From NCBI GenBank assembly GCA_017992195.1, contig JAGOPC010000001.1:1-64000 (forward strand): a DNA stretch of 64,000 bases, read 5' to 3'. The position numbers and the translations under genes are program-made. The notes beneath the pieces were generated by a model that did no database searches, was not told the origin of the DNA, and saw nothing but the letters and a program-made list of their open reading frames with translations. This document shows, piece by piece, positions 1 to 64,000 of this stretch; the stretch's first letter is position 1; the number at the start of each line of letters is the position of its first letter. The DNA comes from Patescibacteria group bacterium (GTDB lineage: Bacteria > Patescibacteriota > Gracilibacteria > Absconditabacterales > Absconditicoccaceae).

Positions 1-2
1 AG

Positions 3-563
3 TACAAGAACTCCTCTTCTTCTGCGGAACAAAGAGCAAGATTGGGATACCTCTACTATTTGACGCAGGCTGCGGTGAAAGCGCTCAACGAAAGACTCAA
101 TGGCGTAGGGACGCACTACGATGGCAGCTACTACGACAACAAGAACAACAGCAACAATGACTACGCTCATTCAGAATACTATGGAGAAGGTCTCCAGCAA
201 ATCCGTTCATATACGACGCTCAATAACAGAAACTATACAATCCGACGTGAGGGCTACTATTATATGTTCAGTAGAGACAATTCATCAAGTGTACATCAAG
301 CAATGCGCGCGCGCAATCTGCAGGATCTCATCAACTATCTTGAGCATCAAAATCGTTTAATCTTAGTAGCGCCAAACCGCAGAAACTACGGCGTACGAAA
401 GTACAATGAAGGCTTCAAGATCAATCGTGACAACGGCAGCGTCTTAGATAAACTCTTTGTCTCATTCGAGGCGGCGAAACAGCTGTTAGACACATGTGCG
501 ACAAATACACCAGTTCCGGCTCAGTATCATGCAATGTGCGGGTTTTCGACGTATGGAAGATAA
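3..563 (+). CDS. Hypothetical protein, 5' end outside the window
   Basis: The reading frame is open from the left edge to a TAA at 561-563, so the gene enters from outside and its true start is not visible; an internal TTG at 42 is only an upper guess. About 187 residues are seen. The visible part is rich in Tyr, Asn and Arg, with an Asn/Asp/Tyr-rich low-complexity stretch around residues 40-60. No family is recognised and no membrane segment is seen. A strong hairpin terminator follows directly, so this is the last gene of its transcript. No in-frame TGA occurs in the visible part. Confidence 0.6.
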   Translation, partial: YKNSSSSAEQRARLGYLYYLTQAAVKALNERLNGVGTHYDGSYYDNKNNSNNDYAHSEYYGEGLQQIRSYTTLNNRNYTIRREGYYYMFSRDNSSSVHQAMRARNLQDLINYLEHQNRLILVAPNRRNYGVRKYNEGFKINRDNGSVLDKLFVSFEAAKQLLDTCATNTPVPAQYHAMCGFSTYGR

Positions 564-596
564 AAGCAACTAAGGAACGAATGACATTCTGTATTG

Positions 597-629
597 AAAA
601 AGCCACCAGATTCCCGGTGGCCTTTTTTT
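597..629. terminator. Factor-independent terminator shared by convergent genes
   Basis: The hairpin GCCACC/GGTGGC (602-621) is flanked by an A-run on the left and a T-run on the right. It can end the gene to its left and, on the other strand, rsuA, whose stop codon lies inside the T-run. Confidence 0.85.
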
Positions 630-1311
630 ATTGCACATTTTCTAGATACTTCCACCTTCCCTTCTCTAACCCTTCTAGCGTCCACTCACCAATTCTCTCG
701 CGCCTCAAATAGGTAACGCTATTGTTCACCGCCTCAGCCATACGCTTGACCTGATGGTACTTTCCTTCGTGGATCGTCAGCAAAATGATATTTTCAGAGA
801 CTCTCTTCGCCTTCGCCGGCATAGTCACATAGCCCTCATCAAGCGTCACTCCTGTTTCTAGTTTTTGTATATCTTCATCGCTTATAGGCAACGCCAGCTC
901 CACATAGTACTCTTTCTCTTCTTTCTTCTTCGGCGAAATTATCTCATGCGTAAAATTCCCATCGTTCGTACAGAACACCAACCCTTCTGTATCCCGGTCC
1001 AATCTCCCAGCCACATGTAACATCTTCGCATAGGGACAATCCTGCAGTAGCATCTTATAGGAGTGATGCCCCCCTTCGTCCAATTCCGAACAGACATATC
1101 CAGCTGGCTTATGTAATAATATATAGACAAACCCTCTCACCTCTATCTGCTCGCCCAAAAACGTAATCACTTGCCCATCACTGATTTTCATATCGCTCGC
1201 TTTCGCCTCTATTCCATCAACCAAAATCTCTCCCGTCTTCACCGCTCTCGCAGCATCACGACGAGACACCAGTCCCAACATTGCTAAATATTTATCTAAG
1301 CGAACTATCAT
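628..1311 (-). CDS. rsuA: 16S/23S rRNA pseudouridine synthase, RsuA/RluB family
   Basis: This cytoplasmic enzyme of 227 residues converts a specific rRNA uridine to pseudouridine. An S4 RNA-binding domain occupies about residues 1-60 (RLDKYLAMLGLVSRRDA) and the catalytic domain follows, with the family motif GRLD.DTEGL near residue 103 carrying the catalytic Asp. The residue after that Asp is encoded by CGG; tryptophan or another aromatic is common there in the family, which fits CGG as Trp. The gene has no internal TGA and ends in TAA. The exact target (16S U516 or a 23S site) cannot be told from the sequence. The length is normal for the short RsuA forms. Confidence 0.9.
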   Translation of the reverse strand: MIVRLDKYLAMLGLVSRRDAARAVKTGEILVDGIEAKASDMKISDGQVITFLGEQIEVRGFVYILLHKPAGYVCSELDEGGHHSYKMLLQDCPYAKMLHVAGRLDRDTEGLVFCTNDGNFTHEIISPKKKEEKEYYVELALPISDEDIQKLETGVTLDEGYVTMPAKAKRVSENIILLTIHEGKYHQVKRMAEAVNNSVTYLRRERIGEWTLEGLEKGRWKYLENVQ

Positions 1312-1341
1312 TAAGAAAAGTTAACATGGAATGAATAATTT

Positions 1342-2115
1342 TTATATTTTCTTCTCAACCTCTTTCAGCACTGCGTCGGCCTCCTCAAGTTCTTTCTCCT
1401 TGTCACGCAGATATCTCTTCAAACTGTCTCTCTTGAAAAACCGAACATACACTCCCACGAGCAATAATAAACCGATCATAATCCGGCGAATATATGGTAT
1501 CACCACCTCATAATACCCCACAAATAACTTCGCAAGCGTGATAAGTGCAACCGAATAAAAGACCGAACCTATAAAATTAAAAAGCATAAATGTTGTCCAT
1601 CTCATCTTACTTGTTCCCGCAACAAAGGGAATGATCCCACGCGCGTATCCATTCCATTTACTGAGCACGATCGCCCGAGCGCCATGTTTATCAAGAGCTT
1701 TTCCTATATAGTGGACCTCTGTTTTACCGACACCAAAGTACTTTCCAAAATGCTCGATAAACGCCTCTCATTGATAAACGCCTATGAGATATCCGACGAC
1801 GTCTCCTAACATAATAGCGAACGATACGAGTACGATAAGCCAAAACCAATGCTCCTGCGCCACGAAACCTCCGATGATGAACAACGCATTCTGCCCGGGA
1901 ATTGACATTCCAAGTAACGGCACCGACTCGATGAATCCAAGTCCGAATGCCAGCGGCCAGTTCCGTCGTCCTATGATGTCGACCACTCCTTTCAGCCACA
2001 GGATAAACTCTCTGAGCAGTGATGGGTAGAAGATAGCCACCGCTATCAGCCCGAACGACAACATGAAAAAACAGATCTTAAGTATCAGACGGATTATGCG
2101 AAGGAAAAGTTTCAT
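1342..2115 (-). CDS. DedA family membrane protein
   Basis: This integral membrane protein of about 257 residues belongs to the DedA/SNARE-associated family, which is linked to lipid flipping and envelope homeostasis. Several hydrophobic segments are visible. The core of the family is present: an IPG segment near residue 90 and a K/R-x-x-x-x-x-R-x-x-x-P-x-x-AG segment (GIIPFVAGTSKMRW) near residue 165. One in-frame TGA (about 1768) after GVYQ must be read as Gly to join the two halves. CGG codons occur where DedA proteins often have Trp (HGA-W-AIV). I chose the ATG at 2115 because the hydrophobic N-terminus starts there; the frame is open further upstream. The C-terminus is charged (KEKELEEADAVLKEV). 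Confidence 0.82.
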
Positions 2116-2290
2116 GGAAGCTAGAGGCGGTAAAATGAGTTTGTATGATATCGAAGAGAACAATGCTTGCAAGCCGAGAAAATAAATATGCTTCCCTTTC
2201 ATCCGTTTTTCCCTATGATAACAGAAGAGCAAGCGGGCAAACAGCAAAACGTTTAAACGCTCTATCACTTTATCGTTTTCGCATCAGAGT

Positions 2291-3760
2291 ATGTCTTTGT
2301 ATTTGAAATACCGTCCTCAAACCTTCGATCAGATCGTTAACCAAAGCCACATCGTGGATATTTTGCAGGCAAAGATTCAACAAGGAAGTTTGAACAATAA
2401 CAATTATTTGTTTTACGGACCTCGCGGAACAGGAAAGACCTCAGCGGCGCGCATCTTTGCGAAATCGCTTAACTGTCTAAATCTGCAATGAGGCAACCCA
2501 TGCAACGAGTGTGTGAACTGCATAGTGATCAACCAGAATAAATCTATCGACTTTGTAGAAATCGACGCAGCATCGCACACCGGTGTAGACAACATTCGCG
2601 AAGAGGTGATAGACAAAGCGCCCTATCCGCCTGCGCATTTACAAAAGAAAGTCTATATCATCGACGAAGTCCATATGCTCTCAAAAGGCGCCTTCAATGC
2701 ACTTCTCAAGATCATGGAAGAGCCGCCGGCATATCTCGTTTTTATCCTCGCAACGACCGAAATCCACAAGGTACCTGACACCATCATTTCGCGTTGCCAG
2801 ATTTTCAACTTCAAAAAGATCCCGACACCGGAACTTACAATCCACCTGGAATATATCTGCAAGAATGAATGACTTACGTGCGATCACGATGCTATTGTGA
2901 CCATCTCAAAGATGGCTGAGGGTTGCGCCCGCGACGCTATCAAATACTTAGACCAGGTTTCCATCCTGGGTGACATCACCGAAGAAAACGTCGCACAGTT
3001 CCTCGGAGTCGCCCCAGAGACACTTATTAGGAATTTTGTCGATGCGATGCAGCAGAAAGACCAACTAAGACTCTTCTCGATCGTTGATGATCTACAAGAG
3101 TGAGGCACCGACGTCCAGAACTTCATCAAGCAATTATTATTGTACATCGAAGAACATATGAATGACGATATAGAGACCATGCTCTCTCTCGCCGACGTCC
3201 TCAAGAACATCAGCTTCAGCATAAAGGCCTTCCCTCAACCATATATCATCATCAAATCCGAACTCTATAAGCACTTCAATCCATTTCATATCTACGTAGC
3301 TGCCGATGAGCAGCCAAAAAAAAAAGCTAACACAGTAGCGAGCAGTGAGCCGACGGTTAGTTGAAATGGTGGTGGCGCAAAACCGGAAAAGAAAGAGACG
3401 GGTGAGCAGACTGAAAAGAGCAACATTAAAAATGATAATACAGAAATTTCTGCGCCGAAAAGCGGCCCTACACCTAATGCGGTTGAGTGAGATTTGACGA
3501 ACGATGAGCTGCTCGGAAAACTGATCAACACAATTGATAAAACCTCATTAAGGGGTCTTGTAAAATCATTTTGTCTTGTCGAGCGCCAGGAACCAGAAAC
3601 CATCTATCTCGTCGTTCTCCAGAAACTACAACTAGGCATACTTCAAAAGCAGGAAAATATCAGATCGGTCGAAGAAGCCCTCAGCGCTATTCTCGGCAGA
3701 CGCGTCAACGCATCTATGAGATATCAGTCAAAGGATGAGTACTTCTCTTCGCTATTGTAA
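2291..3760 (+). CDS. dnaX: DNA polymerase III subunit gamma/tau
   Basis: This is the clamp-loader ATPase of the replisome, 489 residues. The Walker A motif GPRGTGKTSAARIF is at about residues 45-58, followed by a zinc module C..GGNPCNEC.NC, Walker B (VYIIDEVHML) and the SRC motif (TIISRCQIF). Five in-frame TGA codons (2489, 2870, 3101, 3362, 3488) are read as Gly. The first falls on the conserved glycine before the PC..C..C zinc ligands. The region after about residue 350 is a Lys/Glu/Asn-rich linker followed by a short globular C-terminal domain, as in tau. The start is ATG with no Shine-Dalgarno sequence upstream; a TTTATCG stretch lies about 22 bases before it. Confidence 0.95.
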
Positions 3761-3762
3761 CC

Positions 3763-3789
3763 AAAAGGCCGCCATCTGGCGAGCCTTTT
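3763..3789 (+). terminator. Terminator after dnaX
   Basis: AAAAGGC and GCCTTTT form a stem that also contains an inner GCC/GGC pairing. It starts two bases after the dnaX stop codon. Confidence 0.8.
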
Positions 3790-3836
3790 AACCATTATGT
3801 TTCATCTATTGGGATTTATGGATTATGCTTTGTGCG

Positions 3837-6800
3837 TTATTTAATATACTTCGTCAAATCTATCGTGTTCTTCACTGTATTTCCATACACATCCGCCACC
3901 TCATAGACGAGCGGCTGTGGGATCTTTATCTGATAGGTCGTCGCGTTGTTGCTGAATGAGTTGATGAGCGTGCCATCTGTCATAGAAATCTTTCCGCTCT
4001 TTATCGCAGAGAGATCGTCAACAAATAACATCACCACATCATAGTTCCCGTCTGCTCTCTTTCTTACAGCAAGCGTATCAGTGAGGAGATACGGCGCGAC
4101 GTTATCGAGCGGCACTCACACGACTGAAACGGTTTTCTTATTGTATCTACCTTTGTTGTCTGTCGCGATGATCGTCAGATTGTGAGGAGCGCCATCGATA
4201 GGCGCCGGCGCACTGATCTTCTTGATATCGCTTACTCTGTTTCATGCTCCCGCATGAGCAAAGTCACCCAGATCAACATTATCGAGCATTACTCTTATCT
4301 TGCTGATAGGCGCTGCAGCAGAGATATCATATCGCACACTAAACGTCTGCGCTATCTTCCCATTATCATGTGGCTGCTTCAATGTAATCACAATACTATC
4401 ATCTTGCGCTCCGAGAGCCGGTCTATTCTCGCATGTTTTCGTAGGCTCTTCGAGAAACAGATTCCCGATAGGAATAGAAACATCGCCTGTAGCCGCACTG
4501 CCGGTCCCCATACCCGCCTTCTCTCTCCGCCGATTATTAATATCATCTAAGTCCATATTATTTGGCATGAAGCTTGTCGGCTTGAAAAGATAGCCATTTA
4601 TGATCTCCGCCTGAGGTGTCACGTCAGATATCTTTCCCATACATGCGCTGTCGATCTGTATTGGCGTCAAGGCGCCATCCATCTCATTTGGCGCGGTCGA
4701 AATATATGCCATCGAACTCACCTTCTGGTCTGCAGGTGTTGTTTCTGTCGCCAACTTTCCGGTGATCTTCGAAACCGCGACATCCTTCACCTCTATAGGG
4801 GAAACGTTTTCTGTTTGGATTAACCCCTGCTTGAGGAGATTTGAAAAGAACTGTCTGAATGTCTTTCCATTCACCCGACCTCCGTAGGCATTCACGTTCA
4901 TAGGATTTCCTTGTGTGTTACCCGCCCAGAACACGGCCACTTTCGAAGGAGTATAACCCACAAGCCAACCATCTCTTGGAAGTTTTTTTCCTGTCTTAGG
5001 ATCTTTCATATCTGTTGTCCCTGATTTGTTTGCATAAAGCAAGCCGCCTACCCTGAAATTTGCAATCCAGCTTCCTGGAAGATTCTCCTCCGTCGTCAGA
5101 ATCTTTCGCATGAGATATGCAACTCCGCCGGGGATAATTTTTTGTTGAAGTTTTTCTTGTTCTTGCGCTTTATCATAAAGAATGTTTCCGTCTGGTCCTG
5201 TCACCTGTAAGATCGGATTGATCTTCGCAGGCGCTCCGTTGATCGAACTCAGCTGCATATAGCCATTTGCAAGTTCCATCATCTTGAGCTCACCAGCACC
5301 GATCGAGAGCGGATATCCGTAATCTTTTTTCGAATCATATGAATTTATACCGATCTTATTCAGATACGGAATGAGCTTGTCCTGCCCGCCGACCGCAAAG
5401 TACATCTTGATCGCAGGAATGTTTCTGGAATGTCCAAGTGCTTTTCTCAGCGGCAGAATACCCTCAAAGAGACCATCATTATCATTCGGCGTATCGTTAC
5501 CAACCTTAAACGCTATGTCATAGATAGGAGTGTCAATGCTCAAAGGAAGATTCATAAATCCAAACGCGTAGACAAGAGGCTTGATGGTTGAACCCGGTTG
5601 TCTCGACTGTTGTACCATATCAACCTTTCCATCTATATCGTCGCTGTTATAGTCGGCCGATCAAACGTACGCGAGCACATCACCATCCAGGCTGTCCAGA
5701 TAAAGCATCGAGCTGTTATTAGCCCCATACCCATTCACTGTCTTTATGTTGTCGTCAATACTTGCCTCAGCGATATCCTGTGCCTTGATATCGAGCGTCG
5801 TCTTGATAGTTAGCCCACCCTTCGTTAACTGTTCCTCTGTGTATCCTTTATCCTTTAATCGTTCTATTATCCGGAACACGAAATGGGGCGCCTTGATATC
5901 AATTCTGGCTGATTTGAACTGATAGGTCAACCCCTCCACAAACGCATCTTTTGCTTGCTGTGCGTCTATATATCCATCCTCGTACATTCTCGACAGCACA
6001 TAATCCTTTCTTCCAGGCACAAACTCAACATCATACTCTTGCTTATCAACCTCCACCGTAAAATTTCAAACTCTTTCAACATAACTCATAAATCCTCCCG
6101 CAGATTTACTTACCGACCTCGACGAACTATTCATATTACCGATCATTCTCTCGATCACTTTTGGTGCAACACCGCCGGTCATCATATCGATCTCATCGCC
6201 CTCTAATGTAACCGTGAAAGCTCCCATGAGTTGGTCGACATTTCTATATGGGTTTACCGCCGAAGGACGCTGAGCCATAGAGGCGAGGATCGCAGACTCA
6301 AGAATATCAACATCTTTTGATGACTTGCCAAAGTAGGTCTTCGAAGCGGCCTCTACTCAGTTCGAATTATTTCCCAGGAAAATATAGTTTAAGTACATCT
6401 CTACGATACGTTTTTTCACTTCCTTCTTACGCTCTACTGACGAAAGATTTGGCTTTTCCTTGCTAACTTGATTCTGAAGATAGTCGTCAAGCTTTGTCGC
6501 TAAGATAATTTCCTTTGCCTTTCTCGTCAGAGTCTTCTCGTTCGAGAGCAACAGAAGCTTGATCAGCTGTTGGGTGATCGTCGATCCTCCCGGGCCGCTT
6601 AAGCTCCCATTTTTGACGCTCAGCCAGACCGCCCTAAGAATACCGGAATAGTCAACTCCTTCGTTGTTCCAGAAATCTTTATCCTCCGCCGCGATGATCG
6701 CATTGACGGCGTGCGGAGAGATATTATCATATGATACATACTCTCTGTTCTCGTCATAAAGCTTGTAGAGCACTTCACCATTCCTATCGGTGATAATAGT

Positions 6801-7049
6801 CGTCTGCTTAAAGCTTTGATTGATATCACTGAGCTCAGGGAGCGTTCTTACGATCGCTACATAAAATCGCAGAGCTCCTATAAGAAATATAAACAAAAAT
6901 CAGAAAACAATTGTTTTCCGTACGATGCTTTTCGTAAGTCGTCTCCAGAGTTGTTTTCCTCTTGGTAACGAGCTACCTAATATATTGTTACGAAAATGCA
7001 TCTTCTGTAATCTCGACTTTGTTGAAGATCTTCTTCCTCTCATGTGCAT
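3837..7049 (-). CDS. Class A penicillin-binding protein (transglycosylase/transpeptidase)
   Basis: This bifunctional peptidoglycan synthase has about 1070 residues. A basic cytoplasmic N-terminus is followed by one membrane helix (about 48-66). The GT51 transglycosylase domain carries AAEDKDFW and GGSTITQQLIK. The transpeptidase domain has SxxK (QPGSTIKP, about 485), SxN (GHSRN) and KSGTT. A long C-terminal extension of about 250 residues resembles Ig-like repeats. Six in-frame TGA codons are read as Gly; one gives AYVGSADY, matching the family VGG.DY motif. CGG and CGA in VF.IIE.LKDKGY fall where homologues often have aromatics. The start is ATG 7049 or 7043; frames further up run into the terminator of the upstream gene. 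Exposed on the outer face, it should act with MurG and the CHAP hydrolase. Confidence 0.93.
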
Positions 7050-7082
7050 ATAATGTACTACGAAAAAGAAAGTAAAATGTGT

Positions 7083-7111
7083 CAAAGAAAAACTCTGCAT
7101 TGCGGCAGAGT
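7083..7111 (-). terminator. Terminator of the LysM-CHAP gene
   Basis: ACTCTGC/GCAGAGT forms a hairpin followed on the minus strand by TTTTTCTTT. It separates the CHAP gene from the penicillin-binding protein gene. Confidence 0.8.
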
Positions 7112-7151
7112 CATTCTATGTATTTTATGATTCATTACAATCACTAGTAGA

Positions 7152-8279
7152 CTAATAGATGTAGCTTCCCGCCTCATCATATGGTACGGTACGCGTTGTC
7201 ACTACTCAGAGTCCTCCGGCACCGTTCATGTCAGAGATCGTCATGATTCCATTTTCCGGATCAACAGACTCTACGATAGCAACGTGACCATATCAGCGAG
7301 AAACCCCCGCTTGACCCTTCTCGTATACTGCGATAGCTCCTGGTTTGGGTGTTGAACCAACGGTTCGTCCTGCCGCTTCTGCTCTTTCATTCCACTGATG
7401 AGCATTACCCAGAAACGAGTTGTCACTCTTGAAAATATCTGGTCTTCTCATCGCCGCATATGCAGTACAGTAACCTGGCGCAAATCCGTCAACCGCAGTG
7501 GTCTTCTGGTACCATTTTGCGAGGATTGTATTTTTCTTCGCGCTTACTGTCGCTTTCGCAGAAGTCGATGTAACCACTTGCGTTACCTTAGCGACAGCTT
7601 TCTTAGGAGCCGAGCTTGTTGTTGTGGCAACCGGTTTGCTTGTAGTGGGATTTGTAGTAGTAGCGGTAGTAGGCTTCGTTGTTGGAGTCTTTGCTACAAC
7701 AGGCTCTGGCTTTTCTATCAAGCCTTTGTCCTGTGCGTCGCTTTCACTAATAGGTATGAAAAGCTCTCATCCTTTGTGGATGATTTTTCTACCGTCAGAG
7801 ATGTTATTGAGAGCTTTAACATCAGCCTCACTCAAAGAGTAGGTCTTGATGAACTCTCACAGAGATATATCTTCCTGCATAGTAACGATGATACCAGGCA
7901 GCTGACTGATGGTCAGTCTTGTACCAGGACGAACTTCGTTACTCTTGAGGCTATTTACTCTTTTAATATTGTCCACTGTCGTATTCAAATTAGCAGCAAT
8001 CGTCTCAAGCGTGTCTCCGGCCCTTACAATATAGGTAAGGTTTCCGTCCAATTCGTCATTATCGAAGATAATGGATTGTGCGTTGATGTCTGCGCTAGCC
8101 GTCGGCATCACATCAGTAAACGATGCCTTCACAGGTGTCGTCTCTACAGCAAGTTGGAATTTATCTGCGTAGATGATGAGATAGTTGAAAACCACGAGGT
8201 TAAACAATGTAATAATGAACTTTCAAATGTTGTGCGTCTTTCTTGCTCTTTTTACCTTCTTGGAGGGATATATAGGCAT
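7152..8279 (-). CDS. LysM and CHAP domain peptidoglycan hydrolase
   Basis: This secreted or membrane-anchored wall hydrolase has 375 residues. A basic N-terminus leads into a hydrophobic anchor (about residues 20-36). A LysM repeat follows (YIVRAGDTLETIAANLN, about 80-125), then a second LysM-like stretch, an Ala/Thr/Pro linker (about 180-240) and a C-terminal CHAP amidase/endopeptidase domain with the Cys in GYCTAYAAMRRP and the His in GYGHVAIVESV. Five in-frame TGA codons are read as Gly, one in SRGYGHVAI next to the catalytic His. The CGA codon in AAG.TVGSTPKPGAI sits where CHAP domains have an aromatic. The start ATG lies 20 bases downstream of the co-oriented tRNA-Ser gene. Confidence 0.9.
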
Positions 8280-8299
8280 GAAAAGGATAAGATTGTAAA

Positions 8300-8389
8300 T
8301 GGCGGAGAGAGAGGGATTCGAACCCACGGTCCCCGTAAAGGGACAACTGTTTTCAAGACAGTCGCATTCAACCGCTCTGCCATCTCTCC
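8300..8389 (-). tRNA. tRNA-Ser (anticodon UGA)
   Basis: The sequence folds as a class II tRNA with acceptor GGAGAGA/TCTCTCC, anticodon stem ACTGT/ACAGT, loop CTTGAAA with anticodon TGA, a long variable arm and an encoded 3' CCA. It reads UCA and UCN codons as serine. The T stem has one mismatch. Confidence 0.93.
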
Positions 8390-8599
8390 ACTCTGTTTGG
8401 GTTGAATGAGATTTTGTGCCCTTTTTTCGGGGCACAGTCTCAAACTATAGGATTTCGCCTTTGATTTTCAAGAACAAATCCATAAGCTCTCATTGGGAAG
8501 GATTTTCGTCCCCGATTCGATTGATTTAGCAACCCGAAGCCATTGACAACACTTAGCAACATTTAAGAAATAGAGCAGTTTAGCCCATAATAGGCATAT
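8390..8599. other. Intergenic region with a GC-rich hairpin
   Basis: This divergent region lies between tRNA-Ser and def. It holds a hairpin TGTGCCC/GGGCACA (8415-8436) with a T-rich loop, a TTGACA hexamer near 8543 that may be the -35 of def, and no coding frame I can support. Confidence 0.4.
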
Positions 8600-9085
8600 A
8601 TGAGCCAATTAACGAAGAAACATCCGCTTTTGACAGGAGCAAACAATCCCGCACTCAGGGCAAAAAGCTCTCCAGTAAGCAAGATTACAAAGGACATCAA
8701 AGAGTTTGGCAAAGATCTTTTAGCGCTCATGTACGAATATGAGGGCGCGGGTCTTGCCGCACCTCAGGTCGGCGAAAACAGCAGAGTCATCGCAGTTTCC
8801 TTCCGAAAAGAAAATAAAGAAAAGCTCAAGAGAGTTGGCGACGCCCTTATGATAAATCCCCAGATAATATCAAGGTCTGACAAGATGATCGTCTCCGAAG
8901 AGGCCTGCCTCTCCCTCCCTAAGCTCCATGGTGAAGTCCTCAGACACGAAACCATCAAAGTCACACGGGAAGATCTTAACGGCAAGAAGCACACCGAAAA
9001 GTTAACCGGCTATAATGCGGTGATCGTCCAGCATGAAATAGATCATTTAGATGGGGTGTTGTTTATCGACAAGTTGATTAAGTAA
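8600..9085 (+). CDS. def: Peptide deformylase
   Basis: This metalloenzyme removes the N-formyl group from nascent proteins in the cytoplasm; 161 residues. All three motifs are present: GAGLAAPQVG (about 49-58), EACLSLP with the metal-binding Cys, and QHEIDHLDG with the two metal-binding His and the catalytic Glu. The CGG in IKVT.EDLNGK falls where homologues often have Tyr or another bulky residue. There is no internal TGA. The start is ATG without a Shine-Dalgarno sequence, and the gene is followed by a terminator, so it looks monocistronic. Confidence 0.96.
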   Translation: MSQLTKKHPLLTGANNPALRAKSSPVSKITKDIKEFGKDLLALMYEYEGAGLAAPQVGENSRVIAVSFRKENKEKLKRVGDALMINPQIISRSDKMIVSEEACLSLPKLHGEVLRHETIKVTREDLNGKKHTEKLTGYNAVIVQHEIDHLDGVLFIDKLIK

Positions 9086-9100
9086 TTCTAATTTCAGAAT

Positions 9101-9135
9101 AAAAAAAGCGCAGGGAGATACCTCTGCTGCTTTTT
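9101..9135. terminator. Bidirectional terminator
   Basis: AAAAAGC...GCTTTTT forms a long stem with an inner GCAG/CTGC pairing between convergent def and the small minus-strand gene. It carries A- and T-runs on both sides. Confidence 0.85.
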
Positions 9136-9157
9136 CTTTATGCAATGCATAAAGAGT

Positions 9158-9523
9158 TTAGGCCGCCATCTTGCGATGGTCTTGTCATCTGTTAGAGTCC
9201 TCGCGTCATCCGCGTTGCTCCGCCCTGAACTCCTTATTGTTACGCATGTTCTGCCTGATCGCGTCGGTGATTTCTTTTTTGTCCTTCGCATTACCGGCTT
9301 TGATCTCGTCCTGAACTCGTTTGTCGAATTCAGTGTTATCAAACATTTCGCATAAGTCTTTGCCGATCTTCATTTGGACGCCTGTTTTTTTCATAGGACG
9401 CTTCAATGTGTTTGGACCAGATGCTGGCCCTGGCATAGGGATGTTCATAGGTAGAGCTGGTAAGGATCTAAATCGTTCCTTCTGGAACAACCACACAATA
9501 CCCATAATATAAAATAATTCCAT
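9158..9523 (-). CDS. Small hypothetical protein
   Basis: This protein of 121 residues has a short hydrophobic N-terminus (LFYIMGIVWLF), a Pro/Met-rich segment and a charged, probably helical C-terminal half (FDKRVQDEIKAGNAKDKKEITD). Two in-frame TGA codons near the 3' end are read as Gly before a TAA at 9158. No family is recognised. It could be a membrane-tethered accessory protein; the sequence gives no function. Confidence 0.55.
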
Positions 9524-9577
9524 CTAATATCGTCCAATCATGCCTACCAACCTATATCTACGACGCCCCACCTTCAA

Positions 9578-9605
9578 TTGACTTTAACTCTTTTCAGACT
9601 ATCAT
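9578..9605 (+). promoter_or_regulatory. Probable sigma70-type promoter
   Basis: TTGACT and TATCAT are separated by 16 bases. The start codon of the following gene lies about 50 bases downstream. Confidence 0.5.
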
Positions 9606-9655
9606 TTACACTGTTGTCAGCTTTGTCCTTTTATTGTCATTACCAATTGTCACAC

Positions 9656-10009
9656 ATGTCAGAGACCAAGAAATTATTTGCAGCCGGAGTCTTTAAGGTC
9701 GACTATAAGTCAGCCGGATATAAAGATCTCTATGAACTCGCACAAGAACGGAAGAAAGATGAAAACTTCTACGAGCTCATCGTAAGAAGAGTCGCAGAAC
9801 AAAACTATGGTATCCAATTTGTTTACATAGACCACAACTTAGTGTCGGCGGAGAAGGTCACAACCGACTCTTACGACAATAAAATGACTGCTTATAAAAA
9901 ACAGCTTCATGATAAATACGGCAAAGGATTTTACGCATGGGACTATTACGCTACCGACGAAGGGTACGACGATAATCTCATTGTCCTCAAATCTGATCTA
10001 CCTAACTAA
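9656..10009 (+). CDS. Small hypothetical protein
   Basis: This soluble protein of 117 residues begins MSETKKLFAAGVFKVDY and is rich in Tyr, Asp and Lys with no membrane segment. I chose the ATG at 9656 because the frame upstream overlaps a promoter-like element. It has no internal TGA. It sits between a promoter and a strong terminator, so it is expressed alone. No family recognised. Confidence 0.6.
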   Translation: MSETKKLFAAGVFKVDYKSAGYKDLYELAQERKKDENFYELIVRRVAEQNYGIQFVYIDHNLVSAEKVTTDSYDNKMTAYKKQLHDKYGKGFYAWDYYATDEGYDDNLIVLKSDLPN

Positions 10010-10052
10010 ATGGCCTAACTAACTTAATTCTACAAACTGACAACCAATCTAC

Positions 10053-10077
10053 TCCCCGGTAAATCGGGGGGTTTTTT
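10053..10077 (+). terminator. Terminator
   Basis: CCCCG/CGGGG hairpin followed by GTTTTTT, about 45 bases after the preceding stop codon. Confidence 0.88.
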
Positions 10078-10088
10078 GATAGCAAAAA

Positions 10089-10475
10089 TTAACTACATAG
10101 TTCTATAGCAGAGAGCACATCCTTCCCTGCGAAACCTTTAACTAAATGAGAAAGAACAGCCTGCTGTCGAGACTCGTATCTATCCACAAGTTTCTCCCTA
10201 TAGTCGGAAATACAAACCACCTTGGTCTTAATGTCTCTATTAATAATCTCTTCCAACAAGTATGCTCCTAATGGCTCCTCCCATCCCGAACTTCTGTTGG
10301 GAAAGTAATTATCTAGCAAAATATAATCAGGATTTGTCTTTTCTATTTGGTCTATATAACTGAGGGGGTTCAAAATATTTGTTTTAATAGGAAAATTCCA
10401 TTGAGGAAAGCGTTTTTTCATTCCCTCATAGATCTCTTTACCATATTGGTCATCTAGAATGTAGCAGGTGATCAT
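10089..10475 (-). CDS. Stand-alone receiver (response regulator) domain protein
   Basis: This 128-residue protein is the length of a single receiver domain. It has the acidic pair near the start (ILDDQ), the phospho-acceptor Asp in YILLDNYFPN (about residue 55), a Ser in CISDY and the conserved Lys in LVKGF. It carries no DNA-binding domain, so it would act through protein contacts. It follows a 115-residue unknown gene by 13 bases on the same strand, probably in one transcript. No kinase gene is in the window. Confidence 0.75.
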   Translation of the reverse strand: MITCYILDDQYGKEIYEGMKKRFPQWNFPIKTNILNPLSYIDQIEKTNPDYILLDNYFPNRSSGWEEPLGAYLLEEIINRDIKTKVVCISDYREKLVDRYESRQQAVLSHLVKGFAGKDVLSAIELCS

Positions 10476-10488
10476 GCTAGCATATTAG

Positions 10489-10836
10489 CTATTGCAGCAG
10501 CTCTGTAAAGAGCGTTTTTGCCCCTTCCGAGGTAAATGCTATGTGATCAAAGGAAATCTCCAATCCCATATCTACGTGTGCTTGTAAAAGATGTCTACCA
10601 TCTTCCAGCACAAGATGTCATTCATCGTCTATTCAAATCTGTATTCTTCCTTTCTCTATCGAACCCTTACTCGTTTTACCTGTAGATGCCTCCTTATAGG
10701 AAAAGGCTTTCCCCGATAACCTATTCGTCTTTATTCCTAGGTGTTGGGTATTTTCCAACGAATTAATAAGTAGTTTTGAAAGCCTCTTGGCCGAGATTTT
10801 TTCCATTTTGTTTTTGTTGGAGATAAAGGTTCGCAT
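10489..10836 (-). CDS. Hypothetical protein upstream of the receiver gene
   Basis: This 115-residue protein has two in-frame TGA codons (10633, 10618) read as Gly. The N-terminal half is basic (KISAKRLSKLLINSLE); the C-terminal half looks like an alpha/beta fold (GHLVLEDGRHLLQAHVDMG). No family is recognised. It is translationally close to the downstream receiver gene, so a shared regulatory role is possible but unproven. Confidence 0.6.
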
Positions 10837-10907
10837 AATAAGAAAAACCCTCCAAATGGAGAGCCCTTCTATGCAAAATGTGTCTGATTTATTATCGGAT
10901 GAGATTC

Positions 10908-11198
10908 TTACTCTCCATGCTTACACGCGCAATCTTCACTCTCTCCCTTGCAGCAGTCGTTATCTTTCCCGTGCTTGTGGTGGTGATGATGTCCGTGGCC
11001 ATGGTGACCATCTTCGTCACCCTCTGCTCCGTGCTCCTGCTCGTGCATAACACTATCGATAAATCCTGAAACGAGGATAGAAAGAACGTCCTCATCGCTG
11101 TCGATAGGCTTTCCGCTCATCTCAGCGAAAACCTGTTTGAGTTGCTGGATCGCATCGTAAAGCTCACCAGATATCTCTAGATTCTTCTTATCTGCCAT
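10908..11198 (-). CDS. Small protein with His/Cys-rich metal-binding tail
   Basis: This 96-residue protein has a helical N-terminal domain (ELYDAIQQLKQVFAEMSG) and a C-terminal tail from about residue 60 with HGHGHHHHHKHG followed by CC and C-x-C. The tail resembles metal storage or delivery tails of nickel and zinc chaperones, but the N-terminal domain is not one I recognise. The first half could mediate dimer formation. There is no internal TGA and no secretion signal. Confidence 0.7.
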   Translation of the reverse strand: MADKKNLEISGELYDAIQQLKQVFAEMSGKPIDSDEDVLSILVSGFIDSVMHEQEHGAEGDEDGHHGHGHHHHHKHGKDNDCCKGESEDCACKHGE

Positions 11199-11308
11199 GA
11201 AAAAAAACCATAAATAGTAAATGCAAAAAGCTTACTGATCCTACGTTGAAATACAATCATTAATATATATAATTTCCCTTATCTGTCATTTGTCCCCTGT
11301 AAAAGCTC

Positions 11309-12325
11309 ATGTATAATTTCTATCAATCGCAGCTCCGATATGAACTCACGAAAGATGTCTATAAAAAGCCCACTTTTGAGGTAGAACTCCTCGGCAAAAG
11401 ACATTTTGGCGTTATCAGAGATAAAAAGATCGGACCATGGAGCTTCAGACGATACCAGGTACTCGGTGTCGAAATACAGGATAGACACGCGCAATTAAAA
11501 AAAGATATTGAACATATAAAACAAACCTTACTTACCGACAAACACGCACTCTTCTTCCAACTAGGCATCATCGACCCGTTCGATGGATTTCCTTGTAAGA
11601 TCAACAAAAATGAGTCTGTGCTTAAAGCGATCAGACTCAAGCGCGATGTTACGCAACAAGAGATGAAAGAGCTCTTTGATCTTGAGGTGGGATTCAAAGA
11701 GAATCTGCCAAACAGCACCATCATGATCGACCTCAAAAAGAAGGAAGACGAGCTACGGACTGATGTGACGTCGAACTGCAAACAGGCTATCAAAAAAGCT
11801 CAGAGACATCACCTGGAATTTGCAGAGGCTACCCCGGAAGAGCGGGATAAGTTCTACCAGATTCGATGAGGAACGGCGGCGAAAAAGGCTTTCTTCATCC
11901 TGACGAAACCTGTATTTAATGCGCTCAAAGAGTATGTCGTAGCAAACAAAGCATGATCATTAATGCTCGTAAAAGGACCAGGCGGCGAGATAGTAAGCGG
12001 CAGCATTTATTTGTTTGATAAAACGGCGAAGGCGATTATATATTTGTACGGTGCGACCGACAGAAAAGCGGGAAATATCGGTGCAAACAACTTTCTGAAA
12101 CGAGAGGTGATAAAACGAGCGAAGAAAGAATGATATGAAATTTTTGACCTCTTAGGCGGCGCTCCAACCGGATATCCGAAGCACGAGCTGGTGACGGTTA
12201 GTCATTTTAAGGAGTCGATGTGAGGGGTAAAGTATGAACTCACCGGAAGTTATGATATTGTTGGTAACAAGATATTATATAAAATGTATAAGATGAAAGA
12301 GGATAAAAAACAACGAAAGATCTAA
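11309..12325 (+). CDS. FemAB family peptidoglycan bridge ligase-like protein
   Basis: This 338-residue protein has the tandem GNAT-like fold of FemABX enzymes, which use aminoacyl-tRNA to add amino acids to lipid II peptide bridges. Family landmarks are CKQAIKKAQRHHLEF near residue 160, GATDRKAGNIGANN near 250, and FDLLGGAPTGYPKHELV followed by HFKESMGVKYE. Four in-frame TGA codons are read as Gly, two of them in GYEIFDLLGG and ESMGVKYE where the family has Gly. CGG and CGA fall at positions often Trp in homologues (EEL-W-TDV, FYQI-W). It probably acts on the product of MurG in the cytoplasm. Confidence 0.85.
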
Positions 12326-12377
12326 TACATTATTATCAAACTTTTTCATTTAACGTTTTTAATTTTAAATTGTCGGC

Positions 12378-13046
12378 ATGACTCTGAGAGAAGTAAATAA
12401 TGTCGCGTATGAAAGGCTCTGCGTAAAGACGCATATGATTCATATAAAGGAAGAGTTTGATCCGCTGATCGAAAAATATGTGAAGCCGTTGATTCAAGAC
12501 GGCGATCGGATTGCGATTTCAGAAAAAGTAGTGACGATCTCTCAGGGAAGAGTTGTGCATGAGTCGGTGATCCATCCGGGATGGTTGGCGAAGTTGATCG
12601 TAAGATGAGTGACGAAGCACAAAGGTGATATCGGCTACTCGCATCCGCGCAAGATGCAAGTGGCGATCATGCAGGCCGGACGGCTCAGAGTCTTTTTTGC
12701 GATGCTCCTCGGAGGGTTCACGAGACTATTCGGTCGTCGCGGTGACTTCTATCGCCTAGCTGGACATAGGATCTCAGAAATAGACGGGTTTAATCCTGAC
12801 GCGATGCCTCCATTTGACGAGTTCGCCATGATTTGACCCGGTGAGCCTGACAAGTTCTGTCAGCATGTCGAGGACAAATATTGAATTCCTACAGCCATTA
12901 TCGATGGCAACAATATCAATGTCGAGGTGCTTGGCATGTCGAGCTCTATGCCTGTCGACAAAGTCACCGTTCGCCTTGTCCTCCTAGACAATCCTATGTG
13001 ACAAAACGACGAGATGACACCGATCGTCATCGTCAGACAAAAATAA
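12378..13046 (+). CDS. CofE-like protein (F420-0:gamma-glutamyl ligase family)
   Basis: This 222-residue protein resembles the coenzyme F420-0 gamma-glutamyl ligase superfamily. The landmarks are GD.IAISEKVVTISQGR near residue 45, GDFYRLAGHRISEIDGF near 135 and a C-terminal DGNNINVEVLG segment. Four in-frame TGA codons are read as Gly. No other F420 genes occur here and such reduced genomes are not known to make F420, so the real reaction is probably a different amino-acid ligation or an unknown one. It lies 52 bases after the FemAB-like gene on the same strand and shares its terminator, which suggests a link to wall peptide metabolism. Confidence 0.72.
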
Positions 13047-13054
13047 AAAAAAGA

Positions 13055-13085
13055 AACAGCTGGCAAATATGCCAGCCGGTTTTTC
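13055..13085 (+). terminator. Terminator
   Basis: GCTGGC/GCCAGC hairpin followed by GGTTTTT after the CofE-like gene. Confidence 0.8.
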
Positions 13086-13249
13086 ACACATTACTATTCC
13101 AAATTCCGACCCCTTGCGGAACGGAGCCGCACGATAAACATCGCTACAGAAAGTATACCCCATAGAATATTGTTTACAAGACAAAACATTGATAACCCAA
13201 GTCGAATCACTAAGCTATATTTCACATCCACAGCGTTATTGTGAATTGT

Positions 13250-13323
13250 GGCACTATGCCAGAGCGGTCTAATGGCGGGGCCTGCAAAGCCTTCGATCGT
13301 GGGTTCGAATCCCACTGGTGCCT
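13250..13323 (+). tRNA. tRNA-Cys (anticodon GCA)
   Basis: Acceptor GGCACTA/TGGTGCC, loop CTGCAAA with anticodon GCA, and T arm GTGGG/CCCAC with TTCGAAT. The discriminator is T, as usual for tRNA-Cys. CCA is not encoded. Confidence 0.95.
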
Positions 13324-13356
13324 TACGAAGAAACATTAAACAATCGACAATAAAAG

Positions 13357-13383
13357 ATCTGCCTTCTCCAGCAGATTTTTGTT
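13357..13383 (+). terminator. Terminator of tRNA-Cys
   Basis: ATCTGC/GCAGAT hairpin followed by TTTTTG on the plus strand. Confidence 0.75.
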
Positions 13384-13386
13384 TTA

Positions 13387-13413
13387 CAAAAAACCTCCCG
13401 ATCCATCGGAAGG
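13387..13413 (-). terminator. Terminator of the DEAD-box helicase
   Basis: On the minus strand CCTTCCGAT and ATCGGGAGG pair and are followed by TTTTTTG. Confidence 0.78.
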
Positions 13414-13445
13414 CCTTCAGATTTATTATAGAGTCATAGCAATGT

Positions 13446-15374
13446 TTACTCAGCTGCCCTTGGAGCTCTAGGCGCTCTTGGAGCAGCGCTATCGCTTCTT
13501 GGTCCTGTAGGTCTTGGTCCTCTGCTACCAGCACCAGTTGGTCTTGGTCCTCTCGGCGCTCCAGTTCTTGGACCAGAACTTCTTTGTGGACGATCAGCTC
13601 CGATGAATGAGTCACCAGGTCTTGGCACTCTTGGAGCACGACCCTTAAATGGATCAAACTCTTTACCGGCTCTGTCGGCAGCTTTTCTTCCGAGGAATTT
13701 TGACTCCCCAAAATATCTCTGCTCACGAGTTGCGTCAACATCATATCCGCCGACCGTGTTACCAAAATTTCTTGGCGTTCGCGCAGCGTCGCGTCTTGGA
13801 CGCTCTCTTCCTCTTGGAGCACCACCGGCACCGGCAGAAGAAGCTCTATCTCCGTATGATCTTCTCTCTCCTGTTCCCTCTGTTCTTGGCGCTCTTGGAG
13901 CAGCGCTATCAGTCCTTGGTCTGTCCGAATAGGTCCTTGGAGCATCGCTTCTTGGAGCTTCACTGCTTCTTGGTCTATCTGAATACGTTCTCGCTGGGGC
14001 ATCGCCTCTTGGAGCAAATGATCTTCCTGCTGAAGCGCCATCTCTGTTTCCATATGAAGGTCTTTCAGATCTCTGTCCGCCAAATGAGCGACCACCTCTG
14101 TCTCCACCCCTACTTCCTCATCTGTCTCCTCCAAATTTATCTCCCCACTTTCTTCCTGATGTCGCACCTCTTTCTCTTCTTTCCATCATCCTCCTTTTCT
14201 TGTCCGAAGGCGGTAATGGATTATCAAGCCTTACGCGCGAAAACTCTCCTGTCGTATCTGCTTTTGGTCCGTGAAGTGGTGATTTTTCAAGTTTAATTTT
14301 CTGCGTTTTTTCAATTTCATATAACAAGTGTTTCTCATCCGGCGCAACGAGCATCAACGCTTTTCCTGTTGCTCCTGCACGTCCTGTACGACCGATGCGA
14401 TGAATATAACTTTCCGGCTCACGAGGAACCTCAAAATTAACAACAAGTTCTACATTATCCATATTCAATCCACGAGCCGCAACATCCGTTGTTACCAACA
14501 CCTTGCAGATACCTTTTTTAAATGCATCGAGCGCTCTCGCACGTTGACGCTGATCAAGATCTCCATTGAGATATGCGCATGTGTATCCGTGTTTTTTCAA
14601 TTCGTTTGTGATAACTTCTGTGTTTCTCTTTGTTTGCGCAAAAATAATAGTCTTCTGACCTTTGTGCTCGTCGAGCAAGTGCATCAGCGTCGGAAATTTA
14701 TCCGCAAGAGGCAAATCAATATAGGTGTGATCAATTGCATCCACAGTTACTGTTGCCGATATTTTAATATTGATGAAATCTTTACAGTGTTTTGTAATGA
14801 TCTCTTTAATTTCATTGTTAATCGTTGCAGAAAACGTCATAGTCTGCTTAAGGTTAGTGAGCTGATCCCAGATTCGATCCACATCATCGATGAATCCCAT
14901 ATCGAGCATTCTGTCGACTTCGTCGAGAACGAAATATTCGATCTGTTCAGGCTTCAGATGTCCCTCCTGCATGAACTCCATGAGTCTTCCCGGAGTTGCT
15001 ACGATAACCTGTGGTCCGCGCGCAAGGTCTTCTTTCTGCCATTCACGCTTCTTTCCGCCCATAAGAACCAATGATCTCATCGGATAGAACTCAGTAAGTT
15101 TCAGTACATCAGCACGAATCTGCTCAACAAGTTCACGCGTCGGAGCGATGATAAGCACCTGTGGATGACGGAGTCTGAAATCTGCCTTCTCAAGTAATGG
15201 CAAGAGAAACGCAGTTGTCTTTCCGGTACCAGTCTGTGACTGTCCTACAATGTTCTGTCCTGATTTTGCGGCCTCCCGCACTTCTGCCTGGATCTGTGTT
15301 GGCTCAGTATAACCAGCTTTTTCAATTGCTTGCATAAGACCTGGTTTCAGGCCGAAATCTTTAAATAACGTCAT
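13446..15374 (-). CDS. DEAD-box RNA helicase with Arg/Gly/Pro-rich tail
   Basis: This ATP-dependent RNA helicase of the RhlE/CsdA type has 642 residues. The core (about 1-375) has the Q motif, AQSGTGKT-like GQSQTGTGKTTAF, PTREL, DEVD, SAT, ARGLN and HRIGRTGRAG. One in-frame TGA at 14118 is read as Gly and joins the core to a tail of about 220 residues built of Arg, Gly, Pro, Ser and Ala repeats, typical of an unstructured RNA-binding tail. With the standard code the tail would be lost. The frame then runs without any TAA or TAG to 13446. All arginines in the conserved motifs are AGA, CGT or CGC. The 5' leader contains a long hairpin, so cold-shock-type control is possible. Confidence 0.93.
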
Positions 15375-15706
15375 TCAAAATAATCAAACGATAAAAAGTG
15401 AAAATGAGTAAAAAGAAAGAAAATACGAAAAATGCCTTACAACATTTTCTCATTTTCGCGCTTTCTCATTTTAACACATACATTTGACTAACAAACCATG
15501 CTCCTCTTAAGAGAAAATAGTAGAGAGAGTGATCCGAAATATTTTTCAGCGTTTTGATGGCAAATCTCGTTTGCCCACAATGTGATCACGATAGCGACTA
15601 TTTCGCTTTTGTAGTTCTGTCCGCTTCTAAGCAGACTTTCTGGTTTATTAATCGCTAGTAGTATAGCGAAATCCCAGTAAATAACAAGGGATTCTTCGTC
15701 GCAGAT
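15375..15706. other. Intergenic region with leader hairpin of the helicase gene
   Basis: GAAAATGAG (15400-15408) can pair with CTCATTTTC (15449-15457), and a second CTCATTTT copy follows at 15465-15472. On the minus strand this lies in the 5' leader of the helicase gene. A weak AATCCC/GGGATT hairpin lies at about 15670-15693. The only frame of note is a 33-codon one listed separately. Confidence 0.4.
15557..15658 (+). CDS. Possible 33-residue zinc-finger-like micropeptide
   Basis: The frame from ATG 15557 to TAG encodes a 33-residue peptide starting MANLVCPQCDHDSDYF. One CPxC pair is visible but no second pair, so a full zinc site cannot form from one chain. A hairpin follows. It may be a real small gene or chance; conservation would decide. 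Confidence 0.3.
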   Translation: MANLVCPQCDHDSDYFAFVVLSASKQTFWFINR

Positions 15707-16339
15707 TTATTTTGTGATAGTTTTCTTTTTTCTATTTCGGAACAAATATACGATGTATGCAACTACACACACGGCGACTATAGCCAATACTATGTGCTCA
15801 TATTTCCCTATAAATGCTCATACTTGCTCCCGGTTCGCGCCAAGGTAATATCCTGCTGTCGCAAGGATGGCGCTCCATAGAGTAGAGCCGAGCAATGTAA
15901 GAAGAGAAAAGGGAATAAATCTCATCTTCACCGCTCCTGCGGGAAATGAAATAACCGTACGCACGATAGGTACCAGACGACCAAAGAAGACGAATCATTT
16001 ACCGTATTTTTGAAATCGGTCAAACGCTGTATCTATCTCCTCTGGTTTGATAAAAAGTCGCTTTCCATACTTTCCTATCCGGCGATTGATCTTTTGTCTG
16101 TTTCCCCGATATCAAAGAAAGTAAAATGGTAGGGTTCAAAGATAACTTGCTACGCCTCCTACGAGCGCAAGAACCCAGATCTGCATTGATCACTCAGCCG
16201 CAAGCCAACCAGCAAGGGGCATGATCGCCTCCGAAGGAATTGGAGCAAAAAAGCTTTCGATAAACATAGAAAGAGCAACCCCTGGGTATCCGACCTCACG
16301 AACAAGTCGCAAAAGCCAATCTATAATCTGCTGTAACAT
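15707..16339 (-). CDS. DedA family membrane protein
   Basis: This 210-residue integral membrane protein of the DedA/SNARE-associated family probably acts in lipid transport. The landmarks are FIESFFAPIPSEAIMPLAGW near the N-terminus, VFFGRLVPIVRTVISFPAG near residue 120 and GYYLGAN.EQV near 165. Five in-frame TGA codons are read as Gly, including the one before FVFFGR. It gives some of the best evidence for recoded arginine codons: CGG (15830-15832) falls on the conserved Trp of G.NW, and CGA falls on the W of the WF..YG motif, whereas the conserved arginines of the FGR and VRT motifs are both CGT. Confidence 0.92.
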
Positions 16340-16455
16340 ATCTCTGTGTAAGAATAAATGAATAGTGTTTAGATATACGCATACTGCTTGTGAAAACAAT
16401 GAGAAAAAGTATACTTTCTTCGATCGAATGAAAAATTTAATCCACGTAAGCAAAC

Positions 16456-17130
16456 ATGCTATACTTCATCCCCACTCCTGTCGGCAACAAAGAAGACATC
16501 ACGGTTCGCGCTTTAAGACTACTCAAAGAGCTTTCTGTCTTTTTCTGTGAAGATACGGCAACGACAAAAAAACTCATGAACATGTATGAGATATCTTTGA
16601 CAGGCAAACAATTTATGCCCCTCACAAGTTTCACCGATCAGTGAAAAATAAATCATTATATAAATCTTTTGAAGGAAAACGATGCTGCTGTTTTGAGCGA
16701 AGCTGGAACACCATGACTTTCTGATCCGGGAAAAAACCTTGTAAAGATGGCTCGAGAACATGAGATAAAATTCGAGGTCCTTCCGGGAGCAACCGCATTA
16801 GTTCCTACGGTTGTAAGCGCATATACCGACACGACGAATTTCGCATACTTCGGGTTTCTTCCTCCTAAAAAATGAAGACAAACCGCGCTCAAAAAAATTA
16901 TCGAGACAAGTGAGCATACTCCATGCTTCTTTTACGAGTCAGTCCACAGGATTGAAAAACTCTTAGAGTGATTGGAAGAGGTTGGATTTTCAGGAACCGT
17001 ATTTATTGCTCGTGAGATCAGCAAGATGTTTGAACAAAAATTAATGTGAACCGTCGGTGAGCTCAAAGAAAAAATCCAAAACAAAGAACTCGTCATCAAG
17101 TGAGAATTTGTTATCTGACTTCGGAAATAA
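16456..17130 (+). CDS. rsmI: 16S rRNA 2'-O-ribose C1402 methyltransferase
   Basis: This SAM-dependent tetrapyrrole-methylase-fold enzyme of 224 residues methylates C1402 in the ribosomal decoding site. It starts LYFIPTPVGNKEDIT and has FFCEDTATTKKL, SEAGTPGLSDPG (residues about 85-96) and EVLPGATA. Seven in-frame TGA codons are read as Gly; the one in SEAGTPG-LSDPG is invariant in the family. It ends in TAA, two bases before the ATG of the glycosyltransferase gene, so the two are co-transcribed. Confidence 0.93.
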
Positions 17131-17131
17131 T

Positions 17132-18244
17132 ATGGTAAAATTTATCTTCTTCGGCAGATTGGTTTCAGAAAAATGAGTCGACCTTATCCTCGACGTTTTT
17201 GAACAACTGCACACAGAGGGAGTAGATGATCGGCAGCTTGATCTTTATGGGGCCTGACCACTGACGGACGCCTGTCGCAATCTCGAAAAAAAGCTTCCGA
17301 AACAGGTCTTGTTTCACGGGCGATCTGAAGGGGAAGACAGGAGAAAAATCTTCCAGCAGTATGATTTTTGTCTCATGCCCTCGCTTCTTATCGAATCATT
17401 CTGATTGACCGCACTCGAGTCAATCCGCGCATGAACGCCACTTATAGGCTTTAAAAAATGAGGTGTTGCGCCTTTTGTCACCGACCAACTTAACATAGAA
17501 AATCAACCTGGCGACACCTCCAGCCAAAAACTTTTCAATCTTATAAAAAAACTTCTTTCTTCTCCAAAAGAAAAATCGTCATATCTCCCCGACATTGATC
17601 TTGCGGACTACTCTCCCCAAACGCGGCTCTCTCGTTTTACATATATCGCAGGAGATGCAAGACGCGTCTTGCTGATTTCAGATTTCACGAAAAGAATTGG
17701 CTGAATAGAAAACTATATTCACGACGTAAAAGAACTCTTACAAACACACGGATATACAGTAGAGATACGATGAATCAATAAAGGAAACGACTTCTGGGGT
17801 CTCCTTAAGACCGCTTTTAATATTTCCGCATGGCGAAAACTTCGCAAGAAAATAAAGAAATTCCGCCCAGATCTCATACGATGCCACAGCGTCATAAGAG
17901 AGCTCGGCCGGGTTCCACTTTTAGCAATTCCCAAAAATACAAAAGTCCTGATGATGTTTCATGATGTCGGCTACTTTCATCCTTACTCGTCACAGGTTTG
18001 TTCTCTTTCAAACCTCCCAAAAGACGCTTCGCTTCGTGAGCGAATTCTCGCAGGCAAAAGAAAAAGCCCACAGGGGAAGATTCTCCTGACTTTGAAATGG
18101 GTGTCGCTTAGGGCGGTAAAAAGCGTCTTCCATAGTCATTCCACCATCTACCTCGTTCCCAGCGACTTTATGAAGCCGGTTTCTGATAAGCGACGGGCTA
18201 AAAAATGACAAAATACGATCGTGCTACCCCATTTTGTGAAATAA
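17132..18244 (+). CDS. GT4-like glycosyltransferase with domains in reversed order
   Basis: This 370-residue protein is built from both halves of a GT-B family 4 glycosyltransferase, but the order looks swapped. Residues 1-165 are the donor-binding C-terminal half: it opens with FIFFGRLVSEKGVDLIL and contains the E-x7-E motif in ESFGLTALES (about 87) and AGTPLIGFKKGG. Residues about 180-370 are the acceptor-binding N-terminal half: VLLISDF.KRIGGIENYIHDV, KFRPDLI.CHS, MMFHDVG and a closing LPHFVK like the usual interdomain linker. Eight in-frame TGA codons are read as Gly. The gene starts right after rsmI. It probably makes a surface glycan. Confidence 0.8.
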
Positions 18245-18301
18245 ACAATGGTTGACTTCTTTTTTCTGATGTATAAAGTGGGGCTCTAAATCAAACGCGC
18301 T

Positions 18302-18697
18302 ATGTTATACATAAAACAAATTATACAAAACATATTGATCATTGAAGATGAGCAAACTGCCCGAAGAATTATACAACATGCGTTAAGTCATAAGTTCCCT
18401 GACTTTATCAGCGCTACTGTTGTCATAAGCTTTGCGAAAACTATTGAAGAGGCGCAACAATTAATTGCCGATGGCGGACCATTTGATATGATTACCCTTG
18501 ACGGGAACATCGTGAATAAAACAGCTTTAGACTTATTTCCCATCCTCGAAGAGCACGGCTATCTCAGCAAAGTCATCATGCTGCCGGGCACCCCTTCAGA
18601 ATGGAAGGAGGCGTGCGACAAAAAAGGAATCCCCATTCTTCCCAAGATGGAGATCGAGACCATCCCACCCAATCAACTATTCCAAATGGCAGCATAG
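18302..18697 (+). CDS. Stand-alone receiver domain protein
   Basis: This 131-residue protein is a single response-regulator receiver domain: acidic residues in IIEDEQ near residue 17, the phospho-acceptor Asp in MITLDGNIV (about 67) and the conserved Lys in ILPKMEI. It has no output domain. No histidine kinase is nearby. It lacks internal TGA and is followed by a terminator. A TTGACT hexamer 46 bases upstream may be its -35 element. Confidence 0.75.
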   Translation: MLYIKQIIQNILIIEDEQTARRIIQHALSHKFPDFISATVVISFAKTIEEAQQLIADGGPFDMITLDGNIVNKTALDLFPILEEHGYLSKVIMLPGTPSEWKEACDKKGIPILPKMEIETIPPNQLFQMAA

Positions 18698-18719
18698 CGG
18701 GTCTCTCCCGCTTTTTTCT
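18697..18719 (+). terminator. Terminator of the receiver gene
   Basis: GCGGG/CCCGC hairpin followed by TTTTTT. Confidence 0.82.
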
Positions 18720-18724
18720 TTATT

Positions 18725-18749
18725 AAAAAATCCCCGGTTGGGGATTTTC
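18725..18749 (-). terminator. Terminator of the RND operon
   Basis: AATCCCC/GGGGATT hairpin with an A-run on its left, which is a T-run on the minus strand, just after the RND transporter stop codon. Confidence 0.75.
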
Positions 18750-18770
18750 TGTTATTATAACATACTCTTA

Positions 18771-21700
18771 CTAGATCTCAGCTGCGATTTCCTTCTTTGG
18801 TTTTGAGGTCACCTTAATAAGAGTCGGCAAGTACATCAAGGTAATGAAGAACGACATCAGCAATCCTCCGATAAACGCGACGGCAAGTCCTCCGTAGATT
18901 TCGTCTTTGAATGAGAGGATAATAAGCCCGAGGATCGTCGTCAGTTTTGTTAAGAAGATTGGCACGAAACGGATCGCGATCGATTTGCGGAAGCTGTCGA
19001 GGACAGACATTCATTGTTGTTCGTAGAAGATTTTGAAATCTTCGACATGGATGATCGCTTGATTGACTCACACTCCAAGCACTCAGAATATTCCAAGTTG
19101 TGCAGGGAAGTTAAACGTCATACCAGTGATCGCAATGATAATAATCGCCCCGCCGATCGACAAGAAGATAGATGTAATAATAGCCGTAGGATATTTAAAG
19201 TTCTTGAAAAGAATCACCAACACGAGATACATCAGAATCATTCCTATGAGAATCGACTTACCAAGATCTTGCGCCGAACTATCTTGTGATTCGACATCTC
19301 CTGCCTGTTTATAGGCAACGCCGGCCGGCAATGGGTGAGCCTTGATGATCGCATCTATCTTCGTCGTCACGTCACTCAGCGCGACATCACGCTCCTTATC
19401 AGACTGAATATGTATCGCCTTCTGATTGTCTGTGCGGTCGATCGACTTCAGTTCAGGCTGCAGCTCAACCCTCGTCACCAGTTGTTGCAGCGGGATCTGC
19501 CCGATCTTGATATCGTTAATATCTCCTGTGTAGATCACATATCACTGTAGTTTGATCGTATCTTTTCCAAAATCACCAAACTCTTTGATGCTGATTCCGT
19601 TTGGATCGTATTCGCTGTTCTTGATACCGAGCAGTGTCGTTGCTACCGAAAGCACACTTGCGTTCATCTCTTTCGCCTTGTTTGGATCAAGCACATAGAC
19701 GAATCTTCCGTTTGTATATTCTACATTCGTCGACAAATTGTATACTCATTTTACCTGCTTTATCTCTGGCAGTATTGTAGCCATATATTCACCTATCGCA
19801 TTCAAGTCCTCACCAACGAGATAAAAGCCTATCGGCTTTCACCCTCCGGGTCCTCATGCTAACTGTACAGGTCAAATCTCTTCGAGCTCACTATATTTCG
19901 GCTTCACCTGTGCATCGATATATGCGCGCAAATATTCAACCATCGTATATGATTTCACATCTCTTCCTTCTCCGAGAGGATGAAGCTTCATCGTGATCGA
20001 TGAGTAGTTGGATGGATCAGCCGCTCACGCCTGCTCTCCGTTTTGTCTTCCGATATCTACAGCAATATAATCAACCATTCACGAGTAGTGTAGATCAACA
20101 TAGTTTGAAACATCACTCAACACCTCCCTCGTAACGAGCTGATTTTCCTGACTACTGATTCATGCTCTGTATTTCATGTTGATCCGGATGTTGTTCTGAT
20201 CGGCGTCACCAAGAAAATCTACCTTTACCAATCCCGCGCCGATCAGAAAAAACGAACCAATAAAGATCACCCAAAATGTAACGAGGACTATCCACGACTT
20301 TCTCTTAGTGGTGTTCGCGCGATAAAACCAATCTCCAAATCGCTCTCCCCGACGCTCAAGAACATGCAACGCCTTCGGCACATCGAATTCCTTCTCCGGA
20401 ATTCACGGCTCAGTGATTTGTATATTATGCTCGTGAGCCGTCGCCAGATCCACTTCTATGGACTCTTCCCCGCTTTCTCATTTACTCTTTTCAGCGCTGA
20501 GCAGTTCCTCGACTCCAAATTTATCCTTAATCTTTATTCCTTGCCTCTTTTTCCACTTTATCTTATGCAGATAGGTGAATAGGACCGGCAAGGAGACAAG
20601 AGAAACAATGAGAGAGATAGCCAGATTTGTGTCGATCACCACGGGAAATGACTTCATGTATTCTCCAACGATTCCGGTAAGACCGAACAATAGTGGGAGG
20701 AATATCACGATCGTACAAAGCGTTCCAAAGAATACCGCCGAACCGTAATTATGTAATGCGAATTGAATAGCTTTTCGGATGTCTCATTTATGCTCACGGC
20801 GTCCTATTGCGATTCCCTGTGTCATCACTATCAGATTGTCTACCATGATTCCCAGCACCAAGATTAATGAGAAGGAGACAATATTATTAAAGGTGTAACC
20901 GAGCGATTTTAATACTACAAAGTTAATCAGATAAACAACGAGGAAGGAGATCAGGACAATCAGCGACGAACTTCGTCCAAGGAAAATAACAATAACAACG
21001 AACACAAAAAGTCCGGTCTCCCAAAAATTTTCCAAAAACAAATTATATGTCTTCTCTATGATCTCTTCTGACGATTGAATCTCTATCGTTGTAAGCTCCG
21101 GGTTTGCAACCTTAAACGCCTCCACCTTTTCTTTGAGTGCAAGCGTCACGGTCTGTATATCAAAACCTGGAGTTCTGCTTGCTGAAAATCCGATCGCATT
21201 GACTGTATCACCACTCAACAAGATAAACGTCTTCTTTGGGTTTTCTTTCGCGCCCAAATAGACGTCAGCAATATCGCTTACTTTCACGGTCTTCTGTGTT
21301 GAGTTTATGAGATCAAAATTTCTTATCTGGTCAATCAAACCTGTCAACGAACTTGAATATGTATTTATCTCAAACGTATATAAATTTCCATCCACCTGTT
21401 TCTTGTCGGCGGGTATTTTTACAAAAGCGCCACGAAGTTGCGCTACGATCATTCCCAGATCCATATCCATAGACTGGATTGTGTCGAGATGGAAATTCAC
21501 CTTGATCTCTTTGGTTGGGTTTCCCGCGACCGTCACGTCGGCAACACCGGGCACGGTTTTGATCTCGTCCTCCAACATCTTTGCTTTCTCATATAGGATA
21601 TCAGATGGATATGGTCCCGCTATCGCAAACTGATAAATAGGTAATCCGGTTATGTCCACCTTCCTGCTTGTCGGCGTCCTCACATCGCTGGGCAACGAAC

Positions 21701-22043
21701 CCATTGTTTGGTCTATTGCTGCCTTGATGTCATTGACAGCGTCAACGTCCTTTTTATTAGTATAAAACTCTATCGTGATTGACGAAATATTGTAACTGCT
21801 CGATGAGGTAATTTTTTTTACAAGAGAGATTGTTTTGAGTTTTTTCTCCAGCTTATCGGTCACTTGCTCATCCACGGTCTTAGGATCCGCGCCAGGATAG
21901 ATGGTTAAAACGCTATAAAATGGCACATTAACTGATGGTGAAGCTTCTTTGGGTATCGTAAAAAGTGCTCGCACTCAATACAGGCCAAAAAAAACAGTAA
22001 ATACTAATATAATCAATCTATTGTCTTTCAAAAATTTTATCAT
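18771..22043 (-). CDS. RND family efflux transporter
   Basis: This proton-driven inner-membrane pump has 1090 residues, the usual AcrB/MMPL size. It begins with one helix followed by IPKEASPSVNVPFY and the YPGADPKTVDEQV segment of the porter domain. Helical bundles surround FSLILVLGIMVDNLIV and GVLGVGVNQAIIHVEDF, where the acidic residues of proton relay lie. About fourteen in-frame TGA codons are read as Gly. CGG and CGA occur in LER.GE.FGDWFY, where Trp is plausible. The substrate is unknown. Its adaptor gene lies 31 bases upstream in the same operon. No outer-membrane channel gene is nearby. Confidence 0.9.
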
Positions 22044-22074
22044 CAATTAATTTAAATTTTAAATATTGGATGAA

Positions 22075-23697
22075 TTATTTTGTTATCATGTCTCAGTGTT
22101 GTAATCCAGAAACAATACGGACCTTTCCATCATTTACATCTCCGAGTTGCACTGTCACATCTTGGGTTCCGGTTCCTGTTCTTTTTTTCACAAAATATCA
22201 TTCAAGTTTTGGCGTTACGTACGAGAGAGGAATTCGCACTTCATCATTGTTTGTTGGTTGCTCAAACACCACCTTCAGTTTTGTTCATTCTTTGAGAGTA
22301 GAAAATGAGTTATCGTAATATTCGTACATATAGTTTTGTGTGAGTGAATCCCTATATGGAAGCTCAAGTCTTATAGGTCAAGCTGAGATAAGATTTCCTT
22401 CGTTGTCATAGAGCGAAACATCGGTTCCAAGTTCGATATGGCGCGACGAAAATATCTGAACCTTAACACTTGCTGTGTCTGTAGGTGTTATCTGACAGAT
22501 CAGGGTGCCCGGCTGTACTTTGTTGCTAAGTTGCACATTAACCGATCTGACCATTCCATTAAACGGGGCTGTGATAACCTCTCCACGAAGGTTGTTTTGT
22601 AATATCGCGAGTGATTGTTCGTTGTTTAAAAGTTGTGCTTTCACTTGTTGTGATTGAAGGTTTCTTGTGTTTCAAAGCGAACGAATCTGATCGTCGATAG
22701 CTCTTGCGCTGAGTTCAACTGAATTAATCTGAGATTGGAGTTGGTTGATCTGAGTATCGTATGAGTTATCTGTTGTATTGTTACTTGAAAGAAGTGTATC
22801 AAAATTTGTTTTAGCTGTAAGTAGCCCATTCGCCGTATCCGTAAATGTCCTATAGAGGGCATCGAGTTGTGTCTTCGGTAGATATCTATCATCTGGCATA
22901 GAATCTATGATCACTTGAGCGGCAAGCGAAAAAAAGTCTGTTACTTCAGAGATGAATACCACAGCTGTTTCGTTGTTCATATTTACCAGTTGTTCATTGC
23001 GATCTTTTATGCTCGGAAATTTACTCTTTAGTGTCGACTTCCCTGTTTCGTTGAATGTTCCAAGATAAGCATCACTATAAAACACCTTACTAGGATTGGT
23101 GATACCAAATGTTTGATCAAAAAGATTGAGCGCGTTTCTAATGGTGTTTTGTAGTGTTTTTTTTGTATTAGTGATTTTCATATCTATATCTGATGAGTTC
23201 ACATTGTTTTGACTTTTTAGGTTCGCTAGGTTTTTTTCTAAGAGTTCACGTTGTTCGTTGTTAACTCTCTTCTGGTTTTGTAGTGAAGCAGCCTGAATAT
23301 CGAGGTTGTTTAATGTTGAAGATAAGCCATCTTGACCGAGCTGCATCTGCTGTTGTAAGTATGATTGCTGAATCAGTGAGTTTTCTTTTTGTAGATCATT
23401 CGATGGAGATATTGTCGCAACAACATCTCATTTTCTTACTGTTCTGCCGGGCTGACAAGCGAGTGATGAAATTGTTCAGGCGTTACTTGTTGTTAAAGAA
23501 GCAAGATTAAGCGCAACAACACTACCATACACCGTTGTTATGGTACCATCTTCTGAACCTATATAATAATCACTTAAGCCTGTTACTAAGCTTCCTGTAA
23601 AAATATTTTCACTTGGTGCTGATTTTCACACAAACCTACTTCCGATAACGACAGCGACAACTACTACAACCCCAACTCATATAAGTATCTTTTTCAT
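22075..23697 (-). CDS. HlyD-type efflux adaptor (membrane fusion protein)
   Basis: This 540-residue protein is the adaptor partner of the RND pump. It has an N-terminal membrane anchor (VGVVVVVAVVIG), a lipoyl half near residue 85 (GRTVRKGDVVATI), a long coiled-coil hairpin of about 250 residues rich in Gln, Asn and Leu, the second lipoyl half (GEVITAPFNGMVRSV) and a C-terminal barrel ending RIVSGLQHGDMITK. Nine in-frame TGA codons are read as Gly, including those in RKGDVV and QHGDMI where the family has Gly. The coiled-coil region is longer than in most adaptors. It is transcribed ahead of the pump gene. Confidence 0.88.
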
Positions 23698-23821
23698 GAT
23701 CTTTTTTATAAATGTCCATAAAATTATCTTACACCTCATTTAGACTCGATATATTACTTCATTCTCCCTATAAGTCAACCTATATTTTTGTGTTTTCAAG
23801 CGTCATTTCTATAATTACATT

Positions 23822-24670
23822 ATGAATAAAAAAGATATTTTTATAGATTATCCTTCAGATAAAAAGCGGGGTGACTTAGCGAATGCAATCATGCGAAGCG
23901 TCACTATTTTAGCTATTATCTTAATGATTGTCTCGTCAGTAAGGGAAATTGAAAAAACATTCTATCTTGCTATTTTAGCCATAGAACTCGTTATTTCTGT
24001 TATTTTTGTGATCGATTTCCTTATTCGCGCTCATATGTCCTGACGAAAAAGATCTTTTTTCGTAAATGTTTTCAATATTTTTGATCTTGCAGCCTGACTT
24101 CCGTTTATCCTCGCATTCTGACTTAAGTGATATCTTGCTCTCGACTATTTAAAAATTCTTAGACTTACGAGGATTTGTAGACTATTTAGGATCGGGAAGT
24201 ATTTTACATTTCTAAATAATCTTTGGAAAGCACTCGAGAAAAACGCTTATAAGTATAAGATTGCTTGAGTATTCTTTCTTTTAAGTTGGATTATTGCTTC
24301 ATTTCTTATGTATGTGGTAGAATGATCAACTAATATTTGATTCTCTAGTATACCAAACAGTATGCGGTGGGCGATAGTTACGATGTCTACCGTAGGATAT
24401 GGAGATGTATATCCAATTTCTTTTCTATGAAAATTTGTGTGAGGTGTAATCATGCTTTTGTGACCAATCTTTGTTGCGATAATCTCATCTATCTCGATTA
24501 TTACATTCCTCGATGTGATGAAATTTATTGGAAAAGAAAAAAATGATGCGGCTATTTGTGATAAGTGTAAAATATCGAATCATGACACTGACGCAAAATA
24601 TTGTCGTTTCTGTGGAGACAAACTTTTATCAACATCACCCTCTAATAGTTATATATTAGATAACTATTAA
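23822..24670 (+). CDS. Voltage-gated-type potassium channel with zinc-ribbon tail
   Basis: This 282-residue membrane protein has six predicted helices. The S4-like helix reads DYLKILRLTRICRLFRIGKYF, with its regularly spaced arginines encoded only by AGA and AGG. The pore has the potassium selectivity filter TMSTVGYGDVYP (about 185-196). The C-terminus carries a zinc-ribbon, CDKCKISNHDTDAKYCRFCG, which is unusual for small bacterial channels. Ten in-frame TGA codons are read as Gly, mostly inside or next to membrane helices. It probably sets membrane potential. Confidence 0.88.
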
Positions 24671-24787
24671 AAATTAATAATAACAATAAAGGAAAAACTT
24701 TCACAAATTGTCTAAACTCTTAAATCTGGTAGCTATAATCAAAATTTGATATTCTTAAAGGAATGAAAGATTGTGGAAATGTAAAAA

Positions 24788-25267
24788 CTATACATATTGG
24801 TCATACTCACTCTCAACATCTTCTCCACTATCTAACATCTTTTCATCGTCTGTATATTTCACCACAGGCTCGACTACCGCGAGAGCATTTTCGACACATT
24901 GCGCGATATCGATAGACTCATCTTTTTGATTTATCTCAAAATATTCGATCGACTCGTCAGGATTGTCTTTATGTTTTCTCTCCTCTTGAGGAATAATAAA
25001 AAGCGCCTCATAGAGAGGGTTTTCAATATGACGAACATAGGGTTTTCCCGACACATCAGAAACATCATTCACATTAGTTACGAGATTTTCTATCGTTAGC
25101 AAAACACTGTAACGATCTAGAGCTTTCACTATAATGGTTCCAGAAATCCCATCTTCGGTAAGCGTCTTTATTTCAGGAATAAATTTCTTTTCAAATGGAA
25201 TCATATCCTCTTTCCCGGGTTGTCTGAGGAGATCTGAAACCTTAATCTTTCGTCAGTAGTCTTTCAT
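24788..25267 (-). CDS. YceD/DUF177-like protein
   Basis: This 159-residue acidic protein resembles the YceD family (23S rRNA accumulation protein): an opening KIKVSDLLRQPG, a central segment around GISGTIIVKALDRYSVLLTIE, and a late DESIDIAQCVENALAVVEP where the family has an IDL...REELLL segment. It lacks the usual cysteine pairs, so the assignment is tentative. One TGA near the N-terminus is read as Gly, giving a start at 25267; the next ATG is at 25204. Confidence 0.5.
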
Positions 25268-25330
25268 TAGCGCAAACAAGAATAAATAATAGTAGTTTAC
25301 ATTTTTGGGTAGATCCCTATATATGATGAT

Positions 25331-26587
25331 ATGCATTTCCCAGAAAAAGACAAAATCTTTTCAGAGTTAAAAAAACTGCTTCCAGAACCCATGAAAATCG
25401 TGGTCGGTATTTCGGGCTGACCAGACAGTAGGCTTACTTTTGCGGTATTGGCTGATTATTATGAACAACAAGGATGGGATCATGAGCTACTTATTGTAGC
25501 ACACTACAATCACGGACAAAGAAAGGAATCAGACAATGAACTAAAACAGATCTTCAAATGGTATCCACATAATCACATTTACTACAACACAGACAAACCA
25601 AAAAGATCTCAAAATGAAACCATCTTGCGCCGCTTCAGGATGGACTTTTTCGCTGAGGTCTGTGAAAAGGAAAAGGCGATATATCTGGCAACAGGACACC
25701 ATCTTGATGATCGTATCGAAACATCGTTTATGAATCTTCTCCGCTGAACAAGCCTTAAGTGACTAAGTAATATGACCTTCTGTGATTATAAACAATGATG
25801 CTTTACGCTTCGCCCTCTTATTAGCCTACAAAAGTGGTATATTCAAGAGCTTTGTGACACAAACACTATTCCGTATTTTACAGACAAGTCTAACAAAAAC
25901 TCCTCTCTCACCATCAGAAATGCGCTGAGAAATGACATCTTTCCTCAAATGACAATGTTGTCGCCACAAAATAAGTGGTATGATAGTCGAGCACTTATCT
26001 ATTCACAGATCGAAAGAAAAGACCCCGATATGGCTAGTGATCACGTACGAATCATTCCGAAATCACCACACCTTAGACGATGATCCACCTTTTTTTACGA
26101 AATTAGGCTGTGATCCCCAAATCAAAGCAAAGAATACACAGAGACGGACCGGATATTTATCTTTCAAAAATTGGGTATATACAAGAATGTATCCCAAAAA
26201 ACGCTTGCAGAATGGGTCCGCTTTAGTAATACCAGTGCAGACGGCTACAAGTTTTTAGCAGGAGTATATTTCTTTATTGCTCATAGGAAGATTTATACAA
26301 TCAAAGCGCCGGAAAATTTCTGGGAAGAGTATAACCCATTGCTGGTACCCATCACCAAACAAACAGAAAAACTAACTTTTGATACCCAGAAACTATGAGT
26401 AAAATCAGGGCGGGAAGGAGGTTTTATTCGCTATGCAAAACCAGGAGACACCTTTAAGGGGAAGAGAGTAAAGAAGCGAATGCTCAACCAAAAGATCCCA
26501 CTATTTCGAAGAAATTACATCCCAGTCATAGAGAAAAAATGAAAAATCATAGATATTATAAATCTTGTAGAACATTATAAAACGTAG
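25331..26587 (+). CDS. tilS: tRNA(Ile)-lysidine synthase
   Basis: This enzyme of 418 residues attaches lysine to C34 of tRNA-Ile(CAU) so that it reads AUA. The PP-loop motif is VVGISGGPDSRLTF (about 26-39), followed by HYNHGQR, ATGHHLDD and NLLRGTSLKGLSNM. Eight in-frame TGA codons are read as Gly; the second Gly of SGGPDS and both Gly of LRGTSLKGL are encoded by TGA and are invariant in the family. Near the C-terminus, CGA AGA encodes W-R before NYIPVIEKKG, with the conserved Arg encoded by AGA. Confidence 0.94.
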
Positions 26588-26632
26588 ATCAAATCTCATA
26601 AATTCTAATTCTTAATTATTTGTTGTTTTCCC

Positions 26633-27088
26633 ATGTCGACGATCCAAATTATCGTAGCTATATATATAGCCTTTCTTACTCTCCTGATAGTCATTTCAAA
26701 CCTAATTACTCGCCACAAGAGGAGATTTGAGGTTATTTTCATCTACGACGTGGATTACATATTTTATGAGATGGCAAAGCACATTTCAGCGGCCAAAGAG
26801 ATTATCTACGACTACGAAAATACACTTCACTTGCTCTATCACGATAAGGAAAGAATGTTCACGAAGCCAGTTCTCTCTTATGAGCAACAGTTTCCTAAAA
26901 TTATGGAAAATGTGGATTATCTCGAAAAGCTCCTCCAAAAACCAGTTTTTGCCGACAATTTCAGAAAAAGGGTCTTCGCAACCCACGAAACCCTCGAGAG
27001 AATAAGCAAAATCCTCTCCGCAACCCATATTATGACTACTTTCTGGACATTGGGAATAGCTAAATTATGGACTCCCACTCATACATAG
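26633..27088 (+). CDS. Hypothetical membrane-anchored protein
   Basis: This 151-residue protein has one N-terminal membrane helix (IIVAIYIAFLTLLIVISNLI) and a helical cytoplasmic or surface domain rich in Tyr, His, Lys and Glu. No internal TGA. It sits between tilS and the pilT promoter and ends eight bases before that promoter. No family recognised; a role linked to the pilus genes downstream is only a positional guess. Confidence 0.65.
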   Translation: MSTIQIIVAIYIAFLTLLIVISNLITRHKRRFEVIFIYDVDYIFYEMAKHISAAKEIIYDYENTLHLLYHDKERMFTKPVLSYEQQFPKIMENVDYLEKLLQKPVFADNFRKRVFATHETLERISKILSATHIMTTFWTLGIAKLWTPTHT

Positions 27089-27095
27089 GTGATTT

Positions 27096-27124
27096 TTGAC
27101 AATTCCTACAGAGAAACATATAAT
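27096..27124 (+). promoter_or_regulatory. Consensus sigma70 promoter of the pilT operon
   Basis: TTGACA and TATAAT are both perfect and separated by 17 bases. The pilT start codon lies about 24 bases after the expected transcription start. Confidence 0.85.
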
Positions 27125-27154
27125 AAAGTATGTTTATTCTCTTAAAACAAAAGG

Positions 27155-28237
27155 ATGGTTAATTTCGAAAAAGAGGTCAATATCGAGGCAATTCTCTCGA
27201 AAATCTCTTCCAACGAAGCGGTTTCTGACATCCACATCTCGTCTGACGAGTATATTTCTTTCCGCGTCAACGGTGAAATTCAAAAGTATGAGAAAACCAG
27301 CAGACTCGCCGAAGAGTATGTTGAAATCATGCTCAAGCATCTCATGAAAGGAAACCAGAAAGCTTATGAGAAATTTGTCGGTGACAAAGAGGCTGACTTT
27401 TCGTACATTTCTATGGATGGGACTCCATACAGAGTCAATGCCTACTTTAAGCTCGGCAAGATCGGTATCGTCATGAGAAAAATCAATTCCGTTGCGAAAG
27501 AACTTAAAGACCTCATGTTTTCAGATGTTGCGGACACCATCAAACAAAAAATTCTTTCTAGAAAAACAGGACTTATCATCGTTACTGGTCCTACGGGTTC
27601 GGGAAAATCAACTTCTATCGTTTCTATGATCGAACACATTAACAACTCAAGATCTGAAAACATCATAACCATCGAAGACCCTATCGAATTCATCTTCAAA
27701 CCTCAGAAATCTATTATCTCACAAAGAGAAGTAGGACACGATACATGGTCGTTCATGAACGCGCTGAGGTCTACTATGCGTGAAGATCCAAACGTGGTCT
27801 TTGTTGGAGAAATCCGCGACAAGGAGACGGCAGAATCAGTCCTCTCTCTCGCTGAAACATGACATCTTGTTTTTTCGACACTTCACACCTCATCAGCATC
27901 ACTTACCGTTAACAGATTTATGTCTTTCTTTTCGCCAGAGATCCAAGACAGCGTAGCGGATCGTCTTTCTGATGCTCTTGCTGGGGTGCTCTCACAGTTC
28001 CTTGTGAAGAGCGCAGACGGTAAATCAAGGGTTGGAGTTTTCGAACTTATGATTAATACGCTCGCTACAAGAAATAACATCGCAAAGCGTGCGATCTCAC
28101 AGATCGACAATATTATCGAAACCAACACAAGCGGCGGTATGATCTCTATGAAGCAATACACCCAAAGGCTTGTTGAAAAAGGTATAGTGAATCCTGAGTC
28201 GGTCTCATTTATTCAAAATAAAGATATGCAAAAATAA
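27155..28237 (+). CDS. pilT: Type IV pilus retraction ATPase
   Basis: This secretion/twitching ATPase of 360 residues belongs to the PilT branch. It has an N-terminal PAS-like domain (VSDIHISSDEYISFRVNGEI), Walker A GPTGSGKST (about 147-155), the Asp box ITIEDPIEF, Walker B VVFVGEIRDKETAE and the His box AETGHLVFSTLHT. The single in-frame TGA gives the invariant Gly of AETGH. Hexamers would depolymerise pilin and power pilus retraction for attachment or DNA uptake. Its TAA overlaps the ATG of the next gene by one base, so the genes are translationally coupled. Confidence 0.94.
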
Positions 28238-28428
28238 TGGCAGAAGTCTATTCGACTAACCCATCTTCTCGTTCGACATTCTCTTCAAAGAAAATCAGAG
28301 AGATGAAAAAGAAAGCATTGCAATCATACAAAAAGATATCTACTATAAAACAAAGGTCTGACAAGGAAAAACAACTTGCAGCAGATAGCGCAGAACGCGA
28401 ACTCAACAACTTTATTCAAAAATCATAA
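28237..28428 (+). CDS. Small charged protein in the pilT operon
   Basis: This 63-residue protein is rich in Ser, Lys and Glu, with a helical, very charged C-terminal part (MKKKALQSYKKISTIKQR). It overlaps pilT by one base. No family recognised. The tight coupling suggests it works with PilT. Confidence 0.7.
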   Translation: MAEVYSTNPSSRSTFSSKKIREMKKKALQSYKKISTIKQRSDKEKQLAADSAERELNNFIQKS

Positions 28429-28434
28429 CACAAA

Positions 28435-28845
28435 ATGGCTAACGTCCAACTGATCCAGAAAAGCATTCCACAAGCTCTTTGGGATATTGCAGCGCAATAT
28501 ACTATTCCCGATCAGTTTGTTGAAAAGAAGCCGCAACTTGTTGCGATGCTTTTGCAGTCGAGGTCTATTGAGAAGCCAGAAGAGAAGCAAAGTTGGTTCA
28601 ATCTTCTTCCGCTCATGAACGACGAACAGATAGCAAAGCTCGAGGATATTCTTGTCAGAGAAAAACAGAAACTCGAAGAGATAGAAAAGAAATATGAGGA
28701 GAAGAAAGTTGAAATAAAGAAAAAATATCTCATGAAACGACAAGAGATGGGATATGTAAAAAAGGTAGAAGGTATCAAACAAGCAGAAGCAAAACAGGAT
28801 GCGCAAGAAGACAAAGAGGCTGAAGCTCTCCTTGATCAAATTTAA
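28435..28845 (+). CDS. Coiled-coil protein in the pilT operon
   Basis: This 136-residue protein has a globular N-terminal third (PQALWDIAAQYTIPDQFVE) and a long Lys/Glu coiled coil from about residue 60 to 120. It starts six bases after the preceding stop. Possibly an assembly or localisation partner of PilT; no family recognised. Confidence 0.72.
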   Translation: MANVQLIQKSIPQALWDIAAQYTIPDQFVEKKPQLVAMLLQSRSIEKPEEKQSWFNLLPLMNDEQIAKLEDILVREKQKLEEIEKKYEEKKVEIKKKYLMKRQEMGYVKKVEGIKQAEAKQDAQEDKEAEALLDQI

Positions 28846-28911
28846 TACGATCTTCATGCAATTCATATAAACTTATCCATGTAACGTTTATACATTTTCT
28901 CTTCTATCGGT

Positions 28912-29400
28912 ATGAGTACTCTACAAAAATCCAGCTTCCTGACTGCTAGGTCCAAGATCGTTGGATTTCTTTTTCTACTTGGCGGGGTGTTTTCCGTTGC
29001 TGTTACTCCGGCCTTCGGTCTCGATCTTCTTGAACAATCATTTCAGCAGTCAAAACAATACGACACCGTTGTTGATATCGGAAACAATAAGAATGCTGTC
29101 GGAAACGAAGTTATTCGCGGTGGTGTAACCGTCAGTGTCGGCGGCGGTCCTCTCATCACAAATCAGGACCCCCTCGTCGTCAGGATCATTAAGCGAATGC
29201 TAAGAATCATGGCTATTCTTGGTGTAAGTGTTGGCATTTACGTGGGCATTACGTATATTCTTGCTCAAGGCGATAGCGGAAAAGAAAAGGCCGCCATTGG
29301 CAACCTTGTAAAGATCGCCGTCGGTGTCATCATCGCTCTCTCTGCGATTGCCATCATCAATCTCGTACAGTCCATTACAAGATCTTCTATAAACTTATAA
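28912..29400 (+). CDS. Secreted two-helix protein, VirB2/TrbC pilin-like
   Basis: This 162-residue protein has a signal peptide (FLFLLGGVFSVAVTPAFG), a Gly/Val-rich middle and two membrane helices (MAILGVSVGIYVGITYIL and IAVGVIIALSAIAIINLV) around a short charged loop with GDSGKEKA. The layout resembles VirB2/TrbC pilins of type IV secretion systems, but no other secretion genes are here. It has no internal TGA, which suggests high expression. It is adjacent to a shorter protein of the same layout. Confidence 0.7.
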   Translation: MSTLQKSSFLTARSKIVGFLFLLGGVFSVAVTPAFGLDLLEQSFQQSKQYDTVVDIGNNKNAVGNEVIRGGVTVSVGGGPLITNQDPLVVRIIKRMLRIMAILGVSVGIYVGITYILAQGDSGKEKAAIGNLVKIAVGVIIALSAIAIINLVQSITRSSINL

Positions 29401-29404
29401 TATC

Positions 29405-29779
29405 ATGAAAAAATATATTACCCTTATTCGAGCTACCTTTATATCCTACGCGGCCGCAGCAGCCGTCGATTTGCATGTGTCTCTTCCTGATACTCAAGGA
29501 TATAAAGACATTCAGACGGCGACAAACTGACAATCCGAAATCGTCAGTAACCCAAATGATGTTATCTCGCTGATCAAAATCATCAATGAGTATTTGCGGA
29601 TCGCTGTTGGGGTGATCTGTATGGTGGTTTTAGTCCTTGCTGGTATCAAGCTCATTTCGGGTCGCGGCGACGAAGCTCTTATGAAAAAGGCAACTAATAC
29701 GATCATTGGCGCCATCATCGGTATTGTTATGGCTATCTTCTCGTATATTATCATGAGGTCGGTCCTCAATCTGTTCTAG
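29405..29779 (+). CDS. Second VirB2/TrbC-like small membrane protein
   Basis: This 124-residue protein starts four bases after its neighbour and has the same layout: a hydrophobic signal-like N-terminus, a short soluble part and two helices (AVGVICMVVLVLAGIKLI and IIGAIIGIVMAIFSYIIM) around GRGDEALMKKATN. One in-frame TGA (29528) is read as Gly and joins the signal region to the helices. It probably pairs with the upstream protein. Confidence 0.72.
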
Positions 29780-29866
29780 CTTTCGTGTTGCCCTTCTCTC
29801 TTTTCCCGCTCTTGTTTTAGTTCCTCCTTTGCATATAGTGGAGATTCATTTATCCTTTTACAGGTT

Positions 29867-30307
29867 ATGATGCTAAAGCATTCTCGTAAAAAACAAAACA
29901 ATCTTGTTCTTGTTATCATTCTTATCGCTATCGTTTTTATCGGCGGGCTTATCATTGTCGTAAGGAACAACAACAAGTCTGCTCCTGTAGCAAACGCCGC
30001 GGCTGTTGACGCTCTTGCGCAATGTATCACCGAAAAAGGTATGAAGATGTACGGTGCAAATCGATGTCCCCACTGTAAGGCACAAAAAGAGCTTTTTGGA
30101 ACGTCATTCGCAAAGATCGACTACATAGAGTGTACGACAGACCAGGTAAAGTGTAATATCGCTGGCATCTCAGGATATCCTACATGGACCTACCAGGGAC
30201 AAAAATATGAAGGCGAGCAATCGTTTGAAGATCTCGCAAAGATCACAGGATGCCCATATAATGGCGCAGCAAACGCCAGTTCAGTAGAGTCTGGCGCGAA
30301 TAAATAG
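29867..30307 (+). CDS. Membrane-anchored thioredoxin-like protein
   Basis: This 146-residue protein has an N-terminal anchor (LVLVIILIAIVFIGGLIIVV) and an extracytoplasmic thioredoxin-fold domain of the type often paired with VKOR. The active site reads N-[CGA]-CPHC; the family has WCPHC, so CGA (30062-30064) must be tryptophan. Further landmarks are QKELFG, YIECTTD, a second Cys pair around KCNIAGISGYPTW, and a final GC. It should form or exchange disulfides in surface proteins. No VKOR gene is in the window. A terminator follows. Confidence 0.88.
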   Translation: MMLKHSRKKQNNLVLVIILIAIVFIGGLIIVVRNNNKSAPVANAAAVDALAQCITEKGMKMYGANRCPHCKAQKELFGTSFAKIDYIECTTDQVKCNIAGISGYPTWTYQGQKYEGEQSFEDLAKITGCPYNGAANASSVESGANK

Positions 30308-30346
30308 GCACGCCAACCGCCAGCCATAATTTCTTTTAAAGACCAT

Positions 30347-30371
30347 GAAAACCGCCCTAAAAGCGGTTTTT
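30347..30371 (+). terminator. Terminator of the thioredoxin-like gene
   Basis: AAACCGC/GCGGTTT hairpin followed by T residues. Confidence 0.82.
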
Positions 30372-30433
30372 ACTATATCACATTTTCTAATTATTGTGCT
30401 AACGAACTGCTAGCGGATTCTGCACCTAGCTTA

Positions 30434-30461
30434 TTGCATATAGATAGCTTGCCAGTATACT
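30434..30461 (+). promoter_or_regulatory. Probable promoter of the structured RNA
   Basis: TTGCAT and TATACT separated by 16 bases, giving a start near 30468. Confidence 0.5.
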
Positions 30462-30467
30462 AAGAGT

Positions 30468-30728
30468 ACACAAAACAAAAAAGCGCATCTAAAAAATCAT
30501 ACAAAAAAAGCACAAAACAAAAATCCGATTCGATGAATGCATCGAACGACCATTAGCGCTCTTTACACAAAGAGACTAATACACAACTTAGGAGGTGGCG
30601 AAAGCATCCATAAGGACATATCATCTTGAGCTTACGGGTTCGATATTATATGTCCCTCGGGACGCGTGATGCAAACACCCACCTCCTCTATAGGAGGTCT
30701 GTAGTTATCACTACGACCTTTTTCTTTT
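30468..30728 (+). ncRNA. Candidate structured non-coding RNA of unknown class
   Basis: The stretch can form a series of strong helices: TTCGATG/CATCGAA near 30528-30545; ATTAG/CTAAT enclosing CTCTTT/AAAGAG (30552-30580); a 9-bp closing helix AGGAGGTGG (30590-30598) with CCACCTCCT (30679-30687); inside it GCATC/GATGC and GGACATAT/ATATGTCC; then a terminator AGGTC.GTAGT/ACTAC.GACCT with a T-run. Two alternative pairings exist: ACCTCC (30681-30686) can also pair with GGAGGT (30693-30698), and GTCC with the GGAC beside it. No frame lies downstream on this strand, so it looks like a free RNA. It does not match tmRNA, RNase P, 6S or SRP RNA signatures I know. Confidence 0.6.
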
Positions 30729-30731
30729 ATT

Positions 30732-30764
30732 AAAAAAACTCACCGATGCCGGGAGTCTTTTTTT
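30732..30764. terminator. Bidirectional terminator
   Basis: ACTC.CCG/CGG.GAGT hairpin flanked by A- and T-runs; it backs up the RNA terminator and ends the minus-strand DUF1294 transcript. Confidence 0.8.
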
Positions 30765-30796
30765 ATTATGTTAGATGAAAAGATTTATGGAACATT

Positions 30797-31066
30797 TTAT
30801 TGTGCGTAATATAAGATCAAGAAACATATTACAACTCGAGCTACTACGACTGCCCATAGCTTCCATGCGAAGGCGGCCTTCACCGTCTTATGTCTAAAGT
30901 ATTGTATCCCTACAACAGCCCCCAGCCGTCCGCCGAGCGCCGTCAAAATAAGAAGATTCTTTTCAGAAACCCTCCGCTTTTCTTTGACCGCTTTCCGCTT
31001 ATCAATTCCCCGCACAGCAAAAGTGACGATGTTGATAAGAAGAAGATAGAGTAAGAAATAGATCAT
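30797..31066 (-). CDS. DUF1294 family small membrane protein
   Basis: This 89-residue protein has two or three membrane helices and the DUF1294 signature GIDKRKA, RVSEKNLLILTALGG and YFRHKT. Three CGG codons fall exactly where this family has Trp or another aromatic: before GIDK, before RVSE (family WRIPE/WRISE) and in GG.LGA (family GGWPGA). The Arg of RHKT is encoded otherwise. The start ATG 31066 is one base after the pyrophosphatase stop codon, so the two genes are coupled. Function unknown. Confidence 0.85.
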   Translation of the reverse strand: MIYFLLYLLLINIVTFAVRGIDKRKAVKEKRRVSEKNLLILTALGGRLGAVVGIQYFRHKTVKAAFAWKLWAVVVARVVICFLILYYAQ

Positions 31067-31067
31067 A

Positions 31068-32006
31068 TTATGAACGGCTGGTAAAATACTCAGATAGCGG
31101 AGCAGCAAGTTGTTTTTTTCTTGAAAGCCTGTTGCCCAGGTCTGCTATACCATCAGTGGTTTCGGCTCCGAAAACCTCTTTGACGATACTTGCATCGTGA
31201 TGATTTGAAATGATGGTGGTGTTCTTCTCATTAAGAATATCAATAACCGAAAGCATGATAAAGTCTATCTCCTGTTCTGCTTTTATCTCATTAAGCTCTG
31301 TAAGTATTGCGTCTTTTTTGCTGAGAGCGAATGCGGCGTTCGTCGTTTCTACTGCGCCTATGCCAAGCTTTTTGCTTCCAGCTTCAAACGTCTTATAGTC
31401 TAACATAATAAGATCCCTGACTGATATATCTCCAAGATCAGATTTTGCGCTAAACATCTCCATAGAGTATGCTTCGAGGTCGTCTATTTTAGCGATAGCA
31501 TTCAGTTCTTCGATCGCTTGACGGTCTGCATTGGTCGTAGTGGGAGATCTGTAATAGAGGGTGTCAGAAATGATCGCGGAGATCATAAGGTGTGCTGTCA
31601 TTGCATTTGGCACATACCCATTTTCTTTGAACATAGCATAGATAACGGTACACGCACATCCTACCGGTTCTACTCTCATGGCGATCGCTTCATTTGTCTC
31701 GAGGTCTCCGATCTTATGGTGATCTACGATGCCGATAATTTTATAGTCGCTTCTATTGCTGATGCTTTGCCCCGCTTCATTGTGGTCGGTAAGAACAATT
31801 TTTTGCCCCGCAGGAAGCTCGGTCATGTGTTCAGGTATCTCTGCTCACGCCTTCTGTAATACATATTTCGTTTCGTTGTTTGGTTCTCCAAGTCTTATCG
31901 CCTGCGCGTCAACTCCGATATCTTTCAAGTATTGGGCCCACGCGAGCGCAGAACAAATCGCATCCGTGTCAGGATTTTTATGTCATAGTACAATAACGTC
32001 AGCCAT
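31068..32006 (-). CDS. ppaC: Manganese-dependent inorganic pyrophosphatase (DHH family)
   Basis: This cytoplasmic enzyme of 312 residues hydrolyses pyrophosphate and pulls biosynthetic reactions forward. Motifs: [21 protein letters not shown] at the start, GIVDHHKIGDL with the DHH triad (about 90), AIISDTLYYRSPTTT, and the C-terminal DHHA2 domain with NHHDASIVK and LSRKKQLAAPL. Two in-frame TGA codons are read as Gly; the first gives the Gly of GHKNPDTD, invariant in the family. Confidence 0.95.
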
Positions 32007-32187
32007 AATATGCGTGTTGGTAGAGTGATAAAATGAGCTAAAAGATACTGATTTAAACGTTGAAAACAAGCAATGAAGACTATTAATTTCTGAGATTATT
32101 TCATCGAATATTGAACTAGCTCTTTGCAGATAAAAATAATTCATTATATAAAAACTTATTCATTCAAAAATATAAACATAAAAACAC

Positions 32188-33741
32188 ATGGCGCAATCAC
32201 TGGTGAAAACCTTCGCGACTCTTGGTCTCGACGGACATGTTATTACGATCGAAGCTGACGCGAATAGGTCTCTTCCGACTATTGAAATTATTGGACTGCC
32301 GGATGCGGCGATCAAGGAATCGAAAGAGCGCATTCGCGCAACGTTTCGCAACCTCACATTGGAGCTGCCTCCGAAAAAGATCGTGCTGAATCTGGCGCCG
32401 TCTGACATCAAAAAAGTCGGTACGCAGTTCGACCTCCCCATGGCTGTCGCTATGCTCTTTCTATTGTGCGGTCATATCCATCATGCTGAGATGCTGGATC
32501 GCACATTGTTTTTTGGTGAACTTGGACTGGACGGTGCCGTCAGAAAGGTGAATGGTCTCCTGCCTGCAGTGATTGGTGGTATGAAAAAGTGATTCTCGAT
32601 ATTTTTTGTTCCCCAGGAAAATATTCATGAGTTAGTATATGTGTCGTGAATAACGCTCTATCCGTTGGCGTCATTTCGCGAGGTGGTAAATTTTTTTGTG
32701 AGATGAGTAAGTAGAAAGCCCTATGTGCACGATAAGTGATTGGAGAGTGTTGTGGCTGGCGAACATGAGTTTCCGGTGGATTTTGGATCGATAAAATGAC
32801 AACTGGTTGCGAAGCGTGCGTTGTCGATCGCGGCTGCCGGTGGTCACAATGTGCTTATGATGTGAGCTCCGTGATCGGGCAAGACCTTGTTGTCGAATGC
32901 TCTGCCGTCGATCATGCCTCCGTTACGTTTTGATGAGATGGTTGAGGTGTCGGAGATCTATTCTCTGGTCGGAAAGTTGACTGAGCAGCAGCCTCTCATT
33001 ACGTGCCGCCCGTTTCGCGCGGTGCATCATACGGCAAGTAAGATCGCGATCGTGTGAGGTGGTGCTCAGTTGCTCCCATGAGAACTAAGTCTTGCGCACA
33101 AGTGAGTCTTGTTTTTTGACGAGCTGCCTGAGTTTCCTCGCGAGGTGCTTGAAGTGCTGCGTCAGCCGATGGAAGACAAACATATTACGATCTCGCGTGC
33201 GAGCTGATCGGTGCAATATCCTGCGCACTGTATGTTCGTCGCGGCGATGAATCCATGCAAGTGTGGCTACTACAAAGATCCGGAGAAACCATGTGTATGC
33301 TGACTCGCTGAGATTGCCCGTTATCAGGCAAAGATCTCATGACCACTTCTCGATAGAATTGATATGATGTTGGAAATTCCTCGCGAAAATGTCGATGCGC
33401 TCTTTGAAAAATGAGCCTCTAAAGATTCGGCAACTCTTCGTGAAGACGTGATTCGCGCATGGAAAATTCAGCAGAAAAGATATGCATGAACATGAATTGG
33501 TTCGAACACAGGACTTTCCGCAAAGAATATTCACACCTATGTCGCACTCGATGAGAGTACAGAAAACTTTCTGAAACAAGTGGCGAGCAGACTCCATTTA
33601 TCATGACGCGTTGTTCACCGCATTCTAAAGTTGTCTCGTACGATAGCTGATGTCGAATGAGCTAAAAACGTGAGAATCTCGCACATCTCCGAAGCGTTGC
33701 ACTACAGAAGCAAAACGATGTTTGTGGAAAAATCGCAATAA
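32188..33741 (+). CDS. comM: ComM/YifB family AAA ATPase
   Basis: This Mg-chelatase-like AAA+ protein of 517 residues acts in branch migration during natural transformation. It has the N-terminal LonC-like domain ([19 protein letters not shown]), Walker [22 protein letters not shown], Walker [18 protein letters not shown] zinc motif and the C-terminal [14 protein letters not shown]. About seventeen in-frame TGA codons are read as Gly, including the first Gly of GAPGSGKT and the Gly of DVEGAK. Together with ComEC, ComF and PilT it points to DNA uptake and recombination. Confidence 0.94.
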
Positions 33742-33743
33742 AA

Positions 33744-33768
33744 AAAGACGCCTGAACAAATCAGGCAT
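33744..33768. terminator. Hairpin terminator between convergent genes
   Basis: GCCTGA/TCAGGC hairpin. The T-run is strong on the minus strand (TTTTTTT) and weak on the plus strand. It overlaps the last codons of the minus-strand membrane protein gene. Confidence 0.78.
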
Positions 33769-34375
33769 CACTTTCTTTTTCATATCGCACCGCTTTGATA
33801 AAAGCAGGGATCGCGATGAGGAAAGCATTTACAAGTAAGCAGACAATTCCGGCAACCCCAATAACGATGAGGCCTTCTATCAGCCTCCCCTCTATAAGAT
33901 AGGGTCGAACAATAAGTGTTGTTGTGGCTACTGTTGCTACCAGCATACCCATGATCGTGGCAGTCGCCGGTGGGATCCACTCCGGCCAGTATGCATACGT
34001 ACCAAAGATGGTTCCAAATGCTATTCCAAAGATAGTACAGGGTATGGTTGCCCCATACTGTTCAGGCATGTTCATACAGAGCAAACCAAATACAATGCCC
34101 GCCGGAACGCCAAATGCTATTCCGCATAGCACATCCTTCTTATGCTTTTGCAGCATATAAGAGTAATACGCGAGCGAGTAGATGATGGCAAAGAGCAGTA
34201 AACTGATCACGACTATTCGCGTCAGAAGTCCTATCCATGCATTTTCATCCTGCTCGGAGTGGATGTAGCTTACCTGTGGTAGCGTATTAAGAATCAAAAG
34301 AAGTATCCAGTTTATGCGACACCTTCTTCCGATTTTACGCAGCAGGCGATCGTCAAATTGAATAAATCTTTTCAT
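33761..34375 (-). CDS. Hypothetical membrane protein
   Basis: This 204-residue protein has a basic N-terminus and about six hydrophobic segments in Gly/Ala-rich pairs (GIAFGVPAGIVFGLLC, GIAFGTIFGTYAYW, TIMGMLVATVATTTLIV). No family recognised. Its reading frame ends at a TGA (33761-33763) that lies inside the terminator hairpin. Read as Gly it would continue about 34 codons antisense to comM to a TAG. No internal TGA occurs, unlike neighbouring membrane protein genes. Confidence 0.7.
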   Translation of the reverse strand: MKRFIQFDDRLLRKIGRRCRINWILLLILNTLPQVSYIHSEQDENAWIGLLTRIVVISLLLFAIIYSLAYYSYMLQKHKKDVLCGIAFGVPAGIVFGLLCMNMPEQYGATIPCTIFGIAFGTIFGTYAYWPEWIPPATATIMGMLVATVATTTLIVRPYLIEGRLIEGLIVIGVAGIVCLLVNAFLIAIPAFIKAVRYEKESDA

Positions 34376-34412
34376 ACATTTTTTGTTTTAGTAGTTCTAC
34401 ACTAGCCCTTTT

Positions 34413-35480
34413 TTAGAGAAAGTCAAACATACTTCTACAAATCATTTCCTTAGCTTTACTAACCTCTTTCTCTACGTTTTCTCCCGACCGGTCTTTTTTC
34501 CATCCCTGCACCTTCTCTAACGCTATCGGTAAGCTCAACAAGAAGCTCTCATCCTGCTTTACCAACAAATCATTAAAATGTCTTTCATAATACGCAGCGT
34601 TCAACAGCTGATCATGTGTTCGTGGGATCGGTACCATCACCAACTTTAGCCCGAACAATTTCTGCTCTGCCATCGACGTCGTCCCGGCACGCGTGATCGC
34701 CACATCACATCTTGCCAATAACCCACCCATCTCAGCCTGGCTCACAAAATCATAACATTCAACGTTCTCCAGACCCTCAAAAAGATATCTCAGCCCACTG
34801 TTTTTCGTTCCTAAAACGACGTAAAAGCGGCTTTTCACGTAACCATTTTTTCTAATAAGCTCCGCCAATGGCCTATAAACTGACTCAGCCCCCTGTGACC
34901 CTCAACTCACCAAAATCTGCGTCTTTTCGTCTCCCTCAAAATTCTCATTTACTCCCATTAATAAATCCTCGCTCAAGATCTGCCCCACGACAATTTCCTT
35001 CCCCGGAAAAACTCCCGCAAACCCCGTAAAGATTGTCGTCGCAAACCTCGCACAGATTCTATTCGACAGCCCCGACTTCGCATCTGACTCATGCATCACG
35101 ATTCTCTTTCTCAATATCCATCCTGCGATAACTACCGGCAACGACACATATCCTCCCTTACAAAAAATTACATCAATCTTTCTCTTCGACAACTTCCGGA
35201 GTGATTCTATAATTCACCACACCACCACGAACATATCCCCGATGTTTCTGATCCGCTCTGTCAGCGAAGCTCCTCTTCTGATCTTTCCAGAGACGATACG
35301 TATAAATTCGACATCGCCAAATTCGCCCGCTACACTCTCTTCGAGACCTCCGCGTTCCCCCAGTCGCACCAGCATTTCTGCCTTCTCCTTGTATTCAGGG
35401 TGCGTTTCGATATGTTGTATCAGCGATCTGACGGGAAAAACATGACCTCATGTTCCACCTCACGCAAAAGCAATCCTCAT
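34413..35480 (-). CDS. murG: UDP-GlcNAc:lipid I transferase
   Basis: This GT28 enzyme of 355 residues makes lipid II on the inner face of the membrane. The start MRIAFAGGGTGGHVFPV holds the GGGTGGH motif with two glycines encoded by TGA. Further landmarks are GKIRRGASL, CKGGYVSLPVVIAGW, HESDAKSGLSNRI, VSGGSQGA and AITRAGTTSMAEQ. Four TGA codons in all. CGA in EMLV.LGE.GGLE falls on a position that is often Trp in CPR MurG-like proteins, while the conserved RR of KIRRG is AGA AGA. It is divergent from tRNA-Val. Confidence 0.93.
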
Positions 35481-35568
35481 AAACTAATATAAAATTAAAA
35501 GTTCATAAAATTGAAAACTACCACAAATGATAAAGAAAAGATAGTCGAAACCAATTTGAAAATTTGAA

Positions 35569-35642
35569 GGGCGGTTAGCTCAGTTGGCTAGAGCATTTGC
35601 TCGACATGCAAAGGGTCGTTGGTTCAAGTCCAATACCGCCTA
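35569..35642 (+). tRNA. tRNA-Val (anticodon GAC)
   Basis: Acceptor GGGCGGT/ACCGCCT (one G-T pair), anticodon stem TTTGC/GCAAA, loop TCGACAT with anticodon GAC, T arm with TTCAAGT. No encoded CCA. Confidence 0.9.
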
Positions 35643-35659
35643 TGTTAAAATTCACACGA

Positions 35660-35717
35660 GGCTAGAGCATCCCGACGTGTCGGGAGGGTCATAGGTTCGA
35701 GTCCCGTATCGACCACC
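35660..35717 (+). pseudogene. tRNA-like remnant next to tRNA-Val
   Basis: The 3' part looks like a tRNA (GGCTAGAGC of the D arm, GGTTCGAGTCC of the T arm and a 3' ATCGACCACCA-like end) and shares its D-arm end with the tRNA-Val just upstream. The 5' acceptor half (GGTCGAT expected) is missing, the T stem has a mismatch and the anticodon arm folds as a near-perfect palindrome instead of a 7-base loop. Confidence 0.5.
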
Positions 35718-35760
35718 ATAGAAATGGCTTTCAAAAGGCTGTTTTTTGTTATATGAAAAT

Positions 35761-35789
35761 TTGACAGTTAACGAATATTCTAGTATAAT
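35761..35789 (+). promoter_or_regulatory. Consensus sigma70 promoter
   Basis: TTGACA and TATAAT, both perfect, 17 bases apart; the next ATG is 37 bases downstream. Confidence 0.88.
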
Positions 35790-35825
35790 TGTGCTGTATG
35801 TGTTTATAACCTTCTCTTAAATAAG

Positions 35826-36569
35826 ATGAGTACAGAATCTTTTTCTTCTTCAAATGAGGAATCGCAATTTATAGCTCAAGAAGTGAAAAGTACCGAAGCG
35901 TCCACAGGACAGGAGTTGTGAGCTTTGGCTAATGAGGTGGCGGAGCCCCATGCCGGCTATGCTCCAGAAGCAAAGGAACAGTATGAACCTACAAAGGTAT
36001 ACGAAATCACTAACCCTGCGGACATCGGCTTCGGTAGGTCGTCGCTTAAGACTGAGCACTTGAGTTTTGCAGTAAACTGACCGTTAGTTTTAGATGATGG
36101 TATGCCGGTAGGCGGATATATTTCTGGTGGTCGTCAGCTAAAAGATTTTATTGATCCAGCGTCAGCTGGGTGAAATTTTGCAGTAGATAATGGAATCATT
36201 GGTCTTTGAGTAGACTGAAAAATGCATCTCGTCTCATATAAGGACATAAAAAATACTAATATTTTATTTAAATGGGCATTTCAGAACGGTCCCATGCTTG
36301 TGGTGGATGGGAAAAATACCCGCGGAACGTCTGATACTAAGTGGAATAGGTCTGGTATAGGATATAGACGCGATGGTTCAGTTGTCGTTATCTATTCTGA
36401 CAAACCAGTGACGTTTAGAGAGTTTGCTGACCTTTTCGTAAACGAGGGCTGTACAAATGCAATGTATCTCGATGGATGACCATATTCAGGATATCAAGAT
36501 GAGAAGTGACCTCATGGTCAGCTTAATGGTAATGCAACTAAGCTGCAATTCTTTCATCAGAAGAAATAG
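35826..36569 (+). CDS. Phosphodiester glycosidase family protein (NAGPA domain)
   Basis: This 247-residue protein has a disordered acidic N-terminus (about 1-60) and a C-terminal NAGPA-type domain, related to the enzyme that uncovers mannose-6-phosphate and to wall polymer glycosidases. Landmarks are NGPMLVVDGKNT, WNRSGIGYRRDGSVVVI and the closing AMYLDGGPYSGY, where the second Gly of LDGG is TGA. Seven in-frame TGA codons are read as Gly. It has no clear signal peptide, so its location is uncertain. A perfect promoter precedes it. Confidence 0.82.
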
Positions 36570-36648
36570 CATTATCGATGCCTAATATTATTCCTACTAA
36601 ATATAAATATCTGCTTCACCCCAGATATTTTTTTCTTATAAGCCCTGG

Positions 36649-37362
36649 ATGAAAATAAAGAAAATTCGTAACATCCTCGACAAACTTTTTCCTATACACT
36701 GCATAGGCTGTCACTCGCTCTGACAGTATCTTTGTGCCAAATGCAAAAAAACTCTCCAGCCTCATCCCGAGATCTGCCCCGTCTCGCATCGCTTCTCGCC
36801 TGACTTCCAGGTGCATATTGATCATCGGCGCGACGTCGCCTATTCGTGAATAGCGATCTGATTCGCCTACAATGATCTTCTCAAAAAACTTATCTTACAA
36901 CTTAAATATTACCATCGCTATGATGTTGCTTCATTTCTCGTGGACCGTCTCGCGCTTATCACACAAACTAATCAAACATTACAAAAACTATTTCATTCAA
37001 AGAAAATTATCATCACATCTATTCCATCCCATCGATACAGAAAATATTTCATCAAGTGATACAACCAGTCAGAATTGCTAGCGAGGTGAGTCGCTCAAAA
37101 ACTTGGCTTGCCCTACCAGAAATTATTGACTAAAAACAAGCACACTCGCATCCAGGCATTTCTCTCCCGTGCCCAAAGACTCAAAAATCTTGAGTGAGTC
37201 TTTTCGCTCAGACCAGATATTGTTTTAACATGAGATGAATGAATTTTGATAGTAGATGATATTACGACGACAGGCTCTACGATCAATTCGGTAGCGAAAG
37301 CATTAAAGAAAGACTATCCAAATCTGACCGTGCGGGGCGTGGTTATAGGTCGCCATAGTTAA
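36649..37362 (+). CDS. comF: ComF family phosphoribosyltransferase-like competence protein
   Basis: This 237-residue protein has the ComF layout: an N-terminal zinc ribbon (CIGCHSLGQYLCAKC, about 18-33), a central ..IPSH.YRKYFIKGYNQSELLA, where RGFNQ is the family motif, and a PRPP-binding VDDITTTGST near residue 205. Eight in-frame TGA codons are read as Gly, including the Gly of GYNQ. CGA after PSH falls on the Trp of the family PLHW motif. Under the standard code this gene is shattered, and antisense frames look longer, so it is easily missed. Confidence 0.9.
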
Positions 37363-37363
37363 C

Positions 37364-37391
37364 TTGACTTGTTTTCCCTGCGGATTATAAT
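37364..37391 (+). promoter_or_regulatory. Sigma70 promoter
   Basis: TTGACT and TATAAT separated by 16 bases, directly after the comF stop codon and 30 bases before the next ATG. Confidence 0.75.
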
Positions 37392-37421
37392 CAAGGTTCA
37401 AAAAACAAAAGAAACGCCATT

Positions 37422-38048
37422 ATGAAAAAGAAGATCATTAACACGCTCGTATTACTCCTCACTGCCGGCTCATCCTTTTCTCAACCCCTTTTTCACTATT
37501 CGCAATTTGTGTTGAGTGATATAATGGGTAGATACACGAAGGAAGTCGAGCAAACATACGCCGGCAATATTATAAACGTCTTTGCGTCTGTGCGCAAAAG
37601 CCCAGTTGTCGTTCGCAACACTAAACAGCTCCTTGCATATAGGGCTACATCAAAGTGTCGCGAAGAGAAAGAAATTCCTATAAGGCAAAGAATTGATTCT
37701 CTTGTGGATACTACGCAATACTTGTTTCTCTCTCCAAGAAATAATAGGGACAATAAAGTTTTGCTTGGGTTGTTTTTGACTGGCTTTGAATGCATCTGGG
37801 CACTCCCCACTGGTGACCGCATGTACGTATTACACAGAGTATCTTCTGAGAAGGGGCGTCCTAGTTACATTGCTTTGGTATATAACAGAAAGACCAATAC
37901 AACTAACTATGCAAATGCGAAGCAGTTGAAGAGCTTTTATATTGAGCTTAAGAAAGCTTTGAAAGAAAGAAGCTACTCTACGCCACGCACGCCTGCTGAG
38001 AACTCTCTGGCAAATGCGCCATGTTGCTGCACTGGTTTAAAAAACTAA
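37422..38048 (+). CDS. Secreted hypothetical protein
   Basis: This 208-residue protein has a signal peptide (MKKKIINTLVLLLTAGSSFS) and a soluble domain without a recognised family. Cysteines occur at KCREE, FECIW and a CCC cluster near the C-terminus, so disulfides are possible with the thioredoxin-like protein as partner. It has its own promoter and terminator and no internal TGA, which may point to strong expression or to recent acquisition. Confidence 0.7.
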   Translation: MKKKIINTLVLLLTAGSSFSQPLFHYSQFVLSDIMGRYTKEVEQTYAGNIINVFASVRKSPVVVRNTKQLLAYRATSKCREEKEIPIRQRIDSLVDTTQYLFLSPRNNRDNKVLLGLFLTGFECIWALPTGDRMYVLHRVSSEKGRPSYIALVYNRKTNTTNYANAKQLKSFYIELKKALKERSYSTPRTPAENSLANAPCCCTGLKN

Positions 38049-38076
38049 AACTAGCAGCTTATTATCAAATTTAAAT

Positions 38077-38103
38077 GTCTCCGTATTTACGGAGATTTTT
38101 TTA
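38077..38103 (+). terminator. Terminator
   Basis: TCTCCGT/ACGGAGA hairpin followed by TTTTTTT. Confidence 0.88.
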
Positions 38104-38127
38104 TAGAAAATATTGGATGAAGAAAAT

Positions 38128-38991
38128 TTAGTCCATAAGTTTATGCACCTCTTGCAAGAATTTGTCATCAACGTGTGTATAGATTTGTGTCGTCGTGATT
38201 GACGAGTGGCCGAGCATGGCTTGGACGGACCTGATGTCTGCCCCTTTCTTGAGGAGGGCTGTGGCGAAGCTGTGGCGGAGGGTATGTGGCGTTACTTTTT
38301 TGTCGAGTCATGCGTAGCGGGCGTACTCTCTCACGAGTTCTTCGACGGAATTTCTGGTGAGTCACTTTCCTGATTTGAAATTACTGAGGTTGATAAACAG
38401 ATACGGGCTCTCGTCTTTTCTTGCTTCGAGATACTCTTCGAGTTTTTCTCTTGCGCGTTTCGTGAAAAACACGGCTCTCATTTTTTGTCATTTACCGATC
38501 ACCCGGAACTGGTTGCTGTCGAGTTTGACGTCAGTTTTTTTGAGTGAGACCAATTCGGTGACACGAAGCCCGGTTCCATACAATACGAGAAGTATCGCCT
38601 CGTCTCTTAGGCGTTTGATAAGATTTTTTTTCTCGTGCTTCTCGGGCATAGAGAGAATATTTTCCACTTCGGTCTCATTGAGAAAGCTCACCACTCTTGG
38701 TGGCGTCTTTCCTAGTTCCAGCTTGTCAGGCGAGATAACATCGATATCGTGTTTCAGGCAGAATTTGAGAAATGATCTGATCGCGACGATATGGTAGTTT
38801 ATAGTTTTTTTAGAAAGAGTTCTTTTGGTTAGTCCTATTCTGAAATCAAGGACATCAAGAGAAGTTATGTCAGTCACCTTCACATCTCAGACATGCTTCA
38901 AAAAACGCTCTAACCAGAGCGTGTAATTTTCGTACGTTTTAGGACTGACGTTTTTTTCGTATTCAAGATACGTCTGAAACTTTTTGATCAT
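38128..38991 (-). CDS. xerD: Tyrosine recombinase, XerC/XerD type
   Basis: This 287-residue site-specific recombinase probably resolves chromosome dimers. It has the N-terminal SAM-like core-binding domain and the catalytic residues Arg in [10 protein letters not shown], His-x-x-Arg in [10 protein letters not shown], His in [12 protein letters not shown] and the nucleophile Tyr in IYTHV. Five in-frame TGA codons are read as Gly. Catalytic arginines are CGT and CGC. It follows the Pro/Glu/Thr-rich gene by four bases. No attachment sites or phage genes are seen, so a chromosomal role is more likely than an integrase role. Confidence 0.9.
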
Positions 38992-38995
38992 ACTA

Positions 38996-40552
38996 CTAAG
39001 ACTGAGTGTTGTCTGGGCTGTTGGCGACATTGAGCATAATAGTGGCCTGATGTAAATCCGTCTGCATATTTGCAATCTGGGAATCGATATCAGGTATCGT
39101 AGAGATGTCGCTTATATTTGCAAGGGCTTCGAGAAGATTCGTGCTGTCTTTAAATACCATATAGAGTATGTCGCTGGCGTTTTTTTGCTTTATTTTTAGC
39201 GCTGCAGCAAGATTTTTTCTACTTTCTTCATTTATAGTTGAAAGAATATTTTTTGCTTCGTCAAGCGAGAGCGTCTGCGTATTCTGTGTGCCAGTGTCGC
39301 TTATTGTGTTGCCCGTTTCAGAAGTAGCGATAACGGCTTCGCCCGTCATCTCTGCGCCACTCATCGTGTCTGCTCCGGTATCGACAAGCGTTCCGACCTC
39401 TGTTCCTGTCTCTGCTGTCTCATTATTCACAACGGTTGGCGACGAAGTTCACGCGATGCTCGCGATAAGTCTCTCAGTCTCCTCCGGCATCATGGTTTTG
39501 AAAACGAATCCTCCGAGAACGAGAAGCAAGATGAACAATACTACCATTGCAAAGACCTTTTTCTTTGTCGATTTTGGTGGATGAATCATAGTCGTCGTCG
39601 GCAGAATAACTGATGTCTCTGCTGGTGCGCTCGCAGCTGACATCGCCGCTCCGGCTTGTCCGCCTATATCATTCGTTAGTGCGTCCAGGTCCATAGTCAT
39701 TCATTCTATGCTGCTTTCTATAGGAGCTTCAGGAGCTACCTCTACAGGAGTCGGCTCTGAAGGAGCTGGTTCTATAGGGGCTGATTCTATAGTGGGCTCT
39801 GCTGGCGCATTTACTACGTTTTCACTTTCATTGTTTATAAGCGTACCAACAACGCTGTCTGTATTCTCTTCTGCTACAGGAAGTTGTTCTGTATTTATAA
39901 CAGGCTCTGGTGTAACAGGTGCTGCTGGAATTTCAGTCGGCAAGGTGATGTTTACCAGATCATTGTGTTCGTTGATCTCATGAATGCTCATTGCATCGCT
40001 TTCTTCTTCATGTGCCGTTGGAATACTATCGGGGATCTTGATCTCCTCCTCGTTTTTAAAAAGTCAGCTTGGTGTCTCTGGCGTTTCTGTCGCTGCCGGC
40101 GTCGCTGGTGCGGTTGTTTCTTCTTTTGCACCTTCTTCGGTTGGTGGTATATGAATGTCTCCCAGATCAATTTTTGTTGGGTCTGCGCTGGCTTGCGTTA
40201 CCTCTATTGTTTCGGTTGCTTCAGTGTTGAAATTTGTCAGCTCTGCTGAAATTTCAGGAGTCTCGTTTAGCGCTGCGGCAGGAGTCTCAGTGGGAACAGA
40301 AATTGATGGTTCTATCTCTGTCTCAGCTTCCGGCATTGATTTATCCTCCGCTTTTTGCTGTGCGGCATCAAGACTTTTTTCCACCAATACATCGCTAAGA
40401 TCAGAAATCTCCTGCTTCGCTGGTTCTGTTTTTGGAGCTTCAGTCGCTTCCGGGAAAGAAAGGGAAATGTCGCCCAAAAGATCTCCCGCATTGGTGCCGG
40501 TATTTTGTACGTTTTCATCTGCCTTCTGTTGAGGATTTTGTGGATCTGCCAT
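38996..40552 (-). CDS. Pro/Glu/Thr-rich single-helix membrane protein
   Basis: This 518-residue protein is pieced together over three TGA codons (40064, 39701, 39449) read as Gly. About 320 residues of acidic, Pro/Thr/Glu/Ala-rich, probably disordered sequence precede one membrane helix (VFAMVVLFILLLVLGGFVF, about 340) and a C-terminal part with a helical segment (SLDEAKNILSTINEESRKNL). No signal peptide is present, so the long acidic part is likely cytoplasmic and the C-terminus outside. No family recognised. It is co-transcribed with xerD. Confidence 0.75.
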
Positions 40553-40790
40553 GAGGAAATAACTCGTGTAAAATCGTATGTATTTATTATAGCCCTCTCA
40601 CCATGAACTGTCAAATTTACCCCTAAAATCTCCTCATTTTTCTCCCAAACCCCCCCAAAATTAGAGAAATTTGATATTATCATGACTTTTTTGCCCCCGA
40701 TGGACAGAAATAGTTGCAAATTGCCACAGTTTGACTATCTGTCGATGTGACAACAATTGTCATTTACCCAACAAAAATAAAAACATAACA

Positions 40791-43265
40791 ATGAAAAAGA
40801 AAACCTACGCATGGCTTGCGTTTCTCATTTTTCTTATCTCCGAAGTGCCGTTTCCGGCATGGACAGATACGGGTTCGGTTGAGCCTGGATCCTGACAAGA
40901 GATGATGGAATTATGACAAGAATTGATTGGATCCTGACAGTCGCCTCTCTGACTCTGACAGGATCTGACATGAACACTGCTGTCCATGTCCACGTGAAAC
41001 AGCCCCTGACTATCCCACCTTATCATCTCCGAAGTATTCTTCGACGGTAGCGATGAGCGGATAGAAATTGCCAATATTGGCTCGGCCCCATTCAGTGGAC
41101 TTCTAACTATAAAAGGGGTTAAATCTAATGATCTTCTTCTCAACGGACTGTCTATTCCCACAGGAAGTGCATATGTTCGATGAGACACTTTAGCCCAAAT
41201 TGTCGACAAGACGATCGTCAAGTGAGCTGGTCTTGGTTTCAGTATTTCTGATACCAGCGCTCTGAATATAAGCTTGTTTGCTTCCGACCAACTCCTCGAC
41301 TCTTTCGTCGTTGACGCCCCTCTCCTTTCTGCTCTGCCCAACAACTACTGATTCGAAAAAGTCCGATCGTGAGACCAACTCACTATTCTTCCAACTGCTC
41401 CAGAAAGAGTACACAACATCAACTGATCTCGGATAGCAAACCCCTGAAAAATCCGAACCATCTTCCCCGTGGACACATCTACAAGTGTTAACACGGGTAA
41501 TTCCACCACCGGTACTACTACAACGGATAGCGCCACTACCGGAGAGGTCCTTTCTACAGGGCAAAATACTGACTGAACAATAGAATCCTCTGCGGGCGTT
41601 TTGTCTATCACTGAAATTCATCCAGGCAACGACACCCTTCAAGAGTACATCGAACTTCACTTCATGACTCTCTTTTCGGGTGCTCTCAAAATCACCTGAT
41701 TGGGTGCTGGTTCTGCGGCTAAAACTCTTACCTTCCGTGCAATCGCCGGCCAGTATATTATCCTTGCTGACACCCTTTTGTGATTCCTCGACTCTTCTCC
41801 TGTGACACTTGTGGATAGTATCTCATTGACCGATGGCGGGGAGACTATAACGATCACTGATCTTTCGGGGCGCCTCTACTCGTCTGCTATCTACACTGGC
41901 TCTATTGCGAACCATTCTCGATACGCAAAACCTTCAGATTCTTCGGGCGGTTCTATTTCAAATGAGTTTTCTCAGAGCGGTTTCATGAGTCCATGATTCT
42001 CCGAAAAAGCGTTTAGCTATCTGCCTGCTTCTCTAGGAGTAGTCTCTTCTGACTCGGTGGGTGATTCTGACTCTTCGATGACAAAAGCTGAAAGTAACTC
42101 CTACTACCAAGCTCTCTATAAAAAACGAAAAGACCGTTACTATGACCTTAAAGCACAAATAGCGCTCTTTGGGTTAGCTATCAATAAGGCAGGAGCCGCC
42201 TATAGAAAATGAGCATCTTCTGCTGTCGAATTAGTCGACGACACCGAAGAGTTTACTGAAGCTGATCCGCTATCAGCTGAAGTTTTCTCGACCTTGCAGA
42301 TCAGCGCCGTGTTACCGGATGCGACATGAAAAGATGCTAACAGCGAGCAGATTCGCATTACTCTGCTCTCCGGCAACCCTGTAGATCTCCAGGACTTTGT
42401 CATTCATGTGAATACAAAAAAGACCTTCTTGGCTGGACTTTTATCGTTTCCTGGAGACAGTCTGACAGCCAAATGAGAGTTCGGCTTAGTAAACAAGCCC
42501 GCTTGCATCACGCTCGAACAGCACACTGTCGTCTACGACACCTTCTGTTACGGCCAGCCAAAGGCTGGCCATCGGATCACCACTACGGGTGATATTTCTG
42601 ACGACCCTGCATTCTCGGGTCTCCAGGATCTCGCATGGATGAAAAAAGTTCGCCTCTCAATTTTGACTGGCGAAGCCTGTGCTCTTTTTGGAGACAGCTC
42701 ATTCCTCTGTATTCCGACCAAAGGCATCATCGACCCCAAAAAGCAGGAACAATATGACATGAAACTGGCTTCTCTTCAAAAGAAATTCGACAAAAAAAGC
42801 GATCAATATGCCACCCTGCAGGAAAGGTACGCCAAGACCAAAAAAGAGCTCGAAGCGAAACGAAGAAAGTATTACGAACAGACTAAAACTATCCGCGCAT
42901 CATATAAAGAAAAACTCTCTCATGCAAGCCTCGAAAGCAAGCTATGGAAAAACTATGGCTGACTCCTCCAGTCTGAAATTAAAAAGAGTCGGCCTGTAGT
43001 CCGAAAGGAGTCGCATATTACCTTTTTGCAGTCGCTTTTAGATACGCATCTACAGGCCCTTCGCACCATAACAACCGGTAACTCTTTCCTCTCCCTTCAT
43101 GGCCATCAGTTTGCCATCGGAGATATCAAAAAGCAGTACGCTTTTTCGACCGATCCGGCCGTCGTAGCAGACAGTCTTATCGCCCAGGCACTTGCCCTGC
43201 TCTCTTCCTGAGCCGCAGAAAGACGAAACAGTTGGCTCGATCAGCGATACTCCTTCCAACAATAA
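40791..43265 (+). CDS. Secreted lamin-tail-domain protein with unusually many recoded UGA codons
   Basis: This 824-residue protein has a signal peptide (YAWLAFLIFLISEVPFPAW), a Gly/Ser/Gln-rich segment (about 30-70), two lamin-tail-like beta domains (LIISEVFFDGSDERIEIAN near 75; LSITEIHPGNDTLQEYIELH near 280), a Ser-rich linker, a further beta domain and a C-terminal coiled coil (LQKKFDKKSDQYATLQERY). About 23 in-frame TGA codons are read as Gly, the highest number in the window. TAA ends the gene at 43263. Lamin-tail domains occur in secreted nucleases and adhesins; no nuclease domain is seen here. Probably a surface adhesin or scaffold. Confidence 0.82.
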
Positions 43266-43328
43266 TATTGTAATTCCTTAGAAACTAACTACCCTCTCTA
43301 TAGTAAATTTATTCACTTATTGTCACTT

Positions 43329-44303
43329 ATGCATCGTCCAAAACAAGGATACTTAAAGTGCTATTACGGATACAAAAACTTTGGAGATGAGATGCTTGCT
43401 TTTGGTGTAATCAATCGAATTTTCAGGAGTCATCCGACCATAGAAACACTCTATATTGAAGTCGGAAATAAGGAGCGATTTGACAGCCGACTAGACAAAA
43501 ATAGCCATTATATAGACACAGATTTGTGCAAGGTTGAGACAATTCAAAAGAACAATTATTGGAGAGTTTTAACCAAATGATTGTGCAATCCTAAAGCGTT
43601 AAAATTCCTGGGATGAGGAGAACTTTTTACCGAAGCTCGTGGTCGATTTTATGGATGATGGAACTATGCCCTCCTCTTCTGGGCCGATTTCCTGAGAAAA
43701 AATGTGATCATGTTAGGGGGTTTTTGAACCCCAACCACCAAACGACTTCGTCTTTTGTACAAGTTGACAGTCAATAAGTGTCAACAAATCTTGGTCAGAG
43801 AGCAATCCTCTTACGAAGTTATAGCTAACTACCTTACAAATAAGCGTGTCAATCTTGTCAAAGTGGACGACTTTTCGACAGAGGTTGTCAAAAAGTGGCA
43901 AAGTCGTCAAAAAGACATAAAAACGACTAAAGAAAGCCAGAATATAGCATTAATAAATTTGACACCATATAGACAGACTGAGACAGACATTGACGCGATT
44001 AGGTTGTCTGTCCATGTCTGGTGACATTGTCTACATGTGTACTTTCCATGTTGACAGGAGGATGTCGACATACTTTGACAACTAAAAGTTATCATACCAG
44101 GAATAACGGCTTACTACCGGCGGTTATACGATGTTGACACGATATTGACATACATGTCGACAGTGTCGACTTCTGTCTGATCTCGTCTACATTTCCTCTA
44201 TATACTTCATTTACTGGGGGTAAAAGCGACGCCGATCGTCTATCAGGAAAAAATTACTAAATTTATGGAGGAGTATGGAATGGGGGAGTCGGCAAAAAAG
44301 TAA
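43329..44303 (+). CDS. Polysaccharide pyruvyl transferase (CsaB-like)
   Basis: This 324-residue protein belongs to the polysaccharide pyruvyl transferase family, which adds pyruvate ketals to wall polymers. Landmarks are GYKNFGDEMLAFGVI at the start, KFLGGGELFTEARG, NVIMLGGFGTPTTK and the late VGSRLHFLYILHLLG, which matches the family S-x-RLH motif. Eight in-frame TGA codons are read as Gly, including in LGGGELF and VGSRLH. In bacteria with SLH proteins, pyruvylated polymer is the ligand of SLH domains, and an SLH protein gene lies 2 kb downstream. The DNA is rich in GTCAA/TTGAC pentamers. Confidence 0.85.
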
Positions 44304-44432
44304 AATTTCCGAGAGTACATTTTCAGGAGATCCCATGAAAAGTTATCCACAAAGTCGTCGAAAGATTGTGCAAAGTTTAATCAGAAAATCTCAAACAAAA
44401 AGAATAATTTACTTGTGCAAGCTAAAACAAAA

Positions 44433-45911
44433 ATGATTTTCATTTTGTCGATATCTTTGAACCTAGCGCTGGCGACATTTTTTCAGAGCGTCTGGCCAGC
44501 TTGTATAGCTACCACATGAATGTTAATAGTAGTCCTGCTGGCAGGATGTTTTTTCCCTTATCGTCGCTTTCCTTGAAAAAGAGTCTCGATGATTCTCATA
44601 GCCTTTTCGTTGTCGATGGGAAGCCTCTTTTGGGCCCATAGAAATGTGATTTCTCAATGAGAAGGCGCTTATCTCGGCACAGGAGAAATCCTGGAAAAAC
44701 AGGGCGTAGGTAGATATCTTTTGGAAACCCCAATAGGCAAGCAGTTTCTCTACTATTCCGATCGCGACTATCCGATAGGGGCGATCTTATTCGTTGCCGG
44801 ATCTCTGCAGGAAGCAACTGGTGAAACAAATCTTCTCAGAAGATTTTCCTGGGAAGAAATAAGCAAGAGAGCCCAGATATTGAGTGATGAAGAGTGGGGC
44901 TTTGACAAAAATAGGTGGCTTTTGATGCGCGGCCGGCAGGGGAGTCTGTATGAAAAAGAGGCTTTAATCATAGGCAGAAAGCCCGTCTCATATATAGCTA
45001 GCCGACGCCAGAATCTTATTCGTCTCATGGAAAAGTCGTACGACAGACAGACGCTTTGACTGACGGTTGGTATGCTTATCGGCGAACGTTCGTACCTCGC
45101 GAAAGAGGACTATCAGTCTTTTATTTCGTCGGGGCTAGTGCATATCATCGCCGTCAGTGGCGGCAATATAGTGCTTATAGTCGCCTTTCTAAGCGCAATA
45201 CTGTTTTTTATTCCCTACTATATAAGACTTACTCTTATCTCTGCTGCCATCGTTCTGTATGCCTGTATTTGTGGCTTTGACAGCTCGGTGGTTCGTGCTG
45301 TGACCATGGCTCTGATCGGTATCATGGCTCTTTTTGTCTGACGCTCACTCTCTATCTGGCGTAGTATAGGATATGTCTATGTGGGTATGCTAGTGCGAAA
45401 TCCGTATTATCTTTTATATGATTTAGGATTTATATTTAGTTTCTCTGCCGTCATAGGGTTAGTCTATTTTTCGGAGCGCTGGAAGATAACAAGCGTTAAA
45501 AAAGTTCGACAGGGGAGTGTGCGAAAGAGCATTGTGGGTTTGATGAAATCATTTCGAAATGTCTATGTGTTGCCGAGTCTTTCGGCTTCTCTTGCGGTCT
45601 CTGCACCTCTTTTATTCTTCACAAGTCGTGTCAATCTCCTGTCTATAGTGTCAAACATTCTTGTGGTGCCGCTTGTTCCCTTTGTAATGATCTATGGATT
45701 TCTTGCTGCACTTTTTTATACTGTATTTCGTTGGCAGTTTATCATCCTGCCACAGAAGCGGGCAGTAGAGCGGATCTATATGGTTAATACACGAAGCGTG
45801 AACCATGCGCTGTCGATGAATGCTTTGAGTTGACCCGCCAGATGCGGCATACTCATTACAGTAATCATTTCTGTCATTATTGTCATATATACTCATAAGA
45901 GAATGGTGTAG
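44433..45911 (+). CDS. comEC: ComEC/Rec2 DNA uptake channel
   Basis: This 492-residue membrane protein transports single-stranded DNA into the cell. It has early hydrophobic helices, an OB-like DUF4131 region (about 80-200), then the competence domain with SGLVHIIAVSGGNIVL (about 235) and FDSSVVRAVTMALIG (about 285), and more helices. The C-terminal lactamase-like domain of longer ComEC proteins is missing. Six in-frame TGA codons are read as Gly. Its TAG (45909-45911) lies within the tRNA gene that starts at 45897, an overlap of 15 bases. Confidence 0.9.
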
Positions 45912-45967
45912 TGGTAGCACATCAGCCTCCGAAGCTGATAGTCCAGGTTCAATCCCTGGTTCTCTTG
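45897..45967 (+). tRNA. tRNA with anticodon CCG, probably charged with tryptophan
   Basis: The sequence folds as a compact 71-base tRNA: acceptor AAGAGAA/TTCTCTT (perfect), D stem GTG/CAC, anticodon stem TCAGC/GCTGA, loop CTCCGAA with anticodon CCG, T arm CCAGG/CCTGG. Formally it reads CGG. The discriminator is G and the first pair is A-U, as in bacterial tRNA-Trp, the loop differs from the tRNA-Trp loop CTCCAAA by one base, and position 20, an A in many arginine tRNAs, is T. With CGG falling on conserved Trp in genes here, tryptophan identity is favoured. CCA is not encoded. Confidence 0.85.
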
Positions 45968-46324
45968 AATAAAAACATGAAATGAAAAATTTATAAAGTA
46001 TAGTTTTCCTTCAATTCTATTTTATAAACTTTTGGTTTCCTCATTCTAATATAGACAGCAATGGTCAACCCGCTAAAGCGGGTTTATTTTTTTGTCACAA
46101 AGAGTGACGAGGATCGTATTACCACGTACTGATGTGTTACAATAATGTCAGTCTCCACCTTGCAACTTCGCTGCTCGCTATGCGTGTCGTGTTGTGTCAA
46201 AAAAGACTTGCAATGCAGGCGTGGATTAGTATTACTATTGTAACCGTGTGGAGACACGGATTGGGATGTTTAATTGAAAGGATGTTTTATCCACATCTAT
46301 TTATTTCCTTTTTTACAACGACAC
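45968..46324. other. Gene-free region and leader of the SLH protein gene
   Basis: It holds a terminator at 46066-46093, then about 230 bases up to the SLH protein start. A TTGCAA element (46208) with a weak -10 about 16 bases on could be its promoter. The 25 bases before the ATG are T-rich (TTTATTTCCTTTTTT) and contain no Shine-Dalgarno sequence. No coding frame is supported. Confidence 0.45.
46066..46093 (+). terminator. Terminator after the CCG tRNA
   Basis: AACCCGC/GCGGGTT hairpin followed by TATTTTTTT. Confidence 0.85.
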
Positions 46325-49300
46325 ATGTTGAAAAAGCTTATTGCTACATCAGCTGCTGCTGCCGTTGTTGCTAGTCAACTCGTTACTGGTCTCGTTTACG
46401 GAGCTCCAGTAGTAACTGATCCTGAAATGATCGATGCGATCTCTTGGGGTTATGATGCAGGTTTGACAAAGTACAGCGGAACAGACACATTTATGCCTTA
46501 TGCAAATCTTACTAGAGAACAGTTTGCTAAATTCGCTAGCGAATTTGGTATGTCAGTTCTTGGGTTAGAGGAAGTTGCAGGTATGTGTTCATTCACAGAC
46601 ACTGCTAACGCCGACTCTACACTTACTGCTTCTATCGTTAATGCCTGCGAATTAGGGCTTATGATGGGACACGATGGTAAGTTTATGCCTAAGCAAGAAG
46701 TAACAAGAGGACAAGTTGCAACTGTAGTATCTCGTATGCTCGGTGAAATTGATCCTATGTCTTCTGAACAAGCTCACTTCGAACTCCTTAATTCTAAGGG
46801 TATTATGAAGTACGCAATGCTTAGTCAGTCTATCTTAAGAGGTGACATGATGCTCATGCTCTACAGATTGGCTATCAACAACAATGGTCTCTGTGATATT
46901 GATCCTTCATTGTGTAACAACAACGGTACAGGAACAACTACTCCTCCTGTAGTGAAAGAAGGTAACCTCAATATCTCAATGAACTCTGCGTCTCCAGCTA
47001 ATCTCTCTTCTGTTCCTCAAGCAGGTTCAGTGAAGTTTGCTACTGTAGACTTTTCTGCAGGTTCTAAAGACATTTCTGTTAATTCAGTTACACTTAAGAG
47101 ATCAGGACTCGGACAGACTGCTGATATCTCAAGAGTATACTTTGAAAAAGACGGAATAAGAGTGTCTTCTAGAGCTTCTATCAGCGCTGATCAGACTGTT
47201 ACACTTAGCTTCGCACCAGCATGGGTGATCAAGGCAGGTACAACAGACTCTATCGATCTCTACGTTGATATGGCTGCTTCAAGCGTAGGAGGTGAGCACA
47301 TGTTCCAATCTACATCTATCGACAGCTCAGCTGCTAATGTAGTAGGAATGATCACTACACCTACTCTCAGAACTGCTAACTACCTCGTTTCATTGGTAAC
47401 ATTCACATCAGCTGGTGCAGGTCTTACTGCAACTGCTAGTGATGCTGCTGATCTTGAACTTGGTCAGTTCAGAATCGCTGATTCTTCTACAGGTTCTGAC
47501 GAGAGAGATCTTCTCTTCAAGTCAGTAACATTTAGACAGGACGGTGATGGTGACCTTACAAGCCTTTCAAATGTAGGTCTCTACAGAAACGGTGTTAAGG
47601 TTTCTACAGTAACTGTTATGAATGGTAAAGATGTTATCTTTGGTCTTGGTAACGGTGACGAAATCAAGGACAGCCAAACAGCTAACTACTACATCAGAGG
47701 TTCTGTTAACTATGTTGACGGAGTTAATGGTGACACATACAACTTCAGACTCAGAAATACTTCTGACCTGAATGTTATCGAAGAAACAACTGCATTCAGA
47801 TCAAGAGTATCTGGAAGCAATGTATCACTCGCTACTTACACTGTAAATGGCGCTGATGTAATGTTCAAGAAGGATGCTTCGTTTGCTCTTTCTAACAGTG
47901 TTTCTCCTGGAACTAACGGTGCGGTTCTCCTCAAGGGTACTATCACTGCTAAGACTCCAGTATTCCTCGAAGACATCACTATGGCTTACACTGCAGGTGC
48001 AGGAGCAACAGGTGCTAGCGCTTTCGCTAACAGCTTCAAACTCCGCATAGGTGGTTCTACATTCACTTGGAGTGCTACTAACACAACTGGTGGTAACGCT
48101 ACATTTGATGGATCTGTATCTATCAACGGTACAGCTGAAGTAGAGCTTACAGCAGACATCAAGTCTACAGCTCCAGCTGGATCTCTTAGATTTGGACCTC
48201 TCTCACTCGCAAGCTTTGACACTAAGGAATATCAGAACAACCAGAACACAATCTCTGGATCTGCTTCTGTTGGTTCTATTGACGGAGCTACAGTAACAGT
48301 GGTTTCATCTAAGCTTAATGTAACAAGAACTGATGGTATCTCTTCTAAGACTATTGTAAATGGAGCCCAGGATCAACTTCTCTATGGTGCTACATTCTCA
48401 ACAGCTCAGGCTAATGCTATCAGAGTTAATCAAATGACATTCTCTGGAAATTCTTCTACAGGTGTTGTTCCGGTAAGTGCATTCAACAGCAATCTCACTG
48501 CAACTCTCTACGACGCGCAAGGAAATGCTGTTAAGACTGCTACATACCTCAACGGACAGGTAACATTCTTCGGTCTTAACATCAATGTTACTAACGGAGC
48601 TCCAGTAGGATGGACTGTAAGAGGTAACTTCACTGCTGGTGCAACTGGTACGTTGAAGCTCGTTCTTACAAGCGTTGATGCAGTAGACACAGTAACATCT
48701 AATACAGTAACTGTTGCTGATGTTGCAGGTGGTGCCCTCACTATTGATGGTTCTGCTACTGTTGAAATTGCAGCTAACTCATCACTTCAGTCTCAACTTC
48801 TTCACGGAGGTCAGCAAAATGTAACCCTCGCTCAGTTCAACCTTCAAGGTAAGAACGATGCGGTAGATGTAACAGATCTCTACCTTGCGACTTCAGGATA
48901 CATTGGGTCTGCTCTTTCTAACAAGATCAATAACGTAACACTTACTGACGGTACTAACTCATGGTTCGGTACTATCAGAAACGGTGGTATTGCATTCGAA
49001 GGTATGACAAACAATAGTCTTTCATTATCACAGACTAAGACATACTCTCTTAAGGCAGACGTTAATGACGTACTCAACACATCTGACACAACAGGAAGCT
49101 TCTTGTTCCTCTTCGATACTGGTACTGTGATCACTGATCAAGTAGCTGGTGCGACAAGTGGAGTTAGAGCTATCTCTAAGTCAAATGGTCAGCTTGTAAC
49201 TGCTGTAACTAATCCTTCTACTCCATTGTCTCAAGCAACAAGAGTTGTAAGAGGTGCTATCACTGTCTCTAAGACAAATATCACTCCTACATCTTCTGAG

Positions 49301-49714
49301 TTCGCTAGATTCGATATAGCAGCTAAGGGTAACAGAGTACAGGTTACAGGATTCACAATGAGTCTTACTAATGTAACTGGTGGTAACACAGGTAACATCA
49401 TCAACATCTACAAGAACGGTCTTGGTGGTGACCTCGTTTACTCAGGTATCGTTGGTACAGGTGACGCGGTTCCGGGTGCAGTAGTATTCAATCAGAATCC
49501 TTACTATGTTGAAATCACAGCAGGAAGCTCTGTAACGTTCTCAGTGAAGGTAGTAAATCCAATCGCTACACTCAATGGAACTACGGCTAATCCTATGGGA
49601 ATCAACCTCACGGCAATCTCATACCTCGACAAGCTTGATAATGGTGACTCTCGCATCGTTGATGCAGCATCATACAAGAATGTTGGTGCTTTCCCTTTCA
49701 CATGGTCTCAATAG
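46325..49714 (+). CDS. Large SLH-domain surface (S-layer-like) protein
   Basis: This 1129-residue secreted protein has a signal peptide (LIATSAAAAVVASQLVTGLVYG), two SLH-like repeats (about 35-80 with NLTREQFAKFA, about 85-140 with EVTRGQVATVV), a short Cys/Asn/Thr linker and a run of beta-rich Ser/Thr/Gly domains. It contains not one in-frame TGA in 1130 codons although it is very rich in Gly (GGT, GGA), and its Arg is almost all AGA. This strict codon choice suggests very high expression, as for an S-layer. The start is ATG 46325; an in-frame ATG lies 17 codons upstream but would precede the signal peptide. A strong terminator follows. Confidence 0.88.
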   Translation: MLKKLIATSAAAAVVASQLVTGLVYGAPVVTDPEMIDAISWGYDAGLTKYSGTDTFMPYANLTREQFAKFASEFGMSVLGLEEVAGMCSFTDTANADSTLTASIVNACELGLMMGHDGKFMPKQEVTRGQVATVVSRMLGEIDPMSSEQAHFELLNSKGIMKYAMLSQSILRGDMMLMLYRLAINNNGLCDIDPSLCNNNGTGTTTPPVVKEGNLNISMNSASPANLSSVPQAGSVKFATVDFSAGSKDISVNSVTLKRSGLGQTADISRVYFEKDGIRVSSRASISADQTVTLSFAPAWVIKAGTTDSIDLYVDMAASSVGGEHMFQSTSIDSSAANVVGMITTPTLRTANYLVSLVTFTSAGAGLTATASDAADLELGQFRIADSSTGSDERDLLFKSVTFRQDGDGDLTSLSNVGLYRNGVKVSTVTVMNGKDVIFGLGNGDEIKDSQTANYYIRGSVNYVDGVNGDTYNFRLRNTSDLNVIEETTAFRSRVSGSNVSLATYTVNGADVMFKKDASFALSNSVSPGTNGAVLLKGTITAKTPVFLEDITMAYTAGAGATGASAFANSFKLRIGGSTFTWSATNTTGGNATFDGSVSINGTAEVELTADIKSTAPAGSLRFGPLSLASFDTKEYQNNQNTISGSASVGSIDGATVTVVSSKLNVTRTDGISSKTIVNGAQDQLLYGATFSTAQANAIRVNQMTFSGNSSTGVVPVSAFNSNLTATLYDAQGNAVKTATYLNGQVTFFGLNINVTNGAPVGWTVRGNFTAGATGTLKLVLTSVDAVDTVTSNTVTVADVAGGALTIDGSATVEIAANSSLQSQLLHGGQQNVTLAQFNLQGKNDAVDVTDLYLATSGYIGSALSNKINNVTLTDGTNSWFGTIRNGGIAFEGMTNNSLSLSQTKTYSLKADVNDVLNTSDTTGSFLFLFDTGTVITDQVAGATSGVRAISKSNGQLVTAVTNPSTPLSQATRVVRGAITVSKTNITPTSSEFARFDIAAKGNRVQVTGFTMSLTNVTGGNTGNIINIYKNGLGGDLVYSGIVGTGDAVPGAVVFNQNPYYVEITAGSSVTFSVKVVNPIATLNGTTANPMGINLTAISYLDKLDNGDSRIVDAASYKNVGAFPFTWSQ

Positions 49715-49736
49715 TCCATTAGAAAGTTAAGCTAAG

Positions 49737-49769
49737 AAAGATCCTTACTTCGGTAGGGGTCTTTTTTTA
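49737..49769 (+). terminator. Strong terminator of the SLH protein gene
   Basis: GATCCTTAC and GTAGGGGTC pair around a TTCG tetraloop and are followed by TTTTTTT. Confidence 0.9.
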
Positions 49770-49838
49770 TATGAGAAAAGAAAGAGATGAAAAAGAAGGA
49801 CGAAATAGTATAGTAGGTTATTTATTGTTCAAAGTCCT

Positions 49839-50666
49839 ATGCCAAGTTATCTCTGACAAAATTTTTTAAAAGATATCTCCTATATTAATTTTATAGTGGA
49901 AAAAATTGCTAAGTATTCTGATGAATATGGAATCGATACGATCATCGAAATCGGTCCGGGAAAGTGTGCGCTGACAAGGAAACTCATACAGCTCGGAAAG
50001 AAGGTGATTCTTTTTGAAAAAGATCTCGACCTTTGTGATCTCATCGAATCTGTTGTCGAGGAGAGTGGTACAGATATTATCCGGGGAGATGTGCTTGAGC
50101 AGGAGCCGATAGCATTGCTGAAAAAGAGTGGACTCGAACCAGGTAAAACTATTGTGGCTGGGAATCTTCCCTACTATATTACATCGCCTATTTTGACGAA
50201 ATTTTTTGGAGGAGAGAGTCCGGCCTTTGATGTTGGAATATTTATGGTGCAGAAAGAGGTGGCTGATAAAATAAAACATGACGCAGAGAAAAAATCTTTC
50301 TTATGGCGATTATTGAACTACAATTTCGATGTTTTGTACCTAAAAACGGTCCCCGCGAAGGCGTTTTCGCCGAGACCTAAGGTGCAGTCGTCAATAATTT
50401 CGCTTATACGCAAAAAACAGACCCCAGGGTGCTCCTACCCTCAGATGAGGACGCTTTTAGAGAGAATTTCGATGTATAAGCGTAAAACCCTGTCGAAGAG
50501 CCGAAAGATGGCTCAAAAAGACCGATTATTGAAGCCGGAAAGTGTCTCTAAGGACCAATTGATGCTAGGCGATTATTCGTACACACTTCCTGAAGAGTTG
50601 AAGAAAAAGAGGATAGAAGAGGTGAGTTGGGAAGAGATGGATTTGATATGTAGAGCCAAACTATAA
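49839..50666 (+). CDS. rsmA: 16S rRNA dimethyladenosine transferase
   Basis: This 275-residue SAM-dependent enzyme (KsgA) dimethylates A1518 and A1519 of 16S rRNA. The true start is ATG 49839, giving MPSYLGQNFLKDISYI; the Gly of the invariant LGQNFL is an in-frame TGA (49854). Standard-code calling would start at a GTG 57 bases later and lose this motif. SAM-binding IIEIGPGKCALT (about 36), GDVLEQ and the catalytic NLPYYITSPIL follow. The C-terminal domain is basic. Confidence 0.95.
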
Positions 50667-50685
50667 GGATAAACAAAATAGAAAA

Positions 50686-50710
50686 TAAAAAAGGCTCCCG
50701 ATACGGGAGC
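50686..50710 (-). terminator. Terminator of the minus-strand hypothetical gene
   Basis: GCTCCCG/CGGGAGC hairpin with a six-base T-run on the minus strand, directly after the TGA at 50711-50713. Confidence 0.8.
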
Positions 50711-51082
50711 TCAATTGTTTATTAAAAGATTATTTATGGTCGTTACGTTAGGCGCTAGGAACGCTAGCTTTTCTTTATCAAGCATGTAATGTTCTTGTTT
50801 TCTTATTTCCGTATTGTTACGGTTCCATCTTTGTATACTGATTCCATCGCTGGAAAGCTTTTCAATGAGCTCGTCAACTAGCGTCGACGGATCAAAGAAT
50901 GACCCTACCAGTGGTGCCGCAACGACTTTTCCTCTTATGCCGTTCGGGAAGTTCCATGGATTGATAAGATCGTAATTGCATTCATACTTTATTTTGTTTG
51001 CTTCTTCGGGATCTATAGATATCCTGAATTTTATACCAATTTTGGCAAAAGCTTGGGCGAGTGTGAGATATGTGTGATTCAT
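50711..51082 (-). CDS. Hypothetical protein ending at a UGA
   Basis: This 123-residue protein (MNHTYLTLAQAFAKIG..., with GKVVAAPLVGSFFDPSTLVDE in the middle) is not of a family I recognise. Its frame ends at TGA immediately before a terminator hairpin. If UGA were Gly here, about 46 further codons would run through the terminator and antisense to rsmA to a TAA at 50573. It has no internal TGA and no CGA or CGG, so it may come from a standard-code donor or use UGA as a stop. Confidence 0.65.
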   Translation of the reverse strand: MNHTYLTLAQAFAKIGIKFRISIDPEEANKIKYECNYDLINPWNFPNGIRGKVVAAPLVGSFFDPSTLVDELIEKLSSDGISIQRWNRNNTEIRKQEHYMLDKEKLAFLAPNVTTINNLLINN

Positions 51083-51142
51083 ATGTGTTTTTCGTTTTTT
51101 GTATTATAGAAATATGCCGACATATGTCAACATGTTGTGCTG

Positions 51143-52438
51143 CTATTGTATAAGTAACTTAAAACTCTTCTTCCCCTTCCTCAGCAAAGCGACTTTCCCA
51201 TTGATAAGGTCGTCTTTTGTTATCTCGCGATCTATTGCTTCTATTTTTTGCTCGTTAAGATAGATAGATCCCGCTTCTACCGCTGTCTTCGCATTTCATT
51301 TTGATGATTCGAGTTGTGTTGCTATGATAGCATCTACAATGCTCATTGGAACTGTTTCAAGCTGAATTCCTCCCGTCTCATGCTTCAAAGCTTCGATCTC
51401 GCCTTCGTTCATATTCTTAATAAGCTCTAACTTGTTCTCACTACCAAACAACACTTCAGTTATTTTCTCAGCCGCCTCGACAGCCTTCTTTCCAAAAATC
51501 GTCTGTACCACATAGTGGGCGAGTTGGCGCTGACCAAATCTTGCGGCGGCATCTTTATTGTGCTCAGCTACGATAGTCGCTATCTCATCGAGACTTAGCA
51601 ATGTGAATAGCTTCAAAAATCTTTCTACGTCCTCGTCGCTCGTATTCATAAAGTATTGGTAAACGTAGTATGGCGAATTCTTCTTAGCGCTAAGCCAAAT
51701 TGCGTTTCCTTCTGACTTTCCGAATTTCTTTCCTGTGGAGTCTAGGATCAATGGTCAAGTCATACCAAATACCTCATCGCCACATTTCTTTCCAGTCAAT
51801 TCGACTCCTGTAACGATATTTCCCCGCTGGTCAGAGCTGGCGATCTGTAAATTAACTCCTTTGTGCGTGTGCAGCCAGTAGAAATCATACCCCTGGAGGA
51901 GCATGTAACTAAACTCAGTGAAGGAGATCGACTGTTCAGGGTCTTCGATTCTCTTCTTGACTGTCTCCTTTGACATCATCTGATTGACAGTTATGTACTT
52001 GCCAACCTCTCTGAGAAATGTTGAGAACGACATATCTTTATAGAACTCCTGATTATTCACTACCTCAAAGCTAAAATCTTCCCCTGAAAGTTCTTTCAGA
52101 TTGCCTAAAATAAATCCCACCTGTTCGGTAATCTTTGAAACATTATACTCGAGCGTCTCTTGTGAGAGGAGCTGTCTTTCGCTGTTCTTTCCGCCCGGAT
52201 CTCCGATCATACCAGTCTCACCACCTACGATAAGCACGAGATGATTTCCGCGCTTCATAAAATTTACCGTATTCATGATCGCGGTAAAATTCCCGAGATG
52301 AAGGCTGTCAGCGGTTGGGTCGCAGCCTAGATACAATGATTGCCCGCCTCACTCATACAGATCAAATAACTTATCGCTCGTAAACTGGTACAAAAACCCA
52401 CGTTTCTCAAGCTCGTCGCGCAAATGCATCGTTCTCAT
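51143..52438 (-). CDS. tyrS: Tyrosyl-tRNA synthetase
   Basis: This class I synthetase of 431 residues charges tRNA-Tyr. It has YLGCDPTADSLHLGN (the HIGH-type motif), SSDQ.GNIVTGVEL, the KMSKS-type KKFGKSEGNAIWL and a C-terminal S4 domain (GSIYLNEQKI). Three TGA codons are read as Gly (YEGGGQS, GMTGPLI, SKGNAK). The codon in SDQ-x-GN is CGG (51824-51826), where Trp is almost invariant in the family, while TGG serves for Trp elsewhere in the same gene. This is one of the strongest points for CGG as Trp. Confidence 0.96.
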
Positions 52439-52490
52439 ATTATTGTTAAAGTACCTCTACAAATACGGAATTAGCGGATGAAAACAAGCT

Positions 52491-53264
52491 TTAGTCGATC
52501 ATCCGTTTATTGATCATTTCGATTCTATCCGGACCGATATAAAATCTGTGTGATACCTCGCTCTCGTGGTCTATGGCTTTTTTAATATTATAGGTGAAGT
52601 GTGACGTTTGAGTGAGATACCGGATAATAAACTCAGCAACGACACCCTTGTCGTACGCAGCATAATCCAAGCCATCTTTTTTCGATAGATTATCCCTTAT
52701 ACTCATAGCTTTCAAAAGTTGCTTCACATCATTGTCGTCACTCTTTGCCTCAAAAAGTTCATCATGAGAGATAAGGCTCTCAGGGCTAAGATATATGCGC
52801 GATCCCTCGAGGGTAAGATTATTGTTAATGGTACGAAGCATGCGTGAAAGGAAACTTTTGAGATCTTGTCTGGACCGCTGCAGCAAGGGATAGAGATAGT
52901 CGTTAATGAGATCGACGAGGTCTTCATTCGCAAGAAAGCAGTAGCTTTCAGTCGCGTATAAAAGCTGCTTAATATATTTTGTATCACTGTAAGGAGTATT
53001 GAGAGCAAGAAGTTTCTTCAGCCGGCGATAATAATAAGATCTATATACCCCTTGCTCTATTCTGTCGTCGTTCCTTTTTACTGACAGTCTTCGCTCTTTT
53101 TCCTTGTCGCGAAAAGTTTTAAATGTCTGCTTGAACTCTCTCAGTCTTTCTGGATCTGCTTGTAGCACCTCTAAAATATCTGCGCTTATGGCGAGCTTAC
53201 AGCGCTTTCATTCAGTATCGATATAAGAAATAGGTTTTTCTAAGAAGCGAGGGGAGTTTTTCAT
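52491..53264 (-). CDS. Hypothetical helical protein
   Basis: This 257-residue, mostly helical, charged protein has a basic N-terminal region (DKEKERRLSVKRNDDR), a Tyr/Arg-rich stretch (YRSYYYRRLKKLL) and an acidic middle. One TGA near the N-terminus is read as Gly; this places the start at ATG 53264 and adds 32 residues. No family recognised and no membrane segment. Confidence 0.65.
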
Positions 53265-53353
53265 AAGAGGGTTATAATGAGTTTGATTCCTTGATTTAAG
53301 AGGATTATTCGCTATAGTCTATAGTATATTTACTTTACGAAAGATAGCAATAG

Positions 53354-54049
53354 ATGCGTTTTCACATCGTCTCGCTCTTCCCGGAAATATACGACTCTTT
53401 TCTCAAAACATCTTTAATGAACAAGGCGATCGAGGGCAGCTTAATCTCCTTCTCTTTTACCAATCCACGCACATTTTGTCCAGATAAACACCAACAGGTT
53501 GACGACGAGATCTACGGCGGAGGAGCGTGAATGCTCATGAAAGCAAAACCACTCATTGACGCGGTAGAATCAATTATTGAAAATAAAAAATTAACAATTA
53601 AAAATTCTGCATGGAGAATTGTATTTATGAGTCCGTCGGAAAAAATATTCAACCAGGGGGTTGCCTACCAGTATGCCGGTGATCTACAGAATATTATTTT
53701 TGTGTGTGGGCGTTATGAGGGCATTGATTATAGGTTTGAACAATATATGCAGGATAAATATGGAGATTACTTTGAAAAAATGTCGCTGGGCCAGTTTGTT
53801 ACATTAGGAGGCGAATTGCCATCGATGGTGGTCATAGAGGCTGTCGCAAGGCTCGTTCCATGAGTGATCAAAGAGGAAGCCAGCCACCTTCTGGAAAGCT
53901 ACGATCCGGCCCAGAACATGAGCAACCTCGAATATCCGCAATATACTAGACCGGAGGAGGTCTACGGATTGAAGGTGCCGGAGGTTTTGCTGAGTGGTCA
54001 CCATGCAGAGATTGAGAAATGGAGGAAGGGGCAGACGAAGAGCTTGTAA
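53354..54049 (+). CDS. trmD: tRNA (guanine-N1)-methyltransferase
   Basis: This SPOUT-class enzyme of 231 residues methylates G37 of tRNAs and prevents frameshifting. It starts [16 protein letters not shown] and has [18 protein letters not shown], the trefoil-knot region [20 protein letters not shown]-like [15 protein letters not shown] and [17 protein letters not shown]. Two TGA codons are read as Gly, giving GGGAGML and LVPGV, both conserved in the family. The length is normal. Confidence 0.95.
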
Positions 54050-54097
54050 TAGCGCTTACAAAGCGTAATATTGCAATGTAAACAAAATATTCTAGAT

Positions 54098-54463
54098 ATG
54101 TGTAAATCCACTCTTTTTGAAGTTGACGACCTGCCGCAGAGTGCGTTGGCAGCTGGAACAGTATTGAAAAGGTGTGATTGCGGCTGGTTTTCCCAGGGCG
54201 CATTTCCTAAACATACTGTTGAGCATGATGGCAGAGTTTATATGCAATGTGAACAATGCGGCGGTATCCTTTCGTGCGAAGGTTGCAATGGCCCCATTGA
54301 AGATGCCGACAATTGTGGCCGTTTTTGCGCCCGACATGCGGAGGACGGTGATCCCCTAACCGTTACTTGCACTTGTTGTCATAGGTGTAGGGGCAATTGC
54401 ATAGCAAGTATTACGGAGAATCCCCTTGTTTGTACGGATTCAGAAGGAAATGTCGTCGTGTGA
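54098..54463 (+). CDS. Cysteine-rich zinc-binding protein ending at a UGA
   Basis: This 121-residue protein has about seventeen cysteines in CxC and CxxC pairs (CDCGWF, CEQCGG, CEGCNG, TCTCCHRCRGNC), so it probably binds two or three zinc ions. The frame ends at TGA 54461-54463, and a hairpin terminator starts 30 bases later. With UGA as Gly there is no stop before the terminator. It has no internal TGA. CGA occurs once, in FCA.HAEDG, where Arg is as plausible as Trp. It may be a recent import. Confidence 0.65.
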   Translation: MCKSTLFEVDDLPQSALAAGTVLKRCDCGWFSQGAFPKHTVEHDGRVYMQCEQCGGILSCEGCNGPIEDADNCGRFCARHAEDGDPLTVTCTCCHRCRGNCIASITENPLVCTDSEGNVVV

Positions 54464-54492
54464 AATTGCTCTAACGAATTTGAAAAGTTTTT

Positions 54493-54520
54493 CTCTCTGA
54501 CATGTGCAGAGAGTTTTTTT
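54493..54520 (+). terminator. Terminator of the Cys-rich gene
   Basis: CTCTCTG/CAGAGAG hairpin followed by TTTTTTT on the plus strand; it reaches the last codon of the convergent reductase gene. Confidence 0.85.
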
Positions 54521-55241
54521 AATATTTCTCATATTTCATCTGTTCCTTTGTGAGTCATCTTTCGACAAGCATCTGTCTGACGTCGTCAACCATGAGAGGG
54601 GATCAGCAGATGAAGACAATGATGGACGATTTGTCGCCGAGGAATTCGAGGGCCTCGTCGAGTGCCAGCTGGACATGTCCTTGTCTGTAGCCGTCATGTT
54701 CGTCCTGTGAGAGAAACAGAATATTTTTTGTCGTGTCGTTATGGTCAGAGAATATTTTTTCGACTGATGGCAAGACGTGACGATGATATCTTTCGCCGAA
54801 GATGTTGACGAGCTTGTGGTCAGGGTTGTCCACTAATTTTGAATAGAGGCTGACCATCGGTGAGACACCACTACCGGTTGAGACGAGTAGATAGTTATTA
54901 TTCATTCCATCCTTGTCTGTCATGTGTCCGAGTGGTCATGTCAGGACAGCTTCGTCGCCAACGGCGATTTCTGATGTTAAATATTCAGACATGAAACCGT
55001 CCATTGTCTTTTTGACAACGACGCCGATCGTTCCTTGTGTCTGAAGTTCGTCCATCGTTGTTGCGATGCTATATGGCTTCTTGAGTGGCTTTCCAAGGTC
55101 CTTGTGGTTGAATGTCGATTCGATCATGACAAACTGTCCCTCTGCAAAGTCGAACTTTTCTTCGGGTGTAAATCTGACAAATGTCACTTCGCGTGAGGGA
55201 GAGTATTCGATATGTGATACAACTGCTTTCGTAGTAAGCAT
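54519..55241 (-). CDS. Ferredoxin-NADP reductase-type FAD/NAD(P) oxidoreductase
   Basis: This 240-residue flavoprotein has the FNR layout: an FAD-binding barrel with KKPYSIAT (family RxYS), and an NAD(P)-binding half with STGSGVSPMVSL, LSQDEHDGY and VFICGSPLMVDDV. Three TGA codons are read as Gly, including the Gly of the conserved CG pair. It has no iron-sulfur domain. It could transfer electrons between NAD(P)H and a small carrier. It follows the NUDIX gene by nine bases. Confidence 0.85.
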
Positions 55242-55250
55242 TAGTTATAG

Positions 55251-55679
55251 TTATGCAATTTTGTAAAAAAGTTTAATGCATGTGTCTTCGTCGGGAATAA
55301 GATCGTATGTGAGAGCCTCGTGAGGTGTTGCCCGTAAGTGGGTGAGGTGTTCATCAGGATTTATTTGAATAGGATTTGATGCGTCAAATGGAGCAGAGAA
55401 CATATGATAGATGAACTCATAGTTGTCGTGTTTAACGAACATATTTGTGAAGTAGGTTAATTCGTTCACCTCCGCGCCTATCTCTTCGCTGATCTCTCTC
55501 TTTATAGCCTCTTCGAGTGTCTCTCCTTCGTCGACCTTGCCGGCAGGCACGCCGTAGGTTCCGGGCTGAGGCTTGTGTAGTTGTCTCTGGAGGAGGAGAA
55601 TCTTGCCATCATGTTCCAGAAAACAACTCACTACTTCGAACTTTGGAGAAAAGCCTTCTCGCTTGTGTTGTGAGATCAT
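55251..55679 (-). CDS. NUDIX hydrolase
   Basis: This 142-residue protein has a complete NUDIX box, GKVDEGETLEEAIKREISEE (about 47-66), with the metal-binding glutamates. It would hydrolyse a nucleoside diphosphate derivative; the substrate cannot be told. The CGG in THL.ATPHEA falls on a Trp that is common in NUDIX proteins at this point. There is no internal TGA. Confidence 0.88.
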   Translation of the reverse strand: MISQHKREGFSPKFEVVSCFLEHDGKILLLQRQLHKPQPGTYGVPAGKVDEGETLEEAIKREISEEIGAEVNELTYFTNMFVKHDNYEFIYHMFSAPFDASNPIQINPDEHLTHLRATPHEALTYDLIPDEDTCIKLFYKIA

Positions 55680-55707
55680 TGTGGCTTATAGGGAGAGATA
55701 AAGTATT

Positions 55708-56058
55708 TTATGCATTATTGTGCAGAAGCTCTATTTTTATGGCTATCGTTCCGTATGTGGTTTCCTGTTCGGCCGCGTAACGCTTGAGCATTGAATCCTT
55801 TAACTCTTCTTGGCTAAACTCTGAGAAGTACTTTTGATGCAAATCTTCAAACATTTCGTTGAACCTAGGGTAGTAGAGTAGTCATGTAACTTTTGTAGAG
55901 AGCTGTTCTTTCGGATTCTCTGTGTTTGTAAACATAATATGATCTCCAATTGCGATCTTTCTTCTTTTCTCGTCAAACAACCTTACTTCGACTCTTTTAA
56001 TTCCGCTTTTCATGCGATAAAATCCATTATCATGGAGCTTCATTTCGTGGACAATCAT
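55708..56058 (-). CDS. ASCH domain protein
   Basis: This 116-residue protein resembles ASCH domains, RNA-binding relatives of PUA: KSGIKRVEVRLFDEKRRKIAIGD near the start, a central LLYYPRFNEMFE and a final YGTIAIKIELL. One TGA is read as Gly in KVTGLLY. It would bind RNA or a nucleotide in the cytoplasm. It lies 28 bases upstream of the NUDIX gene on the same strand. Confidence 0.78.
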
Positions 56059-56089
56059 AGTTCAGGAAGAGGTGGTAAATTATTTTACC

Positions 56090-56263
56090 ATGTTTACTGA
56101 ATTGCCTAAAAAAATCCATCTCATGTGGAAGGATAACTTCTACTACTTTCGGCTTGCAATCTCGTGGGAGATTGATATAAATGTCGAACGAGCTGAACTC
56201 CAAAAGGTCGGTTATCGGTATATCGGGTGTTGAGAAATGCCAGGTAGAAACTCATGAAAGTAA
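56090..56263 (+). CDS. Small hypothetical protein
   Basis: The frame from ATG 56090 to TAA encodes 57 residues (MFTELPKKIHLMWKDNFYYF...) across two TGA codons read as Gly. Three CGG or CGA codons would make it unusually rich in tryptophan. No family recognised. It is divergent from the ASCH gene and precedes the tRNA cluster. Confidence 0.4.
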
Positions 56264-56360
56264 ATGTGTAGGGTAAAAGCTATCAGTATGATAACTCACT
56301 GCTCCTACGTGTCATTTACACTGTTTTTTTTTGTCATTTGACAAATACAGATACACATAA

Positions 56361-56435
56361 GCCGGGGTAGCTCAGTGGTAGAGCAGGGGCCTGAAAAGCC
56401 CTGTGTCGGCAGTTCGATTCTGCCCCCCGGCACCA
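56361..56435 (+). tRNA. tRNA-Phe (anticodon GAA)
   Basis: Acceptor GCCGGGG/CCCCGGC, loop CTGAAAA with anticodon GAA, T arm GGCAG/CTGCC with TTCGATT, encoded CCA. First of three tandem tRNAs ahead of tuf. Confidence 0.95.
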
Positions 56436-56486
56436 CGATAACATTGAAACATCAAAGTCAAAGTTATGACATTGCAAAAGCATTGA

Positions 56487-56560
56487 CGGGGATTAGCTCA
56501 GATGGCTAGAGCGCTTGGTTTGGGACCAAGAGGCCGCGAGTTCGAGTCCCGCATCCCCGA
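56487..56560 (+). tRNA. tRNA-Pro (anticodon UGG)
   Basis: Acceptor CGGGGAT/ATCCCCG, anticodon stem CTTGG/CCAAG, loop TTTGGGA with anticodon TGG. No encoded CCA. Confidence 0.95.
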
Positions 56561-56578
56561 GATTGCTTAATTACTGAT

Positions 56579-56655
56579 GGGCATATAGCTCAGTTGGTTA
56601 GAGCGCGTCTCTGATAAGGACGAGGTCGATGGTTCGAGTCCATCTATGCCCACCA
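56579..56655 (+). tRNA. tRNA-Ile (anticodon GAU)
   Basis: Acceptor GGGCATA/TATGCCC, anticodon stem CGTCT/GGACG, loop CTGATAA with anticodon GAT, encoded CCA. It lies 55 bases before tuf. Confidence 0.95.
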
Positions 56656-56710
56656 CTTACTACTTAGAAAATTAAAAAAGTTATTTATCTTTTATACCTA
56701 TACGACCAAC

Positions 56711-57883
56711 ATGTCTAAAATCCACGTTAACGTAGGTACCATCGGTCACGTAGATCATGGTAAAACAACATTGACGGCTGCTATCACAACAGTAGCTGCA
56801 ACAAAGGGTTTTGCTAAGGCGCAAAACTACGGTGATATCGATAATGCCCCTGAAGAGAAGGCAAGAGGTATTACTATTAATACAAGACACGTAGAGTACG
56901 AAACTGAAACTCGTCACTACGCGCACATCGACTGTCCAGGACATGCCGACTATGTGAAAAACATGATCGTTGGTGCTGCTCAGATGGATGGTGCTATTCT
57001 CGTGGTAGCTGCAACTGATGGACCTATGCCTCAGACAAGAGAGCACGTGCTTCTCGCTAAGCAGGTTAACGTTCCATACGTAGTAGTATTCCTCAACAAG
57101 TGTGATATGGTTGAAGATGCTGACATGATCGACCTCGTAGAGGAAGAAGTAAGAGATCTTCTTACAAAGAACGGATTTGACGGTGCTAGTGCTCCTATCA
57201 TTAGAGGTTCTGCTCTTAAGGCGGTTGAAAACTCAACTGACGAGGCGGGTGCTGCTAAGTGTGTGTGGGATCTTCTCGCTGCGCTTGATAGTTATATCCC
57301 TGATCCAGTTCGTGATACAGCTAAGCCTTTCCTTATGCCAGTGGAAGATGTATTCTCTATTAAGGGTAGAGGTACTGTAATTACTGGTAGAATTGAGAGA
57401 GGAGTTATCGGTATCAATGAGGCGGTAGAAATTGTTGGTCTTCAAGACGAGCCTACGGCAACTGTAGTAACTGGTATTGAAATGTTCCACAAACAGCATG
57501 AGAAGGCAGAGGCTGGTATGAATGTTGGTCTTCTTATTAGAGGTATTGAAAAAGATCAGGTAGAGAGAGGACAAGTTCTCGCTAAGCCAGGTTCAGTAAA
57601 ACCTCATAGCAAGTTCGAGGCTGAGATCTATGTATTGAAGAAAGAAGAAGGTGGAAGACATACTCCATTCATGGCTGGTTACAAGCCTCAGTTCTTCGTA
57701 AGAACAACTGACGTTACTGGAACTGTTTCTATGGAAGGAAGAGAGATGATTATGCCTGGTGACAACGCTAAGATTACTGTAGAGCTTATCTACAAGATCG
57801 CTATGGAAGAAGGTCTTAGATTTGCTATCCGTGAGGGTGGTAGAACAGTAGGTGCCGGAGTTATTACTAAGATTCTTGGATAA
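56711..57883 (+). CDS. tuf: Elongation factor Tu
   Basis: This GTPase of 390 residues delivers aminoacyl-tRNA to the ribosome. G motifs: [10 protein letters not shown] (about 18-27), the switch [26 protein letters not shown] and SAL. Domains II and III follow with [12 protein letters not shown] and the C-terminal KILG. There is no TGA in the gene and Arg is AGA or CGT, in line with high expression. The leader before ATG is T-rich and lacks a Shine-Dalgarno sequence. It opens the S10 ribosomal protein cluster. Confidence 0.99.
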
Positions 57884-58001
57884 TTTACATACGAGCAATC
57901 AGAGGTTAGATGTTAGAGATTGGTAATTCGTTGCTATGATCTAGCATCTATAGTCTGCTGCTACATTAATATATTTAGTTTTCCTCACAACAACGACTGG
58001 T

Positions 58002-58322
58002 ATGGCAGAAGCAAAATCTCCAAAGCTTAGAATCAAGCTCAAGAGTTATGATGTAAAGATGCTCGAAAGCTCTGCAAGTAAGATCATTGGTCTTCTTGTA
58101 AAGTCTTGAGCAACGATGAAGGGACCTATCCCACTTCCGAAGCAGAGAAAGCTCTATACGGTGATGAGATCAAACTTTGTGTATAAAAACGCAAGAGAAC
58201 AGTTTGAGAGAACAACGTACGCAAGACTGATCGACGTGGTGGAGACGGGGCCTAAAACGATAGAATATCTGCAAAACCTTTCAATACCTGTTGGTGTCTC
58301 TGTGGAGGTGAAGGTGTTCTAA
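58002..58322 (+). CDS. rpsJ: Ribosomal protein S10
   Basis: This 106-residue protein of the 30S head also acts in antitermination. It has the family segments LRIKLKSYD, VKSGATMKGPIPLP and TYARLIDVVE. One in-frame TGA (58107-58109) encodes the conserved Gly of the RTGA.V.GPIPLP motif, so it is good evidence for UGA as Gly even within a highly expressed operon. Confidence 0.97.
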
Positions 58323-58386
58323 ATCATACGATAGACATTAATAGTGCAACGATAATATTTTTACTCTCAATATCTCGCTAATTGTA

Positions 58387-58992
58387 ATGGGTAGCAAAAG
58401 ATGACTAGTTGTCAGAAAGAAGGAAATGACAAAACTTTGGATTGGAGATGCGCATACGGCCGTAACGCTTTTGCAAATCGTTCCACAGGAAGTAGTCAGA
58501 TATAAGACACAGGAAAAAGATGGCTACGAAGCCGTCGTTCTTGCTGGAGGAAAAAAAGAACTCCAGAAGACTAAAGGTCAGAAAATTCAATATGACCGGA
58601 TGAAAGAGTTTCCTGCGGACGAGACCTTCAAAGAAAAGTTCGCTGCAGGCGCTCCTGTTGATATATCGTTACTCGAAGGGGTAGAGAAAGTATCGCTTAC
58701 AGGCACATCAAAAGGTAAAGGTTTCCAGGGTGCGGTGAAAAGATTTCACCTCGCTGGAGGTCCAAAGACGCACGGTTCGAAGTTTCATAGACATGTTGGT
58801 TCGCTTGGTAATAGAAAGCCAAGAAGAGTGCAGAAGGGGCATCCACACGCTGGTCATATGGGTACCGATACAGTAACGCTTCATAATAGACCTGTTGCTG
58901 AAATCCTTACGGTTGGTGAAGACAAGTTCATCGCTGTGAAGGGGGCGGTTCCTGGTGCGTACAATACGCTTCTTTCATTATACATCTCGTAA
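58387..58992 (+). CDS. rplC: Ribosomal protein L3
   Basis: This 201-residue 50S protein has the family motif AGGPKTHGSKFHRHVGSLG (about 122-140) and GHMGTDTVT. The start is ATG 58387; a TGA six codons in is read as Gly (MGSKRGLVV, like the family KKGLIG). Standard-code calling would begin 13 codons later. One CGG lies in QYD.MKEF. Confidence 0.95.
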
Positions 58993-59028
58993 TTGCTCTC
59001 ACATTTAATCATTTGTTCACCGTAGGTT

Positions 59029-59664
59029 ATGACATATACGATACAAGTCTACAATAAAGATGGAAAGGCCACAGGGAAACTTTCGCTCAATGAAGCTCTC
59101 TTCAACGACGAAAGAATCAATGATGATCTTATTCACGAGTTCTTCCTATTGCAACAGGCGAACGCTCGTCATCCTATCGCTCATGTGAAAACAAGGGCAG
59201 AGGTGGCGGGTTCTGGGAAAAAGCTCTTCAGACAGAAGGGTACTGGTAATGCGAGAGCCGGATCAAGCCGTTCTCCTATCAGGAAACACGGAGGTGTTGC
59301 TTTTGGTCCAAGAAACGACGTCAATCACTCTAAGGCTATGACAAAGAAGATGAAGAAACTTGCGCTCTGCGGTATCTTCACCATCAAAGCGAAGAACGAG
59401 CAACTGCTTGGTCTTGAAGCTAATCCACTCAAGGAGATCAAAACAAAGACGGCGGTAACGCTTCTTGGTAAGATCGGACTTGGTGCGAAGAAGACGCTTA
59501 TCATTATGTCTGAGAAGGACGACGTCGTTGCTAAATCATTCAACAATATCCCTCGTACGAAATCAATACTCGCTGATTATATCAATCCTGTTGATCTCTT
59601 ACAGTACGACAAAGTAGTCTTGCTCGAAGGATCTATGGAAAAGATTGAAAAAATCGTAGGATAA
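59029..59664 (+). CDS. rplD: Ribosomal protein L4
   Basis: This 211-residue 50S protein lines the exit tunnel. It has the conserved loop KGTGNARAGSSRSPIRKHGG and GPRNDVNH. No TGA. Its leader shares an ATTTAATCATTTG stretch with the rplW leader. Confidence 0.95.
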   Translation: MTYTIQVYNKDGKATGKLSLNEALFNDERINDDLIHEFFLLQQANARHPIAHVKTRAEVAGSGKKLFRQKGTGNARAGSSRSPIRKHGGVAFGPRNDVNHSKAMTKKMKKLALCGIFTIKAKNEQLLGLEANPLKEIKTKTAVTLLGKIGLGAKKTLIIMSEKDDVVAKSFNNIPRTKSILADYINPVDLLQYDKVVLLEGSMEKIEKIVG

Positions 59665-59704
59665 CAAATACTATTCATCATATTTAATCATTTGATCAAC
59701 CAGA

Positions 59705-60052
59705 ATGACATTTACACAAATACTCAGACAGAGAGCAAAAAAATCGTCTTCTGCGAAGGCGTTGCAAAAACTGAGTCCTTATCAGATTATTCTTGCTCCT
59801 ATCGTAACAGAGAAGGCATACAAGGGTAGTGAATCAGATGGGGCTCATAAGTACTCATTCAAAGTACATGCAGACGCTAACAAGATCGACGTAAAACAGG
59901 CTGTTCAGATCGTTTATAACGTTACGCCTGAGGCTATTAATGTCTCGTGGGTAAAGGAAAAAGGTAGATCAAACAGATCTCTTGTAAGACGCTCATATAA
60001 GAAGGCGGTAGTCTCTCTGAAGAAAGGAGACAAAATCGTGCTCGCTGACTAA
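59705..60052 (+). CDS. rplW: Ribosomal protein L23
   Basis: This 115-residue 50S protein lies at the tunnel exit and docks chaperones. It has QIILAPIVTEKAYKG, KYSFKVHADANKIDVKQAV and a basic C-terminal half. About 30 extra residues precede the usual start. No TGA. Confidence 0.93.
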   Translation: MTFTQILRQRAKKSSSAKALQKLSPYQIILAPIVTEKAYKGSESDGAHKYSFKVHADANKIDVKQAVQIVYNVTPEAINVSWVKEKGRSNRSLVRRSYKKAVVSLKKGDKIVLAD

Positions 60053-60087
60053 TATTCTTTATCTTTCATCAACGGATTCTCGCAACA

Positions 60088-60933
60088 ATGGCTGTGAAAA
60101 AATATAAAGCATACACTCCGTCAAGACGTTCTATGGTAGGATATGACTTTTCTGATATCACGAAGACGAAACCAGAAAAATCACTTACAGTAACGCTTGG
60201 TTCGACTGCAGGAAGAAATCAGTACGGAAGAGTGACGTCAAGATTTATGGGTGGAGGGCATAAGAGACTCTATCGTATCGTAGACTTCAGAGGATATGAC
60301 AAGCTTAATATCCCCGCAAAAGTTGCTGATATCGAATACGATCCTTACAGAACAGTAAGAATCGCCCTTGTAAACTTTGCAGACGGAGAGAAGAGATACG
60401 TGCTTGCATGGAAGGGAGTAAAAGTTGGAGATGTATTCATGACGGGAGATCAGGCAACTCTTGGTACCGGTAACAGAAAACAGCTCAAAGATATTCCTGA
60501 AGGATTCCAGATCTTCAATCTCGAATTTACTCCTATGACGAAGGGAAAGATCATCAAGTCGGCTGGTTCGTACGGAGAGATCGCGGGTAAAGATGAGGCG
60601 CTTAAGGTTGTATTTGTTAAGTTGCCATCTGGAGAAGTGAGAAAGTTTGATGAAAAATGTTTTGCTACTATCGGTCAACTTGGTAACGAAGATCACAAAA
60701 ATGTGGTTATCGGAAAAGCAGGAAGACAAAGATGGATGGGTGTGAAGCCGCACGTACTTGGTAAGTCGATGAATCCGGTTGACCATCCGCACGGAGGTGG
60801 AGAAGGACATGCAGAAATTGGTTTGAGATTCCCGAAGACGTTTACGGGACGTCCAGTGCCTGCAGGAAAGAAGACAAGAAGTACGAAGAAGTGGTCAAAC
60901 AAGTTTATCGTGTCAAAGAGAACAAAGAACTAA
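60088..60933 (+). CDS. rplB: Ribosomal protein L2
   Basis: This 281-residue protein near the peptidyl transferase centre has SAGSYGEIAGKD, RWMGVKPHVLGKSMNPVDH and PHGGGEGH with the His close to the catalytic site. No TGA, Trp is TGG and Arg is AGA or CGT. The length is normal. Confidence 0.98.
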   Translation: MAVKKYKAYTPSRRSMVGYDFSDITKTKPEKSLTVTLGSTAGRNQYGRVTSRFMGGGHKRLYRIVDFRGYDKLNIPAKVADIEYDPYRTVRIALVNFADGEKRYVLAWKGVKVGDVFMTGDQATLGTGNRKQLKDIPEGFQIFNLEFTPMTKGKIIKSAGSYGEIAGKDEALKVVFVKLPSGEVRKFDEKCFATIGQLGNEDHKNVVIGKAGRQRWMGVKPHVLGKSMNPVDHPHGGGEGHAEIGLRFPKTFTGRPVPAGKKTRSTKKWSNKFIVSKRTKN

Positions 60934-60984
60934 TCATACTATTAAATTCATTCATTCAACATTTAACCTTATCGTTTATAAGTA

Positions 60985-61242
60985 ATGACAAGATCGCTAA
61001 AGAAAGGATTCTACGTCAACGACAAGCTCTTCGCAAAAGTGGAGAAGATGAATGCGAGCGGTGACAAGAAGGTTGTGAAAGTTTGGGACAGAGCATGTCA
61101 GATCGTTCCTGAGTTTGTAGGCTTCACATTTGCTGTTCATAATGGAAAGCAATTCGTCAGTGTCTATGTAAATGAAGAAATGATTGGGCACAGACTCGGA
61201 GAGTTCGTCCTAACAAGAACGTTTAAGGGACATCCTTTCTAA
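60985..61242 (+). CDS. rpsS: Ribosomal protein S19
   Basis: This 85-residue 30S protein starts [13 protein letters not shown] and has [20 protein letters not shown] and [16 protein letters not shown]. No TGA. The length is slightly shorter than in E. coli. Confidence 0.97.
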
Positions 61243-61289
61243 TAGATTAGATTACCATTTGTTTTATCGACTCAATTACTCGTGTAACC

Positions 61290-61628
61290 ATGAATAAAAG
61301 TCTTACAGCAACACTTAAATATGCGCTTACATCTTATAAGAAGATGCAGCTTTTGGCAAAGCTTGTCCAGGGAAAACAAGTGGACGATGCGCTCAATATC
61401 CTTGAGCACACACCAAAGGCGGCAGCAAAGATGCTTTGGAAAACAGTAAGATCTGCACAGTCAAATGCGGTAACAAATGCAGGACAGAATGCGCAGGCGC
61501 TCTATATCTCCCATATCAATGTTGGACGTGGTCCAAAGATTGCAAGAAGTAGATTTGTGGGAAGATCAAGAATACACGGATATGTGAAACATAGAGCATT
61601 TGTGAGAGTGGTTTTAGATACTAAATAA
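61290..61628 (+). CDS. rplV: Ribosomal protein L22
   Basis: This 112-residue 50S protein lines the exit tunnel with its loop. It has LKYALTSYKKMQLLAKLVQG, LWKTVRSAQSNAV and GRGPKIARSRFVGR. No TGA. Confidence 0.95.
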   Translation: MNKSLTATLKYALTSYKKMQLLAKLVQGKQVDDALNILEHTPKAAAKMLWKTVRSAQSNAVTNAGQNAQALYISHINVGRGPKIARSRFVGRSRIHGYVKHRAFVRVVLDTK

Positions 61629-61640
61629 CATCTATAGTTC

Positions 61641-62345
61641 ATGGGACAAAAAGTAGATCCAAGAGGGTTTAGAGCAGGTATCACGAAAGCGTGGTCGTCA
61701 GAGTGGTTTGCTAAGACAAAATCACAAAGTGCTCAATTCTTCGTAGAGGATATCAAAGTCAGATTGCTCGTTGAGGAAACATTCAAGAGGGCGGGTATCG
61801 CAAAGACCGTTATCAGAAAAACTGATAAGGAGTGTGAAGTTATTATCTTCACTGCGAAGCCAGCACTTATCCTTGGAAAAGACGGCGCAAAGTTGGACGA
61901 GTTTACGAAGCTCTTGCAAAAGAAGTTCGGACGCGAGTTCAAGGTCGCGCTGAAGGATGTAAGACTTCCGGAACTCTCTGCAAAGATCATGGGCGAGTTT
62001 GCTGCTCAACAGATCGAGGCTCGTATGCCATTCAGACGTGTTGCAAAAAGTCTCCTCCAGAAAGTTATGGAGAAAGGCGCAACAGGTATCAAAGTTCAGG
62101 TATCAGGACGTCTTGGTGGTGTTGATCTCTCGAGAACAGAGAAGTTCTCAGAGGGTAGAGTATCGCTCCAGACGCTGAGATCAGATATTGACTACCACTA
62201 CACAACCGCTTTGACTAAATACGGTATCATCGGAATCAAAGTGTGGATTTCGAAAGGAGACATCCTCGTGAAAGCGGCAGCAAAAAATGGCGCTGAAGTA
62301 CAGGAGGTCAGAAAGCAGGCGGCTATGAACAAGATCATGAACTAA
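61641..62345 (+). CDS. rpsC: Ribosomal protein S3
   Basis: This 234-residue 30S protein at the mRNA entry has GQKVDPRGFRAGITKAWSSEWFA at the start, a KH domain (LILGKDGAKLDEF) and the C-terminal domain with SGRLGGVDLSRTEKFSEG. No TGA. It starts 12 bases after rplV. Confidence 0.97.
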   Translation: MGQKVDPRGFRAGITKAWSSEWFAKTKSQSAQFFVEDIKVRLLVEETFKRAGIAKTVIRKTDKECEVIIFTAKPALILGKDGAKLDEFTKLLQKKFGREFKVALKDVRLPELSAKIMGEFAAQQIEARMPFRRVAKSLLQKVMEKGATGIKVQVSGRLGGVDLSRTEKFSEGRVSLQTLRSDIDYHYTTALTKYGIIGIKVWISKGDILVKAAAKNGAEVQEVRKQAAMNKIMN

Positions 62346-62405
62346 AAAATATATTCAAACTACTTATTCCCATATCCATTTAGCTTATATTTAACGAGAA
62401 AAAAG

Positions 62406-62828
62406 ATGTCTATCTTAACACCCAAGAGATGGAAATATAGGAAGCAGATGAGAGGTCGTATTACCGGTGTTGCAACAAGAGCAAACAAAGTTGCATTCGG
62501 TGATTATGGTCTCAAGGCAACCGTGAGTTCATACGTTACTAACAGACAGCTTGAAGCTGCCAGAAAAGTAATCGTAAGATACACAAGAAAGGTTGGTAAA
62601 ATCTGGTTCAGAGTGTTTCCAGACGTTCCATACACGAAGAAAGGTCTCGAGATGCCGATGGGTTCGGGAAAAGGTGATGTGGATTTCTATCAGGCGAGAA
62701 TCAAGAAGGGGTGTATCCTTTTTGAGCTTAGCGGACTCAATAGAGAGGAAGCTGAAGAGGCATTCAAGATGGCATCATATAAGCTTCCGGTAACTACAAG
62801 ACTGGTAGTAAAAGGAGAAGTAAGATAA
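62406..62828 (+). CDS. rplP: Ribosomal protein L16
   Basis: This 140-residue 50S protein near the A site has PKRWKYRKQMRGRITG, RKVGKIWFRVFPDVPYTKK and MGSGKGDVDFYQA. No TGA, and Trp is TGG. Confidence 0.97.
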   Translation: MSILTPKRWKYRKQMRGRITGVATRANKVAFGDYGLKATVSSYVTNRQLEAARKVIVRYTRKVGKIWFRVFPDVPYTKKGLEMPMGSGKGDVDFYQARIKKGCILFELSGLNREEAEEAFKMASYKLPVTTRLVVKGEVR

Positions 62829-62865
62829 TCAAATACGCATTTTATCGTCTATAGTATCTACGTAC

Positions 62866-63078
62866 ATGGCAAAAGCAGCACAACTCATAGCAAGTGAGCT
62901 GACAGGAAAATCATTCAAGGATCTTGTCGCTTTGCGTAACGACCTCAGAAAAGAACTCTTTGGTCTGCAGATGAAGAACCACGCAAAAGCGCTCAAGGAA
63001 ACGCATCAGATTCGCAATGTGAGAAGAAATATCGCAAGAGTGAATACTGTTTTATCTTCTAAGTCGCTCGTTAAATAA
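62866..63078 (+). CDS. rpmC: Ribosomal protein L29
   Basis: This 70-residue 50S protein has [20 protein letters not shown] and [16 protein letters not shown]. Its TAA overlaps the rpsQ ATG by one base, so the two are translationally coupled. Confidence 0.94.
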
Positions 63079-63341
63079 TGACTATTATCGGAGGAAAAAG
63101 TATCAAGGAGCTCACGGGAACAGTTGTAAGCGACAAGATGGATAAGACTATCGTTGTTGTTACTAAGACCGTTTCTCAGCACCCTTTGTATAAAAAAAGA
63201 TTCACCGTGAGAAAGAAATATTACGCTCACGATGAAAACAATGCTGCAAAGATCGGTGATACAGTAACGATCAGACAGCACAACCCCGTCAGCAAAACAA
63301 AGAGACGGGCGCTTGTAGAAGTAACTGCTCACGCAGCCTAA
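63078..63341 (+). CDS. rpsQ: Ribosomal protein S17
   Basis: This 87-residue 30S protein has [30 protein letters not shown] and a late NPVSKTKR-x-ALVEV. In bacteria this last segment reads RPLSKTK.W.LV.V with a highly conserved Trp; here the codon is CGG (63306-63308). No TGA. Confidence 0.97.
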
Positions 63342-63371
63342 CCATTTATTCAATCTTATATCATACTCACC

Positions 63372-63740
63372 ATGTTACAAACAGAATCTGGAGTTATCAT
63401 CGCAGATAACAGCGGAGCAAAGACAGCACAAGTTATCGCCGTTCTCAAATGATCGAGCGGTAGAAAAGCCGGTATCGGAGACAGAGTAAAGGTCGCTATC
63501 AAAAGCGCTTTGCCTAGTTCAACGATCAATAAAGGTGATGTTGCTGATGCAGTTATTGTAAGACTCAAGAAAGAGGTGAGAAGAAAAGACGGTACTTACC
63601 TGAGACTTGATGACAACGCGGTTGCTCTGATCAACAAGGACGGTGAACCGATCGGAAAAAGAATTTTCTGACCGGTGTTCAGAGAGTTGAGAGAGAAGGG
63701 GTTTAAGGATGTTGCGTCTCTCGCAGAAGAGGTAATCTAG
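63372..63740 (+). CDS. rplN: Ribosomal protein L14
   Basis: This 122-residue 50S protein has LQTESGVIIADNSGAKTAQVI, KSALPSSTINKGDV and DGEPIGKRIFGPVFRELR. Two in-frame TGA codons give the Gly in VLKGSSGRKAG and the Gly in IFGPV, both conserved in the family. The standard code would lose the gene almost entirely. Confidence 0.97.
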
Positions 63741-63795
63741 TCCAATGAATAATTATAAAATAATAATGTAAAAATTTAGTTTATATATACCCCCA

Positions 63796-64000
63796 ATGAG
63801 AAAAATTCAAACAGGAGATACAGTTATCGTTACAGCCGGCAAGTTTAAGGGCAAGACCTCTACAGTAGAGTCAGTGCAGGGAGACAAGGTTGTTGTGAAA
63901 GGTGTTAATGTGATGAAAAAATCGGTAAAATGAAAAGGGTTTATCGACAAGATTCATCCTATTCATATATCAAATGTCTCAGTCTACGACGAGAAAGCAA
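63796..64000 (+). CDS. rplX: Ribosomal protein L24, 3' end outside the window
   Basis: The first 68 codons are visible: MRKIQTGDTVIVTAGKFKGK matches the KOW-type start of L24. One TGA is read as Gly in SVKGKGFIDKIHPIH. The gene runs off the right edge of the window. Confidence 0.92.

Follow-up and report, generated by a model that had tools for sequence, protein, structure and literature searches.

A tryptophan-type tRNA(CCG) and the probable reading of CGG and CGA as tryptophan in a bacterial lineage of 42% GC

The first reports of sense codons with a changed meaning in bacteria date from 2021 and relied on rare codons in low-GC genomes. The code of Absconditabacteria is NCBI table 37. Shulgina and Eddy (2021; PMC8629427) predicted this code with Codetta, assigning UGA to Gly and both CGA and CGG to Trp. 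In the same paper, CGG was Trp in Anaerococcus and in a Bacilli clade (RFN20), and the Gracilibacteria were mixed, with CGG as Trp in some members and as Arg in others. Of two papers from 2026, one speaks of Absconditabacterales only (PMC13092985), and in the other the gene sets of these bacteria are still translated with code 25 (PMC13059738).

The window, that is, the whole stretch of 64,000 nucleotides analyzed here, contains a tRNA gene next to a comEC-like gene. The features of this locus are as follows.

45897..45967, plus strand: tRNA(CCG) of the Trp type (ARAGORN, Rfam RF00005, U8-anchored register, cloverleaf fold)
44415..45911, plus strand: ComEC/competence-protein open reading frame upstream of the tRNA (Pfam Competence PF03772, 143 bits with the codons taken as Trp versus 135 bits as Arg)
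46067..46084, plus strand: intrinsic-terminator-like hairpin approximately 100 nt downstream of the tRNA (scan: AACCCGCTAAAGCGGGTT followed by TATTTTTTTG)

The tRNA at 45897–45967 is real. ARAGORN called tRNA-Arg(CCG) at 45896–45968, the match to RF00005 in Rfam covered exactly 45897–45967 (66.8 bits, E = 2.4e-12), and the tRNA strand folded alone into a full cloverleaf. The register of the ARAGORN call, with an outer U:G pair (T1:G72) and A73, is incompatible with the spacing of U8 and A14 and was therefore rejected. The positions of U8 and A14 and a D stem of 4 bp (GTGT/GCAC) define the acceptor as the 7-bp stem AAGAGAA/TTCTCTT, and hence the first pair is A1:U72 and the discriminator is G73, as the original prediction had stated. 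The predicted CCG anticodon is borne out by ARAGORN together with the U8/A14 anchoring. The predicted lack of A20 also holds, since the 7-nt D-loop AGTGGTA places U at position 20, and the anticodon loop (CTCCGAA) is indeed one base apart from that of the genome's own tRNA-Trp(CCA) (CTCCAAA), which likewise has A1:U72 and G73. The length of 71 bases had been considered an oddity; it is ordinary, because CCA is not encoded, the D-loop has 7 nt, the variable loop has 4 nt, and the CCG and UCG relatives in the family that were parsed in full are 71–72 nt long.

A comparison with tRNA-Trp(CCA) and UCG tRNAs, which had been proposed as a check, revealed that A1:U72 and G73 are common to the CCG, CCA, and Trp-type UCG tRNAs. 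In overall sequence identity, tRNA(CCG) is nearest to the genome's own Gln tRNAs (66–67%) and the Trp-type UCG tRNA (67%), and Arg(GCG) (61%) ties with Trp(CCA) (61%). Thus, tRNA(CCG) is not a closer match to the arginine tRNAs of the lineage. An origin from tRNA-Trp by a change of anticodon is unsupported, as the tRNA body is nearest, although weakly, to the Gln tRNAs.

The comEC reading frame and the tRNA gene share 15 nt (45897–45911), with the TAG stop codon of comEC (45909–45911) inside the D-arm of the tRNA. Both tRNA(CCG) and its position next to comEC are conserved in the family of related genomes: in seven relatives, the tRNA immediately follows comEC, and the same large gene came next in four of the seven. 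In the window, positions 46274–49714 (plus strand) encode a secreted-looking protein of 1146 aa, in which in-frame TGA is absent and CGG and CGA are almost absent. Its Gly codons are GGT and GGA, its codon choice is unlike that of its neighbors, and it may be a surface protein with high expression. In some relatives, a homolog follows tRNA(CCG).

The genome assembly (1.01 Mb, 47 contigs) is 59% complete. Its tRNAs for the CGN box are Arg(GCG), Trp-type UCG, Trp-type CCG, and Arg-type UCG, and no tRNA(ACG) was observed among the tRNAs of this 59% complete assembly. The second Trp-type tRNA, with the anticodon UCG, has A1:U72 and G73 and is located on contig C29, as is Arg(GCG). In the relatives, A1:U72 and G73 were present in 13 of 13 distinct CCG tRNAs, and the UCG tRNAs parsed in full all had G73 and mostly U72 (L235 was cut short in parsing), and the fully parsed tRNAs of both kinds are of the Trp type, with no A20; these CCG and UCG tRNAs were retrieved by similarity to Trp-type tRNAs, a procedure that could miss Arg-type ones.

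UGA encodes glycine. The genes of the window stay open across in-frame TGA, long open reading frames are open only with TGA as a sense codon, and the genome's own tRNA(UCA) is of the Gly type (G1:C72, C2:G71, G3:C70, U73). None of the 48 family genomes searched had a match to prfB (release factor 2) above the curated cut-off, while 10 of 10 bacterial controls were positive. A single TrpRS gene, trpS, is present in the genome (contig C37, L048:2971–3954). This gene itself has CGA at the conserved Trp of the LAW motif, so that the production of TrpRS depends on the very reassignment for which this enzyme is presumably responsible. The same small genome has two different genes resembling arginyl-tRNA synthetase, on contig C14 (L045:8633–10555, minus strand) and contig C22 (L046:3032–5194, plus strand), both of which contain in-frame UGA.

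The meaning of the codons was analyzed at conserved columns. After masking of CGG and CGA, four genes of the window (tilS, murG, rsuA, and a class A penicillin-binding protein [PBP] gene) were each aligned with 19–29 members of the family; three of the four (rsuA, murG, and the PBP gene) were picked because they had looked unfavorable to Trp. Counted as alignment cells, which are not independent, the relatives had 63 TGG and 15 Arg in the window's own CGG columns and 77 TGG and 2 Arg in its CGA columns. In contrast, the control columns of CGT/CGC (0 TGG versus 228 Arg) and AGA/AGG (0 versus 609) were free of TGG, and the window's own TGG columns had 121 TGG and 3 Arg. The safer figure is the count of sites with any TGG in relatives, which was 7 of 11 for CGG and 8 of 12 for CGA, as opposed to 0 of 86 for CGY/AGR (Fisher p = 2.6e-8 and 3.1e-9, respectively). 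MurG and the PBP, when tested against relatives, clearly have Trp at most sites, and RsuA column 106 is uninformative. Four examples illustrate these columns.

5871..5873, minus strand: CGG codon 410 of the PBP gene; relatives have TGG 24, CGA 2, Tyr 2, and Met 1
4527..4532, minus strand: CGG codons 857–858 of the PBP gene; relatives have TGG 13 and 16, and CGA 12 and 7
5106..5108, minus strand: CGA codon 665 of the PBP gene; relatives have TGG 22, CGA 7, and nothing else
34620..34622, minus strand: CGA codon 287 of murG; relatives have TGG 13, CGA 10, and CGG 2

Profile scores pointed in the same direction. Reading CGG and CGA as Trp raised the summed Pfam score of 20 window proteins by approximately 37 bits, a total that was summed by hand with one family counted per domain, while reading CGT and CGC as Trp lowered the score of 10 of the 20 by approximately 130 bits. 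CGG alone as Trp gave a net gain of 7.7 Pfam bits, a figure that covers the genes scored with this reading and leaves out four others; by Pfam scores, the support for CGG is less strong than that for CGA. NCBIfam scores increased with CGG/CGA as Trp for trpS (+5.0 bits), argS (+4.2), tyrS (+4.5), and fmt (+6.9). CGA occupies the bracketed Trp position in TrpRS (LA[W]xL), ArgRS (ND[W]G), and Fmt (RAFxx[W]P). Further sites in the window are as follows.

51824..51826, minus strand: CGG codon 205 of tyrS, in the SDQ[W]GN motif; TIGR00234 increases from 315.2 to 319.7 bits as Trp
24365..24367, plus strand: CGG codon 182 of a K+-channel gene, the first Trp of the pore motif [W]WAxVTMxTVGYGD; Ion_trans increases from 75.4 to 81.2 bits with CGG as Trp
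55332..55334, minus strand: CGG codon 116 of a NUDIX hydrolase gene, in a Trp-favoring column; NUDIX increases from 65.9 to 70.7 bits with CGG as Trp
12101..12118, plus strand: CGA codons 265 and 270 of a FemAB-type gene, in an LxWExIxWAK-like motif; FemAB increases from 50.1 to 57.6 bits with CGA/CGG as Trp

The CGG and CGA sites in TyrRS, the K+ channel, TrpRS, ArgRS, and Fmt lie in columns established as invariant Trp in these families.

These results suggest, with a probability of approximately 93% in our estimate, that tRNA(CCG) is charged with Trp by the single TrpRS and reads CGG, so that CGG encodes Trp, that the UCG tRNA reads CGA as Trp, and that CGU and CGC remain Arg and UGA is Gly. 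The role that the original prediction gave to tRNA(CCG), the adaptor for CGG as Trp, is supported by the TGG columns, the Pfam and NCBIfam gains, and the invariant Trp sites, and the same evidence extends it to CGA. CGU and CGC are plainly Arg codons. From the identity elements, TrpRS would recognize tRNA(CCA), tRNA(CCG), and tRNA(UCG) through G73, the first pair, and C35, and ArgRS would be kept off by the loss of A20 and A73 and the gain of G73. The CCG anticodon would read CGG, and the Trp-type tRNA(UCG) would read CGA and, by wobble, also CGG. The tRNA(GCG) would keep CGU and CGC as arginine, and tRNA(UCA) would read UGA as glycine.

CGG might still be arginine, with tRNA(CCG) an ordinary Arg tRNA that has G73 and lacks A20 by chance. 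The anticodon itself is CCG, the signal for CGG is less clear-cut than that for CGA, MurG columns 76 and 331 (CGG in the window) have 15 Arg cells and no TGG in the relatives, and a few Pfam domains score better with Arg, since RsuA, MurG, and Transpeptidase each lose 2–4 bits with CGG as Trp. However, TGG prevails over Arg in the CGG columns (63 versus 15) and is absent from those of CGT/CGC (0 versus 228), CGG encodes invariant Trp sites, and every one of the 13 family CCG tRNAs has A1:U72 and G73. We regard this explanation as very improbable.

The other explanation concerns the Arg-type tRNA(UCG), located on contig C4 (C4:3921–3994, L044). It has A20, A73, and G1:C72, scores 54 bits in Rfam, and conflicts with CGA as Trp unless it is dead, uncharged, or mis-binned. 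If it and the two Trp-type tRNAs (UCG and CCG) compete, CGA, and by wobble CGG, would be ambiguous, and proteins would contain a mixture of Trp and Arg. Contig C4, with UGA as Gly and CGA at a conserved Trp of Fmt, appears to come from an organism of the same kind, and the genome has two ArgRS genes. On the other hand, the Arg-type tRNA(UCG) had no clear full-length match in 47 relatives (one partial match of 28 nt was found), and the CGA columns are nearly without Arg (77 TGG versus 2 Arg). Because it has a T-stem mismatch and U in place of C56 and did not form a cloverleaf when folded alone, this tRNA may be decaying or mis-binned. In it, A19/U56 replaces G19/C56, an exchange by which the tertiary pair would be kept. 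A Trp/Arg mixture arising from such competition is likewise very improbable. Nevertheless, in view of this C4 tRNA and of the second ArgRS, encoded on C14, we allow a small chance that CGA and CGG are ambiguous, with the Arg-type tRNA, perhaps charged by the second ArgRS, opposing the Trp-type tRNAs in a live intermediate of the reassignment or its partial reversal.

The reading of CGG and CGA as Trp has consequences for annotation and for further study. In a lineage of 42% GC, more Trp residues would be encoded by CGA and CGG combined than by UGG, a reading supported codon by codon throughout the family, and the CGG question appears settled for this branch. Code 25, applied to the gene sets of these bacteria, would misassign over half of the tryptophans. 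The lineage also offers a good system for studying how TrpRS accepts the CCG and UCG anticodons.

The family includes Candidatus Gracilibacteria Tobar13m-G42 (rplB 66%), identified as a member by its tRNA coordinates, and the closer rplB records include patescibacterial MAGs. This one informative name suggests that the family belongs to Gracilibacteria. If so, the reassignment of CGA and CGG extends to that group; if the family is instead placed with Absconditabacteria, the published prediction is confirmed in a member with higher GC.

The genome agrees with the Absconditabacteria code on several points: UGA is decoded as Gly and has a Gly-type tRNA(UCA), CGA and CGG fall in Trp columns, a tRNA(CCG) and a tRNA(UCG) have G73 and lack A20, and a tRNA(GCG) is present, with ACG not found. 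It differs in GC content, which is approximately 0.42 in the window and 0.26–0.38 in the published reassigned clades (PMC8629427), although low GC is a correlate in that paper and not part of the code. The recognized genes of the window have 71.5 TGG, 44.0 CGG, and 52.8 CGA per 10,000 codons, whereas the most advanced genome of Shulgina and Eddy has 35, 24, and 30, respectively (PMC8629427). A Trp-type tRNA(CCG) reading CGG is common to this lineage and Anaerococcus/RFN20. In those bacteria, however, CGA stays Arg via ICG and tRNA(UCG) is absent, while here tRNA(UCG) is present and of the Trp type, and CGA is read as Trp. Thus, the code change is of an already known kind, and what is new is the family-wide support, the GC content of 42%, and the share of CGR, which makes up approximately 58% of the Trp codons.
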